From an uncultured Alistipes sp. (lineage in GTDB: Bacteria; Bacteroidota; Bacteroidia; Bacteroidales; Rikenellaceae), in contig CASDSD010000041.1 of NCBI GenBank assembly GCA_949283205.1, positions 44,544 through 108,543 on the forward strand: a stretch of 64,000 bases of DNA. The letters run 5' to 3'. Positions within the stretch are counted from its first letter, which is position 1. Each line of letters begins with the position of its first letter. The position numbers were made by a program, and so were the translations under genes. Below, piece after piece: positions 1 through 64,000 of this stretch. The notes under the pieces were generated by a model. That model did not search any database. It was not told the origin of the DNA and saw only the letters and a list, made by a program, of their open reading frames with translations.

Positions 1-2175
1 GGCGGAATATTCCGCATGGACGAGGAGCAGGTGCAGCTCATGAAACGCCGCGGTGGCGTCGGTCATGACCTCTCGGAGCTGCGCCCGACGGGTACCCCCG
101 TACTCAACTCGGCCCTTACGTCGACAGGTATCGTGCCCTTTATGGAGCGATACTCGAACTCTACGCGCGAGGTGGCGCAGGACGGACGCCGCGGAGCCCT
201 CATGCTCTCGCTCTCGATAAAGCACCCCGACGCCGAGCGCTTCATCGACGCCAAGACCGAGTCGGGAAAGGTAACGGGAGCGAACGTCTCGATAAAGATA
301 GACGACGAGTTCATGCTCGCCGCCAAGGAGGAGCGCCCCTACCACCAGCAGTTCCCCATCGACTCGGACCACCCCTCGGTGGAGGTGGAGATCGATGCCC
401 GCCGTCTTTGGAAAAAGATCATACACAACGCATGGCAGTCGGCCGAGCCGGGCGTACTCTTCTGGGACACGATCATCCGCGAGAGCATCCCCGACTGCTA
501 CGCCGACCTGGGCTTCACCACGGTCTCGACAAACCCCTGCGGCGAGATACCCCTCTGTCCCTATGACAGCTGCCGTCTGCTGGCGATCAACCTGCTCAGC
601 TACGTCGAGAAGCCCTTCACCAAGGAGGCGCACTTCAATTTCGACCTCTTCAGGCAGCATGTGGCCAAGGCCATGCGCATGATGGACGACATCATCGACC
701 TCGAACTCGAGAAGGTCGACCTCATAATAAACAAGGTTGCGGCCGACCCCGAGGAGGCCGACATACGCCACGTCGAGTACGAACTCTGGAAGAAGATCCG
801 CGAGATGGCCACGAAGGGCCGCCGAACGGGTCTCGGCATCACGGCCGAGGGCGACATGCTCGCGGCGCTCGGCCTGCGCTACGGCTCGGACGAGGCCATA
901 GCCTTCGCCGTCGAGATACAGAAGACGCTCGCGCTGGAAGCATACCGCGCATCGGTCACCATGGCCGAGGAGCGCGGCGCATTCCCCGTCTACGATGCCG
1001 CCCGCGAGAAGGACAACCCGATGATCGGCCGCATCCGTGAGGCCGACCCCGAGCTCTATGCCCGCATGGCGGAGCACGGACGCCGCAACATAGCGCTGCT
1101 GACAATAGCGCCCACGGGCACCACGTCGCTCATGTCGCAGACCACGTCGGGCATAGAGCCGGTGTTCCGTCCCGTCTACAAGCGCCGCCGCAAGATCAAC
1201 CCCTCGGACAAGGGCAAGAAGGCCGACTTCGTGGACAACATGGGAGAGAAGTTCGAGGAGTACTACGTATACCATCACCAGTTCGTCAAGTGGCTCGAGA
1301 TAAACGGCTACGACACCTCGAAGCTCCAGACCATCTCGGACGAGGAGCTCGACCGCTGGCTCAAGGCCTCGCCCTACTACGGCGCCACGGCAAACGACAT
1401 AGACTGGGTTGCCAAGGTACGCATGCAGGGTGCAATACAGAAGTGGGTAGACCACTCGATCTCGGTGACGGTGAACCTGCCCAACGACGTGACCGAGGAT
1501 CTGGTCGCCGAGGTATACCGCACGGCATGGGAGTGCGGCTGCAAGGGGGTCACGGTCTACCGCGACGGCTGCCGCGACGGCGTGCTGCTCGACGCCAAGG
1601 AGAAAGAGCGCAAGAAGTGCCACGACCACACCACCCACCTGAAACGCCCCAAGTCGATCCCCGCCGACATCGTCCGCTTCAAGAACGGCAACGAGGACTG
1701 GATTGCCTTCGTGGGACTGCAGGACGACCGCCCCTACGAGATCTTCACCGGCAAGATCGAGGAGGACGCCATGTATATCCCCCGCAAGGTCTCGAAAGGA
1801 TGGATACTGAAGGTGCACGAGCCCGACGGGTCAAAGCGCTACGACTTCCAATATGTGGACCGTTACGGATACACCAACACCATCGGCGGCATCTCGCGCC
1901 TGTTCAACGAGGAGTTCTGGAACTACGCCAAGCTCATCTCGGGCGTGCTGCGCCACGGCATGCCCATCGACAAGGTGGTGCACCTGATAGACGGCCTGCA
2001 CCTCAACAGCGAGAGCATCAACACGTGGAAGAACGGCGTACAGCGTGCCCTGAAGCAATATATTGCCGACGGCACCAGGACCAAGGGCAAGTGTCCGCAA
2101 TGCGGCCAGGAGGAGATGGCTTACCAGAACGGGTGCCTCACCTGCATGTCGTGCGGATACTCCAAATGCGGTTGA
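1..2175 (+). CDS. nrdJ: Adenosylcobalamin-dependent (class II) ribonucleoside-diphosphate reductase, 5' partial
   Basis: Reduces ribonucleotides to deoxyribonucleotides in the cytosol with a B12-derived radical. The frame is open back to base 1, so the N-terminus lies outside the window; 719 residues follow the first visible ATG at 16. Seen directly: the RNR active-site stretch STNPCGEIPLCPYDSC (about residues 166-185 of the visible part), the late-core motif TIAPTGTTSLMS with SGIEPVF, and a C-terminal CPQCG...CMSCG zinc-ribbon-like tail of the kind found on class II enzymes. The lack of an adjacent small subunit also fits class II. The TGA at 2173-2175 is followed by an A/T-rich hairpin. Family assignment is firm; the symbol is inferred. 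Confidence 0.93.
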   Translation, partial: GGIFRMDEEQVQLMKRRGGVGHDLSELRPTGTPVLNSALTSTGIVPFMERYSNSTREVAQDGRRGALMLSLSIKHPDAERFIDAKTESGKVTGANVSIKIDDEFMLAAKEERPYHQQFPIDSDHPSVEVEIDARRLWKKIIHNAWQSAEPGVLFWDTIIRESIPDCYADLGFTTVSTNPCGEIPLCPYDSCRLLAINLLSYVEKPFTKEAHFNFDLFRQHVAKAMRMMDDIIDLELEKVDLIINKVAADPEEADIRHVEYELWKKIREMATKGRRTGLGITAEGDMLAALGLRYGSDEAIAFAVEIQKTLALEAYRASVTMAEERGAFPVYDAAREKDNPMIGRIREADPELYARMAEHGRRNIALLTIAPTGTTSLMSQTTSGIEPVFRPVYKRRRKINPSDKGKKADFVDNMGEKFEEYYVYHHQFVKWLEINGYDTSKLQTISDEELDRWLKASPYYGATANDIDWVAKVRMQGAIQKWVDHSISVTVNLPNDVTEDLVAEVYRTAWECGCKGVTVYRDGCRDGVLLDAKEKERKKCHDHTTHLKRPKSIPADIVRFKNGNEDWIAFVGLQDDRPYEIFTGKIEEDAMYIPRKVSKGWILKVHEPDGSKRYDFQYVDRYGYTNTIGGISRLFNEEFWNYAKLISGVLRHGMPIDKVVHLIDGLHLNSESINTWKNGVQRALKQYIADGTRTKGKCPQCGQEEMAYQNGCLTCMSCGYSKCG

Positions 2176-2192
2176 CGTTAATCAAGAGCCTT

Positions 2193-2239
2193 AAAAAAAG
2201 TGAAAAAATAAACCCATTTGTTGTTTTTTTCACTTTTTT
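2193..2239 (+). terminator. A/T-rich hairpin after nrdJ, overlapping the ompA-type promoter
   Basis: The A7-GTG-A6 block (2193-2208) and the T7-CAC-T6 block (2224-2239) pair perfectly over 15 bp around a 15-nt loop. Placed just after the nrdJ stop, it could act as a bidirectional A/T terminator. Its right arm lies between the -33 and -7 elements of the next promoter. Confidence 0.5.
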
Positions 2240-2252
2240 ATTTATACCTTTG
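2217..2252 (+). promoter_or_regulatory. Bacteroidetes-type promoter for the OmpA-family gene
   Basis: The -7 box TACCTTTG is at 2245-2252 and a TTTGTTG -33 element at 2217-2223, 21 nt upstream. This fits the Bacteroidetes primary sigma consensus (TTTG, about 19-22 nt, TAnnTTTG). It predicts a 5' leader of about 120 nt before the ATG at 2381. Confidence 0.7.
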
Positions 2253-2380
2253 CGTATGTATATGTGGCTATGATGTGCGTTTTGCCCCATTTTTGCTGAT
2301 GCAAGGCATGAGAAACGGGCCGCATATAATAGAAGTGTAAACAGGTTTATTATTCACAGCACAATAAACTATAAAAAACT

Positions 2381-3541
2381 ATGAAAAAGATTTTACTTAC
2401 AATCGCTATCGCAGCGATCTCTGCGAGCAGCGCCTTTGCTCAGGAGAACCCCGCACAGGGTCTCCGTTGGAAGGGACTTATGAACAACGGCTTCTGGTCG
2501 AACTGGGAGATCTCGGTAGGCGCCGGCGCCAACTACACCGCATGGGACGGCCTCGGACTGACCGATCAGGAGGCTATAGGCGACCTGGGCTGGATGGTCG
2601 AGGGTGGTCTGACCAAGTGGTTCAACCCCATCGTAGGTACCCGAGTATTCCTGGCTGTCGGCAAGTTGAACTCTTCGGATGACAACGGCGTTACCGGCGG
2701 CTGGATCATGCCCCACGCAGACGCTTTGGTAAACCTGTCGAACTGGATCGGCGGCTATCGTGAGGATCGTGTATACTATGCCAAGGTTTTCGCAGGCTTC
2801 GGTGCAAGCTTCGTTAACGTAAACAACAACGGCAGCGGCGGCTTCGCATTCAACGCCGGTTTGCTCAACTCGTTCCGCGTATGCGACGCCCTGGATATCA
2901 ACCTTGAGCTCAAGGGTATCCTCTGCGCCGGCCGCGACATGCCCCGCGTCGTATCGTCGCTCGCAGGCAAGTACGGTCAGATCTACACCGCTACCGTAGG
3001 TATTACCTATCGCTTCAACAAGCGCAACTGGGACAAGGCTTACTCGCAGGAGGAGATCGACGGCTATCTGGCTGCTATCGACGCTCTGGAGTCGGGTCTG
3101 GCTGACGCTCACCGCAACGAGGGCAAGCTCGCCGAGCGTCTCGCCGCTCAGAAGGCTGCTACCGATCAGGCTCTGAAGGATAACGAGGCTCTGCGCAACG
3201 AGCTCGCAAAGAAGCAGGACAAGGTCATCTCTTCGACCGCCATCTTCTTCAACTTCGACAGCGCCAAGCTGCTCGACCGCGCAAAGGCTTCGCTGCAGAT
3301 TCTCCAGGAGACCATCAACGCTGCTCCCAAGTCGCAGGTATTCACTCTCGTAGGACACGCCGATGTTAAGACCGGCACCGCCGAGTACAACCAGAAGCTT
3401 TCGGAGCGCCGTGCAAAGGCCGTATACGACTACCTCGTAGAGCAGGGTGTTAACCCCGATCAGCTGACCTGGAAGGGTGTCGGTTCTACCCAGAACATCT
3501 TCCCGATCAACGGTACGAACCGCGTGGTTATCGTAAAGTAA
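2381..3541 (+). CDS. OmpA-family outer-membrane protein
   Basis: A 386-aa envelope protein linking outer membrane to peptidoglycan. A clear signal peptide (MKKILLTIAIAAISASSAFAQ, cleavage after AFA) precedes an N-terminal beta-barrel-like half (about residues 22-215). A short coiled, alanine/lysine-rich linker (about 225-285) follows, then a C-terminal OmpA peptidoglycan-binding domain (about 286-386) with FNFDSAKL, the TLVGHAD core and the LSERRAKAVYDYL helix. Codons here are more uniform (gct, ggt, gta) than in neighbouring genes, as expected of a strongly expressed porin. It has its own promoter and terminator, so it is probably monocistronic. Confidence 0.93.
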   Translation: MKKILLTIAIAAISASSAFAQENPAQGLRWKGLMNNGFWSNWEISVGAGANYTAWDGLGLTDQEAIGDLGWMVEGGLTKWFNPIVGTRVFLAVGKLNSSDDNGVTGGWIMPHADALVNLSNWIGGYREDRVYYAKVFAGFGASFVNVNNNGSGGFAFNAGLLNSFRVCDALDINLELKGILCAGRDMPRVVSSLAGKYGQIYTATVGITYRFNKRNWDKAYSQEEIDGYLAAIDALESGLADAHRNEGKLAERLAAQKAATDQALKDNEALRNELAKKQDKVISSTAIFFNFDSAKLLDRAKASLQILQETINAAPKSQVFTLVGHADVKTGTAEYNQKLSERRAKAVYDYLVEQGVNPDQLTWKGVGSTQNIFPINGTNRVVIVK

Positions 3542-3561
3542 TTTAAGTCTAACAAAAACGG

Positions 3562-3595
3562 AAAGGGCTCGCCATACGGCGGGCCTTTTTCTGTT
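3562..3595 (+). terminator. Intrinsic terminator of the OmpA-family gene
   Basis: A 12-bp stem (3562-3573 with 3578-3589, two G-U pairs) closes a 4-nt loop ATAC and runs into a T-rich tail. It lies about 20 nt after the stop codon. Confidence 0.85.
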
Positions 3596-3596
3596 T

Positions 3597-3927
3597 GATC
3601 CTTTCAGGGGACGGGACGGGAGGGGGGGGCGTGCGGGAGGGAAAAGAATATGAGAAGCAGCAAGATGCGGAGAAGAGATATACCTGGGGAATATGATGCA
3701 AGGGAAATGTGAATAAGGGGAGAGGTTGAGCAAGGAGGGGTGAACATAAATGGGTGAAGCGGAAAAGGTGAAAAGCAGGGGAGGGGTGGAAGCTGTGGTC
3801 AGGGAGACAGCGGAAGACGATCAGAACGAACACGGTGAATGAAAGGAGAGAAAAAGCATGCAGAAAAGTGTGTACGCTGCGATCGCCGGGGCACCGACGC
3901 GACGAAAGAGAATGGCTGCAGGCCGCA
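3597..3927. other. Gene-free purine-rich tract with a G-quadruplex-type motif
   Basis: No supported gene lies between the OmpA terminator and the 3' end of the leftward DUF721 gene. The plus strand is about 75-85% purine from roughly 3606 to 3860. It begins with four G-runs at 3607-3629 (GGGG AC GGG AC GGG A GGGGGGGG), which match the canonical G-quadruplex pattern. Open frames across it have low-complexity translations with no recognisable domain. Confidence 0.6.
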
Positions 3928-4218
3928 CTACCTTATGATGACGGCATTCACGAGCCTCACGCCCGACAGACGGTTTATCTCGGCTGCAAGGGCGTCACGC
4001 CGCAAGAACAGCTCCGAACGTATTGCGCTCGAGGTGATATGGACATACAGTATATGATTCTCGAGACTCAGGCGCGTGGTTCTGTCGGCAACGCGGTCAC
4101 CGACTATGGCGCGCCAGGTATCGGGCAGCTTCCCTTCAGCGACCTTCGCCGCGACATAGGGACGCGAGAAGAACTCCTCGAGCAGATCCCCCATCAGCAT
4201 TGTCTTCGTGCGTCTCAT
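3928..4218 (-). CDS. DUF721 (DciA-like) small protein
   Basis: A 96-aa protein with the DUF721 signature: an N-terminal GDLLEEFF segment, the central WRAIVGDRVADRT stretch, and a C-terminal half ending in LVNAVIIR. In other bacteria DUF721/DciA proteins load the replicative helicase, so a replication or repair role is inferred. The start was chosen at ATG 4218-4216 because it overlaps the recF stop codon as ATGA. The frame continues upstream, but only across recF. It is presumably translated in tandem with recF. Confidence 0.85.
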   Translation of the reverse strand: MRRTKTMLMGDLLEEFFSRPYVAAKVAEGKLPDTWRAIVGDRVADRTTRLSLENHILYVHITSSAIRSELFLRRDALAAEINRLSGVRLVNAVIIR

Positions 4219-5303
4219 TGCCTGACGTCGCCTCCCTCGACGGTAAACAGCGCATAACGCTGCCCTGCGCGCGAGAGTATCGTCTCGAGGCGCGAGCGGT
4301 TGCAGTCGGTGATGAATATCTGACCGAAGGCATCGCCGGCAACCAGCCCCAGGAGGTTCTCGACACGCGAAGTGTCGAGCTTGTCGAAGAGGTCGTCGAG
4401 CAACAGCAACGGCCTCTCGCCGCACTCCCCGGCAAGGATACGGTACTGCGCCAGCTTCAGGGCCATGAGGAACGACTTCTGCTGCCCCTGTGAGCCGTAC
4501 TTGCGCAGCGGGTAGCCGCCGATACGCAACGCCAGGTCGTCCCGATGCACGCCGGAGGTGGTGAAACCGTTTACGATGTCGCGCTCGCGCGCCGCAAGCA
4601 GCAGTTCGGGCATGGTCGCCGCGGCAAGTTCCGAGCGATACTCTATCTCTACCTGCTCGCGGTCGCCCGAAAGGATGGCGTAAAACTCCGCCACAAGGGG
4701 GCGCATCCGCTCGACGATGTCGCGCCGCCGTTCGTATATCCTCGCGGCGTGCTCCGCGAGCTGCATGTCGTATATCGAGAGCATCTGTTCGTCCGAAGAG
4801 CCCTTCAGGAAACGGTTGCGCTCGGACAACACGGCATTGTACCGCATGAGCGAGGCAAGGTAGTCACGGTCGAGTTGCGAGAGGAAGGCATTCAGATAGC
4901 GGCGCCGCTCCTCGGCCGCATCGGTTATGAGGACGCTGTCCTGGGGCGATACCATGACCACGGGAAAGCGGCCCACGTGATCGGCCATGCGGTCATACTC
5001 CTTGCCGTTCAGTTTCAACACCTTGCCGCTGCGCCGCAGAAACGAGCAGTTGACCGTGTCGCTGGCGCCGCGATCTCCCGCATAGGTACCCTCGACGACA
5101 AAGAAATCCTCCCCGTGGCGCACGCTCTGGCCGTCGGTCATGGTGAACGCCGACTTCGACATCGAGAGGTAGTAGACGGCATCCAGGACATTGGTCTTGC
5201 CGGCGCCGTTGTCGCCCACGAAGCAGTTTACACGCTCGGAGAGAGCGATTTCTGCCTGCGCTATATTCTTGAAATTTATCAGTACGAGTTTTTTTAGGTA
5301 CAT
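4215..5303 (-). CDS. recF: DNA replication and repair protein RecF
   Basis: A 362-aa SMC-like ATPase that helps load RecA at gaps in single-stranded DNA. It opens with MYLKKLVLINFKNI followed by the Walker A stretch FVGDNGAGKTNVLDA (about residues 28-42). The C-terminus carries the ABC signature KYGSQGQQKSFLMALKLAQ and the Walker B/D-loop PLLLLDDLFDKLD. Length is normal for RecF. It is the first gene of a two-gene unit with the DUF721 protein (4-nt ATGA overlap). Confidence 0.95.
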   Translation of the reverse strand: MYLKKLVLINFKNIAQAEIALSERVNCFVGDNGAGKTNVLDAVYYLSMSKSAFTMTDGQSVRHGEDFFVVEGTYAGDRGASDTVNCSFLRRSGKVLKLNGKEYDRMADHVGRFPVVMVSPQDSVLITDAAEERRRYLNAFLSQLDRDYLASLMRYNAVLSERNRFLKGSSDEQMLSIYDMQLAEHAARIYERRRDIVERMRPLVAEFYAILSGDREQVEIEYRSELAAATMPELLLAARERDIVNGFTTSGVHRDDLALRIGGYPLRKYGSQGQQKSFLMALKLAQYRILAGECGERPLLLLDDLFDKLDTSRVENLLGLVAGDAFGQIFITDCNRSRLETILSRAGQRYALFTVEGGDVRQ

Positions 5304-5322
5304 AATGCGGCGCTTTGTCTGT

Positions 5323-5330
5323 CAAAGATA
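5323..5330 (-). promoter_or_regulatory. -7 box candidate for recF
   Basis: TATCTTTG on the minus strand matches TAnnTTTG and lies 20 nt upstream of the recF start. No convincing TTTG was found at the -33 distance. Confidence 0.45.
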
Positions 5331-5415
5331 CGATTTTTCGGCGAGAGATCCCATATTATCCCGCGCGGCCAAGATTTTTCGCCGGCACTTTCTACGTTTT
5401 TTGCATTTTTTATTA

Positions 5416-5423
5416 TACTTTTG
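5416..5423 (+). promoter_or_regulatory. -7 box candidate for the TPR gene
   Basis: TACTTTTG matches TAnnTTTG, 43 nt upstream of the ATG at 5467. A TTTG at 5400-5403 is only 12 nt away, too close for a standard -33 element. Confidence 0.5.
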
Positions 5424-5466
5424 CATTTTGAAATAAAATCCGTAACAAACTAAAAACTAAAATATC

Positions 5467-6147
5467 ATGGCAAAAGAGGCAGCAACACCGCAGGAGCAGG
5501 CTCTCGAGAATGCAAAGAACCGCACCGAGAGTTTCTTCGAGAACAACAGCAAAACCGTCGTCGCGGGACTTATCGCGATATTTGTTCTGGCGGTAGCCAT
5601 ATTCGGATACAGAAAACTCATCGTCGAGCCGCGCATGGAGCGCGCACAGGAGATGCTCTACGGCGCACAGTACCGTTTCGAGGAGCAGACGCCCGACTAC
5701 GAGATCGCCCTCAACGGCGACCAGAGCGCCCCGGGCTTCGCAGACGTGGTCGAGAGCTACGGCAACACCCCCGCCGGCAATCTCGCCCGCTACTATGCCG
5801 CCGCATGTTGCATGCGCCTGGGCAACATGGCGCAGGCCGAGCAGTATATCGCCAAGTTCAAGCATGTGAAGGGTGAGCCCGGAGCCATCGTCAACGCCCT
5901 CGCCGAGGGTATGAAGGGCGACATCGCCGCCGACAACGGCGACTACGCCAAGGCTGCATCGCTCTTCGAGAAGGCCGTCAAGGTGAGCGACAACGTCTTC
6001 ACCGCGCCGATGTTCCTGCGCAAGGCCGCGCTGGCATACAAGGCCGCGGGTGACAACGCCAAGGCCGATGCATGCCTTGAGACAATCCGCACGAAGTACC
6101 CCTCGTCGATCGACGCGCGCGACGCCGAGAAGTACCTGGCAGAGTAA
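5467..6147 (+). CDS. Membrane-anchored tetratricopeptide-repeat protein
   Basis: 226 aa. A cytoplasmic N-terminal 30 residues precede one hydrophobic helix (about residues 33-49, VVAGLIAIFVLAVAIFG). The C-terminal region has at least three TPR-like helix pairs, for example NLARYYAAACCMRLGNMAQAEQYI and AKAASLFEKAVKV. The layout resembles YfgM-type ancillary proteins of the inner membrane, but no specific partner is visible. It sits 27 nt upstream of the lumazine-synthase-like gene in the same direction, so the two are probably co-transcribed. TPR topology is clear; function is unknown. Confidence 0.8.
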   Translation: MAKEAATPQEQALENAKNRTESFFENNSKTVVAGLIAIFVLAVAIFGYRKLIVEPRMERAQEMLYGAQYRFEEQTPDYEIALNGDQSAPGFADVVESYGNTPAGNLARYYAAACCMRLGNMAQAEQYIAKFKHVKGEPGAIVNALAEGMKGDIAADNGDYAKAASLFEKAVKVSDNVFTAPMFLRKAALAYKAAGDNAKADACLETIRTKYPSSIDARDAEKYLAE

Positions 6148-6174
6148 CCGCAACCCCTGCATCGAGGGACAACC

Positions 6175-6573
6175 ATGGAGCAAATGAAGGTAGGAATCGT
6201 TATAGTCGACGAACAGCTCGCATTCGCGCACCGTAACCTTGCGGCCGCCACCGAGAGCCTCAAGTCGCTGGGATGTGCCGAGCAGGACATTCTGGTGCGC
6301 CACACGCCGCGCGTGCAGAACATAACCATCGCGGCGCAGTTCTTCGCCGAATACACCGATGTCGATGCCGTGGTGGTGCTTGTCGAGAATGACAACACGC
6401 CCGAATATGCCGCCATGCTCTACGGCGTGACCAAACTGCAGATCACGTGGAACATGCCCATCGTCCTGGGCGACTGCATCGCCGCCTCGGAGGCCGTGGA
6501 GATCGTCACCACGCAGTGCGACATGGAGGCTGCGGCTCCGGAACCCGCCACCGACCGCAAGGCGATAAACTGA
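6175..6573 (+). CDS. Divergent lumazine-synthase (RibH)-like protein, probably without the usual active site
   Basis: 132 aa. The order of segments follows 6,7-dimethyl-8-ribityllumazine synthase: MKVGIVIVDEQLAF at the N-terminus, AEQDILVRHTPRVQNITIAAQF where RibH has its VPGSFELP region, DVDAVVVL before the GxVIxGET loop, then GVTKLQITWNMPIVLGD. The GSFE motif and the GETxH motif with its catalytic histidine are not there (RVQN and ENDNTPEY stand in those places), and the protein is shorter than the usual 150-165 aa. It is linked to a TPR gene, a neighbourhood where I recall ribH in other Bacteroidetes. It may be a pseudoenzyme or an assembly-only paralogue. Homology is proposed from motif order only. 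Confidence 0.55.
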   Translation: MEQMKVGIVIVDEQLAFAHRNLAAATESLKSLGCAEQDILVRHTPRVQNITIAAQFFAEYTDVDAVVVLVENDNTPEYAAMLYGVTKLQITWNMPIVLGDCIAASEAVEIVTTQCDMEAAAPEPATDRKAIN

Positions 6574-6627
6574 GTGCGGTGAGGCGGGTGAAAGACGCCC
6601 GCAAGACGAATGGCAGATGAAACATGA

Positions 6628-6652
6628 GGCCGTCCCTACAACAGGGACGGCC
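6628..6652 (+). terminator. GC-rich hairpin after the RibH-like gene
   Basis: GGCCGTCCCT (6628-6637) pairs perfectly with AGGGACGGCC (6643-6652) around a 5-nt loop. It lies 55 nt past the stop codon. The tail has few T residues, so strength is uncertain. Confidence 0.6.
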
Positions 6653-6879
6653 TTGTCACATATATACGGCCGCGTCCGCACGCCTGCGCATCGCAACCGC
6701 ATTATATGGATCTGACGGCAGAGCAGGGAGAGGCACAGGAAAATGCCCCCTCCGAATGAAACGATAATTGCACACCTGCCGCGTTCACGCATTGAATGCA
6801 ACGGGAGACCGGACAGGTGCAATTCCCCGCCCGATGCATTGCAAACGGAAAAACAACCTGTTAATCCACATCAAAGGCT
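6653..6879. other. Gene-free spacer with a bulged inverted repeat
   Basis: This lies between the convergent RibH-like and mdh genes, and no gene is supported. An inverted repeat at 6766-6778 and 6814-6824 (AATTGC-AC-ACCTG against CAGGTGCAATT) pairs over 11 bp with a 2-nt bulge, enclosing a small GCATT/AATGC hairpin. No terminator tail follows it, and its role is unknown. Confidence 0.4.
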
Positions 6880-6914
6880 AAAAAATCCGGAGCACCGCCC
6901 TGCGGTGCCCCGGA
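6880..6914 (-). terminator. Intrinsic terminator of mdh
   Basis: Read on the minus strand, CCGGGGCACCGC and GCGGTGCTCCGG pair closely around a short loop and are followed by ATTTTTTA. The hairpin lies about 30 nt past the mdh stop. Confidence 0.8.
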
Positions 6915-6943
6915 ACAATATCATCCGGCCCTGCGGCCGAAGG

Positions 6944-7885
6944 TCAGATGGCCTTCGTGTCGTAGAGGATCTGGTTGACCTTGCGTACGGCGGCAGCCGA
7001 AGCCTCGAACTTCTCGGCCTCCTCCTTCGTGAGGTCGATCGAAACGATCTTCTCGATACCCTTGCGGCCGATGACGGCGGGAACGCCTATCATGATGTCG
7101 CTCTGGCCGTACTCACCCTCCAGGTAGCAGCTGCAGGGGATGATGCGCTTCTGGTCGCCGAGGATAGACTCCACGACCGACGCTGCGGCGGCACCCGGAG
7201 CATACCATGCCGACGTGCCGAGCAGGCCCGTGAGCGTGGCGCCTCCGACCATGGTGTCGGCAGCGACCTGTGCAAGTTTCTTCTTCGAAAGGAACTGCGA
7301 TGCGGGCACGCCCTTGATCGTAGCCTTCGACGTGAGGGGTATCATCGTGGTATCGCCGTGGCCGCCGATAACCATGCCGTCCACGTCGTGGATGTTGGCA
7401 CCCGACGCCTTGGCCAGGTAGCAGCGGAAACGCGACGAATCCAGCGCACCGCCCATGCCGATGACACGGCTCTTGGGCAGGCCCGTAGACTTGAGCGTGA
7501 GGTATGCCATCGTATCCATCGGGTTCGACACGATGACGAAGATGGCGCGGGGCGAGTGTGCCAGCGCCTGCGATACGACGCTCTTGACGATGCCGGCGTT
7601 GGTGCCGATAAGCTCCTCGCGCGTCATGCCCGGCTTGCGGGGTATGCCAGAGGTTACGACGATGACGTCCGAGCCGGCCGTCTTCTTATAGTCGTTGGTG
7701 CAGCCGACAAGTTTGCATTTCGAGTCGGTCGTGGCCGCTGCCTGATACATGTCGAGCATCTTGCCCTCCGAAAGGCCCTGCTTGATGTCTATCAGAACAA
7801 CTTCGTCAGCCACGTTGCGGGCTGCAAGAACATTGGCGCAGGTGGCTCCCACCATGCCGGCGCCGATAACAGTCACTTTTGACAT
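6944..7885 (-). CDS. mdh: Malate dehydrogenase (LDH-like type)
   Basis: 313 aa. Interconverts malate and oxaloacetate with NAD(H) in the cytosol. Seen: the nucleotide-binding loop VIGAGMVGAT near the N-terminus, an acidic residue ending the second strand (VVLIDI), the mobile loop GIPRKPGMTREEL with the two substrate arginines expected of malate enzymes, the NPMDTMAYL segment, and the catalytic histidine in GGHGDTTMIP. Length matches the LDH-like (class III) MDH. It follows gcvH by 40 nt in the same direction and ends in a strong terminator, so gcvH-mdh may be one transcript. Confidence 0.95.
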   Translation of the reverse strand: MSKVTVIGAGMVGATCANVLAARNVADEVVLIDIKQGLSEGKMLDMYQAAATTDSKCKLVGCTNDYKKTAGSDVIVVTSGIPRKPGMTREELIGTNAGIVKSVVSQALAHSPRAIFVIVSNPMDTMAYLTLKSTGLPKSRVIGMGGALDSSRFRCYLAKASGANIHDVDGMVIGGHGDTTMIPLTSKATIKGVPASQFLSKKKLAQVAADTMVGGATLTGLLGTSAWYAPGAAAASVVESILGDQKRIIPCSCYLEGEYGQSDIMIGVPAVIGRKGIEKIVSIDLTKEEAEKFEASAAAVRKVNQILYDTKAI

Positions 7886-7925
7886 AACGGTCTATTTTTT
7901 TGGTTTCTTCTTCCTGCAATTGTCT

Positions 7926-8303
7926 CTATCCGATAAGCTCCGCATAGGCCTCGGGCGTAAGAAGGGCGTCGTAGTCGGCGGCATTGTCCACCTTGACCTT
8001 TACGAGCCATCCCTCGCCGTAGGGGTCCGAGTTGACCAGCGACGGATCGCTGTCCACGGCCTCGTTGAACTCCAGCACCTCGCCGCCCACGGGCAGGAAG
8101 GCGTCGCTCACGGTCTTCACGGCCTCGATCGAGCCGAACACGTCGCCTGCGGCAAGCGTCTCACCCACCGTCGGCACGTCCACGAAAACTATGTCGCCCA
8201 GCTGGCTCTGCGCGAAATCGGTGATGCCCACATAGGCCGTATCACCCTCGAGACGGCACCACTCGTGGTCGCTCGAATACTTAAGATTTGAAGGTACGTT
8301 CAT
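7926..8303 (-). CDS. gcvH: Glycine cleavage system H protein
   Basis: 125-aa lipoyl carrier shuttling the methylamine group between the P, T and L proteins. The lipoyl-lysine loop [13 protein letters not shown] is clear, with Lys63 the attachment site, and the N-terminus has the usual YSSDHEW motif. Full length. The gcvT/P partner genes are not in the window. It has its own promoter upstream and is followed by mdh. Confidence 0.96.
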
Positions 8304-8380
8304 ATCTCTGTCGTTTTATGAGTTTTTCACGTCTGCCCGCAAAAACCGCACTGTCGGTACGGGACAAATTACATATCACA

Positions 8381-8410
8381 CAAATATAACCGTTATTTTC
8401 TTAACAACAA
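8381..8410 (-). promoter_or_regulatory. Promoter for gcvH
   Basis: On the minus strand a -7 box TATATTTG (8388-8381) lies 19 nt downstream of a TTG (8410-8408) that can serve as the -33 element. This predicts a leader of about 70 nt. Confidence 0.6.
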
Positions 8411-8420
8411 TAACTATGCG

Positions 8421-9152
8421 CTAATTTTTCAACACGAACTCTATCTCGCGGAAGAGATACCCGCGCACCGCACCCGTCGCCGCATCCTCCACACGCAATG
8501 CCCCCGAATCCTCCACGCCGCGTATCGTGCCGCGGAAACGCTCCCCGTCGGGCAGCGCGTACCAGTGCTCCTCGCCCAGACGGTAGAGATGGCCGTGATA
8601 GTCGCGCCGCAGCGCCTCCAGTGCCGCACCGCCCTCACGCACCGCCCCATAGCGCGACATGATGCACGCCACGAGCCGCTCCAGCAGCGGCCGCCGCTCG
8701 AACGTGCGGCCCGCCGCCTGCGCCATGGACACGGGGTTCGGCAGCGACGGATCGAACACCGTCTGGTTGACGTTCACCCCTATGCCCGCCAGCGTGCGGC
8801 ATATGCGCCCCTCGCTGAGACGGTGCTCGATGAGCATGCCCGTAACCTTGCGGTCGCCTATATAGATGTCGTTCGTCCACTTTATGCGCGCCGCGATGCC
8901 GTACTCCGCAAGGCAGTCCACTATGCCCAGCGTCACCGCCTCCGACAGCAGGAACTGACGCTCCGCCGCCAGAAACGACGGCTCCAGCACCAGCGTGAAG
9001 GTGATGTTGTCGCCCCCGGCACTCTCCCAGCGGTGGCCCCGCTGCCCGCGCCCCGCCGTCTGGTACTCCGCCCACACCACATCGCCCTCGGCGTAGGCCG
9101 CCGACGCCGCCTCGTCGTTCGACGAGGTGAGCTCCTCAAAGTAATGTATCAT
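8421..9152 (-). CDS. birA: Biotin--[acetyl-CoA carboxylase] ligase, short form
   Basis: Activates biotin as biotinyl-AMP and attaches it to carrier lysines. 243 aa with only the catalytic and C-terminal domains; there is no N-terminal HTH, so it should not act as a repressor. Seen: the start MIHYFEELTSSNDEA, the glycine-rich GRGQRGHRWES loop that binds biotinyl-AMP, and KWTNDIYIGDRKVTGMLIE. The start at 9152 was chosen because the longer frame adds a basic, unrelated stretch and would overlap the Nudix gene. It lies 10 nt after that gene, forming a two-gene unit. Confidence 0.92.
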   Translation of the reverse strand: MIHYFEELTSSNDEAASAAYAEGDVVWAEYQTAGRGQRGHRWESAGGDNITFTLVLEPSFLAAERQFLLSEAVTLGIVDCLAEYGIAARIKWTNDIYIGDRKVTGMLIEHRLSEGRICRTLAGIGVNVNQTVFDPSLPNPVSMAQAAGRTFERRPLLERLVACIMSRYGAVREGGAALEALRRDYHGHLYRLGEEHWYALPDGERFRGTIRGVEDSGALRVEDAATGAVRGYLFREIEFVLKN

Positions 9153-9162
9153 AACGGTTGTG

Positions 9163-9747
9163 TTATTTTTCCGTTTGCCGCGGCGCCTCACCGCGGCCGC
9201 CCCGCTCGGCCATCCACCGCCACAGCGGCGCCGCATGCAGGCACTGCATGATCTCGTCGCCGTCCAGCAGCTCGCGCACCTCCGCCTCCGTCATCAGGTA
9301 TACGTTTATGTCCTCGCCCGCCTCGGTATGCTGCGCCGCCACGCGCTCCACACCCTCCGCAAGGAAGGTATAGACACGGTTGGTATGGTTCGTCGGGTTT
9401 GGCGAGGTGACCATGTACTGCCGCCACTCGCCGCCGCCGTAGCCCGTCTCCTCGAGCAGCTCGCGCCGCGCACTCTCCAACGGGCTCTCGCCCGTCTCGC
9501 ACGTGCCCGCCACCAGCTCGTAGCGCGTCTCGCCCAGTGCATGGCGGTACTGGCTGATCATGACGAACAGCCCCTCGCGCGTGCGCGCGATGACATTCAC
9601 CCAGTCGGGGAACTCGAAGACATACCACTCGGGCACCACGGCCCCCGTGGGCAGTTCGACGCTCTCGCGCCGTACGGTAAACCAGGGCCTGCGAGCGAGA
9701 TACTCGCTCTGCAGGACCCGCCACGGACGATGTTCCGGAGCTTTCAT
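9163..9747 (-). CDS. Nudix hydrolase (ADP-ribose pyrophosphatase-like)
   Basis: 194 aa. A perfect Nudix box is present (G-x5-E-x7-REUxEExGU, as GTCETGES...RRELLEETGY), the metal-binding catalytic helix for cleaving nucleoside-diphosphate linkages. The preceding FVMISQYRHALGETRYELVAG segment is typical of the ADP-ribose/ADP-sugar pyrophosphatase group. Substrate is inferred from this resemblance only. It is the upstream member of a pair with birA. Confidence 0.88.
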   Translation of the reverse strand: MKAPEHRPWRVLQSEYLARRPWFTVRRESVELPTGAVVPEWYVFEFPDWVNVIARTREGLFVMISQYRHALGETRYELVAGTCETGESPLESARRELLEETGYGGGEWRQYMVTSPNPTNHTNRVYTFLAEGVERVAAQHTEAGEDINVYLMTEAEVRELLDGDEIMQCLHAAPLWRWMAERGGRGEAPRQTEK

Positions 9748-9787
9748 ATATGCTGTAAATCTATATTGTCACACGAAAATATCATAC

Positions 9788-9830
9788 GCGGGCAGGCTTC
9801 CGAACATATCCGCCGGAAGTCCCGCCCGCA
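9788..9830 (-). terminator. Imperfect hairpin after dapD
   Basis: On the minus strand GCGGGCGGGACTTCCGG pairs with CGGAAGCCTGCCCGC (a few mismatches) around a loop of about 10 nt. It lies 30 nt beyond the dapD stop, followed by a moderately T-rich stretch. Confidence 0.55.
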
Positions 9831-9859
9831 CGGTGAAGTCATATCCTGCGCCGCCAACG

Positions 9860-10687
9860 CTATACCGCTACGCCGAAGTCGCGCAGCGCGTCGTTGAGCG
9901 AGGTCTTCTTATCTGTCGACTCCTTGCGGCGGCCTATGATGAGGGCGCACGCAACTCCGTACTCGCCCGCAGGAAACCTCTTCGGGTAGGTGCCCGCGAC
10001 AACGACCGAACGCGGCGGGACATACCCCCGGTACTCGACGGGCTCGTCACCCGTGACGTCGATGATGTGCGTCGAGCCGGTGATGACGGTATTCGACCCC
10101 AGCACCGCCTCGTGACATACGTGCGCACCCTCGACCACGATCGAGCGCGACCCGATGAAGCAGTTGTCCTCGATGATGACGGGAGCCGCCTGCACGGGCT
10201 CCAGCACGCCGCCGATACCCACGCCGCCGCTCAGGTGCACGTGCTTGCCGATCTGTGCGCACGAGCCCACCGTGGCCCACGTATCGACCATGGTACCCGT
10301 ATCGACATAGGCGCCGATGTTGACATACGAGGGCATGAGGATAGCGCCCGGGGCGATGTAGGCGCCGTAGCGTGCCACGGCCTGCGGAACGACGCGCACG
10401 CCCAGCTTCTCGTAGTCGTGCTTGAGCTCCATCTTGTCGTACCACTCCAGCTCGCCGCCGCGCATCGTGCGCATCTGCTGTATGGGGAAATACATGATTA
10501 TGGCCTTCTTGACCCATTCGTTCACCTGCCAGAGGCTCTTCCCGAGGTCGACAGGCTCGGCTGTGCGCAGCGCACCCTTGTCGACGGCCTCCACAACCTC
10601 GCGGATGGCACGTTTCGTGGCCTCCTCGGCCAGCAGCGAGCGGTCGTCCCACGCCCGCTCGACGATTTCCTTGTACTCGCTATACAT
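9860..10687 (-). CDS. dapD: 2,3,4,5-tetrahydropyridine-2,6-dicarboxylate N-succinyltransferase
   Basis: 275 aa. Succinylates tetrahydrodipicolinate in the DAP/lysine pathway that feeds peptidoglycan. The C-terminal half is a left-handed parallel beta-helix of hexapeptide repeats (ARYGAYIAPGAILMPSYVNIGAYV, HLSGGVGIGGVLEP). The start at 10687 (MYSEYKEIVERAW) was chosen over a longer frame because that extension runs through a good -7 promoter box. It is transcribed divergently from lysC, an enzyme of the same pathway. The succinylase route rather than the dehydrogenase or acetylase route is implied. Confidence 0.93.
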   Translation of the reverse strand: MYSEYKEIVERAWDDRSLLAEEATKRAIREVVEAVDKGALRTAEPVDLGKSLWQVNEWVKKAIIMYFPIQQMRTMRGGELEWYDKMELKHDYEKLGVRVVPQAVARYGAYIAPGAILMPSYVNIGAYVDTGTMVDTWATVGSCAQIGKHVHLSGGVGIGGVLEPVQAAPVIIEDNCFIGSRSIVVEGAHVCHEAVLGSNTVITGSTHIIDVTGDEPVEYRGYVPPRSVVVAGTYPKRFPAGEYGVACALIIGRRKESTDKKTSLNDALRDFGVAV

Positions 10688-10706
10688 GATATCTCGAATT
10701 TTGTCC

Positions 10707-10714
10707 CAAAGATA
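10707..10714 (-). promoter_or_regulatory. -7 box for dapD
   Basis: TATCTTTG on the minus strand, 20 nt upstream of the chosen ATG. It argues against a longer dapD start. No clear -33 TTTG was found. Confidence 0.55.
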
Positions 10715-10871
10715 GGGCAAATTTCGCAATTATTCATGCCCCCGCGCGCCAACATTCGCTCCATGCCGCCGGAAATGGCGCCGGAGGCCGCCGCATGCAA
10801 GAATATGCACCAAAATGAATATTTTTTCGCAATTATGTTGTAAAAAGGGCCTGTACGTCGCATCTTTTTGC

Positions 10872-10879
10872 TACCTTTG
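10872..10879 (+). promoter_or_regulatory. -7 box for lysC
   Basis: TACCTTTG matches TAnnTTTG and lies 36 nt upstream of the ATG at 10916. No standard -33 TTTG is at the right distance. A longer lysC frame would overlap this box, which supports the shorter start. Confidence 0.55.
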
Positions 10880-10915
10880 CCGACGATCATTTGCATAACA
10901 ATTAAGTATCCTGCC

Positions 10916-12178
10916 ATGAAGGTTTACAAGTTCGGAGGAGCCTCGGTCAAAAGCGCCGACGGCGTAAGGAATCTGCGACACATCGTCGACGGAGAAGAGA
11001 ATCTGTTCATTATCGTTTCGGCCATGGGCAAGACCACAAACGCCCTCGAGGCGGTCTTCACCCACATGCAGAACGGTCGAAAACAGGAGGCCCTCGACGA
11101 GATAAAACGCATCGTCGAGTACCACGACTCGATCATCTCCGACCTGTGGGGCGCCCCCGTCCGGATCGAGCAGGTGGACATGCTCTTCTCGCAGCTGCGC
11201 AACATCGTCATCGACACCACCTACCGCGCCTCGGACGCCGAGCTGTGGTACGACACCATCGTCGCCTTCGGCGAGCTGGTATCGACCACCGTCGTATCGC
11301 AATACCTCAACAAGACGGGTGTGGACAACCGCTGGATCGACATGCGCACCACCTTCGTCACCAACCAGCGACACAAGGATGCCTACGTCGACATCAAGGC
11401 CTCGGAACCCCGCCTCAAGGAGGCGCTCGCAAACACGGGCGTGGGAGTGTTCGTGGGCCAGGGCTTCATCGGCGCCGCCCCCGACGGCACCACCACAACC
11501 CTCGGACGCGAGGGCTCGGACTACTCGGCCGCCGTGGTGGCCAACATCCTCGACGCCGAGTCGATGTCGGTATGGAAGGATGTGGACGGCGTGCTGAACG
11601 CCGACCCCAAGATCTTCCACGACGCCGTCAAGATCGACGCCCTGAACTACCTCGACACCATAGAGCTGGCGTACAGCGGCGCGCAGATCATCCACCCCAA
11701 GACCATCAAGCCGCTGCAAAACAAGAATATACCGCTCTACGTACGCCCCTTCGGCGACAAGAGCAAGCCCGGCACCGTCATCAACGCCACAGCGCCCCAC
11801 GTCGAGCTGCCCATACTTATCTACAAGCGCAACCAGGTGCTGCTGACGATCCGCTCGCGCGACTTCTCGTTCGTCATGGAGGAGAAGTTCGCCGTGATCT
11901 TCTCGCTGCTCGACCGCTTCCGCATCAAGACAAACCTTATAAACAACTCGGCCGTGGACCTGAGCCTCTGCGTCGAGTACTCGTGGCATATCGACGAGTT
12001 GATCAAGGCGCTCAACGCCGAGAACTTCAACGTCGAGAAGATCGACAACGTCGAGTTGCTCACCATACGCAACTACAACAAGGAGCTCTATCAGAAATAC
12101 GCCTCGCAGCAGGAGCTGCTGGTACGCCAGTCGAACCCCACGTCGGTGCGCGTGGTGCTGCGCGAAGCCCGCTTCTGA
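10916..12178 (+). CDS. lysC: Aspartate kinase, monofunctional
   Basis: 420 aa. Phosphorylates aspartate, the first step to lysine/DAP, methionine and threonine. Seen: the N-terminal kinase signature KFGGASVKSADGV (Ala replaces the more usual Thr in GTS), GREGSDYSAAVVA in the kinase core, and KDVDGVLNADPKI. A C-terminal regulatory region (about residues 300-420) consistent with ACT domains follows, from which lysine or threonine feedback is inferred. No homoserine dehydrogenase domain is attached. It is divergent from dapD and ends at a strong terminator. Confidence 0.94.
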   Translation: MKVYKFGGASVKSADGVRNLRHIVDGEENLFIIVSAMGKTTNALEAVFTHMQNGRKQEALDEIKRIVEYHDSIISDLWGAPVRIEQVDMLFSQLRNIVIDTTYRASDAELWYDTIVAFGELVSTTVVSQYLNKTGVDNRWIDMRTTFVTNQRHKDAYVDIKASEPRLKEALANTGVGVFVGQGFIGAAPDGTTTTLGREGSDYSAAVVANILDAESMSVWKDVDGVLNADPKIFHDAVKIDALNYLDTIELAYSGAQIIHPKTIKPLQNKNIPLYVRPFGDKSKPGTVINATAPHVELPILIYKRNQVLLTIRSRDFSFVMEEKFAVIFSLLDRFRIKTNLINNSAVDLSLCVEYSWHIDELIKALNAENFNVEKIDNVELLTIRNYNKELYQKYASQQELLVRQSNPTSVRVVLREARF

Positions 12179-12200
12179 CGGCGCCGCCACGTAACATGGC

Positions 12201-12236
12201 AGCGGACTCCGGGACGTTCCCGGAGTCCGCTGTTTT
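12201..12236 (+). terminator. Intrinsic terminator of lysC
   Basis: A perfect 14-bp stem (12201-12214 with 12218-12231) with loop CGT and tail TGTTTT. It sits in the short gap between the convergent lysC and GH78-like genes. Confidence 0.85.
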
Positions 12237-12250
12237 CGTACCGCATGCCC

Positions 12251-13909
12251 CTATCGCTGGAATATCTCCCTGTAGGTATTGATGAAATAGACGGGCGTAC
12301 AGCTCCATGCGTGGCAGTAGCTGTTTACGGGGTGGAAGCCGTAAGGCGACTTGTACTCGTCCGCAGGGTCGTAGACCTCCCAGAAAGTGTCGGCGCCGCG
12401 CTCTATCATGCCGCCCCAGTAGCCGACGAGCTGCCGCCGCGCCTCATCCTCCATGCCGCAGGCTATCAGCGCCTCGATAAGGTAGTGGTAGGCGTACGGC
12501 GACCCCGGGCGGCACGCCGTCGGGTCGGCCAGCACCGCCGTCAGCGCCCGCGCCCCCTCCTTTGCGGAGAGCGTCCCCGAGAGTACCATCCACACCTGCG
12601 ACAGATACGACACCTGCCGCTGCGGCCCCGACACCACCACACCCGCGCGGCGGTCGTAGAACGCCTCGCGCGACGCACGCCGCATGGCCTTCACAAGGTC
12701 GGGCCAGTCGGCCGCCTCGTCCTCGCGGCCCACCATGCGCGCCAGCTCCCAGCCCCGCTCCACGGCAAAGGTCATGAGCCCCTGCACCGAAGCGTGGCGG
12801 TCGAGGTCGTCCTTCCAGTCGAAGACGAGCCACCACTGCGGCTGTTTCTGCATGTCGTAGAGGTTATCCTTGAGGTACGTGCGGGCGATCTCTATCTGCC
12901 GCGCCACCACGGGCCACAGCTCCCGCGCCGTCTCCATGTCCCCCGTAGCCTTCAGATACTCCAACAGCGCCACGCCGTAGAGCAGGCTGTAGTCCATCGT
13001 ATGCTGATTATATTGAGGCTCCGGCTCGGGATATTCGTATACCGTGGCGTGGAGCCACCCCTCCTCGTCGGCCAGCCCCGCCAGCAGGTAAAGGCAGCGG
13101 CGCGTCAGTTCATGGTTGCGGAACGTGCAGGCGTTGGCCAGCGACTCGAGGTACAGGTCCCCGATCCAGAGGCGCTGGTCACGCTTCGGCCCGTCCTCGT
13201 AGACGGTCTGCATACACTCCGACAGCGTCTTGAGACCCGTCTCGTAGATGCGCCCTATCATGGGATCGGTCCCCGCGGCCAGCTGCGGCGCCCCGCCCGA
13301 GGCCGACGTCACGGCATCCAGCGTGATGTCGCTTATGCGGAAATCGAAATACGACGTCGCCAGCACCTCGATCTTCACATAGCGGCACGCCACGCGCCGC
13401 TCGATGCGCACCTCGGCCGGCAGCCGCATCACCGTCACCGTCTCGTCCTGCAGCCATGCGCGGCTCAACCCTCCGGGATAGGGGTCGAAGGGGGTGTTCA
13501 GCTCCGCCGGCACCTCGGCGAAGGTCAGGCGCAGGCGTATCGGAGCGTCGGCCGGCATGCCCGTATGGTTTATGCGGAAAGAGAAGCAGCCGGTAAGGTG
13601 CTCGCCCATGTCGAGCGTGACCGTACCCCGCTCCTTGAGCGAGGAGCCGTAGAGCGCCTCGACGGGTTCGGCATACTCCATGCGCCACCCCTGGAAGGCC
13701 GCCGTGTCGGCCACACTGCGCACGACGGCAACGGGATGCCGCTCCGCATGCCGCAACACGGGCATCGCCTCGGCCGCCTTGCGCAGCCATCCGGCACGCT
13801 CGCCGGCCATCCATACATCGTTCTGCGCCACCGCGGCACAGGGGATACAGGTTGCGGCCGCCACGCAGGCGCACATCACCGCAACAACTCTTCGTTTAAG
13901 GTTTTTCAT
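12251..13909 (-). CDS. Secreted alpha-L-rhamnosidase-like (GH78-type) glycoside hydrolase
   Basis: 552 aa with a signal peptide (about residues 1-28, ending AAVAQ). The N-terminal third is beta-rich; the C-terminal two thirds are an (alpha/alpha)6-type barrel. The barrel begins with EDGPKRDQRLWIGDLYLES, which matches the GH78 catalytic-region pattern (D/E-G/C-P-x-R-D-x-R). A late PYGFHPVNSYCHAWSCTP segment also fits the six-hairpin fold. It should release terminal rhamnose or a similar sugar in the periplasm or outside. It is shorter than many Bacteroides GH78 enzymes and has no SusC/D partner nearby. The GH78 relation is likely; the substrate is unknown. Confidence 0.75.
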   Translation of the reverse strand: MKNLKRRVVAVMCACVAAATCIPCAAVAQNDVWMAGERAGWLRKAAEAMPVLRHAERHPVAVVRSVADTAAFQGWRMEYAEPVEALYGSSLKERGTVTLDMGEHLTGCFSFRINHTGMPADAPIRLRLTFAEVPAELNTPFDPYPGGLSRAWLQDETVTVMRLPAEVRIERRVACRYVKIEVLATSYFDFRISDITLDAVTSASGGAPQLAAGTDPMIGRIYETGLKTLSECMQTVYEDGPKRDQRLWIGDLYLESLANACTFRNHELTRRCLYLLAGLADEEGWLHATVYEYPEPEPQYNQHTMDYSLLYGVALLEYLKATGDMETARELWPVVARQIEIARTYLKDNLYDMQKQPQWWLVFDWKDDLDRHASVQGLMTFAVERGWELARMVGREDEAADWPDLVKAMRRASREAFYDRRAGVVVSGPQRQVSYLSQVWMVLSGTLSAKEGARALTAVLADPTACRPGSPYAYHYLIEALIACGMEDEARRQLVGYWGGMIERGADTFWEVYDPADEYKSPYGFHPVNSYCHAWSCTPVYFINTYREIFQR

Positions 13910-13955
13910 TTTCGGGGTTATGGTATGGGTTATCGTTTCCGCCGCGGCCGCACGC

Positions 13956-15050
13956 CTAACGTCCCTGCTGCGACGACGGTGACGGCTCCTGCGGCTCCTT
14001 GCGGCGGCGCGTGCCGGAGCCCTTACGCTTCATGCGCGAGATGACGCCCGAGAGGTAGTCCTCGATATCGCGCCGCAGATTCTCATAGAGCGGGCACGAG
14101 GTGTAGTTCTCGTTGTCGAGCAGCACGTCGCGTATCGACCGCAGGGAGTTGATATAGTTGCTCATCTCGTTCTTGAGCGGCAGCCCCTGCTTGCGCGAGG
14201 AGTTGATCTTCTCGATGGACATGGTGCGCAGGCGGTCGCATACGGTATTCAACATCACCATCACCACGTTGTCCATGAGCGTGTGGCCGTGCATGTAGAG
14301 ATATGTCGTCTCGGGCGTCACGCCCTTCTCCTCTAGTACGCGCCCGAAGGCCTCCAGGTTCTCGTTCATGGCGGGATAACGCTCCTCGAGCGTGCGCATG
14401 CGGCGCGCCACGTTGCGTTCGAGCCATGCGAGCGTACCGGCGCCGTTCTCCTCGATCTCGAGGTAGCCCAGCCGCACCGTGTTCTTGAAATCGACAAGCG
14501 GGAAGACCGACTCCGAACCCTGATGCGCCGAGTAGGCGTACCACAGGAAAAGCCGATATATCACGCGCGAATAGTCGGCCATGAACCGCACGAAATCGAA
14601 GATGTGGCAGTCGTTCTTGGTGGCCTTGACGCAGACGTTGTGCAGCGACGGCGCGTAGCACAGGTAGTTCTCGGTGGCGTAGGTGTAGGTGTGGAACATA
14701 TAGGGCGCGGCGTGTATCTCGGCCGACTGGGGCGTCGTGTCCCCGAAGAGGTAGTCGAAGTCCGAATCGACACACAGCAGCAGCTCCTCGCTCGAGGAGG
14801 GTATCATCGACATGAGCACCTTCTTGCCCTTTGGCAGGTCCTCGCGGTTGGGCACCGAGATCTCGAACCGCACGTATCGGTTGTGGAAATGGTCGAAGAT
14901 GCCGCGCCAGAAGGCCACATCCTCATAGCCCTCGACATAGACACGCACCAGACGCCGCCCGTCGTCTATAGGCTCGGGCAGGGGCGAGCCGGCACTCTTG
15001 CGCCGCAGCAACGCCTCGTATCTCTTTTTTTCGGCCGATGCGCGTTTCAT
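13956..15050 (-). CDS. DUF4435-domain (TOPRIM-like) protein
   Basis: 364 aa. The motif RVYVEGYEDVAFWRGIFDHF (about residues 35-55) followed by ELLLCVDSDFDYLFGD is the DUF4435 signature: a conserved glutamate and a DxD pair, as in TOPRIM folds. A basic C-terminal tail (RMKRKGSGTRRRKEP) could contact nucleic acid. DUF4435 proteins often pair with AAA ATPases, some in defence loci, but no ATPase is adjacent. The start at 15050 (MKRASAEKKRYEALL) was chosen because it lies 9 nt downstream of a clear promoter box. Function is unknown. Confidence 0.75.
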   Translation of the reverse strand: MKRASAEKKRYEALLRRKSAGSPLPEPIDDGRRLVRVYVEGYEDVAFWRGIFDHFHNRYVRFEISVPNREDLPKGKKVLMSMIPSSSEELLLCVDSDFDYLFGDTTPQSAEIHAAPYMFHTYTYATENYLCYAPSLHNVCVKATKNDCHIFDFVRFMADYSRVIYRLFLWYAYSAHQGSESVFPLVDFKNTVRLGYLEIEENGAGTLAWLERNVARRMRTLEERYPAMNENLEAFGRVLEEKGVTPETTYLYMHGHTLMDNVVMVMLNTVCDRLRTMSIEKINSSRKQGLPLKNEMSNYINSLRSIRDVLLDNENYTSCPLYENLRRDIEDYLSGVISRMKRKGSGTRRRKEPQEPSPSSQQGR

Positions 15051-15052
15051 AA

Positions 15053-15084
15053 TTTGTCCCAAAGATAATAAAATAGTAATTTTG
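15053..15084 (+). promoter_or_regulatory. Promoter for the SUI1-like gene, interleaved with the divergent DUF4435 promoter
   Basis: TTTG at 15053-15056, 20 nt, then TAATTTTG at 15077-15084 on the plus strand: both elements at consensus spacing. It predicts a leader of about 48 nt before the ATG at 15139. Confidence 0.75.
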
Positions 15085-15090
15085 CGCAAA
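15060..15090 (-). promoter_or_regulatory. Promoter for the DUF4435 gene
   Basis: On the minus strand TTTG (15090-15087), 19 nt, then TATCTTTG (15067-15060). It overlaps the rightward promoter almost completely, so only one RNA polymerase can occupy the site at a time. Confidence 0.75.
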
Positions 15091-15138
15091 GCGTCGGAAC
15101 CCTTTTTGCTCCGACAGAGGTAAAACGGAACACTTCAC

Positions 15139-15480
15139 ATGAACGATTGGAAAGCGAGGCTCGGCATGGTCTACTCGACCGACCCCGACTATAAATACGA
15201 CACCGGACAGACGCCCGAGGCGGAGACGCTGCCGCCGCAGCAGCAGTCGCTGCGCGTGTGGCTCGACCGCCGCCAGAGAGCCGGCAAGTGCGTCACCATC
15301 GTGCGGGGCTTCGTCGGCCGCGAGGAGGACCTGGCGGAGCTGGCACGCATGCTCAAGAACCGCTGCGGCACGGGCGGCACGGCGAAGGAGGGCGAGATCA
15401 TAATCCAGGGCGACCGCCGCGACCGCATCGTGGAGTTGCTGCAACAGGCCGGATACGGCTGCAAAAAGGCCGGAGGATAA
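15139..15480 (+). CDS. SUI1/eIF1-family (YciH-like) translation factor
   Basis: 113 aa. The C-terminal half is a SUI1 fold: GKCVTIVRGFVG, then LARMLKNRCGTGGTAKEGEIIIQGD, then RDRIVELLQQAGYGCKKAGG. Archaeal and eukaryal relatives police start-codon selection; the bacterial YciH group has been linked to translation control, but its role is less clear. The N-terminal 35 residues are variable and proline/glutamine-rich. The stop lies 7 nt before the next gene, so the two are almost certainly co-transcribed. Confidence 0.88.
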   Translation: MNDWKARLGMVYSTDPDYKYDTGQTPEAETLPPQQQSLRVWLDRRQRAGKCVTIVRGFVGREEDLAELARMLKNRCGTGGTAKEGEIIIQGDRRDRIVELLQQAGYGCKKAGG

Positions 15481-15487
15481 TCGCCCG

Positions 15488-18400
15488 ATGCGAGCCCTCG
15501 CACATAGGATAATCGCCGCGGCGGCGGCCCTCGCGGCGCTCCTCGCCGCAGAGAGCGCCCGCGCCCAGTACTACAGCTGGGGCGCCGACCCCGCACGCTT
15601 CCGCTGGATGCGCGAGGCCGACTCCGTCTCCGACGTGATATACCCGCGCCACGCCGCAGCCATAGGTTCCGCAACGGCATACTTCGTACGCCGCATGCAC
15701 CCCTACATATCATACGGATACCGCCTTCCGGCGCTCGACATCCCCTTCATCGTCCACCCCGAGAACATGCAGTCGAACGGACTGGTGATGTGGCTGCCCA
15801 AACGCGTCGAGTTCCTCACGGCGCCCGCCGTGGACGGATACTCCATGCCGTGGATAAAACAGCTCGTCGCGCACGAGTACCGCCATGCCGTACAGTACAA
15901 CAACCTCAACGTCGGCGTGGTCAAGGCCGTGAGCTACCTGCTCGGCGAGCAGAGCTCCACCATAGGGCTGCTCTTCATGCCGCTCTGGATGATCGAGGGC
16001 GACGCCACCATGTCCGAGACCGAGGCCTCGTCGTTCGGGCGGGCGCTGCAGCCGCGCTTCACGCTCGAGTTCCGCGCCATGGGCGACATAGCCACCAAAT
16101 ACCGGAACATAGACAAGTTCCTCTGCGGCTCCTACCGCGACTTCATCCCCGACCACTACCAGTTGGGATACCAGATGGTCGCACACGGCAACGACCTGGC
16201 CGGACGCGTCATATGCGACGGGATCGCCGCCTACGGCCCGCGCCACCCCTGGATGGTGGTATCAACGGGCCTCACCATGAAGAAACTCTTCGGTTTCACC
16301 ACGCGCGACCTCTTCCGCAGCACGTTCCGCTCGCTGACGGACTACTGGGACTCGCTGCCCGCCGTCGAACCCACCACGGAGAGGGTGCCGGCCCCCGCCG
16401 TGACCAGCTACACCACCTACTCCGACCCCATATGGCTCGGGAACGGCACGATGCTGCTCCTGAAGGAGGATCTCGACCGCACGTCGCACTTCGTGCTGCT
16501 CGACACCGCCACGGGACGCGAACGCACACTCTGCTACACGGGCAGCGTATCGACACGCCCCGCCTACGATGCCGCGGCACAACGCCTCTGGTGGACCGAA
16601 TACCGCCGCAGCCCCATGTTCGAGGAGAAGGTCGACTCGCGCCTCTGCTACCTCGACCTGGACTCCCTCGCCGCCGGCAGCCACCGCCCCCGCACCGTCG
16701 CACGGCACGCCCCGCAGCAGGGCAACATACTCTACCCCACGCCCGACGGCGAGGGCGGCCTGGCATGGGTGCAATACCATGCCGACGGAATCTATACCAT
16801 ACGGTACGACACGCCCGACGGCACGCTCCTGTCGCGTTCGTTCCCCTTCGGCGAGGAGATACACTCCCTGGCATGGGATGACAGGACACGGCAGCTATAC
16901 TACATCGCAACGGGAAACGAAGGCATGTGGATAGGCACTCTGGACGGGGATTTCGCACCGCGGCAGGTGACGCGGCCCGCATACATAACAATCGGCAAGC
17001 TGCGGGCAGGCAACGGACGGCTCTACTTCGGGTCGATAGCGTCGGGGCGCGACGAGGCCCACTGTCTCGACCTCGCCTCGGGGCGCGAGTACCAGCTCAC
17101 GGAGTCGCCCTACGGCTCCTTCGACCCCGCCCCAGCAGAGGGAGACAGCATCGCCGTCACCACCTACGACTCGACGGGCTACCACCCCGCAATACAGCGT
17201 GCGGAGACCTTCCGCCGCGAGGTGGCATACTCGCCCCTGCCGCGCAACGTGGTCAACCCGCCCCGCAAGAGGTGGAACACCATAAACCTCGACACCGTAC
17301 GGCTCGACTCCACGGTCGCCGCCTCGGCCGCCGCCGCACAGAGCCGTCATACGCGCCGCTACCGCAAGGGCGCCACGCTCTTCAACTTCCACAGCTGGGC
17401 GCCGCTCTCGTACGATCCCTTCTCGCTGAGCGAGGAGGGCGCCATAAACATGAACCTCGGCGCCACGATCATGACGCAGAACCTGCTCTCGTCGGCACAG
17501 GGATTCTTCACCTACGGCTGGAACTCGGAGCAGGGCTCCGTATGGAAGGGTTCGATGCGATACTACGGTCTCGGCCCCACGATCAGCATCGAGGCCACAT
17601 ACGGCGGCCACCAGAACATATATCCGGTATATGTCTACAATTCGCAGACGCACTCCATCGAGTTCCCCGTACCGCCGGAACAGGGACGATACTACTCCTT
17701 CGGCGCCGACATATCCTTCCCGCTGATGTTCGACTGCGGCCACCACATACGCTATATAGTGGCCTCGGCCTCGTGGAGCTACTCGAACGGCCTTGTCGCC
17801 GACACCGGCCGCCTCCACATAGGCGAAGGGGGCATAAGCAACGTCGCAACGATAGGATACAACAAGGGGCTCCACCTGACGGCATTCTCGCTCGGGTACC
17901 AGGACATGACGCGCATGGCGCACCGCGACTTCGCCACGCCGTGGGGCGTGGTCGCCTCGGCAACCTACGCCATGAACCCCGCCAACAGGGGTTTCGACGA
18001 CCTCGTATCGCTCTATGCCAAGGCCTACACGCCGGGGCTGCTGCCGCACAACAGCTTCACCGTCGCCGCCGCATACCAGACCTCCTTCGGCGGCTTCTCC
18101 TCGAGGGACGCTCTCTCGGCCCTCACGTTCAAGACCACGCGGCTGCTCCCCCGGGGCTTCTACACCACGCAGATCGAAAACAAGCACTACATCGCCGCCT
18201 CGTTCAACTACCAACTGCCCCTGTGCTATCCCGACGGGGGCCTGCACGGCATAATCTACTTCAAGCGCATACGTGCAAACATCGGGTTCGACTATGCACA
18301 GTTCCGCCGCACCGGGATCTACCAGGACGGCCTGCGCGAGCGCTGGCACCGCATCAACTCCTGGGGCGGCGACCTCACCTTCGACGTCAACCTGCTGAGC

Positions 18401-18496
18401 CAGCCCGCCACGGCAACCGTCGCCATAACCCTCTCGCTCTATGTGCCCAGCGAGGGCGGCACATTCTTCTCGGCCGGCATGGCCCTTCCCTTCTGA
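15488..18496 (+). CDS. Putative outer-membrane protein with gluzincin protease-like, propeller-like and beta-barrel regions
   Basis: 1002 aa with a signal peptide (about residues 1-26, ESARAQ). Residues about 30-280 look like a peptidase-MA-type gluzincin: the zinc motif HEYRH in KQLVAHEYRHAVQ (HExxH) and a candidate third ligand in WMIEGDAT about 40 residues later. Residues about 300-560 contain WD40/TolB-type repeats (for example SLAWDDRTRQLYYIATGNEG). The C-terminal 400 residues are aromatic-rich beta strands ending in Phe, as outer-membrane barrels do. I infer an outer-membrane-tethered protease or chaperone. The catalytic residues are seen; activity is not shown. Seven nt after the SUI1-like gene. 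Confidence 0.7.
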   Translation: MRALAHRIIAAAAALAALLAAESARAQYYSWGADPARFRWMREADSVSDVIYPRHAAAIGSATAYFVRRMHPYISYGYRLPALDIPFIVHPENMQSNGLVMWLPKRVEFLTAPAVDGYSMPWIKQLVAHEYRHAVQYNNLNVGVVKAVSYLLGEQSSTIGLLFMPLWMIEGDATMSETEASSFGRALQPRFTLEFRAMGDIATKYRNIDKFLCGSYRDFIPDHYQLGYQMVAHGNDLAGRVICDGIAAYGPRHPWMVVSTGLTMKKLFGFTTRDLFRSTFRSLTDYWDSLPAVEPTTERVPAPAVTSYTTYSDPIWLGNGTMLLLKEDLDRTSHFVLLDTATGRERTLCYTGSVSTRPAYDAAAQRLWWTEYRRSPMFEEKVDSRLCYLDLDSLAAGSHRPRTVARHAPQQGNILYPTPDGEGGLAWVQYHADGIYTIRYDTPDGTLLSRSFPFGEEIHSLAWDDRTRQLYYIATGNEGMWIGTLDGDFAPRQVTRPAYITIGKLRAGNGRLYFGSIASGRDEAHCLDLASGREYQLTESPYGSFDPAPAEGDSIAVTTYDSTGYHPAIQRAETFRREVAYSPLPRNVVNPPRKRWNTINLDTVRLDSTVAASAAAAQSRHTRRYRKGATLFNFHSWAPLSYDPFSLSEEGAINMNLGATIMTQNLLSSAQGFFTYGWNSEQGSVWKGSMRYYGLGPTISIEATYGGHQNIYPVYVYNSQTHSIEFPVPPEQGRYYSFGADISFPLMFDCGHHIRYIVASASWSYSNGLVADTGRLHIGEGGISNVATIGYNKGLHLTAFSLGYQDMTRMAHRDFATPWGVVASATYAMNPANRGFDDLVSLYAKAYTPGLLPHNSFTVAAAYQTSFGGFSSRDALSALTFKTTRLLPRGFYTTQIENKHYIAASFNYQLPLCYPDGGLHGIIYFKRIRANIGFDYAQFRRTGIYQDGLRERWHRINSWGGDLTFDVNLLSQPATATVAITLSLYVPSEGGTFFSAGMALPF

Positions 18497-18594
18497 CACC
18501 ACCGCCGGCACCGCATGGCCCCGCCCGCACAGCACCTGCATCTCGCGCGCGCCCGAAAGCGCGCCCGAACGTCGCATATATCGAAATAAATTTA

Positions 18595-18602
18595 TACCTT
18601 TG
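18595..18602 (+). promoter_or_regulatory. -7 box for the PBP1A gene
   Basis: TACCTTTG matches TAnnTTTG, 40 nt upstream of the ATG at 18643. No TTTG is at the -33 distance. Confidence 0.55.
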
Positions 18603-18642
18603 CACGTTGGGCATAAGGAGTTCCCCCACAATCTGACACGAG

Positions 18643-21045
18643 ATGGATATCAAGAAAGCGATAAAGGACAAGAACAACATAATCAAGGCCCTGTGGATCG
18701 TGGCCTTCGCCCCCGTGGCTCTCATCTTCCTGATGCTGCTGCTCGCCGCAACGGGTCTCTTCGGGCGCATACCCTCCTTCGAGGAGCTGGAGAACCCCAA
18801 GAGCAACCTCGCAACGGAGATATACGGCGAGGACGGCCACGTCATCGGCACCTTCTTCGTCCAGAACCGCTCCTACGTGCAGTACGACGAGCTCTTCCCG
18901 CAGGACTCCTCGCGCATACTCACCCTTGACGGCTACCGCGTGCCGCCCGTGGTGGCGGCCCTCATCGCCACCGAGGACGTGCGTTTCCGCAGCCACTCGG
19001 GCATCGACATCCCGTCGCTCTTCCGCGTCGGCATCAAGACCGTGATGCTCCAGCGCCACTCGCAGGGCGGCGGCAGCACCATAACCCAGCAGCTGGCAAA
19101 GAACCTCTTCCCGCGCGACACGGCCAGCAACCGCAGCAAGGTGGGCCGCACCTTCAAGCTCGTGCAGTCGAAGTTCAAGGAGTGGATCACGGCCCTCAAG
19201 CTCGAACACAACTACACCAAGGAGGAGATCGCCGCCATGTACCTCAACACCGTGGCGTACGGGTCCAACGCCTACGGCATAAAGTCCGCCGCCAGCACCT
19301 TCTTCGGCAAGACGCCCGACGAACTGAACATACAGGAGGCGGCCGTACTCGTGGGCGTGGTGAACGCCCCCACGCGCTACTCCCCCGTGCGCAACTACGA
19401 CAACTCGCTCTCGCGCCGCAACCTCGTCCTCGACCGCATGCGCGCCGCCGGCGCCATCTCGCGCAAGGAGTGCGACTCGCTCTCGGCGCTGCCCATAACG
19501 CTCAACTACCAGCCCATATCGCACAACGAGGGCGAGGCGACATACTTCCGCGAGATGCTGCGTCAGGTGATGACGATGCAGCGCCCCACACGCCGCCAGT
19601 TCCTCACCGACTGGGACTACGAACAGGCGGTAAAGCAGTATGACGAAAACCCCATCTACGGCTGGTGCCTCAAGAACACCAAGGCCGACGGCACGCCGTA
19701 CAACATCTACCGCGACGGCCTGCGCATATACACCACGATCAACCCGACGATGCAGCGCTATGCCGAACAGGCCGTGCAGAAACAGCTCGAGACGGTGATA
19801 CAGCCCACCATAGACCGCCAGGTGGCCGCCACGGGAGTGCTCTTCCAGGGCACCACGGCCGAGGAGCGCGAGCAGATCGTCATGCGCGCCATAAAGGGAT
19901 CGGACCGCTACCGCCAGATGCGCAAGGAGGGCATCGCCGAGAAGGATATCATGGCCTCGTTCGACCGCAAGTGCGAGATGCGCGTCTTCACCTTCAAGGG
20001 CGAGCGCGACACCGTCATGACGCCGCGCGACTCGATCCTCCACCACAAGCGCATCATGCGCGCCAGCTTCGTGGCGATGGATCCCCGCACGGGCCACGTC
20101 AAGGCATACGTCGGAGGCCCCAACTTCCGCTACTTCAAGTACGACATGGCCAAGCAGGGCAAGCGTCAGATCGGCTCGACCGTAAAGCCCTTCATCTACA
20201 CCTTCGCCATCGACCACCTCGGACTCAACCCCTGCACCATGGCGCCCAACCTGCCCGTGTCGATCGAGACCCCCGCAGGCATATGGTCGCCCAAGGAGGC
20301 CGGCAAGGTCGAGTACGACGGCGTGCTCCACCCCCTCTACTGGGGTCTGGCAAACTCGCGCAACAACTACTCGGCGTGGATCATGAAGCAGGCCAAGCAG
20401 CCCGAAGCCGTGGCCGACTTCCTGCACAACATGGGTATCCGCAGCTACATATACCCCGCCTATGCACTCTGCCTCGGGTCGTTCGACTCGAACGTCTTCG
20501 AGCTGGTGAGCGCATACTCGACCTTCGTGAACGAGGGCGTCTACACCGAGCCCATCTTCGTCACCCGCATCGAGGACCGTCAGGGCAACCTCATCTCGAC
20601 CTTCATACCCAAGTCGCAGGACGCCATAAGCAAGACCACGGCATACACCATGCTCACCATGCTGCAGCGCGTCATCACGGCCGGCACGGGAGGCCGCCTC
20701 GGGTGGCAGTTCGGCATGCAGAACATGGACATCGGCGGCAAGACCGGAACCTCGAACGAGAACCGTGACGCCTGGTTCATGTGCGTGACGCCGACGCTCG
20801 TGGCGGGGGCATGGGTCGGCGGCGAGGACCAGTCGGTACACCGCACCGCGGGCGGCGAGGGCAGCGTCATGGCCCTGCCCATCGTGGGCGAGTTCCTCAA
20901 GTCGGCCTACGACGACCCGCGTCTGGGCATGAGCCGCAGCGCCAAGTTCACGCGTCCCGACGGCTGGCAGCCCTATGACTGCCCGAAGGCCGTCGAGCCC
21001 GACACCGGCGCCGTGCAGCAGACCGAGGACGAGTTCTTCGACTGA
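18643..21045 (+). CDS. Penicillin-binding protein 1A-type bifunctional transglycosylase/transpeptidase
   Basis: 800 aa. Polymerises and cross-links peptidoglycan at the outer face of the inner membrane. One N-terminal transmembrane helix (about residues 22-42) is followed by a GT51 domain with the catalytic glutamate in ATEDVRF (Glu111) and GGGSTITQQLAKNLF. A long inter-domain region precedes the transpeptidase, which has STVK (Ser512), SRN (572-574) and KTGT (Lys700). All catalytic motifs are intact. It has its own promoter; asd follows after 90 nt. It would work alongside PBP2/RodA and MreBCD encoded 3-10 kb away. Confidence 0.95.
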   Translation: MDIKKAIKDKNNIIKALWIVAFAPVALIFLMLLLAATGLFGRIPSFEELENPKSNLATEIYGEDGHVIGTFFVQNRSYVQYDELFPQDSSRILTLDGYRVPPVVAALIATEDVRFRSHSGIDIPSLFRVGIKTVMLQRHSQGGGSTITQQLAKNLFPRDTASNRSKVGRTFKLVQSKFKEWITALKLEHNYTKEEIAAMYLNTVAYGSNAYGIKSAASTFFGKTPDELNIQEAAVLVGVVNAPTRYSPVRNYDNSLSRRNLVLDRMRAAGAISRKECDSLSALPITLNYQPISHNEGEATYFREMLRQVMTMQRPTRRQFLTDWDYEQAVKQYDENPIYGWCLKNTKADGTPYNIYRDGLRIYTTINPTMQRYAEQAVQKQLETVIQPTIDRQVAATGVLFQGTTAEEREQIVMRAIKGSDRYRQMRKEGIAEKDIMASFDRKCEMRVFTFKGERDTVMTPRDSILHHKRIMRASFVAMDPRTGHVKAYVGGPNFRYFKYDMAKQGKRQIGSTVKPFIYTFAIDHLGLNPCTMAPNLPVSIETPAGIWSPKEAGKVEYDGVLHPLYWGLANSRNNYSAWIMKQAKQPEAVADFLHNMGIRSYIYPAYALCLGSFDSNVFELVSAYSTFVNEGVYTEPIFVTRIEDRQGNLISTFIPKSQDAISKTTAYTMLTMLQRVITAGTGGRLGWQFGMQNMDIGGKTGTSNENRDAWFMCVTPTLVAGAWVGGEDQSVHRTAGGEGSVMALPIVGEFLKSAYDDPRLGMSRSAKFTRPDGWQPYDCPKAVEPDTGAVQQTEDEFFD

Positions 21046-21135
21046 CGGCAGGATCCATGGACCGGATCCCGCAAGGGCGTAGCCACAACGGCTGCAAACC
21101 AAGGAAAATTATAACCAAACAGGTATTCGACAGAT

Positions 21136-22143
21136 ATGAAAATTGCAATCGTAGGCGCCAGCGGCGCCGTGGGACAGGAGTTCCTCACCATCCTGAACGA
21201 AAGAACCGATTTCCCCGTAGACGAGTTGCTGCTCTTCGGGTCGCAGCGCAGTGCGGGACGCAAATATACCTTCCGCGGCCGCGAGGTCGAGGTACGGCTG
21301 CTGCAGCATAACGACGACTTCAAGGGCGTGGACATAGCCCTCACGTCGGCCGGCGCCGGCACCTCGAAGGAGTTCGCCGGGACCATCACCCGCCACGGCA
21401 CGCTCATGATCGACAACTCGAGCGCCTTCCGCATGGATTCGGACGTGCCTCTGGTGGTACCCGAGGTGAACCCCGAGGATGCCCTCAACGCCCCGCGCCG
21501 CATCATCGCCAACCCCAACTGCACCACCATACAGATGGTCGTGGCGCTGAACGCCATAGAGAAGCTCTCGCACATACGCCGCGTACACGTTGCCACATAC
21601 CAGTCTGCCAGCGGCGGCGGCGCGCAGGCCATGGCCGAGCTGCGCACGCAGCACGCGCAGATCGTGGCGGGCGAGGAGCCCACGGTCGAGAAGTTCGCAT
21701 ACCAGCTGGCATACAACGTCATACCCCATATCGACGTCTTCACCGACAACGACTACACCAAGGAGGAGATGAAGATGTATAACGAGACGCGCAAGATCAT
21801 GCACTCGGACATCGAGGTGTCGGCCACGTGCGTGCGCGTGCCCGTGATGCGCGCACACTCCGAGAGCATCTGGGTCGAGACCGAGCGTCCCGTCACCCCC
21901 GACGAGGCGCGCAAGGCATTTGCCGGGGCCGAGGGTGTGGTTCTCATGGACAACCCCTCGGAGAAGGTCTACCCGATGCCTCTGTTCATCGCCGGCAAGG
22001 ACCCCGTATATGTGGGGCGCATACGCCGCGACCTGACCTCGCCGAACGGACTTGTCTTCTGGTGCGTTGCCGACCAGATCAAGAAGGGCGCCGCCCTCAA
22101 CGCCGTGCAGATCGCCGAGTGGCTCATCCGCAACCGCAGGTAG
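21136..22143 (+). CDS. asd: Aspartate-semialdehyde dehydrogenase
   Basis: 335 aa. Reduces aspartyl phosphate to aspartate semialdehyde with NADPH, the step after lysC and common to DAP, lysine, methionine and threonine. Seen: the N-terminal Rossmann loop [11 protein letters not shown], the catalytic cysteine in [11 protein letters not shown], and the S-G-G-G-A loop ([10 protein letters not shown]). Full length. It shares its direction with the PBP1A gene upstream and ends at a strong terminator facing rodA. Confidence 0.95.
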
Positions 22144-22162
22144 GCATACCCGCAACATACGG

Positions 22163-22205
22163 CAACGGGACGGAAAGCGTGCTTTCCGTCCCGTTGTATT
22201 TTGTA
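22163..22205 (+). terminator. Terminator between asd and rodA
   Basis: A perfect 16-bp inverted repeat, CAACGGGACGGAAAGC (22163-22178) and its complement (22181-22196), followed by TATTTTGTAT on the plus strand. It lies in the gap between convergent genes, so it may also serve rodA. Confidence 0.85.
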
Positions 22206-22243
22206 TCTACCGCCCGGCCGAGCGACACGGCTCCCGCCGCTTC

Positions 22244-23695
22244 CTACCGCACAGACATAAGGCCCTTGCGGGGCGAGGCATCGAGACGTATGGCTATGAA
22301 TACCAGTATCGTAAAGGCCACCAGAGACGAGCCTCCGTAGCTGAGGAACGGCAGCGGGATTCCCATCACGGGGAATATGCCGACGGTCATGCCGACGTTG
22401 ACCATGACGTGGAAGAGCAGTATGGCGGAGACGCAGTAGCTGTATATCCGGCTGAAGGGCTCCTCCTGCCGCTCGCCTATCTGCATCAGACGCATGATCA
22501 GCGCGCAGAGCAGCCCCAGCACCACCATCGCCCCGACGAAGCCCCACTCCTCGCCCACGGTGCAGAAGATGAAGTCGGTGTGTTTCTCTGGCACGAAGTT
22601 GTACTTTATCTGCGTCCCCTGCATGAACCCCTTTCCGAAGAAGCCGCCCGAGCCGATGGCTATCTTCGACTGGTTGACGTTGTAGTCGGCGCCGTGGGGG
22701 TCGCTCACGATGCCGAGGAAACTCAAGATACGTTCGCGCTGGTGGGGCTGGAGGATCGTCTCGAAGATCATATCGGCCGTGGGCACGAAGACCATGGAGC
22801 CGATGAAGAGCGCCAGCGTCACGAACATGGCCGAGATATTCTTGCGCAGAGCGTATACCGCAGCCACGACGACAGCCACCGCCATCACCGTCACGGCCGC
22901 GGCATATGCGCTCAGCGCCCCGTCCCAGAAGATGAGCGACGCCATGTAGAGCAGGGCCGTGGCGAGCGTCACCGAGGCCAGGAATATGGCATGGGCGCGC
23001 CACGCGCCGATCATCATGGCATCCGACACGGTGAATATTATCACCAGCAGCGCCAGCAGGAAGAGCGGCGTGAAGAGGAACGAGAAGATGAAGAGCGCCG
23101 CCACGAGGATGATGGGGATACAGATCCACTTGTTCAGCCCCTCGCGGTACAACACGAAGAGGAACGAACAGAGCACCACGCCCGAGCCGGTATCGTTCTG
23201 CAGCACGATGATTGCCAGCGGCAGCAGTATGACGAAGGCCACGCGCAGCAGGTCCCCCGTGCGGCGTATCGAGAAGGAGTAGTTGCTCATCATGCGGGCC
23301 ACGGCCAGCGCCGTGGCTATCTTGACGAACTCGACGGGCTGCACCCGCACCGACCCGAACTCGAACCACGCCTTGGCGCCGTTGACCTCGCGCCCGAACA
23401 GCAGAACCGCCACCAGCAGAACCAGACCCGCCGCATAGGCGTAATAGGCGTACATGTGGTAGTAGCGCGAGTCGAGCAGCAGTATCACCACTGCGGCACC
23501 CAGCGCCGCGGCGATCCATACCGCCTGCTTCATGTAGAAATGCTCGAGCGAGAAGAAGCCGCTGATGGTATCGTCGTACGAGGCCGAGATGATGGCCACC
23601 ATACCCGCACCCACAAGCAGCAGGTAGAGGATGACGGCCACACGGTCCACACCCTCGAACAGAGACATCTGACGGTTGTTATCGGTCCTCGGCAT
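22244..23695 (-). CDS. rodA: Rod-shape-determining protein RodA (SEDS glycosyltransferase)
   Basis: 483 aa. Polymerises glycan strands for side-wall growth in the inner membrane, as partner of PBP2. There are about ten hydrophobic helices and SEDS motifs: GAKAWFEFGSVRVQPVEFVKIA near the middle and the conserved late segment GIPLPFLSYGGSSL. Last gene of the mreBCD-mrdA-rodA set. The start at 23695 overlaps the mrdA stop by 17 nt; an internal ATG at 23668 (MSLFEGVDRV) would instead leave a 10-nt gap and cannot be excluded. Confidence 0.94.
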   Translation of the reverse strand: MPRTDNNRQMSLFEGVDRVAVILYLLLVGAGMVAIISASYDDTISGFFSLEHFYMKQAVWIAAALGAAVVILLLDSRYYHMYAYYAYAAGLVLLVAVLLFGREVNGAKAWFEFGSVRVQPVEFVKIATALAVARMMSNYSFSIRRTGDLLRVAFVILLPLAIIVLQNDTGSGVVLCSFLFVLYREGLNKWICIPIILVAALFIFSFLFTPLFLLALLVIIFTVSDAMMIGAWRAHAIFLASVTLATALLYMASLIFWDGALSAYAAAVTVMAVAVVVAAVYALRKNISAMFVTLALFIGSMVFVPTADMIFETILQPHQRERILSFLGIVSDPHGADYNVNQSKIAIGSGGFFGKGFMQGTQIKYNFVPEKHTDFIFCTVGEEWGFVGAMVVLGLLCALIMRLMQIGERQEEPFSRIYSYCVSAILLFHVMVNVGMTVGIFPVMGIPLPFLSYGGSSLVAFTILVFIAIRLDASPRKGLMSVR

Positions 23696-25517
23696 ATATC
23701 GGATAATAGATGTTGCGGGCCTTCACCTGCTCGACCAGCTGCGGGCGGGTGATGGTATCGGTAAGGTAAAACTCCTCCAGCAGGCTGGCTATGGGCAGCG
23801 CTATGGCGGCGCCGAAACCGCCGTTCTCGACATATACCGAGATGGCGATGCGCGGGTTGTCCTTCGGCGCGAAGGAGAGGAATGTCGAGTGGTCGGCACC
23901 GTGGGGGTTCTGCGCCGTACCCGTCTTGCCGCAGACGTCGAGGCCCGGGAGATATGCGCGCCACGAGGTCCCCGCACCAGGCACGTTCACACCGCGCCAC
24001 ATGCCCTCGACTATGGGCTCGAAATACCGCGGGTCGACCTTCGTGTAGTGCTTCTCGTAGAAGCGGCGGTCGATAGAGTCCTGCCCTTCGATCTGCTTGA
24101 CGATATGCGGTATGTAGTAGTATCCGCGGTTCGCCACCGTCGCCGCCAGGTTGGCCATCTGCAGCGGCGTGCAGCCCAGCTCGCCCTGACCGATCGAGAG
24201 CGACAGCACCGTGAGCGAACTCCACGAGCCGCGGTAACGCTTGTCGTAGAACTCCCTGTCGGGGACATATCCCGGGCCCTCGCCCAGGAAGTCGGAGTCG
24301 AGCTTGCGGCCGTACCCGAAGCTGCGGACATACTCGCCCCATACCTCGATGCCCTCCTTGACGCTGCCGTACTTGCGGTTGTCGATTATGTCGCGGAAGA
24401 CGTAGCAGAAGTAGGCGTTGCACGACTGTGCCACGGCACTGCGCAGGTCCAGAGGCGAGGCATGGGAGTGACACCCCTGGTGCACGCGCCCCACGCTGTA
24501 GCCCTCATGACACGGGTATTTCGTCTCGGGCGTGAGAACACCCTCCTGCATTCCCGTCAGGCCCTGCACTATCTTGAATGTCGAGCCCGGAGGGTACTTC
24601 GCCTTCACGGCGCGGTTGAACAACGGCTGACGCTTGTTGCGCAGCATGCGCATGTAGTTGTTGCCCCTCTCGCGCCCCACCAGCTCGTCGGGATCGTACG
24701 TCGGCGACGACGCCATGACCAGAATCTCGCCCGTCGCGGGCTCGATGGCAACCACGGCCCCCACCTTGCCCTCCATGAGTTCCTCGGCAAAGGCCTGCAG
24801 CCGCGCGTCGATCGTACACATCAGCCGCTTGCCCGGCACCGGCACCGAGTCGAACGCCCCGTCCATGTACGAACCCTTTACGGCGCCGTGCGTGTCCACC
24901 TCGACGATCTTCACGCCGTCCTTGCCGCGCAACTCCTTCTCGTAGGCTGCCTCGACACCCGTCATGCCCACATAGTCGCCCGAACTGTACTCGGGATTGC
25001 GCTTGATGAAATCCTCGCTCACCTCGCCCACATATCCCAGCAGGTTGCCGCCGATCTTGCGCGGGTACTGACGCACGGTGCGGTAGACGGTATAGAATCC
25101 CGGGAAGTTGCACTCCTCGAAACGCAGCTTCACCTCCTTCGGCACATAGTTCAACACCAGCGTGGCGGCACGCGGCCGCATGCGGGCATTGCGCAGCACC
25201 GACTCGAGCTTCTTGCGCTCGATGCCAACGATGTTGCAGAAACGCGTCGTATCGAAACCCTCGCGCCCGATGTCGCGGTAGACCACCATCAGGTCATAGC
25301 ACTCCTTGCTCTGCACCAGATACTCGCCGTTGCGGTCGATCACCTCGCCGCGCGGCGCATACTGCACCTCGTAGCGCAGCACGTTGCCCGCAGCCAGGCG
25401 CTTGTACTTCGTATCGATCAACTGGATATAGCCTATGCGCAGCGCCAGCACCGCAAAGATGCCCAGCACGACATAACGCAGGATCCTGCGTCTGACATAT
25501 ACGTCGTTTTCCGCCAT
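23679..25517 (-). CDS. mrdA: Penicillin-binding protein 2 (elongation transpeptidase)
   Basis: 612 aa. Cross-links peptidoglycan made by RodA. A single N-terminal membrane helix (about residues 12-30), a pedestal/dimerisation region opening with RGEVIDRNGEYLV, and a transpeptidase with the PPGSTFK motif (Ser312), SCN in AQSCNAYF, and KTGTAQ (Lys531). All motifs are intact. It sits 13 nt after mreD and overlaps or abuts rodA, the standard elongasome order. Confidence 0.95.
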   Translation of the reverse strand: MAENDVYVRRRILRYVVLGIFAVLALRIGYIQLIDTKYKRLAAGNVLRYEVQYAPRGEVIDRNGEYLVQSKECYDLMVVYRDIGREGFDTTRFCNIVGIERKKLESVLRNARMRPRAATLVLNYVPKEVKLRFEECNFPGFYTVYRTVRQYPRKIGGNLLGYVGEVSEDFIKRNPEYSSGDYVGMTGVEAAYEKELRGKDGVKIVEVDTHGAVKGSYMDGAFDSVPVPGKRLMCTIDARLQAFAEELMEGKVGAVVAIEPATGEILVMASSPTYDPDELVGRERGNNYMRMLRNKRQPLFNRAVKAKYPPGSTFKIVQGLTGMQEGVLTPETKYPCHEGYSVGRVHQGCHSHASPLDLRSAVAQSCNAYFCYVFRDIIDNRKYGSVKEGIEVWGEYVRSFGYGRKLDSDFLGEGPGYVPDREFYDKRYRGSWSSLTVLSLSIGQGELGCTPLQMANLAATVANRGYYYIPHIVKQIEGQDSIDRRFYEKHYTKVDPRYFEPIVEGMWRGVNVPGAGTSWRAYLPGLDVCGKTGTAQNPHGADHSTFLSFAPKDNPRIAISVYVENGGFGAAIALPIASLLEEFYLTDTITRPQLVEQVKARNIYYPIYAEDR

Positions 25518-25530
25518 AAAAGCCTTCAGA

Positions 25531-26046
25531 TCATTTGTTCAGAATCTTCTCGACAAAGAGCCGCACGAAATACCACGCCAATACGAAGGCCGCCGTGCCG
25601 CTCACCGCCAACCGCAGCAGCACGTGCGGCAGGTGGCGTATCGATAACGTCTCCATGAAGAAGAATATTGCGCTGTGGAGCGCCACCATCACCCCGATAT
25701 ACCACGCCAGGTTCTTCGCCGTGAGACGGTACAACGCCGGCAGCGTGTCGTCGGGACCCACCGTGCGGCCGCACGTGGCGCCGATAACCATCGGGCGGAA
25801 GAATCCCGCCGCCGTGGCGGCGATGACATTAAGGCCGCCGGTGCCCGTCATGACATCCATCACCAGGCCCAGCAGCGCCGACGACAGCACAACCCATACC
25901 GGGCGCGTGTCCAGCGGCAGCAGTATGATGAAGACCGAATAGACCAGCGGGTGGAAATACACCCCCAGCGAGATGTTGTTCAACAGAAATATCTGCAGCA
26001 ACACCGCCGTCACGAAGACTCCCGCATATGATATATTCTTATACAT
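25531..26046 (-). CDS. mreD: Rod-shape-determining protein MreD
   Basis: 171 aa, almost entirely hydrophobic with five or six predicted membrane helices (for example VFVTAVLLQIFLLNNISLGV near the N-terminus). It carries the conserved LGLVMDVMTGTGGLNVIAAT segment seen in MreD-like proteins. The start at 26046 (MYKNISYAG) was chosen because the longer frame adds 26 polar residues unrelated to the family. It lies between mreC and mrdA. Assignment rests on topology plus position. Confidence 0.88.
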   Translation of the reverse strand: MYKNISYAGVFVTAVLLQIFLLNNISLGVYFHPLVYSVFIILLPLDTRPVWVVLSSALLGLVMDVMTGTGGLNVIAATAAGFFRPMVIGATCGRTVGPDDTLPALYRLTAKNLAWYIGVMVALHSAIFFFMETLSIRHLPHVLLRLAVSGTAAFVLAWYFVRLFVEKILNK

Positions 26047-26193
26047 AATCTTTCCTCTTCCATTACTCGCATCACACGTCCCGTCGCGCGCGCCGTCCTT
26101 ACGCATGCCGGACTCCGGCGCCATCCCCCTCTATCGTCCGCCGCCACACCGCGCAAATCATGTCCCGCGCACGCGACAGCAGGCATGCGCACG

Positions 26194-27087
26194 CTACGGC
26201 TGGAACATCACCGATTCGGTACGCCCCTCCTCGGCATCCGCCTCGAGCGCCGACACCTCGCCGAAGTCCATATTCTCGATAAGGATCACATTGCCCAGAC
26301 GGGTCATGTCGGCTGCCAGGCGCACCTTCACGTCGTAGGCCGTCTGACTGTCGTTCATCTCGTAGCTCTCCACATACCCGATCTTTATGTCGGCGGGGAA
26401 GAAGTGCGAGAGGCCCGACGACACCACCGCCGCCCCCACCTCGATCTCGGCATATTTCGACAACTCGGACATGTCCACCTCATAGGGGCTCGAGCCGTCC
26501 CACGAGATCGACCCGAAGTAGTCGTCGCCCACGATCTTGCCGCTGGTGCGGAAATCGGTATTGAGCAGCGGCAGCACCACGGAATAGCGCTCCGAGCACC
26601 CCACCACATACCCGACCATCGCCCCGTCGGGTGTAATCACCGCCATGTCCGTCATCACACCGTGCGACAGGCCTCGGTTGAGCGTGATGAAGTTACGGTC
26701 GCGGTTTATCGAGTTCGACACCACACGCGCCGTCATATAACGGTATTGCGACATCCCCTCGAGCCCCACGCCCAGCGTATCCGCCGCCACGGCCACGGCC
26801 AGAGAGTCGGTCTGCGCCGCCGACGCCGCCTCGCGATAGACCGCAAGACGTCCCTCCAGCTCCGCCACACGCGCCGTAAGCATGTCATTCTCGCGCCGCA
26901 GCGTGAAGAAGTGCTTGACACTGAATATGGCGCTCTGCACCGACCCCGTAACACGGTTGGCATACGACAGGATCTTGGCCTGGGTGTAGTATGACGAACG
27001 CGCATAATAATTGAGTGCTATTGCCTCGATAACGACGAACAATAGCACAACATATATTCTGCGTATGAATTCTATCAGCTTGTACAT
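26194..27087 (-). CDS. mreC: Rod-shape-determining protein MreC
   Basis: 297 aa. A periplasmic scaffold that activates PBP2/RodA. One N-terminal membrane helix (IYVVLLFVVIEAIALNYY, about residues 11-28), a coiled coil (LRRENDMLTARVAELEGRLAVY), and the beta-rich core with RNFITLNRGLSHGV and GMVGYVVG-like segments (here GAMVGYVVGC). The start at 27087 gives the family-typical MYKLIEFIRR; the longer frame would read into intergenic repeats. A 147-nt gap with no recognisable gene separates it from mreD. Confidence 0.93.
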   Translation of the reverse strand: MYKLIEFIRRIYVVLLFVVIEAIALNYYARSSYYTQAKILSYANRVTGSVQSAIFSVKHFFTLRRENDMLTARVAELEGRLAVYREAASAAQTDSLAVAVAADTLGVGLEGMSQYRYMTARVVSNSINRDRNFITLNRGLSHGVMTDMAVITPDGAMVGYVVGCSERYSVVLPLLNTDFRTSGKIVGDDYFGSISWDGSSPYEVDMSELSKYAEIEVGAAVVSSGLSHFFPADIKIGYVESYEMNDSQTAYDVKVRLAADMTRLGNVILIENMDFGEVSALEADAEEGRTESVMFQP

Positions 27088-27133
27088 GACAATTCTCCCT
27101 TCAACCCACTCTCGGCGGCCGCCTCCGCACGCC

Positions 27134-27365
27134 GCACCGGGATATTCCGGCCCCGCGCATATTTCAGCCGCCTCGCACGCCACGCCTTCCAGCGGTCTCG
27201 CATGCCGCGCCCGTACATTCCGGCCGCCTCACTCACCGCACCGGGACATTCCGGCCCCGCGCATATTTCAGCCGCCTCGCACGCCACGCCTTCCAGCGGT
27301 CTCGCATGCCGCGCCCGTACATTCCGGCCACTTCACTTCACTCACCGCACCGGGATATTCCGGCC
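27134..27365. repeat. Direct-repeat array in the mreB-mreC spacer
   Basis: Two near-identical copies (unit about 104 and 109 bp) begin at 27134 and 27238, and a third partial copy begins at 27347. Each unit carries two ATTCCGGCC cores; five cores occur at 27144, 27217, 27248, 27321 and 27357, spaced 73, 31, 73 and 36 nt. The array fills most of the 316-nt spacer between mreB and mreC. It lies in the transcribed strand of the operon, so it would be present in the mRNA. Confidence 0.85.
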
Positions 27366-27403
27366 GCCGGCCACATCGCACCCGCCCGAACACGGCCGGG
27401 GCA

Positions 27404-28423
27404 TTACTTCATCAGGAACGAGAACTTGTCGATGTTCTTCAGAGCGATACCCGTACCGCGTGCAATGGCACGCAACGGATCCTCGGCGATATGGAACGGC
27501 AGACCCGACTTGTCCGAGAGACGCTTGTCGAGGCCGCGTATCAGGGCGCCGCCGCCGGCAAGATAGACGCCGTTCTTGACGATATCGGCATAGAGCTCGG
27601 GAGGCATCGTCTCCAGAACCTTCATCAACGCCGCATCCAGCTTGACGAGAGACTTCTCCAGGGCATATGCTATTTCGTTATAGCTCAACGTAACGGTCTG
27701 CGGCAGTGCCGTCAGCATATTGGGGCCCGTAATGACGTAATCCTCGGGCTCCTCCTCGAGTTCGGGCACCGCGGCGCCGATCGAGCATTTGATGGCCTCG
27801 GCCGTACGCTCGCCGATGCGTATGTTGTGCTGCTGGCGCACATAGTTCTGGATGTCGGCCGTGAAGACGTCGCCCGCAACGTTTATCGACTCCGAGCAGA
27901 CGATGCCGCCCAGCGATATGCAGGCTATCTCCGAGGTTCCGCCGCCGATGTCGATGACCATGTTTCCCTCGGGGGCCTCCACGTCGAGGCCGGCACCCAG
28001 CGCCGCAGCCATGGGCTCGAAGATCATGTAGACGTCGCGGCCGCCCGCATGCTCGGCAGAGTCGCGCACGGCGCGGATCTCGACATTGGTCGAGCCCGAC
28101 GGGATGCATATCATCATGCGCAGCGACGGGGCGAACATGCTGCTCGAGGTACGCACCTTCTTGATCAGGCCGCGCAGCATGAGTTCCGTGGCGTTGAAGT
28201 CGGCGATCACGCCGTCCTTGAGCGGACGTATGGTCTTTATGTTGGGGTTAGTCTTTTCGTGCATCTGCCGGGCCTGCTGGCCTATGGCCACAACCTTGCC
28301 CGTGTGGACGTCCAGAGCGACGATCGACGGTTCGTCGACCACCACCTTGCCGTTGTATATAATTAGGGTATTGGCCGTACCGAGGTCGATGGCCAACTCC
28401 TGCGTCAATGAAAAAAATCCCAT
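27404..28423 (-). CDS. mreB: Rod-shape-determining actin homologue MreB
   Basis: 339 aa. Cytoplasmic actin-fold filament that positions wall synthesis. Nucleotide-site motifs are present: DLGTANTLIY-like (phosphate 1, about residues 14-23), VIDIGGGTSEIA (phosphate 2), and the adenosine motif LAGGGALIRGLDK. The start at 28423 (MGFFSLTQELAIDLGT) is typical; the upstream extension would read through the promoter. First gene of the rod-shape cluster. Confidence 0.97.
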   Translation of the reverse strand: MGFFSLTQELAIDLGTANTLIIYNGKVVVDEPSIVALDVHTGKVVAIGQQARQMHEKTNPNIKTIRPLKDGVIADFNATELMLRGLIKKVRTSSSMFAPSLRMMICIPSGSTNVEIRAVRDSAEHAGGRDVYMIFEPMAAALGAGLDVEAPEGNMVIDIGGGTSEIACISLGGIVCSESINVAGDVFTADIQNYVRQQHNIRIGERTAEAIKCSIGAAVPELEEEPEDYVITGPNMLTALPQTVTLSYNEIAYALEKSLVKLDAALMKVLETMPPELYADIVKNGVYLAGGGALIRGLDKRLSDKSGLPFHIAEDPLRAIARGTGIALKNIDKFSFLMK

Positions 28424-28519
28424 AGATATTTTGTGTTTAACCCGCTGATTGTCAATATTATTATAAAGCAGAAAACCGACCGTCCACACCCCCGGCGGGG
28501 CGCAGCCGACACGACTCCA

Positions 28520-28552
28520 CAAAGGTAGGAAAAAGATAGATAAGTTTTGCAA
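28520..28552 (-). promoter_or_regulatory. Promoter for the mreB cluster
   Basis: On the minus strand TACCTTTG (28527-28520) lies 22 nt downstream of a TTG (28552-28550). It predicts a leader of about 90 nt before the mreB ATG. Confidence 0.6.
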
Positions 28553-28584
28553 GGGCTTTCCAACTTTTTTAGGAAATTTTTAGC

Positions 28585-28592
28585 TACTTTTG
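28585..28592 (+). promoter_or_regulatory. -7 box for gpsA
   Basis: TACTTTTG matches TAnnTTTG, 27 nt upstream of the ATG at 28620. The -33 region has only TTTC at 28557-28560. Confidence 0.5.
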
Positions 28593-28619
28593 CACGGTTA
28601 AGAGCTACGCGTCAACCCC

Positions 28620-29618
28620 ATGGAACAGAGCGAATCGAAATGTGCCGTCATCGGCTACGGCAGTTGGGCCACAGCCATAGTCAAGATCTTCACCGAAAAC
28701 GGTGTACGGGTTGGTTGGTACATACGCAACCCGGATGTCATAGCCTCGGTACGCGAGGAGGGCCGCAACTGCAAGTACCTGCGCGACATAGACATAGACA
28801 CCACCAATATCGAGACCTCCGACGACATAAACCGGGTCGTCGCCGGCGCCGACACCGTCGTCATGGCCATGCCGTCGGCATTCACCAAAACCTTCCTCGA
28901 GAATCTTACGGAACCCCTCGCCGACAAAACGGTCGTATCGGCCGTCAAGGGAATAGTCCCCGGCGAATACCTCTCCGTGGCAGGATATCTCCTAAAACAA
29001 TACTCCATACCCGAACAGCAGATGTGTCTCGTCACAGGCCCCTCGCATGCCGAGGAGGTCGGAATGGGACGCCTCTCGTACCTCACCGTCGTGGGCATAG
29101 ACGACAGCCTGCGCCGCTGCGTGGCTCGCAAGTTCGAGAGACCATACATACGAATTTCATACTCCGAGGATATCTTCGGCGTGGAATATGCAGCCATCAT
29201 GAAGAACATCTACGCGCTGGCCGTGGGTCTCGCCGTGGGACTCGGCTACGGAGACAACTTCGTGGCCGTGCTGATAGCCAACTGCGCCGCCGAGATGGAG
29301 CAGTTCCTCGCCGCGCACGACCCCCGCAAGCGCAACATATGCGCCTCGGCATACCTGGGCGACCTGCTTGTGACCAGCTACTCCACATACAGCCGCAACC
29401 GCCGCCTGGGGCTGCTCATAGGACGCGGCTGCACCGTCCGCAGCGCCATGAACGAAATGACGATGGTCGCCGAAGGATACTATGCCGCAGAATGCATACG
29501 ACACATCACGTCGGGCTCACACATCGAGCTGCCGATTGCAGATACGGTCTACGAGATCCTCTACCGCAACGCCTCGGCGCGCCGCAAGATGCGCGACCTG
29601 ACACACAGACTGATATGA
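28620..29618 (+). CDS. gpsA: NAD(P)-dependent glycerol-3-phosphate dehydrogenase
   Basis: 332 aa. Makes sn-glycerol 3-phosphate from dihydroxyacetone phosphate for phospholipid synthesis. Seen: the N-terminal dinucleotide loop IGYGSWATA, in which the third glycine of the common GxGxxG is alanine; SAVKGIVPGEYLS; GPSHAEEV; and the catalytic-lysine helix EYAAIMKNIYALAVGLAVGLGYGDN. Divergent from mreB and 34 nt upstream of pgi, so gpsA-pgi is likely one transcript. Confidence 0.93.
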   Translation: MEQSESKCAVIGYGSWATAIVKIFTENGVRVGWYIRNPDVIASVREEGRNCKYLRDIDIDTTNIETSDDINRVVAGADTVVMAMPSAFTKTFLENLTEPLADKTVVSAVKGIVPGEYLSVAGYLLKQYSIPEQQMCLVTGPSHAEEVGMGRLSYLTVVGIDDSLRRCVARKFERPYIRISYSEDIFGVEYAAIMKNIYALAVGLAVGLGYGDNFVAVLIANCAAEMEQFLAAHDPRKRNICASAYLGDLLVTSYSTYSRNRRLGLLIGRGCTVRSAMNEMTMVAEGYYAAECIRHITSGSHIELPIADTVYEILYRNASARRKMRDLTHRLI

Positions 29619-29652
29619 TACAATAGTCATAAACCGTTAAAATCTATCAACG

Positions 29653-30984
29653 ATGAGTTCAATCAAACTTGACATCGCCAAGTCGGGAGTCGTCATCACC
29701 GAAGAGATGAAGGCCCACGCACAGCAGGCGAACGAACTGCTGCACTCGGGCAAGGGTGCGGGCAGCGATTTTCTGGGATGGGTACACCTCCCCTCGTCGA
29801 TCGACGAAAAGCAGATCGCAGCCATCGAGGCGCAGGCCGCAAAGCTCCGCGCCAAGGCCGAAGTGGTTATATGCATCGGCATCGGCGGCTCGTATCTGGG
29901 CGCCAAGGCCGTACTCGAGGCCATGAGCAACTCGTTCGAGCACCTGCACCGCAAGCATGAGAATCCCACAGTCCTATTCGCCGGACAGAACATATCGGAG
30001 GACTATACCTATGAACTGCTCGACGCCGTCAAGGACTACTCGATAGCCGCCATCGTAATCTCGAAGTCGGGCACCACCACCGAGCCCGCCATCGCCTTCC
30101 GCATCATCAAGGCCGAGATCGAGAAGCGCTACGGCAAGGAGGATGCCGCCACGCGCATCGTCGCCGTAACGGACAAGGCGCGCGGCGCCCTGAAGACCCT
30201 CTCGACCAACGAGGGCTATCCCACCTTCGTCATCCCCGACGACGTGGGCGGACGTTTCTCGGTGCTGACCCCCGTGGGTCTGCTGCCGCTGGCCGTGGCC
30301 GGTGTCGACATCAAGGCGCTGGTAGCGGGTGCAACCGCTATGGAGAAGGCTACCGACGCCTCGGTTCCCGTTGACGAGAACCTCTCGGCGCAGTATGCCA
30401 TCGTGCGCAACGAACTCTACCGCGCAGGCAAGAAGACCGAGATCCTCGGTTCGTACGAGCCCAAGCTCCAGTATGTGGGCGAGTGGTGGAAGCAGCTCTA
30501 CGGCGAGAGCGAGGGCAAGGACGGCAAGGGCATCTTCCCCGCCAGCGTGACCCTCACGGCCGACCTCCACTCGATGGGACAGTACATCCAGGAGGGCGAG
30601 CGCACCCTCTTCGAGACCATCATCTCGGTGGCCGAGTCGAAGCATACGGTAAAGGTGGAGAGCGACGCCGAGAACCTCGACGGCCTCAACTTCCTCGCCG
30701 GCAAGCGCATCTCGCAGATCAACCGCATGGCCGAGCTGGGCGTGCAGCTGGCGCACATCGACGGCGGCGTGCCCAACATACGTATCGAGCTGCCCCGCAT
30801 CGACGAGGCCTCGATCGGCGCCCTGATCTACTTCTTCGAGAAGGCGTGCGGCATCAGCGGCTACCTGCTGGGGGTAAATCCCTTCAACCAGCCGGGCGTG
30901 GAGGCATACAAGAAGAACATGTTCGCCCTGCTCGACAAACCCGGATACGAGGAGGAGTCGAAGCGCATCAAGGCGCGCCTCTGA
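29653..30984 (+). CDS. pgi: Glucose-6-phosphate isomerase
   Basis: 443 aa, the compact form of the enzyme interconverting glucose 6-phosphate and fructose 6-phosphate. Seen: [17 protein letters not shown] (sugar-phosphate loop), [14 protein letters not shown] (SIS-type phosphate-binding loop), [14 protein letters not shown], and the C-terminal [21 protein letters not shown] with its lysine. Full length, and it ends just before a strong terminator. Confidence 0.96.
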
Positions 30985-31008
30985 CGGCCGCCCGAACCGA
31001 TACAAACG

Positions 31009-31047
31009 ACGGAGCGCCATCCTGTGCAAGGATGGCGCTCCGTTTTT
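31009..31047 (+). terminator. Intrinsic terminator of gpsA-pgi
   Basis: A perfect 15-bp stem (31009-31023 with 31029-31043), loop GTGCA, tail TTTT. It is the most textbook-like terminator in the window. Confidence 0.92.
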
Positions 31048-31092
31048 CACGTCATTGCGGCAGAGAGGCTTCCCGTCCGCACAGCCGGCCCT

Positions 31093-31353
31093 CTACGGCA
31101 CGGGGTCATACCCGCTGCCGCCCCACGGATGGCACCGCAGCAGCCGTTTGAGCGTGAGCCAGCCCCCCTTCAGCGGACCGTACTTGCGCAGCGCCTCCAC
31201 GGCATACTGCGAGCAGGTGGGCACATAGCGGCACGACGGCGGCGTGAAGGGCGATATGCAGTACTGGTAGAACTTCACCAGCAGGATGAACGGCAGCGAG
31301 CAGACGCGCCTAAAGATGCGTACGAATCCGCTCCAAGATACGTTGCACGGCAT
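31093..31353 (-). CDS. yidD: Membrane protein insertion efficiency factor YidD
   Basis: 86 aa. A small, inner-surface membrane-associated helper for YidC-dependent insertion. The family core is clear: [30 protein letters not shown], and [23 protein letters not shown]. No ATG, GTG or TTG fits between the core and MPCNVSW at 31353, so translation probably starts inside the rnpA gene (44-nt overlap). The rnpA-yidD pairing is conserved across bacteria. Confidence 0.9.
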
Positions 31354-31780
31354 GTTCGATGTTCTTGTATGATTGGCACTCCTTGACGGAATAGACCAGC
31401 GCCACGTCCACCTCGACACCCCTGTCGCGCAACGCGTCACGCAACGCGTCGCGGTTGAGGCGGTATGCCTCGCGCGTACGCCGCTTGAGCAGGTTGCGGC
31501 GGTTGGCACGCTTGTGGAACTTCTTCGGCACCGAGAACAGCACCTCGATATCTCCCGCAAGGCACGGCTCCGCACCGCGGCCCTCCCCGGGCAGACCCTC
31601 TTCGGACGGAGAGGCCGTCTCCGGGACCTCGGGACGGGTCACGTAATACATGTACCGGAACGGGTAGACGAAACCGCCCTGCCCCTCCGTAAAGAGACGG
31701 CGCACGGCACCCAGCGAACGCAAACGCTCGCTGCGCGGCAATGTATGTCTCCGTTCGGATATGGATTGACGGTCGTTCAT
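31310..31780 (-). CDS. rnpA: Ribonuclease P protein component
   Basis: 156 aa. Basic protein cofactor of RNase P, which matures tRNA 5' ends. Seen: the start [20 protein letters not shown], the RNR motif [20 protein letters not shown], and the final amphipathic helix. The region between the second and third strands has a roughly 25-residue insert rich in Pro, Glu and Gly (about residues 50-75) that is not part of the core fold. The chosen ATG at 31780 excludes 27 alanine-rich upstream residues. It lies 104 nt after hemD. Confidence 0.9.
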
Positions 31781-31884
31781 ATTCGCGACTGTTATGTTCG
31801 GCCCAGCGGCCGCGACAGCCGCAGACCGTGTCGACGCACTGCACGCCGCGACAGCCGCCACGGCGTCATGCCCCCCCCAACCGG

Positions 31885-32730
31885 TCAGGGGCGGTGGCGT
31901 ACGCGGCTCTTCTTTGCCAGCTTGCTCTGCTGCGAGCGGATGAACTCCTCCTTCGTCGAGTCGTCCTTCATCTCCACCTCGGCAACCTCCTCGCCGCGGC
32001 TCAACTTGCCGATATAGAGATCCAGGGCCTTCGCCATGGACGGCGCCTCGGGCGACGGGGCCGAGGCCCGAACCTTGAGGCCCGCCTCAAGCGCCGCACG
32101 CAATGTCGCCTCGCCGAAGGTGGCGATGACGGGCAGCGCCTCCACGCCGAAACTCTCCACGACGCTCTTCACGTCCGACGGGGAATAGAGCGCCATCACG
32201 TCGTAGTCGGCAGGCGCCACGCCATCCATGTCGGCCGCAACGGTCATAGCCAGGATCACGGGGTCGAAGTCGATCTTGAGCTTTGCCAGCGCCTCCGGCA
32301 ACTCGGGTTTATGGGGTTCGCTCAACGCCAGCAGGAAACGTTCGGCCTTATGCTTGATTATGAGTTCGAGCAGGCCCGTAAACGAACCGTCGGCGAAAGA
32401 TATCTTGCGTTTGCGGTAGATTATGTACTTCTGCAGGTAGAGCGCCACGGCCTCCGTGTTACAGATATACTTCATGGTTTCGGGCACGGTGATGCGCGCC
32501 TCCTCGCATACGCGGAAAAAGCTGTCGACGGTGGTACGCGAGGTAAAGATCACGGCCGTATGGTCGAGAATCTCTATTCTCTGCGCGCGGAACTCCTTGA
32601 GGGTGACGCCGACAACGCGTATGAGAGGCTTGTAGTCGATCTCCACGCCGTATTTTGTCGCCAGATCATAGAAGGGCGACTTCTCTATTACCGCGGGGCG
32701 CGGCTGCGATATAAGAACTTTTTTTACCAT
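31885..32730 (-). CDS. hemD: Uroporphyrinogen-III synthase (HemD)-like protein
   Basis: 281 aa. The first residues MVKKVLISQPRP and the two-domain alternation (TAVIFTSRTTVDSFF, then FLLALSEPHKPELPEALAKL, then YDVMALYSPSDVKSVVESFG) match the HemD family, whose members close the tetrapyrrole ring for haem or sirohaem. HemD is poorly conserved, and the C-terminal 40 residues are a lysine-rich tail. ATG 32730 was preferred to a TTG four codons upstream. It lies 15 nt after the DUF4271 gene. Confidence 0.78.
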   Translation of the reverse strand: MVKKVLISQPRPAVIEKSPFYDLATKYGVEIDYKPLIRVVGVTLKEFRAQRIEILDHTAVIFTSRTTVDSFFRVCEEARITVPETMKYICNTEAVALYLQKYIIYRKRKISFADGSFTGLLELIIKHKAERFLLALSEPHKPELPEALAKLKIDFDPVILAMTVAADMDGVAPADYDVMALYSPSDVKSVVESFGVEALPVIATFGEATLRAALEAGLKVRASAPSPEAPSMAKALDLYIGKLSRGEEVAEVEMKDDSTKEEFIRSQQSKLAKKSRVRHRP

Positions 32731-32745
32731 TCCCAGAGCCAAATG

Positions 32746-34080
32746 TTACATACCCATCCTTACGACAATCTGCCACAACAGTGTGACGGGCATTATTTCG
32801 ACGGTGCAAAGGTACAAAAACCAATGCAAAATTGAAATTTTTTTAGAAATAAAGAGCGTAACGCTCTCTCTCACATAGAGGGCCACCGTAATGACGCCCG
32901 CGACGCATGCCGCACGCAGCCACACGCCGCCCGACGCCCCCGCATTGAGCTGCCACATCAGCACGAGCGGCATCACGAGCACCGTCGACAGCACGAAATA
33001 GATCAGACGTATGCGCAGCAGCGTGGCCATCGTCGGCCACGAACGGGTGATTCCGCCCGTGACGGCAAGCATGGCGTACTGCACGACCACCACGGCCAGG
33101 AATGATATCATCACGGCAAAGGGCAGCGCAACATGCACATAGGGGGGAACGGCATCCCATACCGGCAGACGGCCGGCCCACAGCGAGGCGATGGCCCCGA
33201 GGGCACAGGTGCCTATGAGGAAGAGCTTTCCGAGGAAACCGTAGAATATCTCGCTGCGGCGGCGTTCGATCATCCGCTCCGAGGGGGCGACGCTGCGTCG
33301 GAAAACCGACCCGAAGAGAGCCTTCACGTCATCGAAATAGCGGTAGAGACAAAAGATGTAGAGGAATATGACCACCGCCACCAGCAGGTTCTGCAACACC
33401 TCCCCCGCGACGGCGGCGACGGCGGCATCGCCACGGCCCGTCACGGCCGCCGCAACGGCCGACACGGGATCGACGCCAGAAACCGTATCGGGCACAGCGC
33501 CCGCGCCGAGCCCGTCCGCCATCGCAGAAAGGGTATCCGCCGCCGGATGAAGCGTATTGTCCGCAAGCGACCGAAGGGTATCGGCTCCGGGGTGATACGA
33601 CGCGCTCTCCGCAAGCGGCCGAAGCGTATCGACACCCGACAGCAAGCTATCCGCACCCGGCCGAAGCGTATCGGCGCCCGCATAAAGCGCCTCGGCGCTA
33701 CCGTTCAAAACGGTGTCGGCGGCCGGACGCACCGCATCTGCCGCCGCATGGATACCGTCGGCCGCAGACAGCGAGTCCGTCGCGGAGGGGATATCGTACT
33801 CCGCGCCGTATGCCAGCGAACTCTCGCGGCCGAACATATCGGCCGCATCCGTATCGCGAAACACCTCGCGCGCACGGCGCCACCGCTCGACGATGGCATC
33901 GAACCCGTCGTCGGTAAAGGCCCCGAGGCGGTGTGCCGCGGCCTCCGGCACGCCGTTCGCGACGCTGTCGGCCGTCGCATGCGGCACCGTACCGCACCAC
34001 GGCTCCGCCATGCGGCGCAGTTCCTCCGCCGGCAGCGAGTCGAGGCGCGCACGAAGAAGCGAATCCGGTTCGGCGATCAT
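32746..34080 (-). CDS. DUF4271 membrane protein with a repetitive N-terminal half
   Basis: 444 aa. The C-terminal half (about residues 225-440) has six or seven hydrophobic helices and matches DUF4271, a Bacteroidetes-specific membrane family commonly upstream of hemD. The N-terminal part contains a degenerate ADTLRxxAD-type repeat (about residues 95-190; for example GADTLRPGADSLLSGVDTLRP) of unknown function. It starts at ATG 34080, overlapping the kinase stop as TGATG. Function unknown. Confidence 0.8.
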   Translation of the reverse strand: MIAEPDSLLRARLDSLPAEELRRMAEPWCGTVPHATADSVANGVPEAAAHRLGAFTDDGFDAIVERWRRAREVFRDTDAADMFGRESSLAYGAEYDIPSATDSLSAADGIHAAADAVRPAADTVLNGSAEALYAGADTLRPGADSLLSGVDTLRPLAESASYHPGADTLRSLADNTLHPAADTLSAMADGLGAGAVPDTVSGVDPVSAVAAAVTGRGDAAVAAVAGEVLQNLLVAVVIFLYIFCLYRYFDDVKALFGSVFRRSVAPSERMIERRRSEIFYGFLGKLFLIGTCALGAIASLWAGRLPVWDAVPPYVHVALPFAVMISFLAVVVVQYAMLAVTGGITRSWPTMATLLRIRLIYFVLSTVLVMPLVLMWQLNAGASGGVWLRAACVAGVITVALYVRESVTLFISKKISILHWFLYLCTVEIMPVTLLWQIVVRMGM

Positions 34081-35258
34081 CACTCGAAGACGCGATTAAG
34101 GGTTATACGGAATGTCGTGCCGCGTCCGACCTCCGACTCCGCCACGGCGATCTTGCCCTGGTGGTAGTCCTCGACGATACGGCGCGAAAGCGAGAGACCC
34201 AGGCCCCAGCCGCGGGTCTTGGTCGTGAAACCCGGCTCGAAGATGCGTTTCCAGTTGCTCTTGGGGATACCCTTGCCCGTATCCTTCACGTCGATGGTCA
34301 CGGTCTTCTCGTTGGCGCGGATCTCCACGTCGATGTCGCCATGCCCCTGCATGGCGTCGAGAGCGTTCTTCAGAAGGTTCTCCACGACCCACTCGAACAG
34401 CGCGACATTGAGGTTCGCCTTCACGGGAGCCATCGCCAGGCCGTTGTACGAAAGGGTCACGTTGCGCGGGATACGCTTGCGGAAATACATGATGGTCTCA
34501 CCCACGACCTCGTTCACGTTCGTGGGCGTAAGCACCGTCTCCGATCCGATCTTCGAGAAGCGGTCCACGATCTTGAGCAGGTGCGCCAGGTCCTTGTTCA
34601 TCTCCTCGACGACCACCTGGTCGATATTCTGCGTACGGAGATACTCGATCCACCCCAGAAGCGACGAGGTGGGCGTCCCCAGCTGGTGCGCCGTCTCCTT
34701 CGCCAGACCGATCCAGACGCGGTTCTGTTCGTCCTGCTTGGTGGACTGCAGCGCTATGTAGGTGAAGACGATGAAGATGGCGATGATGACCCACTGCACG
34801 TACGGGAAATAGTACAGCGCCCGCAGCAGCGACGACTTGCCGTAGAAGATTATGTGGCTGCGGTTGCTGCGCCACATCATGCGCACCGTGCGCGGCGTAT
34901 TCTCTTCGGTCAGTTCGTTCAGTTTGTGTCGGAACTTCTCGGGATCCTTTATGACATCCTCGGGAATGCGGTTATAGGATACGAGGTTCAGGTCCTGGTC
35001 CGTGATGATGAAGGGGATGTTGTTCTGCGTGCTGACGATATGCGAGATGAGCGGGTCGGTCATGTAGTCGCCGAAGGACTCGCGGCTGACACGCTCCATC
35101 GCCGCGACCCACAGCTCCACGTCGTGCTGCTCCTTCTGCTTGAGCACGTTGGCCAGCTTGTTGGTGTAGATGAGCGACACCACCGCCAGGATCGTGCCCA
35201 CGACAAGCACCGATATGCGGCTGCGAAACGAGAATTTCTTATGACCCAGTATATTCAT
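34080..35258 (-). CDS. Membrane sensor histidine kinase without adjacent regulator
   Basis: 392 aa. Two membrane helices (about residues 16-33 and 152-172) flank a sensor loop of about 115 residues. The H-box is KETAHQLGTPTSSLLGW, a variant lacking the usual SHELRTP. Later motifs are intact: ENLLKNALDAM (N-box), DTGKGIPKSNWKRIFEPGF (G1/F-box) and GWGLGLSLSRRIV (G2). No response-regulator gene lies in the window near it. It is translationally coupled to the DUF4271 gene. Kinase fold is certain; signal and partner are unknown. Confidence 0.9.
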   Translation of the reverse strand: MNILGHKKFSFRSRISVLVVGTILAVVSLIYTNKLANVLKQKEQHDVELWVAAMERVSRESFGDYMTDPLISHIVSTQNNIPFIITDQDLNLVSYNRIPEDVIKDPEKFRHKLNELTEENTPRTVRMMWRSNRSHIIFYGKSSLLRALYYFPYVQWVIIAIFIVFTYIALQSTKQDEQNRVWIGLAKETAHQLGTPTSSLLGWIEYLRTQNIDQVVVEEMNKDLAHLLKIVDRFSKIGSETVLTPTNVNEVVGETIMYFRKRIPRNVTLSYNGLAMAPVKANLNVALFEWVVENLLKNALDAMQGHGDIDVEIRANEKTVTIDVKDTGKGIPKSNWKRIFEPGFTTKTRGWGLGLSLSRRIVEDYHQGKIAVAESEVGRGTTFRITLNRVFE

Positions 35259-35336
35259 CTCCTGTCTCCTGCCCTTACGTTTCCCCGTATGACATTGCGC
35301 CGCGGCGGCCCGACACGCGCCCGTCGCGGCGGCGCA

Positions 35337-37025
35337 TCAGTTGCGTTCGAGGTCCTGCTCCCTGAGAATCCTGTCGTAACGCTCCCTGTCGCCCAGCAGC
35401 TCCACGGCGCGCATCACCGTGCTGTCGCCGGCGAGGTTATGCTCCACCACACCTTCGTAGTAGTTGTGGCGCAGCACGACGTCGTTGTTCAGCAGGTCGG
35501 TGATCTCGGCGCGGTAGGTGCGCAGGTTGTCGGCCTTCTGGTCCTTGAGCTTGCTCTCTATCTGCTTCAGGTCGTCCGCAAAGTCGGCATCGTAACGCTC
35601 CTCCTTCGAGGTACGCTTGAGCAGGTCCAGCGCCAGTCGCGTCCGCGACTCGTACGGCACCTCCTTGTCGGCCATGAAACGCACGAAATCCTCGTAATCC
35701 TCGTCCGTGATCGAGAAGGTGCGGTTGTCAATCCGCATGTCGGGATGACGACGCATGTATTCGTCGAGGAAATCCTCTATGTAACCCAGATTGTAGAGTA
35801 TCATGGCGAAGTTGCTGATATACTCCGGCTCGATCTTCACGTCGGGCATAAGGCCCTTGCCGTCATACACCTTGCGGCCGTTGCGCGTGTGGAACTCGCT
35901 GATCAGGGAGTCGGGGATGATCTCCGCGCTGCCGTCCGGATTGTGCGCCGAGTAGTTTATCTGCTGCACGCACCGTCCCGACGGGATGTAATATTTTGCC
36001 GTGGTGAGCTTCAGATAGGCGTTGTACCCCAGCGGCACCAATGTCTGAACCAGGCCCTTGCCGAACGACCGCTGCCCCATCAGCACGGCACGGTCCAGAT
36101 CCTGTAGCGCCCCGCTCACGATCTCCGACGCCGACGCCGTATTGTCGTTTATCAGAACCACTATGGGCGTATCGGGCAGCACGGGGTTCGACTCCGTGGC
36201 ATAGACGCGCTTCGACTGCTCCGAGCGCCCCTTCATCGTGATCACCTCCGTCCCCTTGGGCAGGAACATAGAGAGGATCTTCACCGCCTCGGGCAGGCTG
36301 CCGCCCCCGTTGTCGCGGTAGTCCAGGATGAGACCCTTCAGGCGGCCGTCCCTGCGCAGGCGCTCCACAGCCGCCCGCATCTCGTCGTAACAGCCGTCCG
36401 TGAAGTCGTTGTGGCGTATATAGCCTATGCTGTCGGTCACGAAACCCGCATACGGCACCCCGGGGATCGCGATGCGCGCACGCGTGATCTCCATCTCCTC
36501 GATCTCGCCCGTCATAAGGCGCTCCACGGCCAGGCGCACCGTCGTGCCCGGCGTACCCTTCAGCCGCGACGAAATATCCTCCGTAGAGCTGTGGGTGACA
36601 TCCACGCCGTCGATGCTGACGAAGCGGTCGCCGATCTTGAGTCCCGCCAGATCCGACGGCGACCCCTTGTACGGCTGCGCTATAACCACGGCCGAGCTGT
36701 CGCGTTTCATGCGTATCAGGGCGCCGATGCCGCCGTACTTGCCCGTGGCCATGACCTCGAAATTCGACATGTCGGCCTCCGACATGTACTGCGTGTAGGG
36801 GTCGAGGTTGCGCACCATGCCCGCGGCGCCGTCCTTCATCAGCTTGTCGGGCGACACCTCGTCCACATACTGCAGCGACAACTCGCGCATCATGTTGACC
36901 ATGATCTCCATATTCCGGCCCAGGCCGAAATCGTCCTTCGCGGCGTGCAGGCCCGTCACGGCCGCCGCAGCGACAGCCAGCGCGACACCCCCCTGCATCA
37001 GGGCTCTCCTTATCTCACGTCTCAT
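35337..37025 (-). CDS. S41-family C-terminal processing peptidase
   Basis: 562 aa. A periplasmic tail-specific protease. An N-terminal signal/anchor (residues about 10-28), a PDZ domain (about 90-175, with YGGIGALI and IGDRFVSIDGVDV), and the S41 catalytic core follow: nucleophile Ser298 in NTASASEI, Asp309, and Lys323 in SFGKGLVQ, spaced as in the Prc catalytic set. A C-terminal helical extension of about 150 residues is present. It starts at ATG 37025, overlapping the upstream stop as ATGA. Confidence 0.93.
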   Translation of the reverse strand: MRREIRRALMQGGVALAVAAAAVTGLHAAKDDFGLGRNMEIMVNMMRELSLQYVDEVSPDKLMKDGAAGMVRNLDPYTQYMSEADMSNFEVMATGKYGGIGALIRMKRDSSAVVIAQPYKGSPSDLAGLKIGDRFVSIDGVDVTHSSTEDISSRLKGTPGTTVRLAVERLMTGEIEEMEITRARIAIPGVPYAGFVTDSIGYIRHNDFTDGCYDEMRAAVERLRRDGRLKGLILDYRDNGGGSLPEAVKILSMFLPKGTEVITMKGRSEQSKRVYATESNPVLPDTPIVVLINDNTASASEIVSGALQDLDRAVLMGQRSFGKGLVQTLVPLGYNAYLKLTTAKYYIPSGRCVQQINYSAHNPDGSAEIIPDSLISEFHTRNGRKVYDGKGLMPDVKIEPEYISNFAMILYNLGYIEDFLDEYMRRHPDMRIDNRTFSITDEDYEDFVRFMADKEVPYESRTRLALDLLKRTSKEERYDADFADDLKQIESKLKDQKADNLRTYRAEITDLLNNDVVLRHNYYEGVVEHNLAGDSTVMRAVELLGDRERYDRILREQDLERN

Positions 37026-37498
37026 CTTCTCTTGTTATCCATATACATCTCCAGGCGGTACGCCACACGCGCCACGGCGCGGCGTATGCCCGTAATCTCA
37101 ACCCATTGTCCGTACTGGCGCACCGCGATCTCATCCTCGCCCAGCAGCGTCAGCCGGCGCACGACACTGTCGGCGCGGAATACCATGCCGTCCTCCGACT
37201 GCGACACTGCACGGAACCCCGACATCTCGAATGCCGAGACTATCTGCTCGCGGTCCTCGTCCATGAGACACTCCACGCGGCGCGTGATGAACCCGAAACG
37301 GGGATACACCGCCGAGAGCAGAACTACGGCCACCGCCAGAAGCCGCCCGCGCGTGGTCTGCATTGTCACGGCAACGGAATCCCATACCGACACATCCAGG
37401 CCCGACATGCCCGACAGGCGGAGGCTCAGCCACAGTATCACCAAATATAAAACGCAGAAAGCGACAAAATATTTTATCGCACGAACCAGATATCTCAT
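37022..37498 (-). CDS. Small two-helix membrane protein, unrecognised
   Basis: 158 aa from ATG 37498 (MRYLVRAIKYF); an ATG at 37507 is equally possible. Two hydrophobic helices (about residues 7-28 and 51-65) precede a soluble, charged C-terminal domain of about 90 residues containing FEMSGFRAV and WVEITGIRRAVARVAYRLEMYM. I recognise no family. It overlaps the S41 protease by 4 nt, so a linked function at the membrane is plausible but unproven. A hairpin separates it from ispH. Confidence 0.75.
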   Translation of the reverse strand: MRYLVRAIKYFVAFCVLYLVILWLSLRLSGMSGLDVSVWDSVAVTMQTTRGRLLAVAVVLLSAVYPRFGFITRRVECLMDEDREQIVSAFEMSGFRAVSQSEDGMVFRADSVVRRLTLLGEDEIAVRQYGQWVEITGIRRAVARVAYRLEMYMDNKRR

Positions 37499-37516
37499 AT
37501 TCAACATATTATATCG

Positions 37517-37562
37517 TCCGGCGGCCATTGCGCCCGCCTCTTGCGGCGCAGTGGCCGCCGGA
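37517..37562 (-). terminator. Hairpin between ispH and the small membrane protein
   Basis: On the minus strand CCGGCGGCCACTGCGCC pairs with GCGCAATGGCCGCCGG (one or two mismatches). It starts directly at the ispH stop and lacks a long T tail. It may attenuate or insulate transcription rather than stop it. Confidence 0.5.
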
Positions 37563-38480
37563 TCATTTTTCCTCCTTTTCCGACGCCGCGTCACACGCCG
37601 CGCCACACGCCGTGCCGGCGAAACGCTCCCGGATCACATCCGCCACGCGCGTCATGAGCCACGCGGGGGTCGAGGTGGCGCCGCATATGCCCACGCTCGA
37701 GCAATTCTCGAACCACTCGTCGCACAGCTCGCTCTCCTCCTCGATATTGTAGGCGCGGTCGTTGGCCCGGCGGCATACGTCGAACAGCACCTTGCCGTTG
37801 CTCGACTTCTTGCCGCAGACGAACACCACCACATCGAAACGTTCGGCAAAGCTGCGCAGGTTGCGCTCGCGGTTCGAGACGCGGCGGCAGATCGTATCGT
37901 CCACCGTGAGCATGCTCTCGTCGCCCAGCCGCTCGCGCATCTTGTCCGCCAGGTGCCAGAAGAGATCGACGCTCTGCGTCGTCTGCGACAGGAAGAAGAC
38001 CGGACGCGTGAAATCTATCAGCTGAAGGTCCTCCTCCCCCTCGACGACGATCGTCGGCTCGTCGATCTGTCCCGTGAGGCCCACGACCTCGGCGTGGCCG
38101 CGCTTGCCCAGGATAACCACCTGGCCGTTCACCTCGGCCATGCTGCGGTGCGCCGCCACCACCTTCGTCTGCAGCTGCGCCACGACGGGGCACGTCGCGT
38201 CGATGACATGTATGCCCAGCTCCGCCGCCCGGCGGAATGTCGAGGGCGGCTCGCCGTGCGCCCGGATGAACAGATACCGGCCGCTCAACTGCGGCATATC
38301 GTCATAGGTCACCGTACGCAGCCCCAGATGCTCCAGACGCAGCACCTCCATGCGGTTGTGTACGATGTCGCCCAGCGAGAAAACCTCGCTGCCGTACTCC
38401 TTGAGCGCCGACTCGGCCTTCGTGATGGCGCGCACCACCCCGAAGCAGAATCCCGAATTACGATCTATCTCGACATACAT
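37563..38480 (-). CDS. ispH: 4-hydroxy-3-methylbut-2-enyl diphosphate reductase
   Basis: 305 aa. The last enzyme of the MEP isoprenoid pathway, with an iron-sulfur cluster. The three cluster cysteines are in GFCFGV (near residue 12), DATCPVV, and GICGATSTPAWL. The active-site histidines in RAHGEP and GKRGHAEVVG are also present. The start at 38480 (MYVEIDRNSGFCFG) is family-typical. The C-terminus has an Ala/Cys/Glu-rich tail of about 20 residues. It lies 23 nt after cmk, an arrangement I associate with Bacteroidetes genomes. Confidence 0.94.
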   Translation of the reverse strand: MYVEIDRNSGFCFGVVRAITKAESALKEYGSEVFSLGDIVHNRMEVLRLEHLGLRTVTYDDMPQLSGRYLFIRAHGEPPSTFRRAAELGIHVIDATCPVVAQLQTKVVAAHRSMAEVNGQVVILGKRGHAEVVGLTGQIDEPTIVVEGEEDLQLIDFTRPVFFLSQTTQSVDLFWHLADKMRERLGDESMLTVDDTICRRVSNRERNLRSFAERFDVVVFVCGKKSSNGKVLFDVCRRANDRAYNIEEESELCDEWFENCSSVGICGATSTPAWLMTRVADVIRERFAGTACGAACDAASEKEEK

Positions 38481-38503
38481 CTCTTCCCGGTTTTTATCCC
38501 CGC

Positions 38504-39205
38504 TCACTTTCCACACGCCTCCTCGTAGCGCGCCATGAACCACTCCATCTGCTCCTCGACGCTCATGTGGCTGTTGTCCAGCACCACGGCATCCTCGGCC
38601 TGCCGCAGCGGCGAGATGGCACGGTGCATGTCCGCCTTGTCGCGCGCGATGACGTTGGCCAGCACCTCCTCGCGCGTCACCTCCATGCCCTTGCCGCGCA
38701 GCTCGGCATAGCGGCGGTCGGCACGCACCTCCGCATCCGCCGTCATGAAGATCTTCAGCTCCGCATCGGGGAAGACCACCGTGCCGATGTCGCGGCCGTC
38801 CATCACCACGCCGCGGTCGCGCCCCATGCGCTGCTGCATCGCGACAAGCTTCTCCCGCACCTCGCGGATGGAGCTCACACCGCTCACGCAGTTGCTCACC
38901 TCGATGGTGCGGATACGCCCCTCGGCCAGGTCGCCGTTGACGTATATGTCGCTCGCCCCGCGCCCGGGGTTGAAACGGAAGGTGATCTCAATATCCTTCA
39001 GCAGCGCCTTCACCGCATCCTCGTCCACCACGCCCGAGCGTATGGCGCCATGGTCCAGCGCATAGAGCGTCACGGCGCGGTACATCGCCCCCGTGTCGAT
39101 GAAGATATATCCCAGGCGCGCGGCGATGGCCTTGGCGAAGGTACTCTTGCCGCACGACGAGAAGCCGTCCACGGCGATGATTATCTTTTTTCTGTTGTTG
39201 TTCAT
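38504..39205 (-). CDS. cmk: Cytidylate kinase
   Basis: 233 aa. Phosphorylates CMP/dCMP. P-loop AVDGFSSCGKSTFAKAIA near the N-terminus, DTGAMYRAVTLYALDHG, the GRDIGTVVFPDAELKIFMTA segment and a lid region with RYAELRGKGMEVTREEV. The start at 39205 (MNNNRKKIII) was chosen. It lies 7 nt after the LysE-family gene and 23 nt before ispH. Confidence 0.95.
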   Translation of the reverse strand: MNNNRKKIIIAVDGFSSCGKSTFAKAIAARLGYIFIDTGAMYRAVTLYALDHGAIRSGVVDEDAVKALLKDIEITFRFNPGRGASDIYVNGDLAEGRIRTIEVSNCVSGVSSIREVREKLVAMQQRMGRDRGVVMDGRDIGTVVFPDAELKIFMTADAEVRADRRYAELRGKGMEVTREEVLANVIARDKADMHRAISPLRQAEDAVVLDNSHMSVEEQMEWFMARYEEACGK

Positions 39206-39212
39206 ATTCCCG

Positions 39213-39881
39213 TTACAATCCATGCGGCAAGACATTGAAGAAGGTCGAAAGAATGGTGTATATGCCCAGCAGGGCGATGATGATGCCCGCCACGTGATTT
39301 ATCGTGAGCATGTGGCGCGGCCGGAACCGCCGCCGGAAGAGGTCTATGGTGAACGTCAGCAGCAGCCACCACAGCACCGCCCCGCAGAAGAACCCCACGA
39401 TGGTGGCGCCGCTGCGCATGAGCGAGGCCACATCCTCCGAGCCGTCCATGCCGACGTTGAACATGGCGAAGAAGGCGAGGATGTAGGGTATCACCACAAC
39501 GAAATTGGCTATCGTGAAGACGAACATCGACGAGAAGTCCTGCCACAGGTTGTAACGTCCGGCACGGTTCTTACGGATCTGCGGCACGGGATTCTGGAAG
39601 AAGATGTAGACGCCGACGATGACCACGAAGATCCCGCCTATGACCTGCAGTATGACGCTGTACTCCTCGATCTGCGCCTGCAGCATCGAGTAGAAGAAGA
39701 AGGCGATGATGGCCATGAGCGTATCCCCGCAGGCGACACCCACGCCCGAAGCGAGTCCCGAACGCCGGTTTTTGCTCAACGTGCGCTGTATGCACAGCAC
39801 GGCGACAGGCCCCACCGTGATCGACGAAGCGACGCCCACGCACAATCCCTTGAGCAATATCTCGATTATGTCCACGAACAT
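39213..39881 (-). CDS. LysE/RhtB-family transporter
   Basis: 222 aa with six hydrophobic helices. The N-terminal GLCVGVASSITVGPVAVLCIQRTL with a following SGLASGVGVACGDTLMA is the LysE-family signature (PGP loop region), suggesting amino-acid or small-metabolite export. The substrate cannot be read from sequence. It is the first gene of a leftward string running through cmk and ispH. Confidence 0.85.
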   Translation of the reverse strand: MFVDIIEILLKGLCVGVASSITVGPVAVLCIQRTLSKNRRSGLASGVGVACGDTLMAIIAFFFYSMLQAQIEEYSVILQVIGGIFVVIVGVYIFFQNPVPQIRKNRAGRYNLWQDFSSMFVFTIANFVVVIPYILAFFAMFNVGMDGSEDVASLMRSGATIVGFFCGAVLWWLLLTFTIDLFRRRFRPRHMLTINHVAGIIIALLGIYTILSTFFNVLPHGL

Positions 39882-39906
39882 ACTTCGGCGGCTGAAACTT
39901 TGACGG

Positions 39907-39937
39907 CAAAGTTAGGAATTTAATATGGAATATTAAA
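39907..39937 (-). promoter_or_regulatory. Promoter for the LysE-cmk-ispH string
   Basis: On the minus strand TAACTTTG (39914-39907) lies 19 nt downstream of TTTA (39937-39934). The predicted leader is about 20 nt. Confidence 0.6.
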
Positions 39938-40020
39938 GCCCGCCCCGCCTTTTGGGAGAATTGTTGATAATTTATGGAAAACTTCATGCCAACGTTTCCA
40001 CATCGTGTCCATATACCGAT

Positions 40021-40028
40021 TATATTTG
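40021..40028 (+). promoter_or_regulatory. -7 box for the DUF3467 gene
   Basis: TATATTTG matches TAnnTTTG, 23 nt before the ATG at 40052. A TTTC at 39995-39998 lies 22 nt upstream as a weak -33 element. Confidence 0.55.
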
Positions 40029-40051
40029 CATGACACCAAAAATCCCGCGTT

Positions 40052-40369
40052 ATGGCAGAGCTTCAGAAACAGGGCCTCGACATTGAGCTGACCGAGGAGA
40101 TCGCCCAAGGCAACTATTCGAACCTGGCCATCATATCGCATTCCACGTCGGAGTTCATAATCGACTTCGCGGCCATGCTGCCGGGCCTGCAGAAGGCCAA
40201 GGTGAAGTGCCGTGTGATACTGACGCCAGAACATGCCAAAAGACTGCTGCTCTCGCTGCAGGACAACATCACCCGCTACGAGAACACCATAGGCAAGATC
40301 GAGATACCCAAACCCCAGCATGCCGACGACTCCGTCATGGGCCTCGGCCCCAAGGTGGGCAAGGCATAG
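40052..40369 (+). CDS. DUF3467 family protein
   Basis: 105 aa. The segment YSNLAIISHSTSEFIIDFAAMLPGLQKAKVKCRVILTPEHAKRLLLSLQDNITRYE matches DUF3467, a small conserved family of unknown function. Its beta-rich core and acidic/basic mix suggest a cytosolic protein. It has its own promoter and a terminator-like hairpin 160 nt downstream. The region around its stop codon is echoed 90 nt further on. Confidence 0.85.
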   Translation: MAELQKQGLDIELTEEIAQGNYSNLAIISHSTSEFIIDFAAMLPGLQKAKVKCRVILTPEHAKRLLLSLQDNITRYENTIGKIEIPKPQHADDSVMGLGPKVGKA

Positions 40370-40456
40370 AGAGGCGGCAACCGGCAAGCCCTCGCGGGGA
40401 GGGGAGTGATGGCAGGCAAGGCGCCGGCAGGCAATATAAAGACAGGCAAGGCATAG
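40352..40456. repeat. Short G/A-rich repeats after the DUF3467 gene
   Basis: GGCAAGGCATAGAG occurs at the DUF3467 stop (about 40359) and again at about 40446. Shorter GGCAAG/GGCAGGCAA variants lie between them. It looks like local duplication of the gene's tail; no second gene is visible. Confidence 0.55.
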
Positions 40457-40532
40457 AGCCGTGAAATGAACGCGAACGCGGAGATATTGCTCCGTAAAGA
40501 TAAATTAATTAGTTTTGATGTTGTGAATAGGG

Positions 40533-40568
40533 AGGGTCGAGCCCAAGAGGGCCCGGCCCTTGTGTTTT
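40533..40568 (+). terminator. Terminator-like hairpin downstream of the DUF3467 gene
   Basis: AGGGTCGAGCCC (40533-40544) pairs with GGGCCCGGCCCT (40549-40560) apart from one mismatch and one wobble, then TTGTGTTTT. It precedes about 200 nt without a gene. Confidence 0.6.
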
Positions 40569-40771
40569 GCGCCTCCGCCCCGCCTCACCGCCGCGGAAAG
40601 GCATCGCGCGTCAGTCCCGTCCCGCCGAAAACCCGCCCCCCCGAAAACATGTACCCGCCGTCGCCGTGGGACAGTTCCACCGGACAGCCCCGCCGCCCCG
40701 AAAATCCTCCCCGAAAATCCTCCCCCGAAAACTTTTATCGCGCGATCCGACGGAAATAACCGATAAATTCC

Positions 40772-40779
40772 TATTTTTG
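40772..40779 (+). promoter_or_regulatory. -7 box upstream of the long hairpin and DprA-like gene
   Basis: TATTTTTG matches TAnnTTTG. It would start a transcript about 55 nt before the hairpin element and about 250 nt before the DprA-like ATG. No clear -33 TTTG was found. Confidence 0.45.
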
Positions 40780-40842
40780 TACCGATGCCGCCGCAGATGC
40801 GGTATCTGACATATTACGAACGTTTTTCGTTACTTTTTCTTT

Positions 40843-41007
40843 CTTCCTCAAACTTCGCAAATTTGATTTCCGAAAGAAATGTAACGGGACGCTCCGTGAA
40901 CGTACCTGCTGTACCTCGCGCCATTTGGCGCGCTTCGTGCAACAGACGTTTCGCGTGGGCTGTCCGTGTTACTTATTTCGGAAATGGGCAGCGAAGGCCT
41001 GAGGAAG
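40843..41007 (+). ncRNA. Long rod-like hairpin element, candidate structured RNA or palindromic repeat
   Basis: Eight stems nest in order around an ATTT loop at 40923-40926: 40843-40850/41000-41007 (8 bp), 40854-40858/40991-40995 (5), 40866-40875/40976-40985 (10), 40881-40885/40968-40972 (5), 40887-40890/40962-40965 (4), 40898-40903/40946-40951 (6, one wobble), 40909-40912/40942-40945 (4) and 40917-40922/40927-40932 (6). That is 48 pairs in 165 nt. It ends 31 nt before the DprA-like ATG and follows a -7 box. It could be a 6S-like RNA, a structured leader, or a non-autonomous mobile palindrome. The type is not established. Confidence 0.6.
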
Positions 41008-41038
41008 TGGTAAGTCAATACGGCAACCCACGTTTCTT

Positions 41039-41515
41039 ATGGTCTTCAACCATCCTTACAGGGGGAATCCCGATCTTCTGGAACGCCCCGCCGTCGCCTT
41101 CTTCGCCTCGCGCGAGGTATCGCCCCGACAACGCCTGCGCGCACTCCAATGGCTCGACGGGATCATCCGCACCGACAACGTCGTCGCAGGCGGCTTCCAC
41201 TCGCCCCTCGAGCGCGAGATTCTCGAGAGGCTTCTCGCGGCGCGCCACCCCGTAATCTGGGGGCATGCCCGCGCCCTCTACCGCCGCTACGCACCGCAGG
41301 TGGAGCAGGCCATAGACGAAGGACGCATATTCGTCTTCGCCGCGCGCGACACCTCCCGCGCGGGGGCATGGACGGCGCAGACGCGCAACGCCATCATCAC
41401 GTCGATGGCCGACCGCTCGGTCTTCGTCATAAACCGCACGGCGGGGCGCAGCAGCCTGCTCGACGCGTTTTGCGACCTGGAGCGCATGTCGGGACACGCC
41501 ACCGTCATAGAGTAG
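41039..41515 (+). CDS. DprA/Smf-like Rossmann-fold protein, short form
   Basis: 158 aa. The order AVAFFASREVSP, DNVVAGGFHSPLEREILERLL, PVIWGHARALY, GRIFVFAARD and VINRTAGRSSLLDAFCDL resembles the Rossmann core of DprA/Smf (DNA-processing) proteins. The N-terminal helix-hairpin-helix and C-terminal DML1 regions of full DprA are absent. A nucleic-acid or nucleotide role is inferred, not shown. It sits directly downstream of the long hairpin. LOG-type phosphoribohydrolases share the fold and are an alternative. Confidence 0.6.
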   Translation: MVFNHPYRGNPDLLERPAVAFFASREVSPRQRLRALQWLDGIIRTDNVVAGGFHSPLEREILERLLAARHPVIWGHARALYRRYAPQVEQAIDEGRIFVFAARDTSRAGAWTAQTRNAIITSMADRSVFVINRTAGRSSLLDAFCDLERMSGHATVIE

Positions 41516-41545
41516 CCGCCGGCCTTGGGAAACGCCCCCAAAAGA

Positions 41546-41579
41546 CGTCGGGGCGGAACCCGCAGGTCCCGCCCCGACG
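41546..41579. terminator. GC-rich inverted repeat between the DprA-like gene and folC
   Basis: CGTCGGGGCGG and CCGCCCCGACG pair around a loop of about 11 nt. No T-run follows on either strand. It is placed between convergent genes, so a bidirectional stop is plausible. Confidence 0.5.
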
Positions 41580-41656
41580 CTATCGCCGTAACGACAATTT
41601 CCTTATAAACATATCCTGGCGGCCGGCAACAGCCGCCCGTTTAGACTGTCCCGTCC

Positions 41657-42952
41657 TTACAGCACCTCGGCCACGACGAAGTTGCTGCCGCCGACAAAGA
41701 TCATGTCCCCGGCTGCGGCAAGTTCCCTTGCCCGTGCCAGAGCCGCCGTCACCGTAGGCACCACCTCGCCGCGGAGTCCCGCCGCCGCGGCCTTCGCCGC
41801 CAGCTCCTCCGCCGGCAGGGCGCGTTTCACGGCCGCCTGCGTGAAGATATAGTGGGCCTTCACGGGCAGCACGGGAAGGATCTCGTCCAGATTCTTGTCC
41901 CTGGCGAATCCCATGACGCATATCTGGCGGGGGTACTTCTCCGACATGCGGTTCAGCTCCGCCCCCACGTAACGCAGGCCGTGGGCGTTGTGTCCCGTGT
42001 CGCACACGACGAGAGGCCCGCGTCCCAGAACCTGCCACCGCCCCGCAAGGTGGGTCAGCGCCGCGGCCGACGTCAGGCCCTCGACATAGGCGCGGCGGCT
42101 GATGGTCAGCGGCGTAGACTCGTGCAGGTAGTCGGCCGCGGCCGTCGCCGTCACCACGTTGTTGAACTGGTAGTCGCCCAGCAGGTCGATGCGTATGTCA
42201 TAGTCGAACTTGTCGCGCAGGCGTTCGATAACCATCCGCTGCACGTTGTCGTCGGCGCTGTGGCTCAGGCAGCGGAACCGCTCCTGCGCATATATCACGC
42301 GCGACTTGAGCGCCGCGGCATACTCCTCGAAGACGTCGTTGTACTCGTCGTTCGCCTCGCCCAGCACCACCGGCACGCTCTTCTTGATGATGCCCGCCTT
42401 CTCGGCCGCGATCTTGCGCAGCGTGTCGCCCAGGTACTCCGTATGCTCCAGCCCCACGTTCGTCACCACGCTCACCAGCGGCGTGATTATGTTCGTGGCG
42501 TCGAGACGGCCGCCCAGACCCGTCTCTATGACCGCAACCTCGACATCGCTCTGGTCGAAGTAGTCGAAGGCCATCGCCGTCGTCATCTCGAAGAACGACA
42601 ACTCCAGCTCGCCCATCTTCGACTGGTGCTTGTCGACGAAGTTCACGACCTTCTGCTTGGGGATCATCTCGCCGTCGACGCGTATGCGCTCGCGGAAATC
42701 CTTCAGGTGGGGCGACGTGTAGAGCCCCACGCGGTAGCCCGCCTGCTGGAGTATCGAGGCCAGAAGGTGCGACACCGACCCCTTGCCGTTGGTGCCGGCG
42801 ACGTGGATGGTGTAGTAGTTGCGCTGCGGGTTGCCAAGATAGCGGCAGAAGGCCGTTATGCGCTCCAGCCCGGGCTTGTAGGCGTCGCTTCCGATCTGCT
42901 GGAACGACGGCATCGACGAAAAGAGATAGTCTATGGTCTGAGAGTAGTTCAT
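41657..42952 (-). CDS. folC: Bifunctional dihydrofolate/folylpolyglutamate synthase
   Basis: 431 aa. Mur-ligase-fold ATPase that adds glutamate to folates. Seen: HVAGTNGKGSVSHLLASIL (P-loop), YTSPHLKDFRERIRVDGEMI, ETGLGGRLDATNII, and the linker/C-terminal domain with VCDTGHNAHGLRYV. Normal length. It lies 14 nt after lnt in the same direction, suggesting one transcript. Confidence 0.95.
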   Translation of the reverse strand: MNYSQTIDYLFSSMPSFQQIGSDAYKPGLERITAFCRYLGNPQRNYYTIHVAGTNGKGSVSHLLASILQQAGYRVGLYTSPHLKDFRERIRVDGEMIPKQKVVNFVDKHQSKMGELELSFFEMTTAMAFDYFDQSDVEVAVIETGLGGRLDATNIITPLVSVVTNVGLEHTEYLGDTLRKIAAEKAGIIKKSVPVVLGEANDEYNDVFEEYAAALKSRVIYAQERFRCLSHSADDNVQRMVIERLRDKFDYDIRIDLLGDYQFNNVVTATAAADYLHESTPLTISRRAYVEGLTSAAALTHLAGRWQVLGRGPLVVCDTGHNAHGLRYVGAELNRMSEKYPRQICVMGFARDKNLDEILPVLPVKAHYIFTQAAVKRALPAEELAAKAAAAGLRGEVVPTVTAALARARELAAAGDMIFVGGSNFVVAEVL

Positions 42953-42966
42953 ATGTTGACGTTATA

Positions 42967-44532
42967 TCAGTTTACCAAATGATTCCTGCGCTTCACGCGG
43001 TAGGCCGAGTAGCAGAGCAGGCACATCCCCGCCACCACCAGCGCGAGCCGCCCGATCCAGTCACCGAAGCGGACATATGCCGTCATGCGCCGCGACACCT
43101 CCACGTCGGAGGTAAGCACGCCGCGGCGGTCCCAGCCGAGGCTCTCGGTGACGTCGCCCCGCGAGGTGATGAAGCCCGACTTGCCGGTATTGGCGCTGCG
43201 GGCCACGGCCCGCCGCGTCTCTATGGCGCGCAGGCGGCAGAAGTCGAACAGCCGCCGGTACCCGGGCGTATCGCCCCACCACCCGTCGTTCGAGAGCACG
43301 AGCATCACCTCGGCGCCCCCGCGCACGAACTCGGCGAACGCGTCGCCGTAGAGGCCCTCGTAACAGATCGCGGGACCCGCCGCCACGCCCCCCTTGCGGA
43401 ACACCGTGGCGCCGTCGCTGCGCCCGAGCTGCCCCGTTATGCCGCCCAGGTCCACAAACTGGAAGCTCAGCCACCGCAGCAGCCGCGGGAAGGGCATCGC
43501 CTCGACACCGATCACCAGCCGCATCTTGTGATGCACGTCCTCCGCGCCGTCGCCGTTGACGGCCACGGCCGCATTGTAATAGTCGTAATAGAAACCGCGT
43601 CCGGCGCGCGCCGTCTCGCTGTGCGGCGCACCCGCAGGATATACCTTCATCGTCGTCGCCCCCACTGCCGCCATGGCCTCGGGACACCGCTCCGCAAGCC
43701 GCTCCCCGAGCAGGCGCACCGACTGCCCCGCCTGCGGATCGTTATCCCGCAGATACTCGGGCAGCGCCGTCTCGGGCATCACCACGAACCGCACGTCGCG
43801 CGGCACCTCGTCCACGAGCGAGAGGAGGTTCTCCATCTGGCCGCGGGCATCGCCGTCGAACTTCTCGTCATAGCAGTCCACATTCGGCTGCACGACCGAT
43901 ACGCGCACCGTTTCCGGCTCGGGCTCGTACGTGAGGTACATCACCGCCGACACCGCCACGGGCAGCACCATCACCACAGCCGTGCGCACCGCGGCGCGGC
44001 GCGTACGGCTGCGCAGCGCCTCGAAGAGGGCGATGTTCGACCCAAGCACCCACAGCGTGCCTCCCGCCACACCCGTCCACTCGTACCACTGCACCGCCCA
44101 CGGCGCGCCGCTGAAGCCGTTACCCAGCACAAGCCACGGGAACGAGATTACCTCCGAATGGGTGTATATGTGTTCGACTGCGAGCCATGCCGTCACCAAA
44201 ACCGCATACGCAAGTCCCTTCGGGGCGCGTTTCGAGACATAGTGATAGAGCATGAATGCCGCCATGTACCATAATGTGGTGAAGAATGCCGCGGCCAGAG
44301 GGCCTATCGGCGTGGCTATCCACACCCACCACACCGTGGCGGCGTTCCACAGCACGAAGGTAAGGGCCGCCCACCCCGCCATGCGCCACCAGTCGCGCGC
44401 GGACGCCCCGTATGAGGCGCTTATGGCCAGCAGGGGCACCAGCGCCGCAAGCAGGGCGAAGCCGCTGCCGCCGAGCCACCCCGACGAGAGCAGCGCCACC
44501 GAGAGCAGCACATATATCAATTTTCGCGACAT
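42967..44532 (-). CDS. lnt: Apolipoprotein N-acyltransferase
   Basis: 521 aa. Adds the third acyl chain to lipoproteins at the periplasmic face of the inner membrane. About six or seven N-terminal helices precede a nitrilase domain. Its Glu-Lys-Cys triad is visible in VVMPETALPEYL, HHKMRLVIG and AICYEGLYGDAF. A last helix near the C-terminus closes the protein. The start at 44532 (MSRKLIYVLL) lies 17 nt downstream of a full promoter, which excludes the longer frame. Relevant to the many lipoproteins in the neighbouring PUL. Confidence 0.94.
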   Translation of the reverse strand: MSRKLIYVLLSVALLSSGWLGGSGFALLAALVPLLAISASYGASARDWWRMAGWAALTFVLWNAATVWWVWIATPIGPLAAAFFTTLWYMAAFMLYHYVSKRAPKGLAYAVLVTAWLAVEHIYTHSEVISFPWLVLGNGFSGAPWAVQWYEWTGVAGGTLWVLGSNIALFEALRSRTRRAAVRTAVVMVLPVAVSAVMYLTYEPEPETVRVSVVQPNVDCYDEKFDGDARGQMENLLSLVDEVPRDVRFVVMPETALPEYLRDNDPQAGQSVRLLGERLAERCPEAMAAVGATTMKVYPAGAPHSETARAGRGFYYDYYNAAVAVNGDGAEDVHHKMRLVIGVEAMPFPRLLRWLSFQFVDLGGITGQLGRSDGATVFRKGGVAAGPAICYEGLYGDAFAEFVRGGAEVMLVLSNDGWWGDTPGYRRLFDFCRLRAIETRRAVARSANTGKSGFITSRGDVTESLGWDRRGVLTSDVEVSRRMTAYVRFGDWIGRLALVVAGMCLLCYSAYRVKRRNHLVN

Positions 44533-44549
44533 AATTTTTTCGGACGGTG

Positions 44550-44581
44550 CAAAGATAGTGAAAGCCGAGCGCAGAGACAAA
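44550..44581 (-). promoter_or_regulatory. Promoter for lnt-folC
   Basis: On the minus strand TTTG (44581-44578), 20 nt, then TATCTTTG (44557-44550). Both elements and the spacing are at consensus. Confidence 0.78.
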
Positions 44582-44643
44582 TAGAAAACACAGTTTTCGG
44601 GGAGGGCTGTGCCATATATCCCGAAAAATCCTCACGGACGGAA

Positions 44644-45993
44644 TCAGTCGTTTATGGCGGCATCGCGCATGACGGGCTCGCCGCCCCACACGCGCTGCGA
44701 GGTCCACGGTTCGGCCGGAGACGACCAGAAGGGATCGTCTGCGGGCAGCCCGAGCGGCAGGAAGACAAACGTGCAGAGATATGCGCTGCCCGTCGAGACG
44801 TAGCTCTCGGCAACCTGCGGCTGGTGGCCGCAGAAGCCCAGCGTGAGCCACCCCTCGCTGTCGAAGGTCTCGGGGACGGTCTGGCGGCGTATCACGGCCG
44901 TCAGGGCCGAGCGTACGGCCGCAGGCGCAAGGTCCTCGGGCAGCAGCCCCAGCAGCGCCGCCTGCGCCAGGGCGTGGAACGCCCCGTAACGGTAGCCGCT
45001 CGAACGGCCCAGCATCGGATAGCTCCCCTCGGGCGAGATGAGCATCTCCTGCTGCGCCGCGAAACGCGACAGGCGCCGCGCCACCTTGTCGTACAACGCC
45101 CCGCACGCGGCATATGCCTCCGACTCGGCGGCATGGGCCCGCATGACGGCCGTCACGTCGAGCAGCATGGGCTGTATCACGTAGCTGTTGTAGTAGTCGA
45201 GGTGGAACGACGGCCCGTCGCCGTACCAGCCGTCGCCCTTGTACCACTCCATGTGACGGTCCAGAGCATACTCCACGGGCGCCATCTCGCACTCGCCCGA
45301 GAGTTCGAGCAACGCCGCCTCGATCATCGCCGAGAAGAGCAGCCAGTTGCTCTCATAGGGTTTTATGCGGCGCGAGCGGCGCAGTTCGTCGATTATACGC
45401 TGCCGTGTCGTCGTATCCAGGCGCGGCCATACGGCATCCCCCGATCGCAGCAGTCCCTCGGCGAAAAAGGCAGCATCCACAAGCGGCTGCGAGCCGGGGC
45501 CATCGAACGGCATGTAGTCGGGCGAGGCGGGATCCACGGCATTTGTGATGGCCCGTACCGCCAGGTCGATCATCTCGGCGCGCAGGCGCCCTTCGGCCGT
45601 ATCGTCGGGGCCCAGGGCCAGCCACGGGGCGATGCCGTCGAACGAACGTCCCAGCGCCTCGAGATGCGTCACGTCGGCACGCTTGCCCTCGTTCGTACCG
45701 TCATTCACCTCGACGGGCATGTTCTCGCGCAGCGTACCCCGCGCAAGGTTCTCATAGACGGGACGTACGATGCGCACCATCGTCTCGACCCAATAGTCGC
45801 GGTCGGAACCCCGCGACCTGCCGCGACGCACTGCGGCCTCCGACGCGTCCTCCGGCCCGGTCTCCGAAACCGTCGTCTCCGCTCCGCCCACGGCCGGAGC
45901 CTGCAAAAGTTCTCTGCCGACGGCCGTCCCCACCGACAGCAACGCCGCAACGACGGCCGCGGCCGCCACTACAAAAAAGATACGATATTTCAT
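44644..45993 (-). CDS. DUF2264-family putative glycoside hydrolase (GH154-like)
   Basis: 449 aa with an N-terminal signal sequence/anchor (residues about 4-24). The remainder matches DUF2264: YWVETMVRIVRPVYENLARGTL, THLEALGRSFDGIAPWLAL, PYESNWLLFSAMIEAALLEL and YGDGPSFHLDYYNSYVIQPMLLD, an (alpha/alpha)-toroid with acidic and aromatic residues as in glycosidases. I recall that part of this family is classed as GH154 with beta-glucuronidase activity; that is from memory and not proven here. It points away from the SusC/D operon and is probably part of the same utilisation locus. Confidence 0.78.
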   Translation of the reverse strand: MKYRIFFVVAAAAVVAALLSVGTAVGRELLQAPAVGGAETTVSETGPEDASEAAVRRGRSRGSDRDYWVETMVRIVRPVYENLARGTLRENMPVEVNDGTNEGKRADVTHLEALGRSFDGIAPWLALGPDDTAEGRLRAEMIDLAVRAITNAVDPASPDYMPFDGPGSQPLVDAAFFAEGLLRSGDAVWPRLDTTTRQRIIDELRRSRRIKPYESNWLLFSAMIEAALLELSGECEMAPVEYALDRHMEWYKGDGWYGDGPSFHLDYYNSYVIQPMLLDVTAVMRAHAAESEAYAACGALYDKVARRLSRFAAQQEMLISPEGSYPMLGRSSGYRYGAFHALAQAALLGLLPEDLAPAAVRSALTAVIRRQTVPETFDSEGWLTLGFCGHQPQVAESYVSTGSAYLCTFVFLPLGLPADDPFWSSPAEPWTSQRVWGGEPVMRDAAIND

Positions 45994-46113
45994 AACCGAC
46001 AGGTTTTTCGTTGTCGCACTTCGAGAAGAGGGTCCCTCGGAAGAAGCACAGTACAACAACAGGTAATACCATATTCAGGCATTGCGCGCTTCAGACAGGA
46101 TCCCCGTCCCATA

Positions 46114-46143
46114 CAAAATTACGAATAAATTCCGTATCGGCAA
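46114..46143 (-). promoter_or_regulatory. Promoter for the DUF2264 gene
   Basis: On the minus strand TAATTTTG (46121-46114) lies 19 nt downstream of a TTG (46143-46141). The predicted leader is about 115 nt. Confidence 0.55.
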
Positions 46144-46431
46144 CTACGACATCCAGTTACCCCCGCAGCACGGTTCGGCTTATATTTTGCAAGGAGCCAG
46201 AGCCTAATATACAACACACTGATTTACAGGTGTAAATATCGGATCGGGGAACTGTTCACATTAAAAAATGGATCAAATGTGGTATTTTTCTCCAAATATT
46301 TCCTTATATTTGTAAAACGAGGGAACCTGTAAAACTACACACCAAAACCTAAACAATACTTGTAACCAAACCTAAAGTATCCGGAGCCTGGCTCCGGAGC
46401 AAACCTATTTCTAACCTTAAAACTTTTTCAC
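46144..46431 (+). promoter_or_regulatory. Upstream region of the susC operon, with a -7 box at 46305-46312
   Basis: The gap between the divergent DUF2264 and susC genes is A/T-rich and holds no gene. TATATTTG at 46305-46312 fits the -7 consensus and predicts a leader of about 110 nt. The -33 region has no TTTG, as is common where a regulator is needed. No regulator gene (hybrid two-component, SusR-like or ECF sigma/anti-sigma) is adjacent. Confidence 0.5.
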
Positions 46432-49400
46432 ATGGACCTGAAACGAACTTTCGAATCGTTGCACCGTATGGTCGCCACCGCTCGAAATGCGATGGTTATC
46501 ATGTTGCTGGCGGGGGGGGGAATTTCCGCCGCCCAGGCGCAAAACACCGTGAAGGGTAATGTCGTTGACCCGAACGGCTCACCTCTGGTCGGAGCCACAG
46601 TAATTCTGGCCGAGGACAACACCAAGGGAACCTTCACCGACGCGGACGGAAACTTTGAACTCAAAGTTGCCGCAGGGAACACTCTCCAAATCTCATCTAT
46701 CGGATACAAGACCGCCACTGTCAAGATCACAACGCAGACAAATATCAAGGTTGTCCTCGAGGAGGACCTCAACCAGCTGGAGGATGTCGTAGTCATCGGT
46801 TACGGTACCGCCCGCAAGGGAGACCTCACAGGCTCGATATCGAGTGTCAAGGGAGACAACCTCGTACAACGATCGACACAACAGATCTCGACGGCACTGC
46901 AGGGACAGATCGCAGGCCTGCAGGTGACACGTTCGTCGGGCGGCCCGGGCGATTCGGGTACGATCCGCATCCGCGGTGTCACCACGATGTCGACCAACGA
47001 CCCGCTCATCATCGTTGACGGCGTGCCCACCTCGAACCTCAACGACGTGCTCGCTTCCGACGTGGAGACCATGACCGTGCTCAAGGATGCCGCCTCGGCC
47101 GCAATCTACGGTTCGCGTGCCGCCGCCGGCGTTATCCTCATCACCACCAAGCGCGCCAAGACAAACGAGTTCTCGCTCGACTACAACTACGAGTTCTCGC
47201 TCGACACTCCCACGACGCGACCCACCAACGGCGACGCCATCGACTGGCTCAACATACAGAACGAAATCAAGTGGAACGACGGCGCCTCGGATCCCTACTC
47301 GATGTATTCGCAGGACTACATCAACTCATACATGGACAACAACGCCATCGATCCCTACCACTATGCAAATACCGACTGGGTAGACCTGATGCTCAAGAAG
47401 ACGGCCAGCCACCAGCAGCATACGCTCAGCGTATCGGGCGGCACCGAGAAACTGCGCACCAAGTTCACCTTCAACTATCAGGACGGCGAGGGATACTACG
47501 AGAACCGCGGTTACCAGCGTTACGCCGGCCGTGTGAACAATGACTACAAGATCACCGACTGGATGCGCTTCAACCTCGACCTCGACTTCTCGACCTCGGA
47601 AAGCACGTCTCCGCAGCTCAGCAACGCCATCTACTGGGCATACCTGATGGCCCCGATATATGCACCCTACTGGGAGAACGGACAGTATGCCGACGTCAAG
47701 GACGGCGCCAACGGTCTGGCAGGACTCAAGGAGGGCGGCAAATCGATCACCAACTATTACAAGTTCGGCGGCAAGGCACAGCTCGACATCACGCCCGTCA
47801 AGGGCCTTACGCTTACGGCCGTAATCGCACCGCGCTTCAGCATGACAAAGGGCAAGACGTTCAAGAAGGCCGTGAACGTCTACTATGAGGACGGCCGCAG
47901 CGTGCTCATGCAGTCGCTCAAGACCACCGACCTGTCGGAGTCACGCAACGACAGCAACCAGATGACATACCAGTTCTATGCCAACTACGGCAACAAGTGG
48001 GGCGACCACTCGTTCAGCGCCATGGTCGGATACGAGGGTTACAAATACGAGTGGGAGAACCTGGGCGCCTCGCGTACCAACTACCTGCTCGACCGCTATC
48101 CCTACCTGAACCTCGGCCCCGAGGACTACCAGTACAACTCGGGCAGCGCCGGACATAACGCCTACCAGTCGGTATTCGGCCGCCTGATGTACTCGTACCG
48201 CAACAAATACATGATCCAGGCCAACATACGTACCGACGGTTCGTCACGCTTCCACAAGGACTGCCGCTGGGGTACATTCCCCTCGGTATCGGCAGCATGG
48301 GTGGCATCCGAGGAGCCCTGGTTCAAGAACAACGTCGTAGAATATCTGAAGGTCCGCGGTTCGATCGGACAGCTCGGAAACGAGCGTATCGGTTCGGAGT
48401 TCCCGTATATGGCCGCCATATCGTTCGGCAACAGCTACATGTATGACAAGAGTACGCAGACCATCAGCGCCGTACAGAATGCCGCACAGGTGTATTACGC
48501 ATTCCAGGACATCACCTGGGAGACCACCACGACATACGGCGTAGGTGTCGACATGTCGTTCCTCAAGAGCCGCCTGCGCCTGACGGCCGACTACTACTAC
48601 AAGAAGACCGAAGACATGCTGCTCACGCTCGGATTCCCCTCGTACGCGGGATTCTCGGCGCCCTCGCAGAATGCCGGCGACATGTATACCAAGGGTTGGG
48701 ACCTCGAGATCGGATGGTCGGACTCGATAGGCGACGACTTCCACTACAGCATCTCGGCAAACCTCTCGGACTACCGCTCGCGCATGGGATACCTCGGCGA
48801 CCGCCGCACCATCTCGGGCAACTACATCACCGAGGAGGGCTCGTACTACAACGAGTGGTACATGTATCTCACCGACGGTCTCTTCCTCACCGAGGATGAC
48901 CTCTATGACGACCAGGGCAACAAGTACCCCACCCTGACCGCCAACGACAAGGCCGGTAACATCAAGTATGTGGATGTCGACGACAGCGGCACCATCAACG
49001 CCGACGACAAGGTGCCTCTGGGCAACTCGCAGCCCGAGTATCTCTATGGCGGTAACATCTCGATGGCATGGAAGGGTCTCGACTTCAACCTCTCGTTCCA
49101 GGGCGTGGGATACCGGAAGGTGCTCTTCAACACCAACTGGATACAGCCTCTCAAGGAGCAGTGGGGCGCCGTGCCGACGCTGCTGCTGGGCAACTACTGG
49201 AGCCAGCACAACACTCCCGAGCAGAATGCCAAGGCCAAGTACCCGCGTCTGACCTACACCAACACCACCAACACCTATACCGGTTCGGACTACTGGCTCT
49301 TCAACGGCGCCTACTTCCGCGTGAAGAACATCACGCTCGGATATACGCTGCCGTCGGATCTTATCAAGCACATCTTCATGAAGTCGCTGCGTTTCTATGT

Positions 49401-49518
49401 CAGCGTCACCGACCTGCCCGCAATCAGCAACTATCCCAAGGGATGGGATCCCGAGGTGGGATGGGGATCGCACTTCATCTCGACTTCATTCGTTTTCGGT
49501 GTTAATGTGAAATTCTAA
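46432..49518 (+). CDS. SusC/RagA-family TonB-dependent outer-membrane transporter
   Basis: 1028 aa. Imports oligosaccharides across the outer membrane using TonB energy. A signal peptide (residues about 1-36, ending AAQAQ) is followed by a carboxypeptidase-regulatory-like domain (KGNVVDPNGSPLVGATVIL, about 38-115), the TonB-box/plug (DVVVIGYGTARKGDLTGSISSV; VTRSSGGPGDSGTIRIRG) and a 22-strand-type barrel ending VFGVNVKF. No secretin-like N-terminal extension is present, so sigma-factor signalling is not expected. A run of nine G residues (46512-46520) encodes AGGG in the signal peptide. First gene of the PUL, 14 nt before susD. Confidence 0.96.
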   Translation: MDLKRTFESLHRMVATARNAMVIMLLAGGGISAAQAQNTVKGNVVDPNGSPLVGATVILAEDNTKGTFTDADGNFELKVAAGNTLQISSIGYKTATVKITTQTNIKVVLEEDLNQLEDVVVIGYGTARKGDLTGSISSVKGDNLVQRSTQQISTALQGQIAGLQVTRSSGGPGDSGTIRIRGVTTMSTNDPLIIVDGVPTSNLNDVLASDVETMTVLKDAASAAIYGSRAAAGVILITTKRAKTNEFSLDYNYEFSLDTPTTRPTNGDAIDWLNIQNEIKWNDGASDPYSMYSQDYINSYMDNNAIDPYHYANTDWVDLMLKKTASHQQHTLSVSGGTEKLRTKFTFNYQDGEGYYENRGYQRYAGRVNNDYKITDWMRFNLDLDFSTSESTSPQLSNAIYWAYLMAPIYAPYWENGQYADVKDGANGLAGLKEGGKSITNYYKFGGKAQLDITPVKGLTLTAVIAPRFSMTKGKTFKKAVNVYYEDGRSVLMQSLKTTDLSESRNDSNQMTYQFYANYGNKWGDHSFSAMVGYEGYKYEWENLGASRTNYLLDRYPYLNLGPEDYQYNSGSAGHNAYQSVFGRLMYSYRNKYMIQANIRTDGSSRFHKDCRWGTFPSVSAAWVASEEPWFKNNVVEYLKVRGSIGQLGNERIGSEFPYMAAISFGNSYMYDKSTQTISAVQNAAQVYYAFQDITWETTTTYGVGVDMSFLKSRLRLTADYYYKKTEDMLLTLGFPSYAGFSAPSQNAGDMYTKGWDLEIGWSDSIGDDFHYSISANLSDYRSRMGYLGDRRTISGNYITEEGSYYNEWYMYLTDGLFLTEDDLYDDQGNKYPTLTANDKAGNIKYVDVDDSGTINADDKVPLGNSQPEYLYGGNISMAWKGLDFNLSFQGVGYRKVLFNTNWIQPLKEQWGAVPTLLLGNYWSQHNTPEQNAKAKYPRLTYTNTTNTYTGSDYWLFNGAYFRVKNITLGYTLPSDLIKHIFMKSLRFYVSVTDLPAISNYPKGWDPEVGWGSHFISTSFVFGVNVKF
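46512..46520 (+). repeat. G9 homopolymer within the SusC signal-peptide coding sequence
   Basis: Nine consecutive G residues span codons GCG GGG GGG GGA near residue 27-30. Slippage by one base would shift the frame and abolish SusC export. Homopolymeric G or C runs of this length in coding starts are known contingency loci in other bacteria. Confidence 0.9.
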
Positions 49519-49532
49519 AGCGTAATAACCGT

Positions 49533-51326
49533 ATGAAAAAGATATTATTGGCAACATGCATAGCATCGGCGGCAGTGCTTACGTCATGCGTCGATCTTGA
49601 TTTGTCTCCGCTTTCAGAGGGATCGAGCGAAACGTGGTACTCCTCGCAGTCGGAGATCGAGATGTCGTTGAACGACTTCTACCGTACGGACTTCTTCCCC
49701 ATAATCGACAAGTCGTGGGGCGACGACGTAGCGTGGCGTAACAACACCCAGTCGGTACAGAACGGAACCATGACGGCCGAGGACGGCGGCGTGGCAACCC
49801 GCTGGCAGAACTACTACAAGGGCATCGCCCGCGCGCTGCGTCTGCTCGGCAAGATGGACAACGCCCGCGCCATGGGCATACCCGAGGCCACGATCCTGCA
49901 ATACGAGGGCGAGGCTTACTTCTACATGGGATACGCATACGGCATGCTGGCCTTCTTCTGGGGCGACGCCATCCTCGACAAGACGGGCATGACCCTCGAC
50001 GAGGCATATCAGGCCGTGCGCTCACCCAAGGCCGACGTGCTGGAGTTCGCATACCAGTGCTTCGACGAGGCGGCAAAACGCCTCCCCACGACCTATTCGG
50101 GCATTCAGCGCGCCACCAAGGGCGCGGCATACGCCTTCAAGGCCCGCGCGGCGCTCTGGAACGGCGACTACGACGTGGCGGCAAAAGCGGCAAAGGACTG
50201 CATGGACCTGAATGTATACAAGCTGCACGACAACTACCAGGATCTCTTCACGGCATCGTGGTCTGACGAGTGGATCTTCTTCTTCCGCGGTGACGTAACC
50301 CTCAAGAAATACTACTTCGCAGCGGCCGACGTAAACAACATCGTACCGCGTCTTGTCGGCGGCTGGGGCGGTGTCTGCGCACCCTCGTACGAGCTTATAT
50401 GCGCTTACCCCTGCATCGACGGCAAGCCTATCGACGAGTCGCCCCTCTACAACCCGAAGGATCCCTTCGAGAACCGCGACCCGCGTCTGGCCATGACGGT
50501 CGTTCCCTTCGCCACGGCCTACACCAAGAGCGTTTTGGACGGCACCTACAAACCCGAAGATTACGGATGGCTGGGCTATGAGCACTCGCCCGACCCGACC
50601 CGTACCGAGGTGATAAATCTCGCGACGGGCGATCCGATCAGCAACACCGACTCGAAGGCACGTGCCGAGCACGCCGCATACAACGGCTTCCTGTTCAAGA
50701 AGTATGTCGACGAGTCGTGGCTCGAGAACGGACACAACGGCGCCGCCACGACGTATCCCTACATGCGATACGGCGACGTGCTGCTGATGTACGCCGAGGC
50801 CATGAACGAGCTGGGCCAGTGCGACAACGACGTCCTCGACCTTACGATCAACGCGCTGCGTGAACGCGCATACCGCGGCACGGGCATCAACTACCCCGTA
50901 GCGACGAAATCGACGCAGGAGGCCATGCGCACAATGATACGCACCGAGCGTTTCATCGAGATGGCATTCGAGGGATGGCGCTATCCCGACCTGCTGCGCT
51001 GGCGTCTGGCCGAGGTTATCTTCAACCGCCCCACCTACTACCTCAAGCGCGCATGGTCGGGCTCGGCATCATGGGACGGCAACGTGGATAACGTCAGCGA
51101 CGACTACAAGGTGCTCATACAGAACTGGAAGGACGGCAACTACCCGATCGGCGGCACGCCGCAGATCGACGAGAACGGAATGGCCGACCTGCAATACATG
51201 GTCGATGCCGGCTACATCGTCATAGCCGCCGAACGCAAGTTCGACAAGACGCGCGACTACCTGTGGCCAGTACCTGCCGACGACCGTCTCATAAACGAGA
51301 ATCTGGACCAGAACCCCAACTGGTAA
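49533..51326 (+). CDS. SusD/RagB-family surface glycan-binding lipoprotein
   Basis: 597 aa. The lipobox LTSC at about residues 16-19 (MKKILLATCIASAAVLTSCV) marks lipid anchoring. The helical SusD fold follows: EGEAYFYMGYAYGMLAFFWGDAIL and the TPR-like FEYAYQCFDEAAKRL-type helices (here EFAYQCFDEAAKRLP). The C-terminal RAYRGTGINYP / MIRTERFIEMAFEGWRYPDLLRW block is diagnostic. It caps SusC and captures the glycan. It directly follows susC. Confidence 0.96.
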   Translation: MKKILLATCIASAAVLTSCVDLDLSPLSEGSSETWYSSQSEIEMSLNDFYRTDFFPIIDKSWGDDVAWRNNTQSVQNGTMTAEDGGVATRWQNYYKGIARALRLLGKMDNARAMGIPEATILQYEGEAYFYMGYAYGMLAFFWGDAILDKTGMTLDEAYQAVRSPKADVLEFAYQCFDEAAKRLPTTYSGIQRATKGAAYAFKARAALWNGDYDVAAKAAKDCMDLNVYKLHDNYQDLFTASWSDEWIFFFRGDVTLKKYYFAAADVNNIVPRLVGGWGGVCAPSYELICAYPCIDGKPIDESPLYNPKDPFENRDPRLAMTVVPFATAYTKSVLDGTYKPEDYGWLGYEHSPDPTRTEVINLATGDPISNTDSKARAEHAAYNGFLFKKYVDESWLENGHNGAATTYPYMRYGDVLLMYAEAMNELGQCDNDVLDLTINALRERAYRGTGINYPVATKSTQEAMRTMIRTERFIEMAFEGWRYPDLLRWRLAEVIFNRPTYYLKRAWSGSASWDGNVDNVSDDYKVLIQNWKDGNYPIGGTPQIDENGMADLQYMVDAGYIVIAAERKFDKTRDYLWPVPADDRLINENLDQNPNW

Positions 51327-51347
51327 CGATATCCGACTACCGAAGTG

Positions 51348-51370
51348 AAAGCCCGACCCGTGTCGGGCTT
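51348..51370 (+). terminator. Hairpin after susD
   Basis: AAGCCCGAC (51349-51357) and GTCGGGCTT (51362-51370) pair perfectly with loop CCGT, 22 nt past the susD stop. There is no T tail. It may partly terminate transcription so that SusC/D are made in excess of the downstream proteins. The remaining 200 nt before the next gene show nothing else. Confidence 0.55.
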
Positions 51371-51582
51371 CACCGGTATCGGCGGCAGCGCTATCTCCGC
51401 CGTTCGAATGCCGCGGGAGACGACATACGCCGTCGTGACGCAGGGCCGGCACGACATCATGTGCGGAATATCGGTCGCAAATGGCGGCAACTCACGGATG
51501 CGATGCGGAAACAGGCTGCCTGCAGCTGAAAATGTGCGGAAAAATATGTAATTTTACAGCAAAAGACTAAATAACGAAAAAC

Positions 51583-54048
51583 ATGAAGCCTTACAAACTC
51601 TTGTTTCCCGTTCTGGCCGCGGCGGCCGTAGCATGCGGCGGCGGGGAACGGCCTTCGGCCATTGACGCCACGGGGTATCCGTGCTACAGCGGCATATACC
51701 CCCATCTGGCATACTACAACTCGCAGGGTGAGTGCGGTACGGGCGCCGTGGTGCCGTGGGCCGGTTCGCTGTGGGTCGTGACATACTCGCCCCACGAGCC
51801 ATACGGGTCGGATGACAAGCTCTATCAGATCACTCCCGACATGACGCAGATCGTGCGTCCGGAGAGTATCGGCGGCACCCCGGCAAACCGTATGATCCAC
51901 ACGCCGAGCCAGCAGCTCTTCATCGGGCCCTATGCCATCGACGCCGAGGGCAAGGTGCGCGTAATCCCCTACGACCGCGTTCCGGGACGCCCGACGGGCA
52001 ACGCATACCACCTGACCGACCCCGAGAACCGCATACTGCTCGCCACCATGGAGGCGGGATTCTACGACATCGACGTCCACACGCTCGAGGCCAAGACCCT
52101 CTTCAAGGACGGCAACCAGATGCGCAAGGAGGGCGCCAAGGGGCGTTTGAGTCCCCTGCTGCCGGGATACCACGGCAAGGGATTCTATTCGAGCCAGGGC
52201 GTGGCCGTCTACTCGAACAACGGCGAGGAGGGCGAGCTGGCGCAACGGCAGTTCGACATACCCTCGGGATCGCTCTCGGAGTGGGACGGCAAGGAGTGGA
52301 AAGTGATACGCCGCAACCAGTTCACCGAGGTGACGGGACCCGGCGGCATCGAGGGCAACGCCTCTGTCGACGACCCCATCTGGTCCGTAGGCTGGGACTA
52401 CAAGTCGCTCATCCTGGCATGCCGCGACACGGCCGCCGGCTGGACATACTACCGTCTGCCCAAGGCGAGCTTCGCCTATGACGGCGCACACGGATGGAAT
52501 ACCGAGTGGCCCCGCATACGCAACGTCGGCACAAAGGAGAATCCCGACATGCTGATGACCATGCACGGCATGTTCTGGCGCTTCCCGCAGACCTTCACCT
52601 CGCAGAATACGGCCGGTATCGCCCCCCGCGGCGCATACCTCAAGGTCATAGGCGACTTCACGGAGTGGAACGGCCGTCTGGTCTTCGGCTGCGACGACTC
52701 GGCACAGAGCGAGTTCCTCAACAAGCGCCGCCAGAAGGGCAGCATCGGAGGCCCCGGACAGTCGAACTCGAACCTTTGGTTCGGTGACCTCTCCACGCCC
52801 GACAACGTAGGCCCCACGACCGCCGCAGGATCGCTCTGGCTCAAGGAGGAGGTAGAGGCCGGCAAGGCTTCGGATCCCTTCCTCTTCACGGGCTGGGACA
52901 ACCGCTGCGCATGGATCTCGAACCATTCGGACAAGGATGCCACCATAACCTTCGAGGTGGACAAGAAGGGTGACGGCACATGGACCACGCTGCGCACCGA
53001 GCCGGTGGCCGCAGGCGAGTCGAAATTCATCCCCTTCGAGCCGCAGGACGAGGGAATATGGATACGCGCCACGAGCAGCGAGTCGATACGCGCCGACCTG
53101 ACCTTCGTGCTGGCCGAGGCCGAGAGCCGCACCACCGAGCCCGACGCCATCTTCGACGGCATCGTATCAGTCAAGGGCAAGGCCGACTCGCAGGGTCTCA
53201 TGTACGGACTGCCCGACAACCGCCGCGCGCTGGGCCTGCTCGCCTCGACGGCCGAGGGCGAGCAATACTACGAACTCGACGGGGCGATGCATCTCATGCC
53301 CTGCCAGGATGCCGAGATGAGCGAATACATAGCCGAGAAGTTCGCCATACCCCACGACGTGGTGGATGTGGATGCCGGCTCGATCCTCATCGTCGATACC
53401 AAGCAGCGCCGCTGGCGTCTGCCCCTCGGCAACGAGGCATACAACGACAAGATCGCACAGGCGCAGCTGCGTCTCTGCCGCGAGGTGGCCACCGAGCGTG
53501 ACCTCTTCTCGTGCCACGGTACCTTCTACGAGCTGCCGGCGGAGAATGCCGACGGCTTTGCCAAGATACGCCCCATCGCATCGCACAACTTCGCCATCAA
53601 CGACTACGCTTCGTACCGGGGTATGATGATGTTCACGGGCATCGACCACGCCAAGGCCAGACAGAACCCGCATGTGGTCTTCTCGGAGGACGGCAAGGCG
53701 GCCGTCTGGGCAGGCGTCATAGACGACCTGTGGAAGATGGGCAAGCCGACGGGACACGGCGGTCCGTGGGTCGAGACCCAGGTCAAGGCGGGCGAGGCTT
53801 CGGATCCCTTCCTCATCGGGTTCTACGACAAGCGCACCCTCGCGCTCTCGCACACCGATTCGGGCAACGTCGTCTTCACCGTCGAGGTAGACCCGACGGG
53901 CGACGGCGCATGGTTCTGCTACGACACCTTCGAGGTGCCGGCGGGCCAGACCTTCGAACACAGCTTCCCGCAGTCGTTCCAGGCCCGGTGGATACGCATC
54001 ACGGCCGACCGCGACACCAAGGCTACAGCCTGGTTTGAATACAAATAG
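51583..54048 (+). CDS. Unrecognised PUL lipoprotein, beta-propeller-like with a duplicated module
   Basis: 821 aa. The N-terminus MKPYKLLFPVLAAAAVACGGG looks like a lipoprotein signal with Cys18. The body is beta- and Trp/Gly-rich with propeller-like blades (GSLWVVTYSPHEPYGSDDKLYQI; NRILLATMEAGFYDIDV). Two similar modules of about 95 residues are present: residues about 417-515 (WLKEEVEAGKASDPFLFTGWDNR) and 727-821 (WVETQVKAGEASDPFLIGFYDKR). Both share GDGxW and the ending IRAT/IRIT. I do not recognise a family. The position after SusD suggests a surface glycan-binding protein or an enzyme. Confidence 0.75.
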   Translation: MKPYKLLFPVLAAAAVACGGGERPSAIDATGYPCYSGIYPHLAYYNSQGECGTGAVVPWAGSLWVVTYSPHEPYGSDDKLYQITPDMTQIVRPESIGGTPANRMIHTPSQQLFIGPYAIDAEGKVRVIPYDRVPGRPTGNAYHLTDPENRILLATMEAGFYDIDVHTLEAKTLFKDGNQMRKEGAKGRLSPLLPGYHGKGFYSSQGVAVYSNNGEEGELAQRQFDIPSGSLSEWDGKEWKVIRRNQFTEVTGPGGIEGNASVDDPIWSVGWDYKSLILACRDTAAGWTYYRLPKASFAYDGAHGWNTEWPRIRNVGTKENPDMLMTMHGMFWRFPQTFTSQNTAGIAPRGAYLKVIGDFTEWNGRLVFGCDDSAQSEFLNKRRQKGSIGGPGQSNSNLWFGDLSTPDNVGPTTAAGSLWLKEEVEAGKASDPFLFTGWDNRCAWISNHSDKDATITFEVDKKGDGTWTTLRTEPVAAGESKFIPFEPQDEGIWIRATSSESIRADLTFVLAEAESRTTEPDAIFDGIVSVKGKADSQGLMYGLPDNRRALGLLASTAEGEQYYELDGAMHLMPCQDAEMSEYIAEKFAIPHDVVDVDAGSILIVDTKQRRWRLPLGNEAYNDKIAQAQLRLCREVATERDLFSCHGTFYELPAENADGFAKIRPIASHNFAINDYASYRGMMMFTGIDHAKARQNPHVVFSEDGKAAVWAGVIDDLWKMGKPTGHGGPWVETQVKAGEASDPFLIGFYDKRTLALSHTDSGNVVFTVEVDPTGDGAWFCYDTFEVPAGQTFEHSFPQSFQARWIRITADRDTKATAWFEYK

Positions 54049-54126
54049 GCGTACGCCGGCGGCCGCCGCCCCGTTCGCACGGGGTGTGCTGCCGTCGGCG
54101 CTGGCGCGCCGCAAAACATACGCATT

Positions 54127-55998
54127 ATGAACAGATTATCGATTTATGCGCTCCTTGTCTCGCTCCTTGTATCCTGCGCTCCGGCCAACGATACGCCGGG
54201 CGTACTGGTCGAGGCCGAGAACTTCGCCGCCAAGGGCGGCTGGAGCGTTGACCAGCAGTTCACCTTCGAGATGGGCTCGCCCTATCTCATCGCCCACGGC
54301 ATGGGCATCCCCGTTGCCGACGCCTCGACAGAGGTCACGCTGCCCGCAGCGGGAGAGTACCATGTATATGTGCGCACATACAACTGGACATCGCCCTGGT
54401 CGGACAAGAGCGGCCCGGGAGCCTTCCGCATAAGCGTCGGCGACACGCAGCTGGAGACCACGCTCGGCGCGGAGGGCAAGGCATGGATGTGGCAGTACGC
54501 CGGTGCCGCCACCCTGCCCGAGGGTAATGTCAACATATCACTGCACGACCTGACCGGCTTCGACGGCCGTTGCGACGCCATCTGGCTCACGCCCGACAAG
54601 AGTGTCGTCCCGCCCGACTCGGGCGAGGCGCTGGCCGAGTTCCGCGACAAGATCAACCCCCGCAAGATCCGAAAGGTGGAGTATGACTTCGTCGTCGTGG
54701 GCGGCGGCGTGGCAGGCATGTGCGCCTCGGTGGCGGCGGCACGCCAGGGCGTGAAGGTCGCCCTCATCAACGACCGTCCCATCTGGGGCGGCTGCAACAG
54801 TTCCGAGACCCGCGTACACCTCGGCGGCCATATCGAGATGGAGCCCTACACCAATCTGGGCAACCTGATCAAGGAGTTCGGCCCCGTGCGCGGCGGAAAC
54901 GCTCAGCCGGCGGAGTTCTACGAGGACGACAAGAAACGCGCCTTCCTCGAGGCCGAGGCCGAGAACCTCGATCTCTATCCTTCGTACCGTGTCGAGAAGG
55001 TAGACTGCCGTAACGGACACATACGCGCCGTCTATGCCACCCACATCGAGACGGGGGAGACGGTGGAGTTCCGCGCCCCGATCTTCTCGGACTGCACGGG
55101 TGACGGCACCGTAGGTTATCTCGCCGGCGCCGACTACTCGATGGGACGCGAGGGACGCTCGGAGTACAACGAGCCCTCGGCGCCCGAACAGGGCGACAGC
55201 CTCACCATGGGAGCCTCGGTACAGTGGTACTCGGTCGAGAACGACGCTCCGGCAACCTTCCCCGTATTCGAGTACGGGCTCAACTTCAACGACGAGAGCT
55301 GCGAGCGTGTCACCATGGGCGAATGGACCTGGGAGACGGGAATGAACCGCGACCAGTGCGACGAATTCGAGCGCATCCGCGACTACGGGCTCATGGTGGT
55401 CTACTCGAACTGGAGCTACCTGAAGAACCGTCTCGAGGATAACGACTCGTACGACAACCGCTCGCTCGGATGGGTGGCATACATCGCCGGCAAGCGCGAG
55501 TCGCGCCGTCTGCTGGGCGACCATGTCCTCACGGAGAACGACCTCGTGAACGAGGTGGCATATCCCGACGCATCCTTCACCACCACCTGGAGCATCGACC
55601 TGCACTATCCCGACCCCAAGAATACGGAGCACTTCCCCGGACAGGAGTTCAAGTCGATATGCACGCACGGGGCGGTGAACCCCTACGCGGTACCCTATCG
55701 CTGCCTCTACTCGCGCAACATCGACAACCTCTTCATGGCCGGGCGCAACATCAGCGTCACCCACATCGGCCTGGGCACCGTACGCGTCATGCGCACCACG
55801 GGCATGATGGGAGAGGTCGTAGGTATGGCCGCAGGCCTTTGCACCGAGCACAAGGCCCTGCCGCGAGACATATACAACGACCATCTCGAGGAGCTCAAGG
55901 CCCTCATGTCGAAGGGTATGGGCAAGAGCGGTCTCAAGAACAACCAGCTCTACAACCTCGGAGGCAACTGGCCCACCTACCGCAAACCCAAGAATTAG
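54127..55998 (+). CDS. Lipoprotein FAD-dependent oxidoreductase with carbohydrate-binding-like N-terminal module
   Basis: 623 aa. The lipobox VSC at residues about 15-17 (LLVSLLVSCAPAND) predicts an anchored, exported protein. Residues about 25-160 form a jelly-roll-like module (VLVEAENFAAKGGW... VYVRTYNWTSPWSDKSGPGAF) as in carbohydrate-binding modules. The rest is an FAD_oxidored-type enzyme (PF12831-like): the dinucleotide motif DFVVVGGGVAGMCASVAAARQG, WGGCNSSETRVHLGGH, SDCTGDGTVGYLAGADYSMGREG and the C-terminal FAD loop NLFMAGRNISVTHIGLGTVRVMRTTG. It may oxidise a sugar hydroxyl. Such an enzyme in a PUL outside the cytosol is unusual; the substrate is unknown. Confidence 0.85.
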   Translation: MNRLSIYALLVSLLVSCAPANDTPGVLVEAENFAAKGGWSVDQQFTFEMGSPYLIAHGMGIPVADASTEVTLPAAGEYHVYVRTYNWTSPWSDKSGPGAFRISVGDTQLETTLGAEGKAWMWQYAGAATLPEGNVNISLHDLTGFDGRCDAIWLTPDKSVVPPDSGEALAEFRDKINPRKIRKVEYDFVVVGGGVAGMCASVAAARQGVKVALINDRPIWGGCNSSETRVHLGGHIEMEPYTNLGNLIKEFGPVRGGNAQPAEFYEDDKKRAFLEAEAENLDLYPSYRVEKVDCRNGHIRAVYATHIETGETVEFRAPIFSDCTGDGTVGYLAGADYSMGREGRSEYNEPSAPEQGDSLTMGASVQWYSVENDAPATFPVFEYGLNFNDESCERVTMGEWTWETGMNRDQCDEFERIRDYGLMVVYSNWSYLKNRLEDNDSYDNRSLGWVAYIAGKRESRRLLGDHVLTENDLVNEVAYPDASFTTTWSIDLHYPDPKNTEHFPGQEFKSICTHGAVNPYAVPYRCLYSRNIDNLFMAGRNISVTHIGLGTVRVMRTTGMMGEVVGMAAGLCTEHKALPRDIYNDHLEELKALMSKGMGKSGLKNNQLYNLGGNWPTYRKPKN

Positions 55999-56024
55999 CA
56001 CTCCGCACGCACGGAGCACACACC

Positions 56025-56059
56025 GCTTGCCGGCTCCAGGGTCGGCAAGCGTATTTTTT
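56025..56059 (+). terminator. Intrinsic terminator after the FAD oxidoreductase gene
   Basis: GCTTGCCGGC and GTCGGCAAGC (10 bp with one G-T) enclose TCCAGG and are followed by GTATTTTTT. It lies between the oxidoreductase and the esterase; the ATG of the latter is only 17 nt beyond. Confidence 0.8.
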
Positions 56060-56075
56060 CAAACCACCACACCCC

Positions 56076-57593
56076 ATGCCTCACACATCAGCATTACGCA
56101 GGGCGATAGTGACACTGCTGCTCGCCGCCCTCACCGCCACGGTGCATGCCGCACCGCCGCACCGCACCACCATCCTGGCCCTGGGCGACTCGATCACGCA
56201 GGGCGGCGGGAATTTCGAGAGCTATACGGCACCCCTCTGGAGCATGCTCTACGGCGCCGGCTACGCCTTTGACTTCATCGGGCCCAACGCCTACACATGC
56301 CGCACGGGCAGCGTCGCCAACTGCGGCTACGGAGGCCGCACGGCCGAATACCTCGACTCGAAGATCGACAGCCTCTACGCGCTCTACCCGGCCGAGGTGG
56401 TGCTGTTGCACGCCGGCCACAACCACTTCGCCGGGGAACGCCCCGTCGAGGGAATAGTCGCCGCACAGCGCTCGATAATAGGCAAGATCCTGGCGCGCAA
56501 CCCCCGGGCGAAGATCCTCGTGGCGCAGGTGATCCCTGCGGGCAAGCTGCCGAAATATTCCTACATACCGGAGCTGAACGACCGCCTGGCCGAGATGGTG
56601 CGCGACATCGGCAACGACAACGTCACGCTGGTGAACGTCGCCGACGGCTTCGACTGGCGGCGCCATACCATCGACGACAAGGTACACCCCAACCATGCGG
56701 GCGCCGAGCACATCGCGGCACAATGGTTCAAGGCGCTGCAGCAGGTGCTGCCGCCGCCGGCCGAGGAGTACCGCCCCGACATCGAGTGCTACAAACGCCT
56801 CGGGGACGGCACGCGGCTCAACCTCCACATATTCCGTCCCGCCGGAGCGGCACCCCGCGGCGGACGTCCCGCCATACTCTACCTCTTCGGCGGAGGGTGG
56901 CACTCGGGCTCGCCCCTGCAGTTCTACCGCGAATGCGCCGCATACGCCGAGGCGGGGATCGTAGCCATCACGGCCGAATACCGTATACACATGGTTCACG
57001 GCACCTCGCCCACGGAGAGTGTCGAGGATGTACGCGACGCCATGGCATGGGTGCGCAAGAATGCGGACCGCCTGGGCATAGACCCCGACCGCATAGCTGC
57101 TGCGGGCAGCTCCGCAGGCGGGCACCTCGCCGCAGCCCTCGCCACGCTGCCCGGCATACCCGAGCGGCCCGACCTGCTGCTGTTGTACTACCCCGTTGTC
57201 GACACCTCGGACCGCGGGGCGTCCTTCGGCGGCGCGGAGCGCGCCCTCGCACTCTCGCCCATGCAGCATGTCGAAGGCAAGCTGCCGCCGGCACTCTTCC
57301 TCGTGGGGGACAACGACGCGATAGTATCCGTCGAGTGTGCGCAGGCGTTCCGCGACCGCGTGCGCAGCCATGGCGGAGAATGCGAGCTGCACGTATTCCC
57401 GGGAGGCGTCCATCCGTTGTTCAACTACCGCCTCACGCCCGACAGGATGTATTACGAAATACAGCTCCTCACGGTGGATTTCCTGCGGCGCCACGGCTTT
57501 CTCACGCGCCGCAGCGCCAACAGCATGGGGCATGACGCCGAGAGCGCCATCGACACCATCGACGCGGACGACGCCACGGAAACGGAGCGTTAA
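56076..57593 (+). CDS. Secreted two-domain esterase (SGNH hydrolase plus alpha/beta hydrolase)
   Basis: 505 aa. Signal peptide (residues about 1-26, TATVHAAPP). Domain 1 (about 30-225) is an SGNH hydrolase: block I GDSITQGG with the serine, the block III position LLHAGHNHF, and the DDKVHPNHAG histidine/aspartate block. Domain 2 (about 245-490) is an alpha/beta hydrolase of the carboxylesterase type: GGGWHSGS oxyanion loop, GSSAGG nucleophile, GDNDAIV acid and GGVHPLF histidine. Two esterase modules suggest removal of acyl groups from a decorated polysaccharide. Last PUL gene, separated from the oxidoreductase by a terminator. Confidence 0.88.
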   Translation: MPHTSALRRAIVTLLLAALTATVHAAPPHRTTILALGDSITQGGGNFESYTAPLWSMLYGAGYAFDFIGPNAYTCRTGSVANCGYGGRTAEYLDSKIDSLYALYPAEVVLLHAGHNHFAGERPVEGIVAAQRSIIGKILARNPRAKILVAQVIPAGKLPKYSYIPELNDRLAEMVRDIGNDNVTLVNVADGFDWRRHTIDDKVHPNHAGAEHIAAQWFKALQQVLPPPAEEYRPDIECYKRLGDGTRLNLHIFRPAGAAPRGGRPAILYLFGGGWHSGSPLQFYRECAAYAEAGIVAITAEYRIHMVHGTSPTESVEDVRDAMAWVRKNADRLGIDPDRIAAAGSSAGGHLAAALATLPGIPERPDLLLLYYPVVDTSDRGASFGGAERALALSPMQHVEGKLPPALFLVGDNDAIVSVECAQAFRDRVRSHGGECELHVFPGGVHPLFNYRLTPDRMYYEIQLLTVDFLRRHGFLTRRSANSMGHDAESAIDTIDADDATETER

Positions 57594-57729
57594 CTGGTAC
57601 ACCCATACGGCAACGTACCGCCCCCGGGCGACCGATGACGGTTACGGAATACGTTCGGTGGATAACCTGAAGGAGTATAACAGAGTCGGAAATTTTCTGC
57701 GGGCGGATCGAGGCCCGGCACAACGAAAT

Positions 57730-57757
57730 CCTGCGCGGGGCAGAGGCCCCACGCAGG
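57730..57757 (-). terminator. Hairpin ending the ATP synthase operon
   Basis: CCTGCGCGGGGC (57730-57741) pairs with GCCCCACGCAGG (57746-57757) with one mismatch and loop AGAG. Read on the minus strand it is followed by ATTTCGTT, 38 nt past the atpG stop. Confidence 0.65.
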
Positions 57758-57795
57758 CATATCTTTACCGACACTCTCGAAAAGCCTCCCCGCGG

Positions 57796-58668
57796 TCAGT
57801 CCGAGGGGGCAATGTCGGCCAGTTCGTTGGTAATGGCCTGCTGGCGCTGTTTGTTGTAGAAGAGCGCCAGCTCGTCCAGCAGATCCTGTGCGTTGTCCGA
57901 GGCGGTTTGCATGGCCACCGTCCGGGCCGCATGTTCGGCCGTGGCGCTGTCAAGCAGCACCTCGTACATTCGCGTCCGCACGGAGAGCGGCAGCAGCTCT
58001 GCCAACAGTTCCTGCAGCGAAGGCTCGCAGATGTAGTTCGGGTCGGATTCGTCCCTCGATGCCGTATCGGCGGAGTGCCGCTCCAGCGGCAGCAGCGTCT
58101 CCGCCGTGGGGATCTGACGGCTCATCGAGGCGTAATGGTTGTAGACCAGGACAACCCGGTCGATCTCTCCGGCCTCGTAATCCTGCATCAGCCGGTCGGC
58201 CAGGCGGACGGCTCCGGCGTAGTCATGGTGTCCGGAGAGGGCTCGGTACGTATCGTCGACCGGCCATCCGCTCTTGCGGACGAAGGTGACCATCCGCTCC
58301 CCCACGGGCCATATCTCGACCTTTTCGAACCCCTCCTGACGCAAGGCATCAACGGTGTGGTCCAGTTTCCGGGCCGCTTCGGCATTGAATCCCCCGCAGA
58401 GCGATCCGTCGGAGGCGATGGCCACGACAACCGCACGCCGCAACCCTTCGTGGGGACGGTTCAGCGCCACGGTGATCTCCTCCTCGCCGGCAAAGCGGAA
58501 CAACGCTTCGGTGATCTCGGCCAGCTGTCGTTCATAATCGGCAAGCGCCTCGGCTTCGGCCTGCACGTGGTGCAGTTTGGCCGATGCGACCATCTTCATC
58601 GCCGACGTGATCTTCAGCGTGCCGCCCACAGAACTGATCCGGGCCTTGATCTCTTTGAGCGCTGCCAT
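57796..58668 (-). CDS. atpG: ATP synthase subunit gamma
   Basis: 290 aa. Central rotor shaft of F1. The N-terminus has the expected KEIKARISSVGGTLKITSAMKMVASAKL helix and the C-terminus the matching TAEHAARTVAMQTASDNAQDLLDELALFYNKQRQ helix, which form the coiled shaft. SDGSLCGGFNAEA in the middle is conserved. Last gene of the atp operon, 4 nt after atpA. Confidence 0.96.
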   Translation of the reverse strand: MAALKEIKARISSVGGTLKITSAMKMVASAKLHHVQAEAEALADYERQLAEITEALFRFAGEEEITVALNRPHEGLRRAVVVAIASDGSLCGGFNAEAARKLDHTVDALRQEGFEKVEIWPVGERMVTFVRKSGWPVDDTYRALSGHHDYAGAVRLADRLMQDYEAGEIDRVVLVYNHYASMSRQIPTAETLLPLERHSADTASRDESDPNYICEPSLQELLAELLPLSVRTRMYEVLLDSATAEHAARTVAMQTASDNAQDLLDELALFYNKQRQQAITNELADIAPSD

Positions 58669-58672
58669 GATC

Positions 58673-60255
<1,583 letters not shown>

Positions 60256-60259
<4 letters not shown>

Positions 60260-60813
60260 AGTTGTCTTTCGGGCTGTTTGCCCAGTTTCTGTTGTACGCG
60301 GCGGAGCTGCGTGGCCAGACTGGCGTCCAGCAACCGGTCGTCGATGCGGAAGCGGAATCCGCCGATGAGCGACGGATCGGTCTTCCGAATTACGCGTACC
60401 TCGCGGCTGTGGGTCCGGAGACCGACCGTCTCCGAGAGGCGCTCGATGAAGCTGTCATCGACCGGAGCCGCCGTGGTGAGTGTCACGTCGACAATGCCGT
60501 AGCGTTGCTTGTAGATGCCGATCAGGGCCGGCAGCATGAAGCAGAGCCACTTTTCGCGATGGTGACGGATGACCAGCCGCAGAAACCCCTCGAACGATGG
60601 CGAGAGTTCCCCGCCCAGAGTCCGGCGGATGACCTCGATCTTCGCGTCGGCCGTCAGCACCGGAGAGGCCAGCGTTTCGCGGAACTCCGGGAGGCGGTTG
60701 TGCACCTCAGTGAAGTCGGCGGCCTCTGCGGCCACACGGGTCATCTCTCCGTTCGATTCGGCATAGTCGGCCAGGGCCCGGGCATAACGCCGGGCAATCA
60801 ATCCGATGTCCAT
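60256..60813 (-). CDS. atpH: ATP synthase subunit delta
   Basis: 185 aa. Stator link between F1 and subunit b. The N-terminal [19 protein letters not shown] helix and the C-terminal [22 protein letters not shown] and [28 protein letters not shown] segments match OSCP/delta. It overlaps atpF by 16 nt and atpA by 4 nt. Confidence 0.94.
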
Positions 60814-61316
60814 GTCTTACGGTTTTTCGAGTCCAGTTCGTCCATCAGGCGGGAAGCCAGAGCACTCTGGGCATCGCGGTCCTGAAGGTCCTGACGCAGC
60901 ATACGTTCGGTGATGGCGACGGCGAGGGCTGCGATTTCGCGCTTGGCGTCATCAAGGATGGCCTGGCGTTCGCTTTCGGCTTTCTGCCGGGCCTGATCGA
61001 GGATTCGGGCGCTTTCCGTTTCGGCCGTTTGCCGGGCCTCGGCCAGGAGCTGCTTGCGGGCGGTGTCCGCCTCACGCAGAATCTCGGTCCGACGGATCTC
61101 GGCCTGGTCGATGATCTCCTGACTGCGGGCTTCGAGCGTCGCGCACTTGCGCTCGGCGTCCCGGGCAGCATCGAGCGACGAGTCTATATACTCCTTGCGC
61201 GACTCGATGGCCTTTACGATGACCGGGAATCCGTAGCGGGCCAGCACGACGAACACCACGCCGAAGGCGAGCGTCATCCAGAACAACAGTCCCGATTCGG
61301 GTTGCAGAAGTCCCAT
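60798..61316 (-). CDS. atpF: ATP synthase subunit b
   Basis: 172 aa. Peripheral stalk. One N-terminal membrane helix (FWMTLAFGVVFVVLARYGFPVIVKAI) and a long Ala/Glu/Arg-rich coiled coil. It lies 20 nt after atpE and overlaps the start of atpH. Confidence 0.95.
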   Translation of the reverse strand: MGLLQPESGLLFWMTLAFGVVFVVLARYGFPVIVKAIESRKEYIDSSLDAARDAERKCATLEARSQEIIDQAEIRRTEILREADTARKQLLAEARQTAETESARILDQARQKAESERQAILDDAKREIAALAVAITERMLRQDLQDRDAQSALASRLMDELDSKNRKTWTSD

Positions 61317-61336
61317 GGCACGTTACGTTTTGCGGC

Positions 61337-61564
<228 letters not shown>

Positions 61565-61595
61565 TTATTGGTTTTTTATTTCGATGTCTTGCATA

Positions 61596-62663
61596 TCAAT
61601 GGTTGCCGGCGCTCTCCTCTTCGGGCTCCTCCTGGGCCAGTCCGATGAAGACGGCCGAGAGCATCGTGAAGACGTAGGCCTGAAGGAAGGCCACCAGCAG
61701 TTCGAGGGCGTACATGAAGATCGAGAAGAGGACCGAGACGACGGTCATCGACCCGTTGATCGCGGCGCCCATTCCCGCCGTGGCGAAGATCACGCACGTG
61801 AGGCTCAGGATGACGGCGTGTCCGGCCATAATGTTGGCGAACAGACGGATCATCAGGGCGAAGGGCTTGGTGAAGATCCCCACGAATTCGATCAGAGGCA
61901 TGAGCGGGAAGGCCTTGAGCCAGATCGGAACGTCGGGCCAGAAGATATCCTTCCAGTAGTGCTTCGAGCCGAAGATGTTCACGGCGAGGAACGTCGCCAG
62001 CGCCAGCAGGAACGTCACGGCGATGTTTCCCGTGACGTTCGCGCCGCCCGGGAAGAAGGGAATCAGCCCCATGAGGTTGTTCACGAAGATGAAGAAGAAG
62101 ACCGTGAGCAGATAGGGGGCGAATTTCCTGTAGCGTGGTCCGACACAGGGTTTTATGACGCCGTCGAGGATGGCCGAGACGAGCATCTCGAAGAGCCCGA
62201 CGAATCCTTTCGGGGCCTTTTCGGTCGCCTTGTGGCGGCGGTACCAGCGGGCCGCGCTCATCACCAGGACCAGTACGACCAGACTGTTCAGCAGCAGGGC
62301 CGCCGAGGTTTTGGTCAGCGAGAGGTCCAGCGGCCTCCGATCCGAACCGTCGGCCGCACGTTCGACGATCTTGCCGGCGTAATCCCCCTCCGCGGCGATG
62401 CGCAGCCCTTCGTACTCGGCGCCGTCACGCAGCCGCGCCGACGAGAAGCAGTGCCAGCCGCTCGCGGGGCTGTGGACGATGACCGGGAGCGGAATGCTCC
62501 ACTCGGCTTTGGACGTCGTGGCGATGTGCCACTCGTAGCTGTCGCCGAGGTGTCCCAGAACCAACTGCTTGATATCCGTTCCGCCTTCTGCCTCCCGGGC
62601 CCGCATCGGAAGGGCCGTCAGCAGCAGCACGGTCAGGAGTATGGATTTTACCAATGATTTCAT
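61596..62663 (-). CDS. atpB: ATP synthase subunit a, with N-terminal exported extension
   Basis: 355 aa. Stator half-channel. An N-terminal signal-like segment (MKSLVKSILLTVLLLTALPMRA) and about 100 soluble residues precede the usual five to six membrane helices. The key arginine is in KPFALMIRLFANIMAGHAVIL, and the last helix contains ALELLVAFLQAYVFTMLSAVFIG. Start 62663 overlaps the atpC stop as ATGA. The long leader region appears to be a Bacteroidetes-type feature. Confidence 0.95.
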   Translation of the reverse strand: MKSLVKSILLTVLLLTALPMRAREAEGGTDIKQLVLGHLGDSYEWHIATTSKAEWSIPLPVIVHSPASGWHCFSSARLRDGAEYEGLRIAAEGDYAGKIVERAADGSDRRPLDLSLTKTSAALLLNSLVVLVLVMSAARWYRRHKATEKAPKGFVGLFEMLVSAILDGVIKPCVGPRYRKFAPYLLTVFFFIFVNNLMGLIPFFPGGANVTGNIAVTFLLALATFLAVNIFGSKHYWKDIFWPDVPIWLKAFPLMPLIEFVGIFTKPFALMIRLFANIMAGHAVILSLTCVIFATAGMGAAINGSMTVVSVLFSIFMYALELLVAFLQAYVFTMLSAVFIGLAQEEPEEESAGNH

Positions 62664-62935
62664 GATTGTTTCTCCTCTCGGTTTTCGGACCTCCCGTCCG
62701 TCTCTTCGACGCAGGCTTCGATCCGGTCGTTGAAGACCCGCACGCACCCGTTCCTGATCGGAATATGCACGTCGCCCGTTTCGCCCGTGAAGATGATCTC
62801 TCCGGGCGCGAGTCCCGCAATGAGCGGAGCGTGGCCGGGCAGTACGGTGAAACGTCCCACCGTCCCCGGGAACGAAACCTTGTCGGTTGTCGTGCGGCAC
62901 AGCGTGCCGCTGGGTGCTACAATGGTCAGAATCAT
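62660..62935 (-). CDS. atpC: ATP synthase subunit epsilon, short form
   Basis: 91 aa. Only the N-terminal beta-sandwich is present (MILTIVAPSGTLCR, GRFTVLPGHAPLIAGLAPGEI, VRVFNDRIEACVEE). The C-terminal helical hairpin that inhibits ATP hydrolysis in many bacteria is missing, since the protein ends within 15 residues of the last strand. It sits 23 nt after atpD and overlaps atpB. Confidence 0.93.
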   Translation of the reverse strand: MILTIVAPSGTLCRTTTDKVSFPGTVGRFTVLPGHAPLIAGLAPGEIIFTGETGDVHIPIRNGCVRVFNDRIEACVEETDGRSENREEKQS

Positions 62936-62958
62936 GGTGTTTAGGTCTTACGGATGAA

Positions 62959-64000
<1,042 letters not shown>

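Follow-up and report, generated by a model that had tools for sequence, protein, structure and literature searches.

The window analyzed here is a 64-kb stretch of the genome of an uncultured Alistipes sp., and the locus of interest within it comprises six genes, encoding a DUF2264 protein, SusC, SusD, an 821-residue protein that we call P821, an FAD enzyme, and a dual esterase. All of the genes described by the first-pass annotation are present, as listed here, and Pfam or NCBIfam families could be assigned to all of them except P821.

44644..45993, minus strand: DUF2264 protein, 449 aa (PF10022, E 2e-114), with an ATG start at 45993 and an N-terminus that is signal-like by eye
46114..46121, minus strand: candidate Bacteroidota -7 element TAATTTTG, upstream of the DUF2264 gene (pattern match)
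46305..46312, plus strand: candidate -7 element of the susC operon, TATATTTG (pattern match)
46432..49518, plus strand: SusC-type TonB-dependent transporter, 1028 aa (TIGR04056, 938 bits)
49533..51326, plus strand: SusD-type lipoprotein, 597 aa (PF07980, E 6e-42)
51583..54048, plus strand: P821, unrecognized mainly-beta lipoprotein, 821 aa (no family above cut-off)
51688-53109, plus strand: P821 unit 1, residues 36-509 (internal duplication)
53272-54045, plus strand: P821 partial unit 2, residues 564-821 (internal duplication)
54127..55998, plus strand: FAD-dependent oxidoreductase, 623 aa, with a lipobox-like start (PF12831, E 4e-67)
56024..56051, plus strand: terminator-like hairpin of 12 pairs followed by TATTTTTT, between the FAD and esterase genes (-21.7 kcal/mol, z -3.7)
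56076..57593, plus strand: SGNH plus alpha/beta-hydrolase (BD-FAE) esterase, 505 aa (PF13472 and PF20434/PF07859), with an N-terminus that is signal-like by eye

The susC and susD genes lie 14 bases apart and form the adjacent pair (TIGR04056 and PF07980) by which a polysaccharide utilization locus is recognized. The sequence TANNTTTG, which we take to be the Bacteroidota -7 element, has 23 exact matches in the window, compared to 7.7 expected, and no exact plus-strand match occurs within the window rightward of 46305..46312. Judged by eye rather than with a predictor, the N-termini of the DUF2264 protein, SusD, P821, the FAD protein, and the esterase are export- or lipoprotein-like. No regulator gene was recognized adjoining the locus within the window. 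We also considered whether the locus had been inserted between lnt and the genes for ATP synthase, but the comparison does not establish this: no atp gene was matched opposite the folC side in the stretches examined (up to 1,500 bases, and about 250 in one locus). Matches to lnt were found in 49 of 61 genomes and 30 loci were kept, including the one from this genome; in each of the 29 from other genomes, folC adjoins lnt.

A recurrent core within a variable gene set

At least 550 loci encode P821. Conservation of the core was counted over 80 of these, with direct neighbors scored in 75 on the SusD side and in 74 on the FAD side. SusD is encoded directly upstream of P821 in 39 of the 75, and an FAD enzyme with the CBM35-like module (FAD+N) directly downstream in 19 of the 74. 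P821 does not require the FAD enzyme as a neighbor, because 52 of the 80 loci show no FAD+N within the stretch examined. DUF2264 was found in 2 of the 80 loci and the dual esterase in 1, and the full six-gene set in no other locus examined. The gene families are thus not conserved together as a full set; what recurs in relatives is the grouping of SusC, SusD, P821, and FAD, whereas DUF2264 and the esterase hardly recur.

We consider it improbable that this is an ordinary small utilization locus in which six genes without a shared pathway were combined by local accident. Such an accident would fit both the absence of the six-gene set from the other loci examined and the gain and loss of SusC/D, DUF2264, and the esterase between close Alistipes relatives. 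It does not sit well with the presence of the SusC-SusD-P821-FAD core across Bacteroidales families and beyond, nor with a locus (L138) in which this core is repeated together with an esterase and a GH88/105 gene. Among 395 genomes of the phylum, P821 (E<=1e-30) occurs in 5, the FAD family (E<=1e-60) in 12, and both in 4 (hypergeometric 2e-6, or 6e-5 with the window's own genome removed). The surroundings of P821 are otherwise diverse. Sigma/FecR genes occur in 26/80 P821 loci, two loci (L016 and L018) have no SusC/SusD adjoining P821, and many loci of Dyadobacter, Spirosoma, and Larkinella consist of just a possible regulator, SusC, SusD, and P821 in a row.

P821 as a probable enzyme

Neither Pfam nor NCBIfam gave a match to P821 above cut-off, and sequence comparison with the PDB found no relative. 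Its start is lipobox-like by eye (AVAC), in agreement with its initial description as an unrecognized 821-aa lipoprotein. It is built from one unit of about 475 residues and part of a second (internal duplication, E 8e-22), and one-unit paralogues of 483 to 545 aa occur in five loci. The AlphaFold2 model is mainly beta (mean pLDDT 90.6), and the best 50 Foldseek rows are largely beta-propellers, so the label "propeller-like" given earlier is retained, albeit with low TM-scores. Identification of P821 from its fold was tried and abandoned, as Foldseek against the PDB and a viral library returned generic propellers or low-scoring phage proteins. Neither a Pfam or NCBIfam family above cut-off nor a PDB sequence ties P821 to the known propeller polysaccharide lyases or glycosidases, and the Foldseek rows listed are generic propellers. 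The PDB and Pfam searches likewise gave no backing for catalysis.

P821 might instead be a surface glycan-binding protein in the position of SusE or SusF, leaving the FAD protein, the DUF2264 protein, and the esterase as the only enzymes of the locus. We regard this as possible but doubtful. A binder would be consistent with a lipoprotein encoded directly after susD (in 39 of 75 loci), with an N-terminus that is lipobox-like in 37 of 84 P821 copies (pattern match), with a modular, mainly-beta fold in which the C-terminal region is duplicated, and with the minimal loci of Dyadobacter, Spirosoma, and Larkinella. However, surface glycan binders diverge rapidly and show low conservation between species, and this second trait of SusE and SusF is not seen in P821. 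Its identity to aligned relatives is 57 to 89% for 55 of 56 (37% for the remaining one), and the 57 rows share 107 invariant columns, many of them R, E, D, H, K, or W. In the distant loci, the 40 of 48 in which P821 identity is under 65%, the median identity is 60% for P821, compared to 43% for SusC and 38% for SusD; SusD is more conserved than P821 in 6 of the 48. We judge a carbohydrate-active enzyme from an undescribed family to be more probable for P821 than a simple binder.

The FAD enzyme and a predicted electron carrier in relatives

The FAD protein combines a CBM35-like module (about residues 23 to 165) with a PF12831 domain (187 to 589; E 4e-67) that contains the dinucleotide-binding motif GGGVAG at 192 to 197. 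Across 38 rows of the family, G192, G194, A196, and G197 are invariant, as are D491 and H493 among other residues. The model has a fold of the FrdA/flavocytochrome c3/MnmG type plus CBM35. A GH26-CBM35 chain ranks second in the fold search, which agrees with the "carbohydrate-binding-like module" of the earlier description; Golvesin_C matches residues 30 to 135, only below its cut-off. The surface location given in the earlier description is conjectural, as a lipobox-like start is found in just 5 of 38 family members (pattern match).

Within two genes of 10 of the 38 FAD+N genes lies a gene for an unrecognized protein, FMNc, with an ApbE-type flavinylation motif. The adjacent FAD+N genes fall in three parts of the FAD tree, and one (L080) lies within the clade of the window's enzyme. 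In the [ST]GA[ST]-type motif, GAT is invariant in 11 of 11 FMNc sequences and is preceded by S or T in 10 (by A in L142), and an ApbE gene adjoins 3 of the 11 (L078, L088, and L142). Several FMNc N-termini are signal-peptide-like by eye; those of L080 and L084 are not in the frames called. Two of the 11 match FMN_bind weakly (best E 0.017), and none matches DUF2271 or DUF3570. FMNc (E<=1e-38) occurs in 7 of the 395 phylum genomes, in every case no more than 2.4 kb from a member of the FAD family on that contig; five of the seven supplied query rows, and the other two alone give 3e-4. On this basis, FMNc is predicted to be a flavinylated electron carrier in relatives, and its proximity to FAD relatives lends indirect support to the oxidative step that the first-pass annotation had proposed. 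FMNc was not found in the window's own genome or in G447, whose complete locus is the closest, and was likewise not found in 99 of 100 further relatives. An extracytosolic redox step, one part of the earlier proposal of de-esterification and oxidation outside the cytosol, is plausible, given the export-like N-termini seen by eye and relatives located near a predicted flavinylated carrier (three also beside ApbE), but in this genome it stands without the carrier.

This distribution of FMNc would also fit an FAD protein that carries out no net sugar oxidation, with transient oxidation, elimination, and re-reduction in one active site and no need for an acceptor. NAD works in this way in GH4 and GH109 enzymes, and Alistipes are anaerobes, presumably including the host of this locus. 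We nevertheless judge this reading unlikely, as members of the FAD family in three parts of the tree lie near the predicted carrier, and this argues for a net transfer of electrons, at least in those members. Even less probable is a reductive direction, in which electrons from the cell would be passed to an oxidized extracytosolic substrate in a form of anaerobic respiration. The fold neighbors of the FAD model do include fumarate reductases, flavocytochrome c3, and a urocanate reductase; but the enzyme belongs to a different Pfam family (PF12831), SusC/SusD are its frequent partners, and the carrier occurs in Chitinophaga and Echinicola, which are aerobes. A precedent for the reductive direction is provided by the flavinylated fumarate and urocanate reductases described in PMC8238504.

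Probable uronate chemistry and the esterase

Among solved structures, the DUF2264 protein is closest to 8oi4 (E 4e-109), deposited as a beta-galactosidase, and also matches 9o4u (E 3e-102), a beta-D-glucuronic acid dehydratase. It shares 43% identity (166 of 383 columns, residues 63 to 444) with the crystallized beta-D-glucuronate dehydratase BcGDH and keeps nine of ten active-site residues (E74, R78, N176, N177, W178, F181, Y229, R285, Y289, and Y354), with S in place of N176. All ten were mutagenized in the 2025 BcGDH study, which also disputes earlier galactosidase and glucuronidase claims for two family members (PMC12269599). Based on that account and on the active-site mapping, we set aside the glycosidase function suggested at first; the protein is a probable uronate (beta-D-glucuronate-type) dehydratase of the former GH154.

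Outside the locus, on contig C20, the same genome encodes a GH88-like protein (E 8e-101 to 3wiw), for which the Pfam matches to GH76 and GH88 are about equally weak. A search with three GH88/105 references found such a gene in 1 of 80 P821 loci, and GH88/105 genes also occur near P821 or FAD in L075, L138, L139, and L144. A weak GH88 match on contig C27 (L136, 432 aa) is GH76-like by Pfam and was not taken as a GH88 gene. Commoner neighbors of P821 than uronate genes are sulfatases (9/80 loci), GH29 (8/80), and GH95 (4/80).

The esterase motifs GDS, GHN, and DKVHPN and the G-x-S-x-G serine are kept in L017 and L138. An acylated glycan, as originally envisaged, is suggested only weakly, because the gene sits 3' of a strong terminator-like hairpin (-21.7 kcal/mol) and occurs sporadically (1 of 80 P821 loci).

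Proposed route of the substrate and relation to known systems

We favor, with a probability of about 0.45, a glycan or glycoside utilization locus with the functional core SusC-SusD-P821-FAD, in which P821 is an enzyme and the FAD protein an extracytosolic dehydrogenase. From gene content, homology, gene neighborhood, and motifs we infer all of the reactions, the substrate class (uronate containing), and the order of steps. SusC and SusD would carry the substrate through the outer membrane, P821 would act as a carbohydrate-active enzyme, and the FAD protein would oxidize an alcohol group of the captured sugar by withdrawing two electrons. FMNc, flavinylated by ApbE, may accept these in some relatives; in the window's own genome another acceptor may serve, or the oxidation may be transient and redox neutral, because FMNc was not found there. 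Acting on a uronate at the non-reducing end, the DUF2264 protein would produce by dehydration the 4,5-unsaturated substrate of the GH88-like hydrolase encoded elsewhere, and the esterase would strip acyl groups. More tentatively, these genes may represent an undescribed oxidative glycan utilization system of Bacteroidota, in which a glycoside captured by SusC/SusD is oxidized outside the cytosol by the CBM35-like FAD dehydrogenase, flavinylated carriers of a new family receive the electrons, P821 founds a carbohydrate-cleaving family that works with this enzyme, and Alistipes has lost or replaced the carrier.

The locus shares with Sus-type polysaccharide utilization loci of Bacteroidota the SusC/SusD pair, enzymes with export-like N-termini, and, in 26/80 P821 loci, sigma/FecR genes. 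It differs in having no clear glycosidase or recognized adjoining regulator, and in that the frequent partners are the P821 family and a flavoenzyme. For gut Bacteroides, an NAD/Gfo-based 3-keto glycoside pathway was reportedly described in Nature in 2024; it resembles our proposal in its redox-based glycan cleavage in gut Bacteroidota but uses another oxidoreductase family and cofactor. GlycDH of Rhizobium/Agrobacterium is a GMC-family enzyme. It is described in PMC10628242 as a flavin-dependent glycoside C3-dehydrogenase that works with an eliminase, a hydratase, and a Gfo oxidoreductase. The likeness is a flavoenzyme acting on glycosides, a role that is predicted for the window's FAD protein, and in one FAD locus (L026) a PF06439 3-keto-disaccharide hydrolase gene lies directly downstream; in contrast, none of the 12 Pfam families that match the window's FAD protein at E 1 or better is a GMC family, and no 3-keto enzyme was recognized in its locus. 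The ApbE-flavinylated extracytosolic electron-transfer systems described in PMC8238504 and PMC11334425 resemble FMNc of relatives in the [ST]GA[ST]-type motif and in the neighboring ApbE of three loci; FMNc differs in lacking DUF2271 and DUF3570, in its weak FMN_bind matches, in its location in sugar loci, and in not being found in the window's genome. Compared to BcGDH of Bacteroides caccae PUL25 (9o4u, 9nwf; PMC12269599), the DUF2264 protein is alike in the identical columns and tested residues given above and unlike in the N176 substitution and in a GH88-like gene located elsewhere in the genome rather than in the locus.

Among the matches listed in a search of the open-access literature, none had a title dealing with SusC/SusD loci that contain a PF12831 enzyme or a P821-like protein. 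Models of how Bacteroidota of gut and soil take up glycans are built mainly on hydrolysis plus transport. If our reading is correct, flavoenzymes that recur in such loci with an electron carrier of their own would give glycan uptake a redox branch that could conserve energy, and some bacteria may apply redox chemistry to sugars outside the cell interior. The DUF2264 result corrects a probably wrong "glycosidase" label. P821, encoded in at least 550 loci, with no Pfam, NCBIfam, or PDB sequence match, and more conserved in distant loci than the transporters, is a clear target for biochemistry.

Gene content and transcription

The six-gene content reported in the first-pass annotation was confirmed by ORF calls and by Pfam and NCBIfam family matches in the host genome (2.39 Mb, 50 contigs). 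The DUF2264 gene is read opposite to the other genes of the locus.

Features of the locus
44644-45993, minus strand: DUF2264 protein, 449 aa
46121, minus strand: copy of TANNTTTG 5' of DUF2264, in the opposite direction to susC
46305, plus strand: copy of TANNTTTG 5' of susC, in the susC direction
51583-54048, plus strand: P821, an 821-aa mainly-beta lipoprotein
54127-55998, plus strand: FAD protein, a 623-aa PF12831 flavoenzyme with a CBM35-like N-terminal module
56024-56051: terminator-like hairpin between FAD and esterase, 12 pairs plus a T tract, -21.7 kcal/mol, z -3.7
56076-57593, plus strand: esterase, a 505-aa SGNH plus alpha/beta-hydrolase protein
Plus-strand gaps by ORF coordinates: SusC-SusD, 14 bases; SusD-P821, 256; P821-FAD, 78; FAD-esterase, 77

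The sequence TANNTTTG, which we take to be the Bacteroidota -7 element, has 23 exact copies in the window versus 7.7 expected, and a window scan found no exact plus-strand copy to the right of 46312. Overall, the terminator scan gave no excess (8 sites versus 9.5 in shuffles), so the hairpin has to be judged by its own strength. From the positions of the -7 elements and the hairpin, SusC-SusD-P821-FAD are likely to form an operon, with DUF2264 divergent; the esterase gene is likely reached only via read-through or a promoter not found in the scan.

A conserved core

We conclude that conservation extends to the core of this locus but not to all six genes. Among named genomes, a profile scan recovered at least 550 loci with P821 relatives; among the matches listed, the nearest named relatives are Alistipes metagenome genomes. 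Gene content was assigned by matches to reference proteins in the best 80 of these loci; the counts below also cover truncated contigs and near-copies (L020-L025, from six ruminant genomes). SusD occurs in 59/80 and SusC in 58/80, the flavoenzyme with its N-terminal module in 28/80 (without a recognised module in a further 6/80), and sigma factor and FecR genes in 26/80 each. Excluding L016, where the P821 ORF is displaced by an overlapping frame, SusD lies directly 5' of P821 in 39 of the 75 loci having an upstream gene, and the module-bearing flavoenzyme directly 3' in 19 of the 74 having a downstream gene. DUF2264 was found in only 2/80, the dual esterase in 1/80, SGNH alone in 1/80, and all six genes together, of the loci examined, only in the window; the notion of a conserved six-gene set is thus not borne out. 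The locus closest to the window (L138) encodes, in order, sigma, FecR, SusC, SusD, P821, FAD, a dual esterase 51% identical to that of the window, and a GH88/105 protein (PF07470, E 2e-58). Among close Alistipes relatives, L016 and L018 have DUF2264, P821 and FAD without SusC/D beside them, and L017 has SusC, SusD, P821, FAD and the esterase on a contig that ends just 5' of SusC, short of the position that DUF2264 would take.

Of 395 genomes sampled evenly across the phylum, 5 have P821 (E<=1e-30), 12 have FAD (E<=1e-60) and 4 have both (hypergeometric 2e-6; 6e-5 leaving out the host genome). P821 is present in 5 of 101 relatives and, within the genus, only in the host genome and G050. The G050 copy (L012/L018), from a close Alistipes relative, carries one in-frame TAG near the N-terminus, reflecting a decayed gene or an assembly error; unlike it, intact copies exist in other relatives. 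A contig titled Thalassovita (L069, PBYL01000482) bears P821, SusC, FecR and sigma genes and is probably a misbinned Bacteroidota contig. Sixteen P821 loci also contain a gene of an unrecognised family (products of about 410-460 aa) that points away from SusC (e.g., L033:3663-5006); two members scanned had no Pfam match, and by position it is possibly an unrecognised regulator.

P821 and the flavoenzyme

P821 has no Pfam, NCBIfam or PDB sequence relative. Its AlphaFold2 model, built on 57 aligned sequences, is confident and mainly-beta (pLDDT 90.6, pTM 0.90), and Foldseek returned generic propellers with low TM-scores (arabinanase EndoMA1, GH43 enzymes, YncE, PorZ, WD40 proteins). Residues 290-508 recur as 611-818 (28% identity, E 8e-22). 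Five loci have one-unit paralogues (483-545 aa), which align both to residues 29-36 to 500-509 and to 564-602 to 821; on these alignments, P821 consists of a complete unit and a portion of another. In 42 of the 48 loci where SusC and SusD both have long matches, it is conserved more than SusD, the reverse holding in six (L017, L042, L049, L060, L089, L090); in the 40 loci with P821 below 65%, median identities are 60% for P821, 43% for SusC and 38% for SusD. Given this conservation and 107 invariant columns across the 57 rows, we read P821, short of proof, as being under enzyme-like constraint.

The flavoenzyme matches PF12831 almost end to end, and the fold of its model (pLDDT 85) is of the fumarate reductase/flavocytochrome c3/MnmG type; at rank 2, the CBM35 of a mannanase (GH26) resembles the N-terminal part. 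TM-scores are low for these matches. Among 38 proteins selected because they carry the module, 65 residues are invariant in the flavin domain (187-589), including D491 and H493, and 30 in the module (about residues 23-165), so that the module may be more than a binding tag. By pattern match, 5/38 begin with a lipobox-like and 3/38 with a Tat-like sequence. The host genome encodes a second module-bearing enzyme (L134:16746-18671, on contig C3; two aligned pieces at 57% and 49% identity), with a SusC/SusD pair about 7 kb away and other genes between, and another PF12831 protein with a C-terminal Golvesin_C and no N-terminal module (L137:3931-5934, on C39).

Possible substrates and proposed pathway

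The DUF2264 protein, labelled a putative glycosidase in the first-pass annotation, can be aligned along most of its length to the Bacteroides caccae beta-D-glucuronate dehydratase BcGDH (9o4u, E 3e-102) and keeps 9 of the 10 residues mutagenised there, and we correct the label to a probable uronate dehydratase; its match to 8oi4, deposited as a beta-galactosidase, is slightly better. BcGDH, a GH154 member, is reported to leave a 4,5-unsaturated end for GH88 and BT_3677 to share the dehydratase activity; the earlier glycosidase assignments are disputed there, and reclassification of the family is proposed (PMC12269599). Elsewhere in the host genome, a GH88-like protein (L135, on C20) matches the GH88 structure 3wiw at E 8e-101 and seven unsaturated glucuronyl hydrolase entries or sequences at E 2e-45 or better, down to 4e-44; in Pfam, GH76 and GH88 match it about equally weakly. 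L075, L138, L139 and L144 also have GH88/105 genes in the vicinity of P821 or FAD, in L075 alongside heparinase II/III and alginate-lyase-like genes. The likeness of DUF2264 to a dehydratase, together with these GH88-type genes, suggests uronate-containing substrates. Since sulfatases (9/80), GH29 (8/80) and GH95 (4/80) are all commoner than GH88/105 (1/80) in the best 80 P821 loci, such loci probably serve several glycans.

In the scheme that we consider most likely, each reaction of which we infer, SusC/D would capture the substrate, P821 would then process it, and the flavoenzyme would carry out a two-electron oxidation of an alcohol, perhaps at C3. That site is proposed from the likeness to known flavin and NAD systems and from a 3-keto-disaccharide hydrolase gene directly 3' of FAD in L026; such genes occur in 4/80 P821 loci. 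DUF2264 would dehydrate a terminal uronate for cleavage by the GH88-like enzyme, and the scheme also includes a de-esterification.

A candidate electron carrier

Gene neighbourhood gives independent grounds for the extracytosolic oxidation first proposed: genes for a predicted flavinylated carrier (FMNc) and for ApbE lie near some FAD relatives, which suggests that this family transfers electrons outside the cytosol. FMNc was not found in the host genome, whose two ApbE genes are both elsewhere than the locus. FMNc, an unrecognised protein of 333-390 aa, is encoded at most two genes from 10 of the 38 module-bearing FAD genes and in 5 of 6 loci drawn from FAD matches not beside P821 (L141-L146). 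On the FAD tree, those 10 genes fall into three parts, with L080 inside the window's clade, and the tree favours neither repeated gain nor loss. Among relatives, FMNc occurs in 1 of 101 (G074, which also has P821).

The aligned FMNc proteins (L078:12406-13497, L088:12385-13479, L142:3057-4229 and eight more) share GAT in 11/11, preceded by S or T in 10/11, with D three residues ahead of the S/T in 10/11, and two invariant cysteines forming a C-x4-C pair. ApbE is described as a flavin transferase modifying [ST]GA[ST]-like motifs (PMC8238504), and its gene adjoins FMNc and FAD in L078, L088 and L142. Pfam FMN_bind matches weakly (2/11, E 0.017), and the best PDB match of the FMNc profile, over the motif region, is 8p2b, an FMN-binding domain of a multi-FMN protein (E 0.05); both are only suggestive. 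FMNc is an unrecognised family and a candidate new ApbE substrate. It occurs (E<=1e-38) in 7 of the 395 phylum genomes, in all seven with an FAD family member no more than 2.4 kb away on its contig. Because five of the seven had contributed rows to the query, only two are independent, and these alone give 3e-4. G262, one of the seven, encodes a further FMNc on a different contig, with no FAD match listed for it, and an eighth genome (G208) has a marginal match (E 9e-4) without FAD. In two genomes that belong to different families, FMNc is followed by a CstA-type transporter gene (PF02554; L143:11430-12878, L145:10922-12364).
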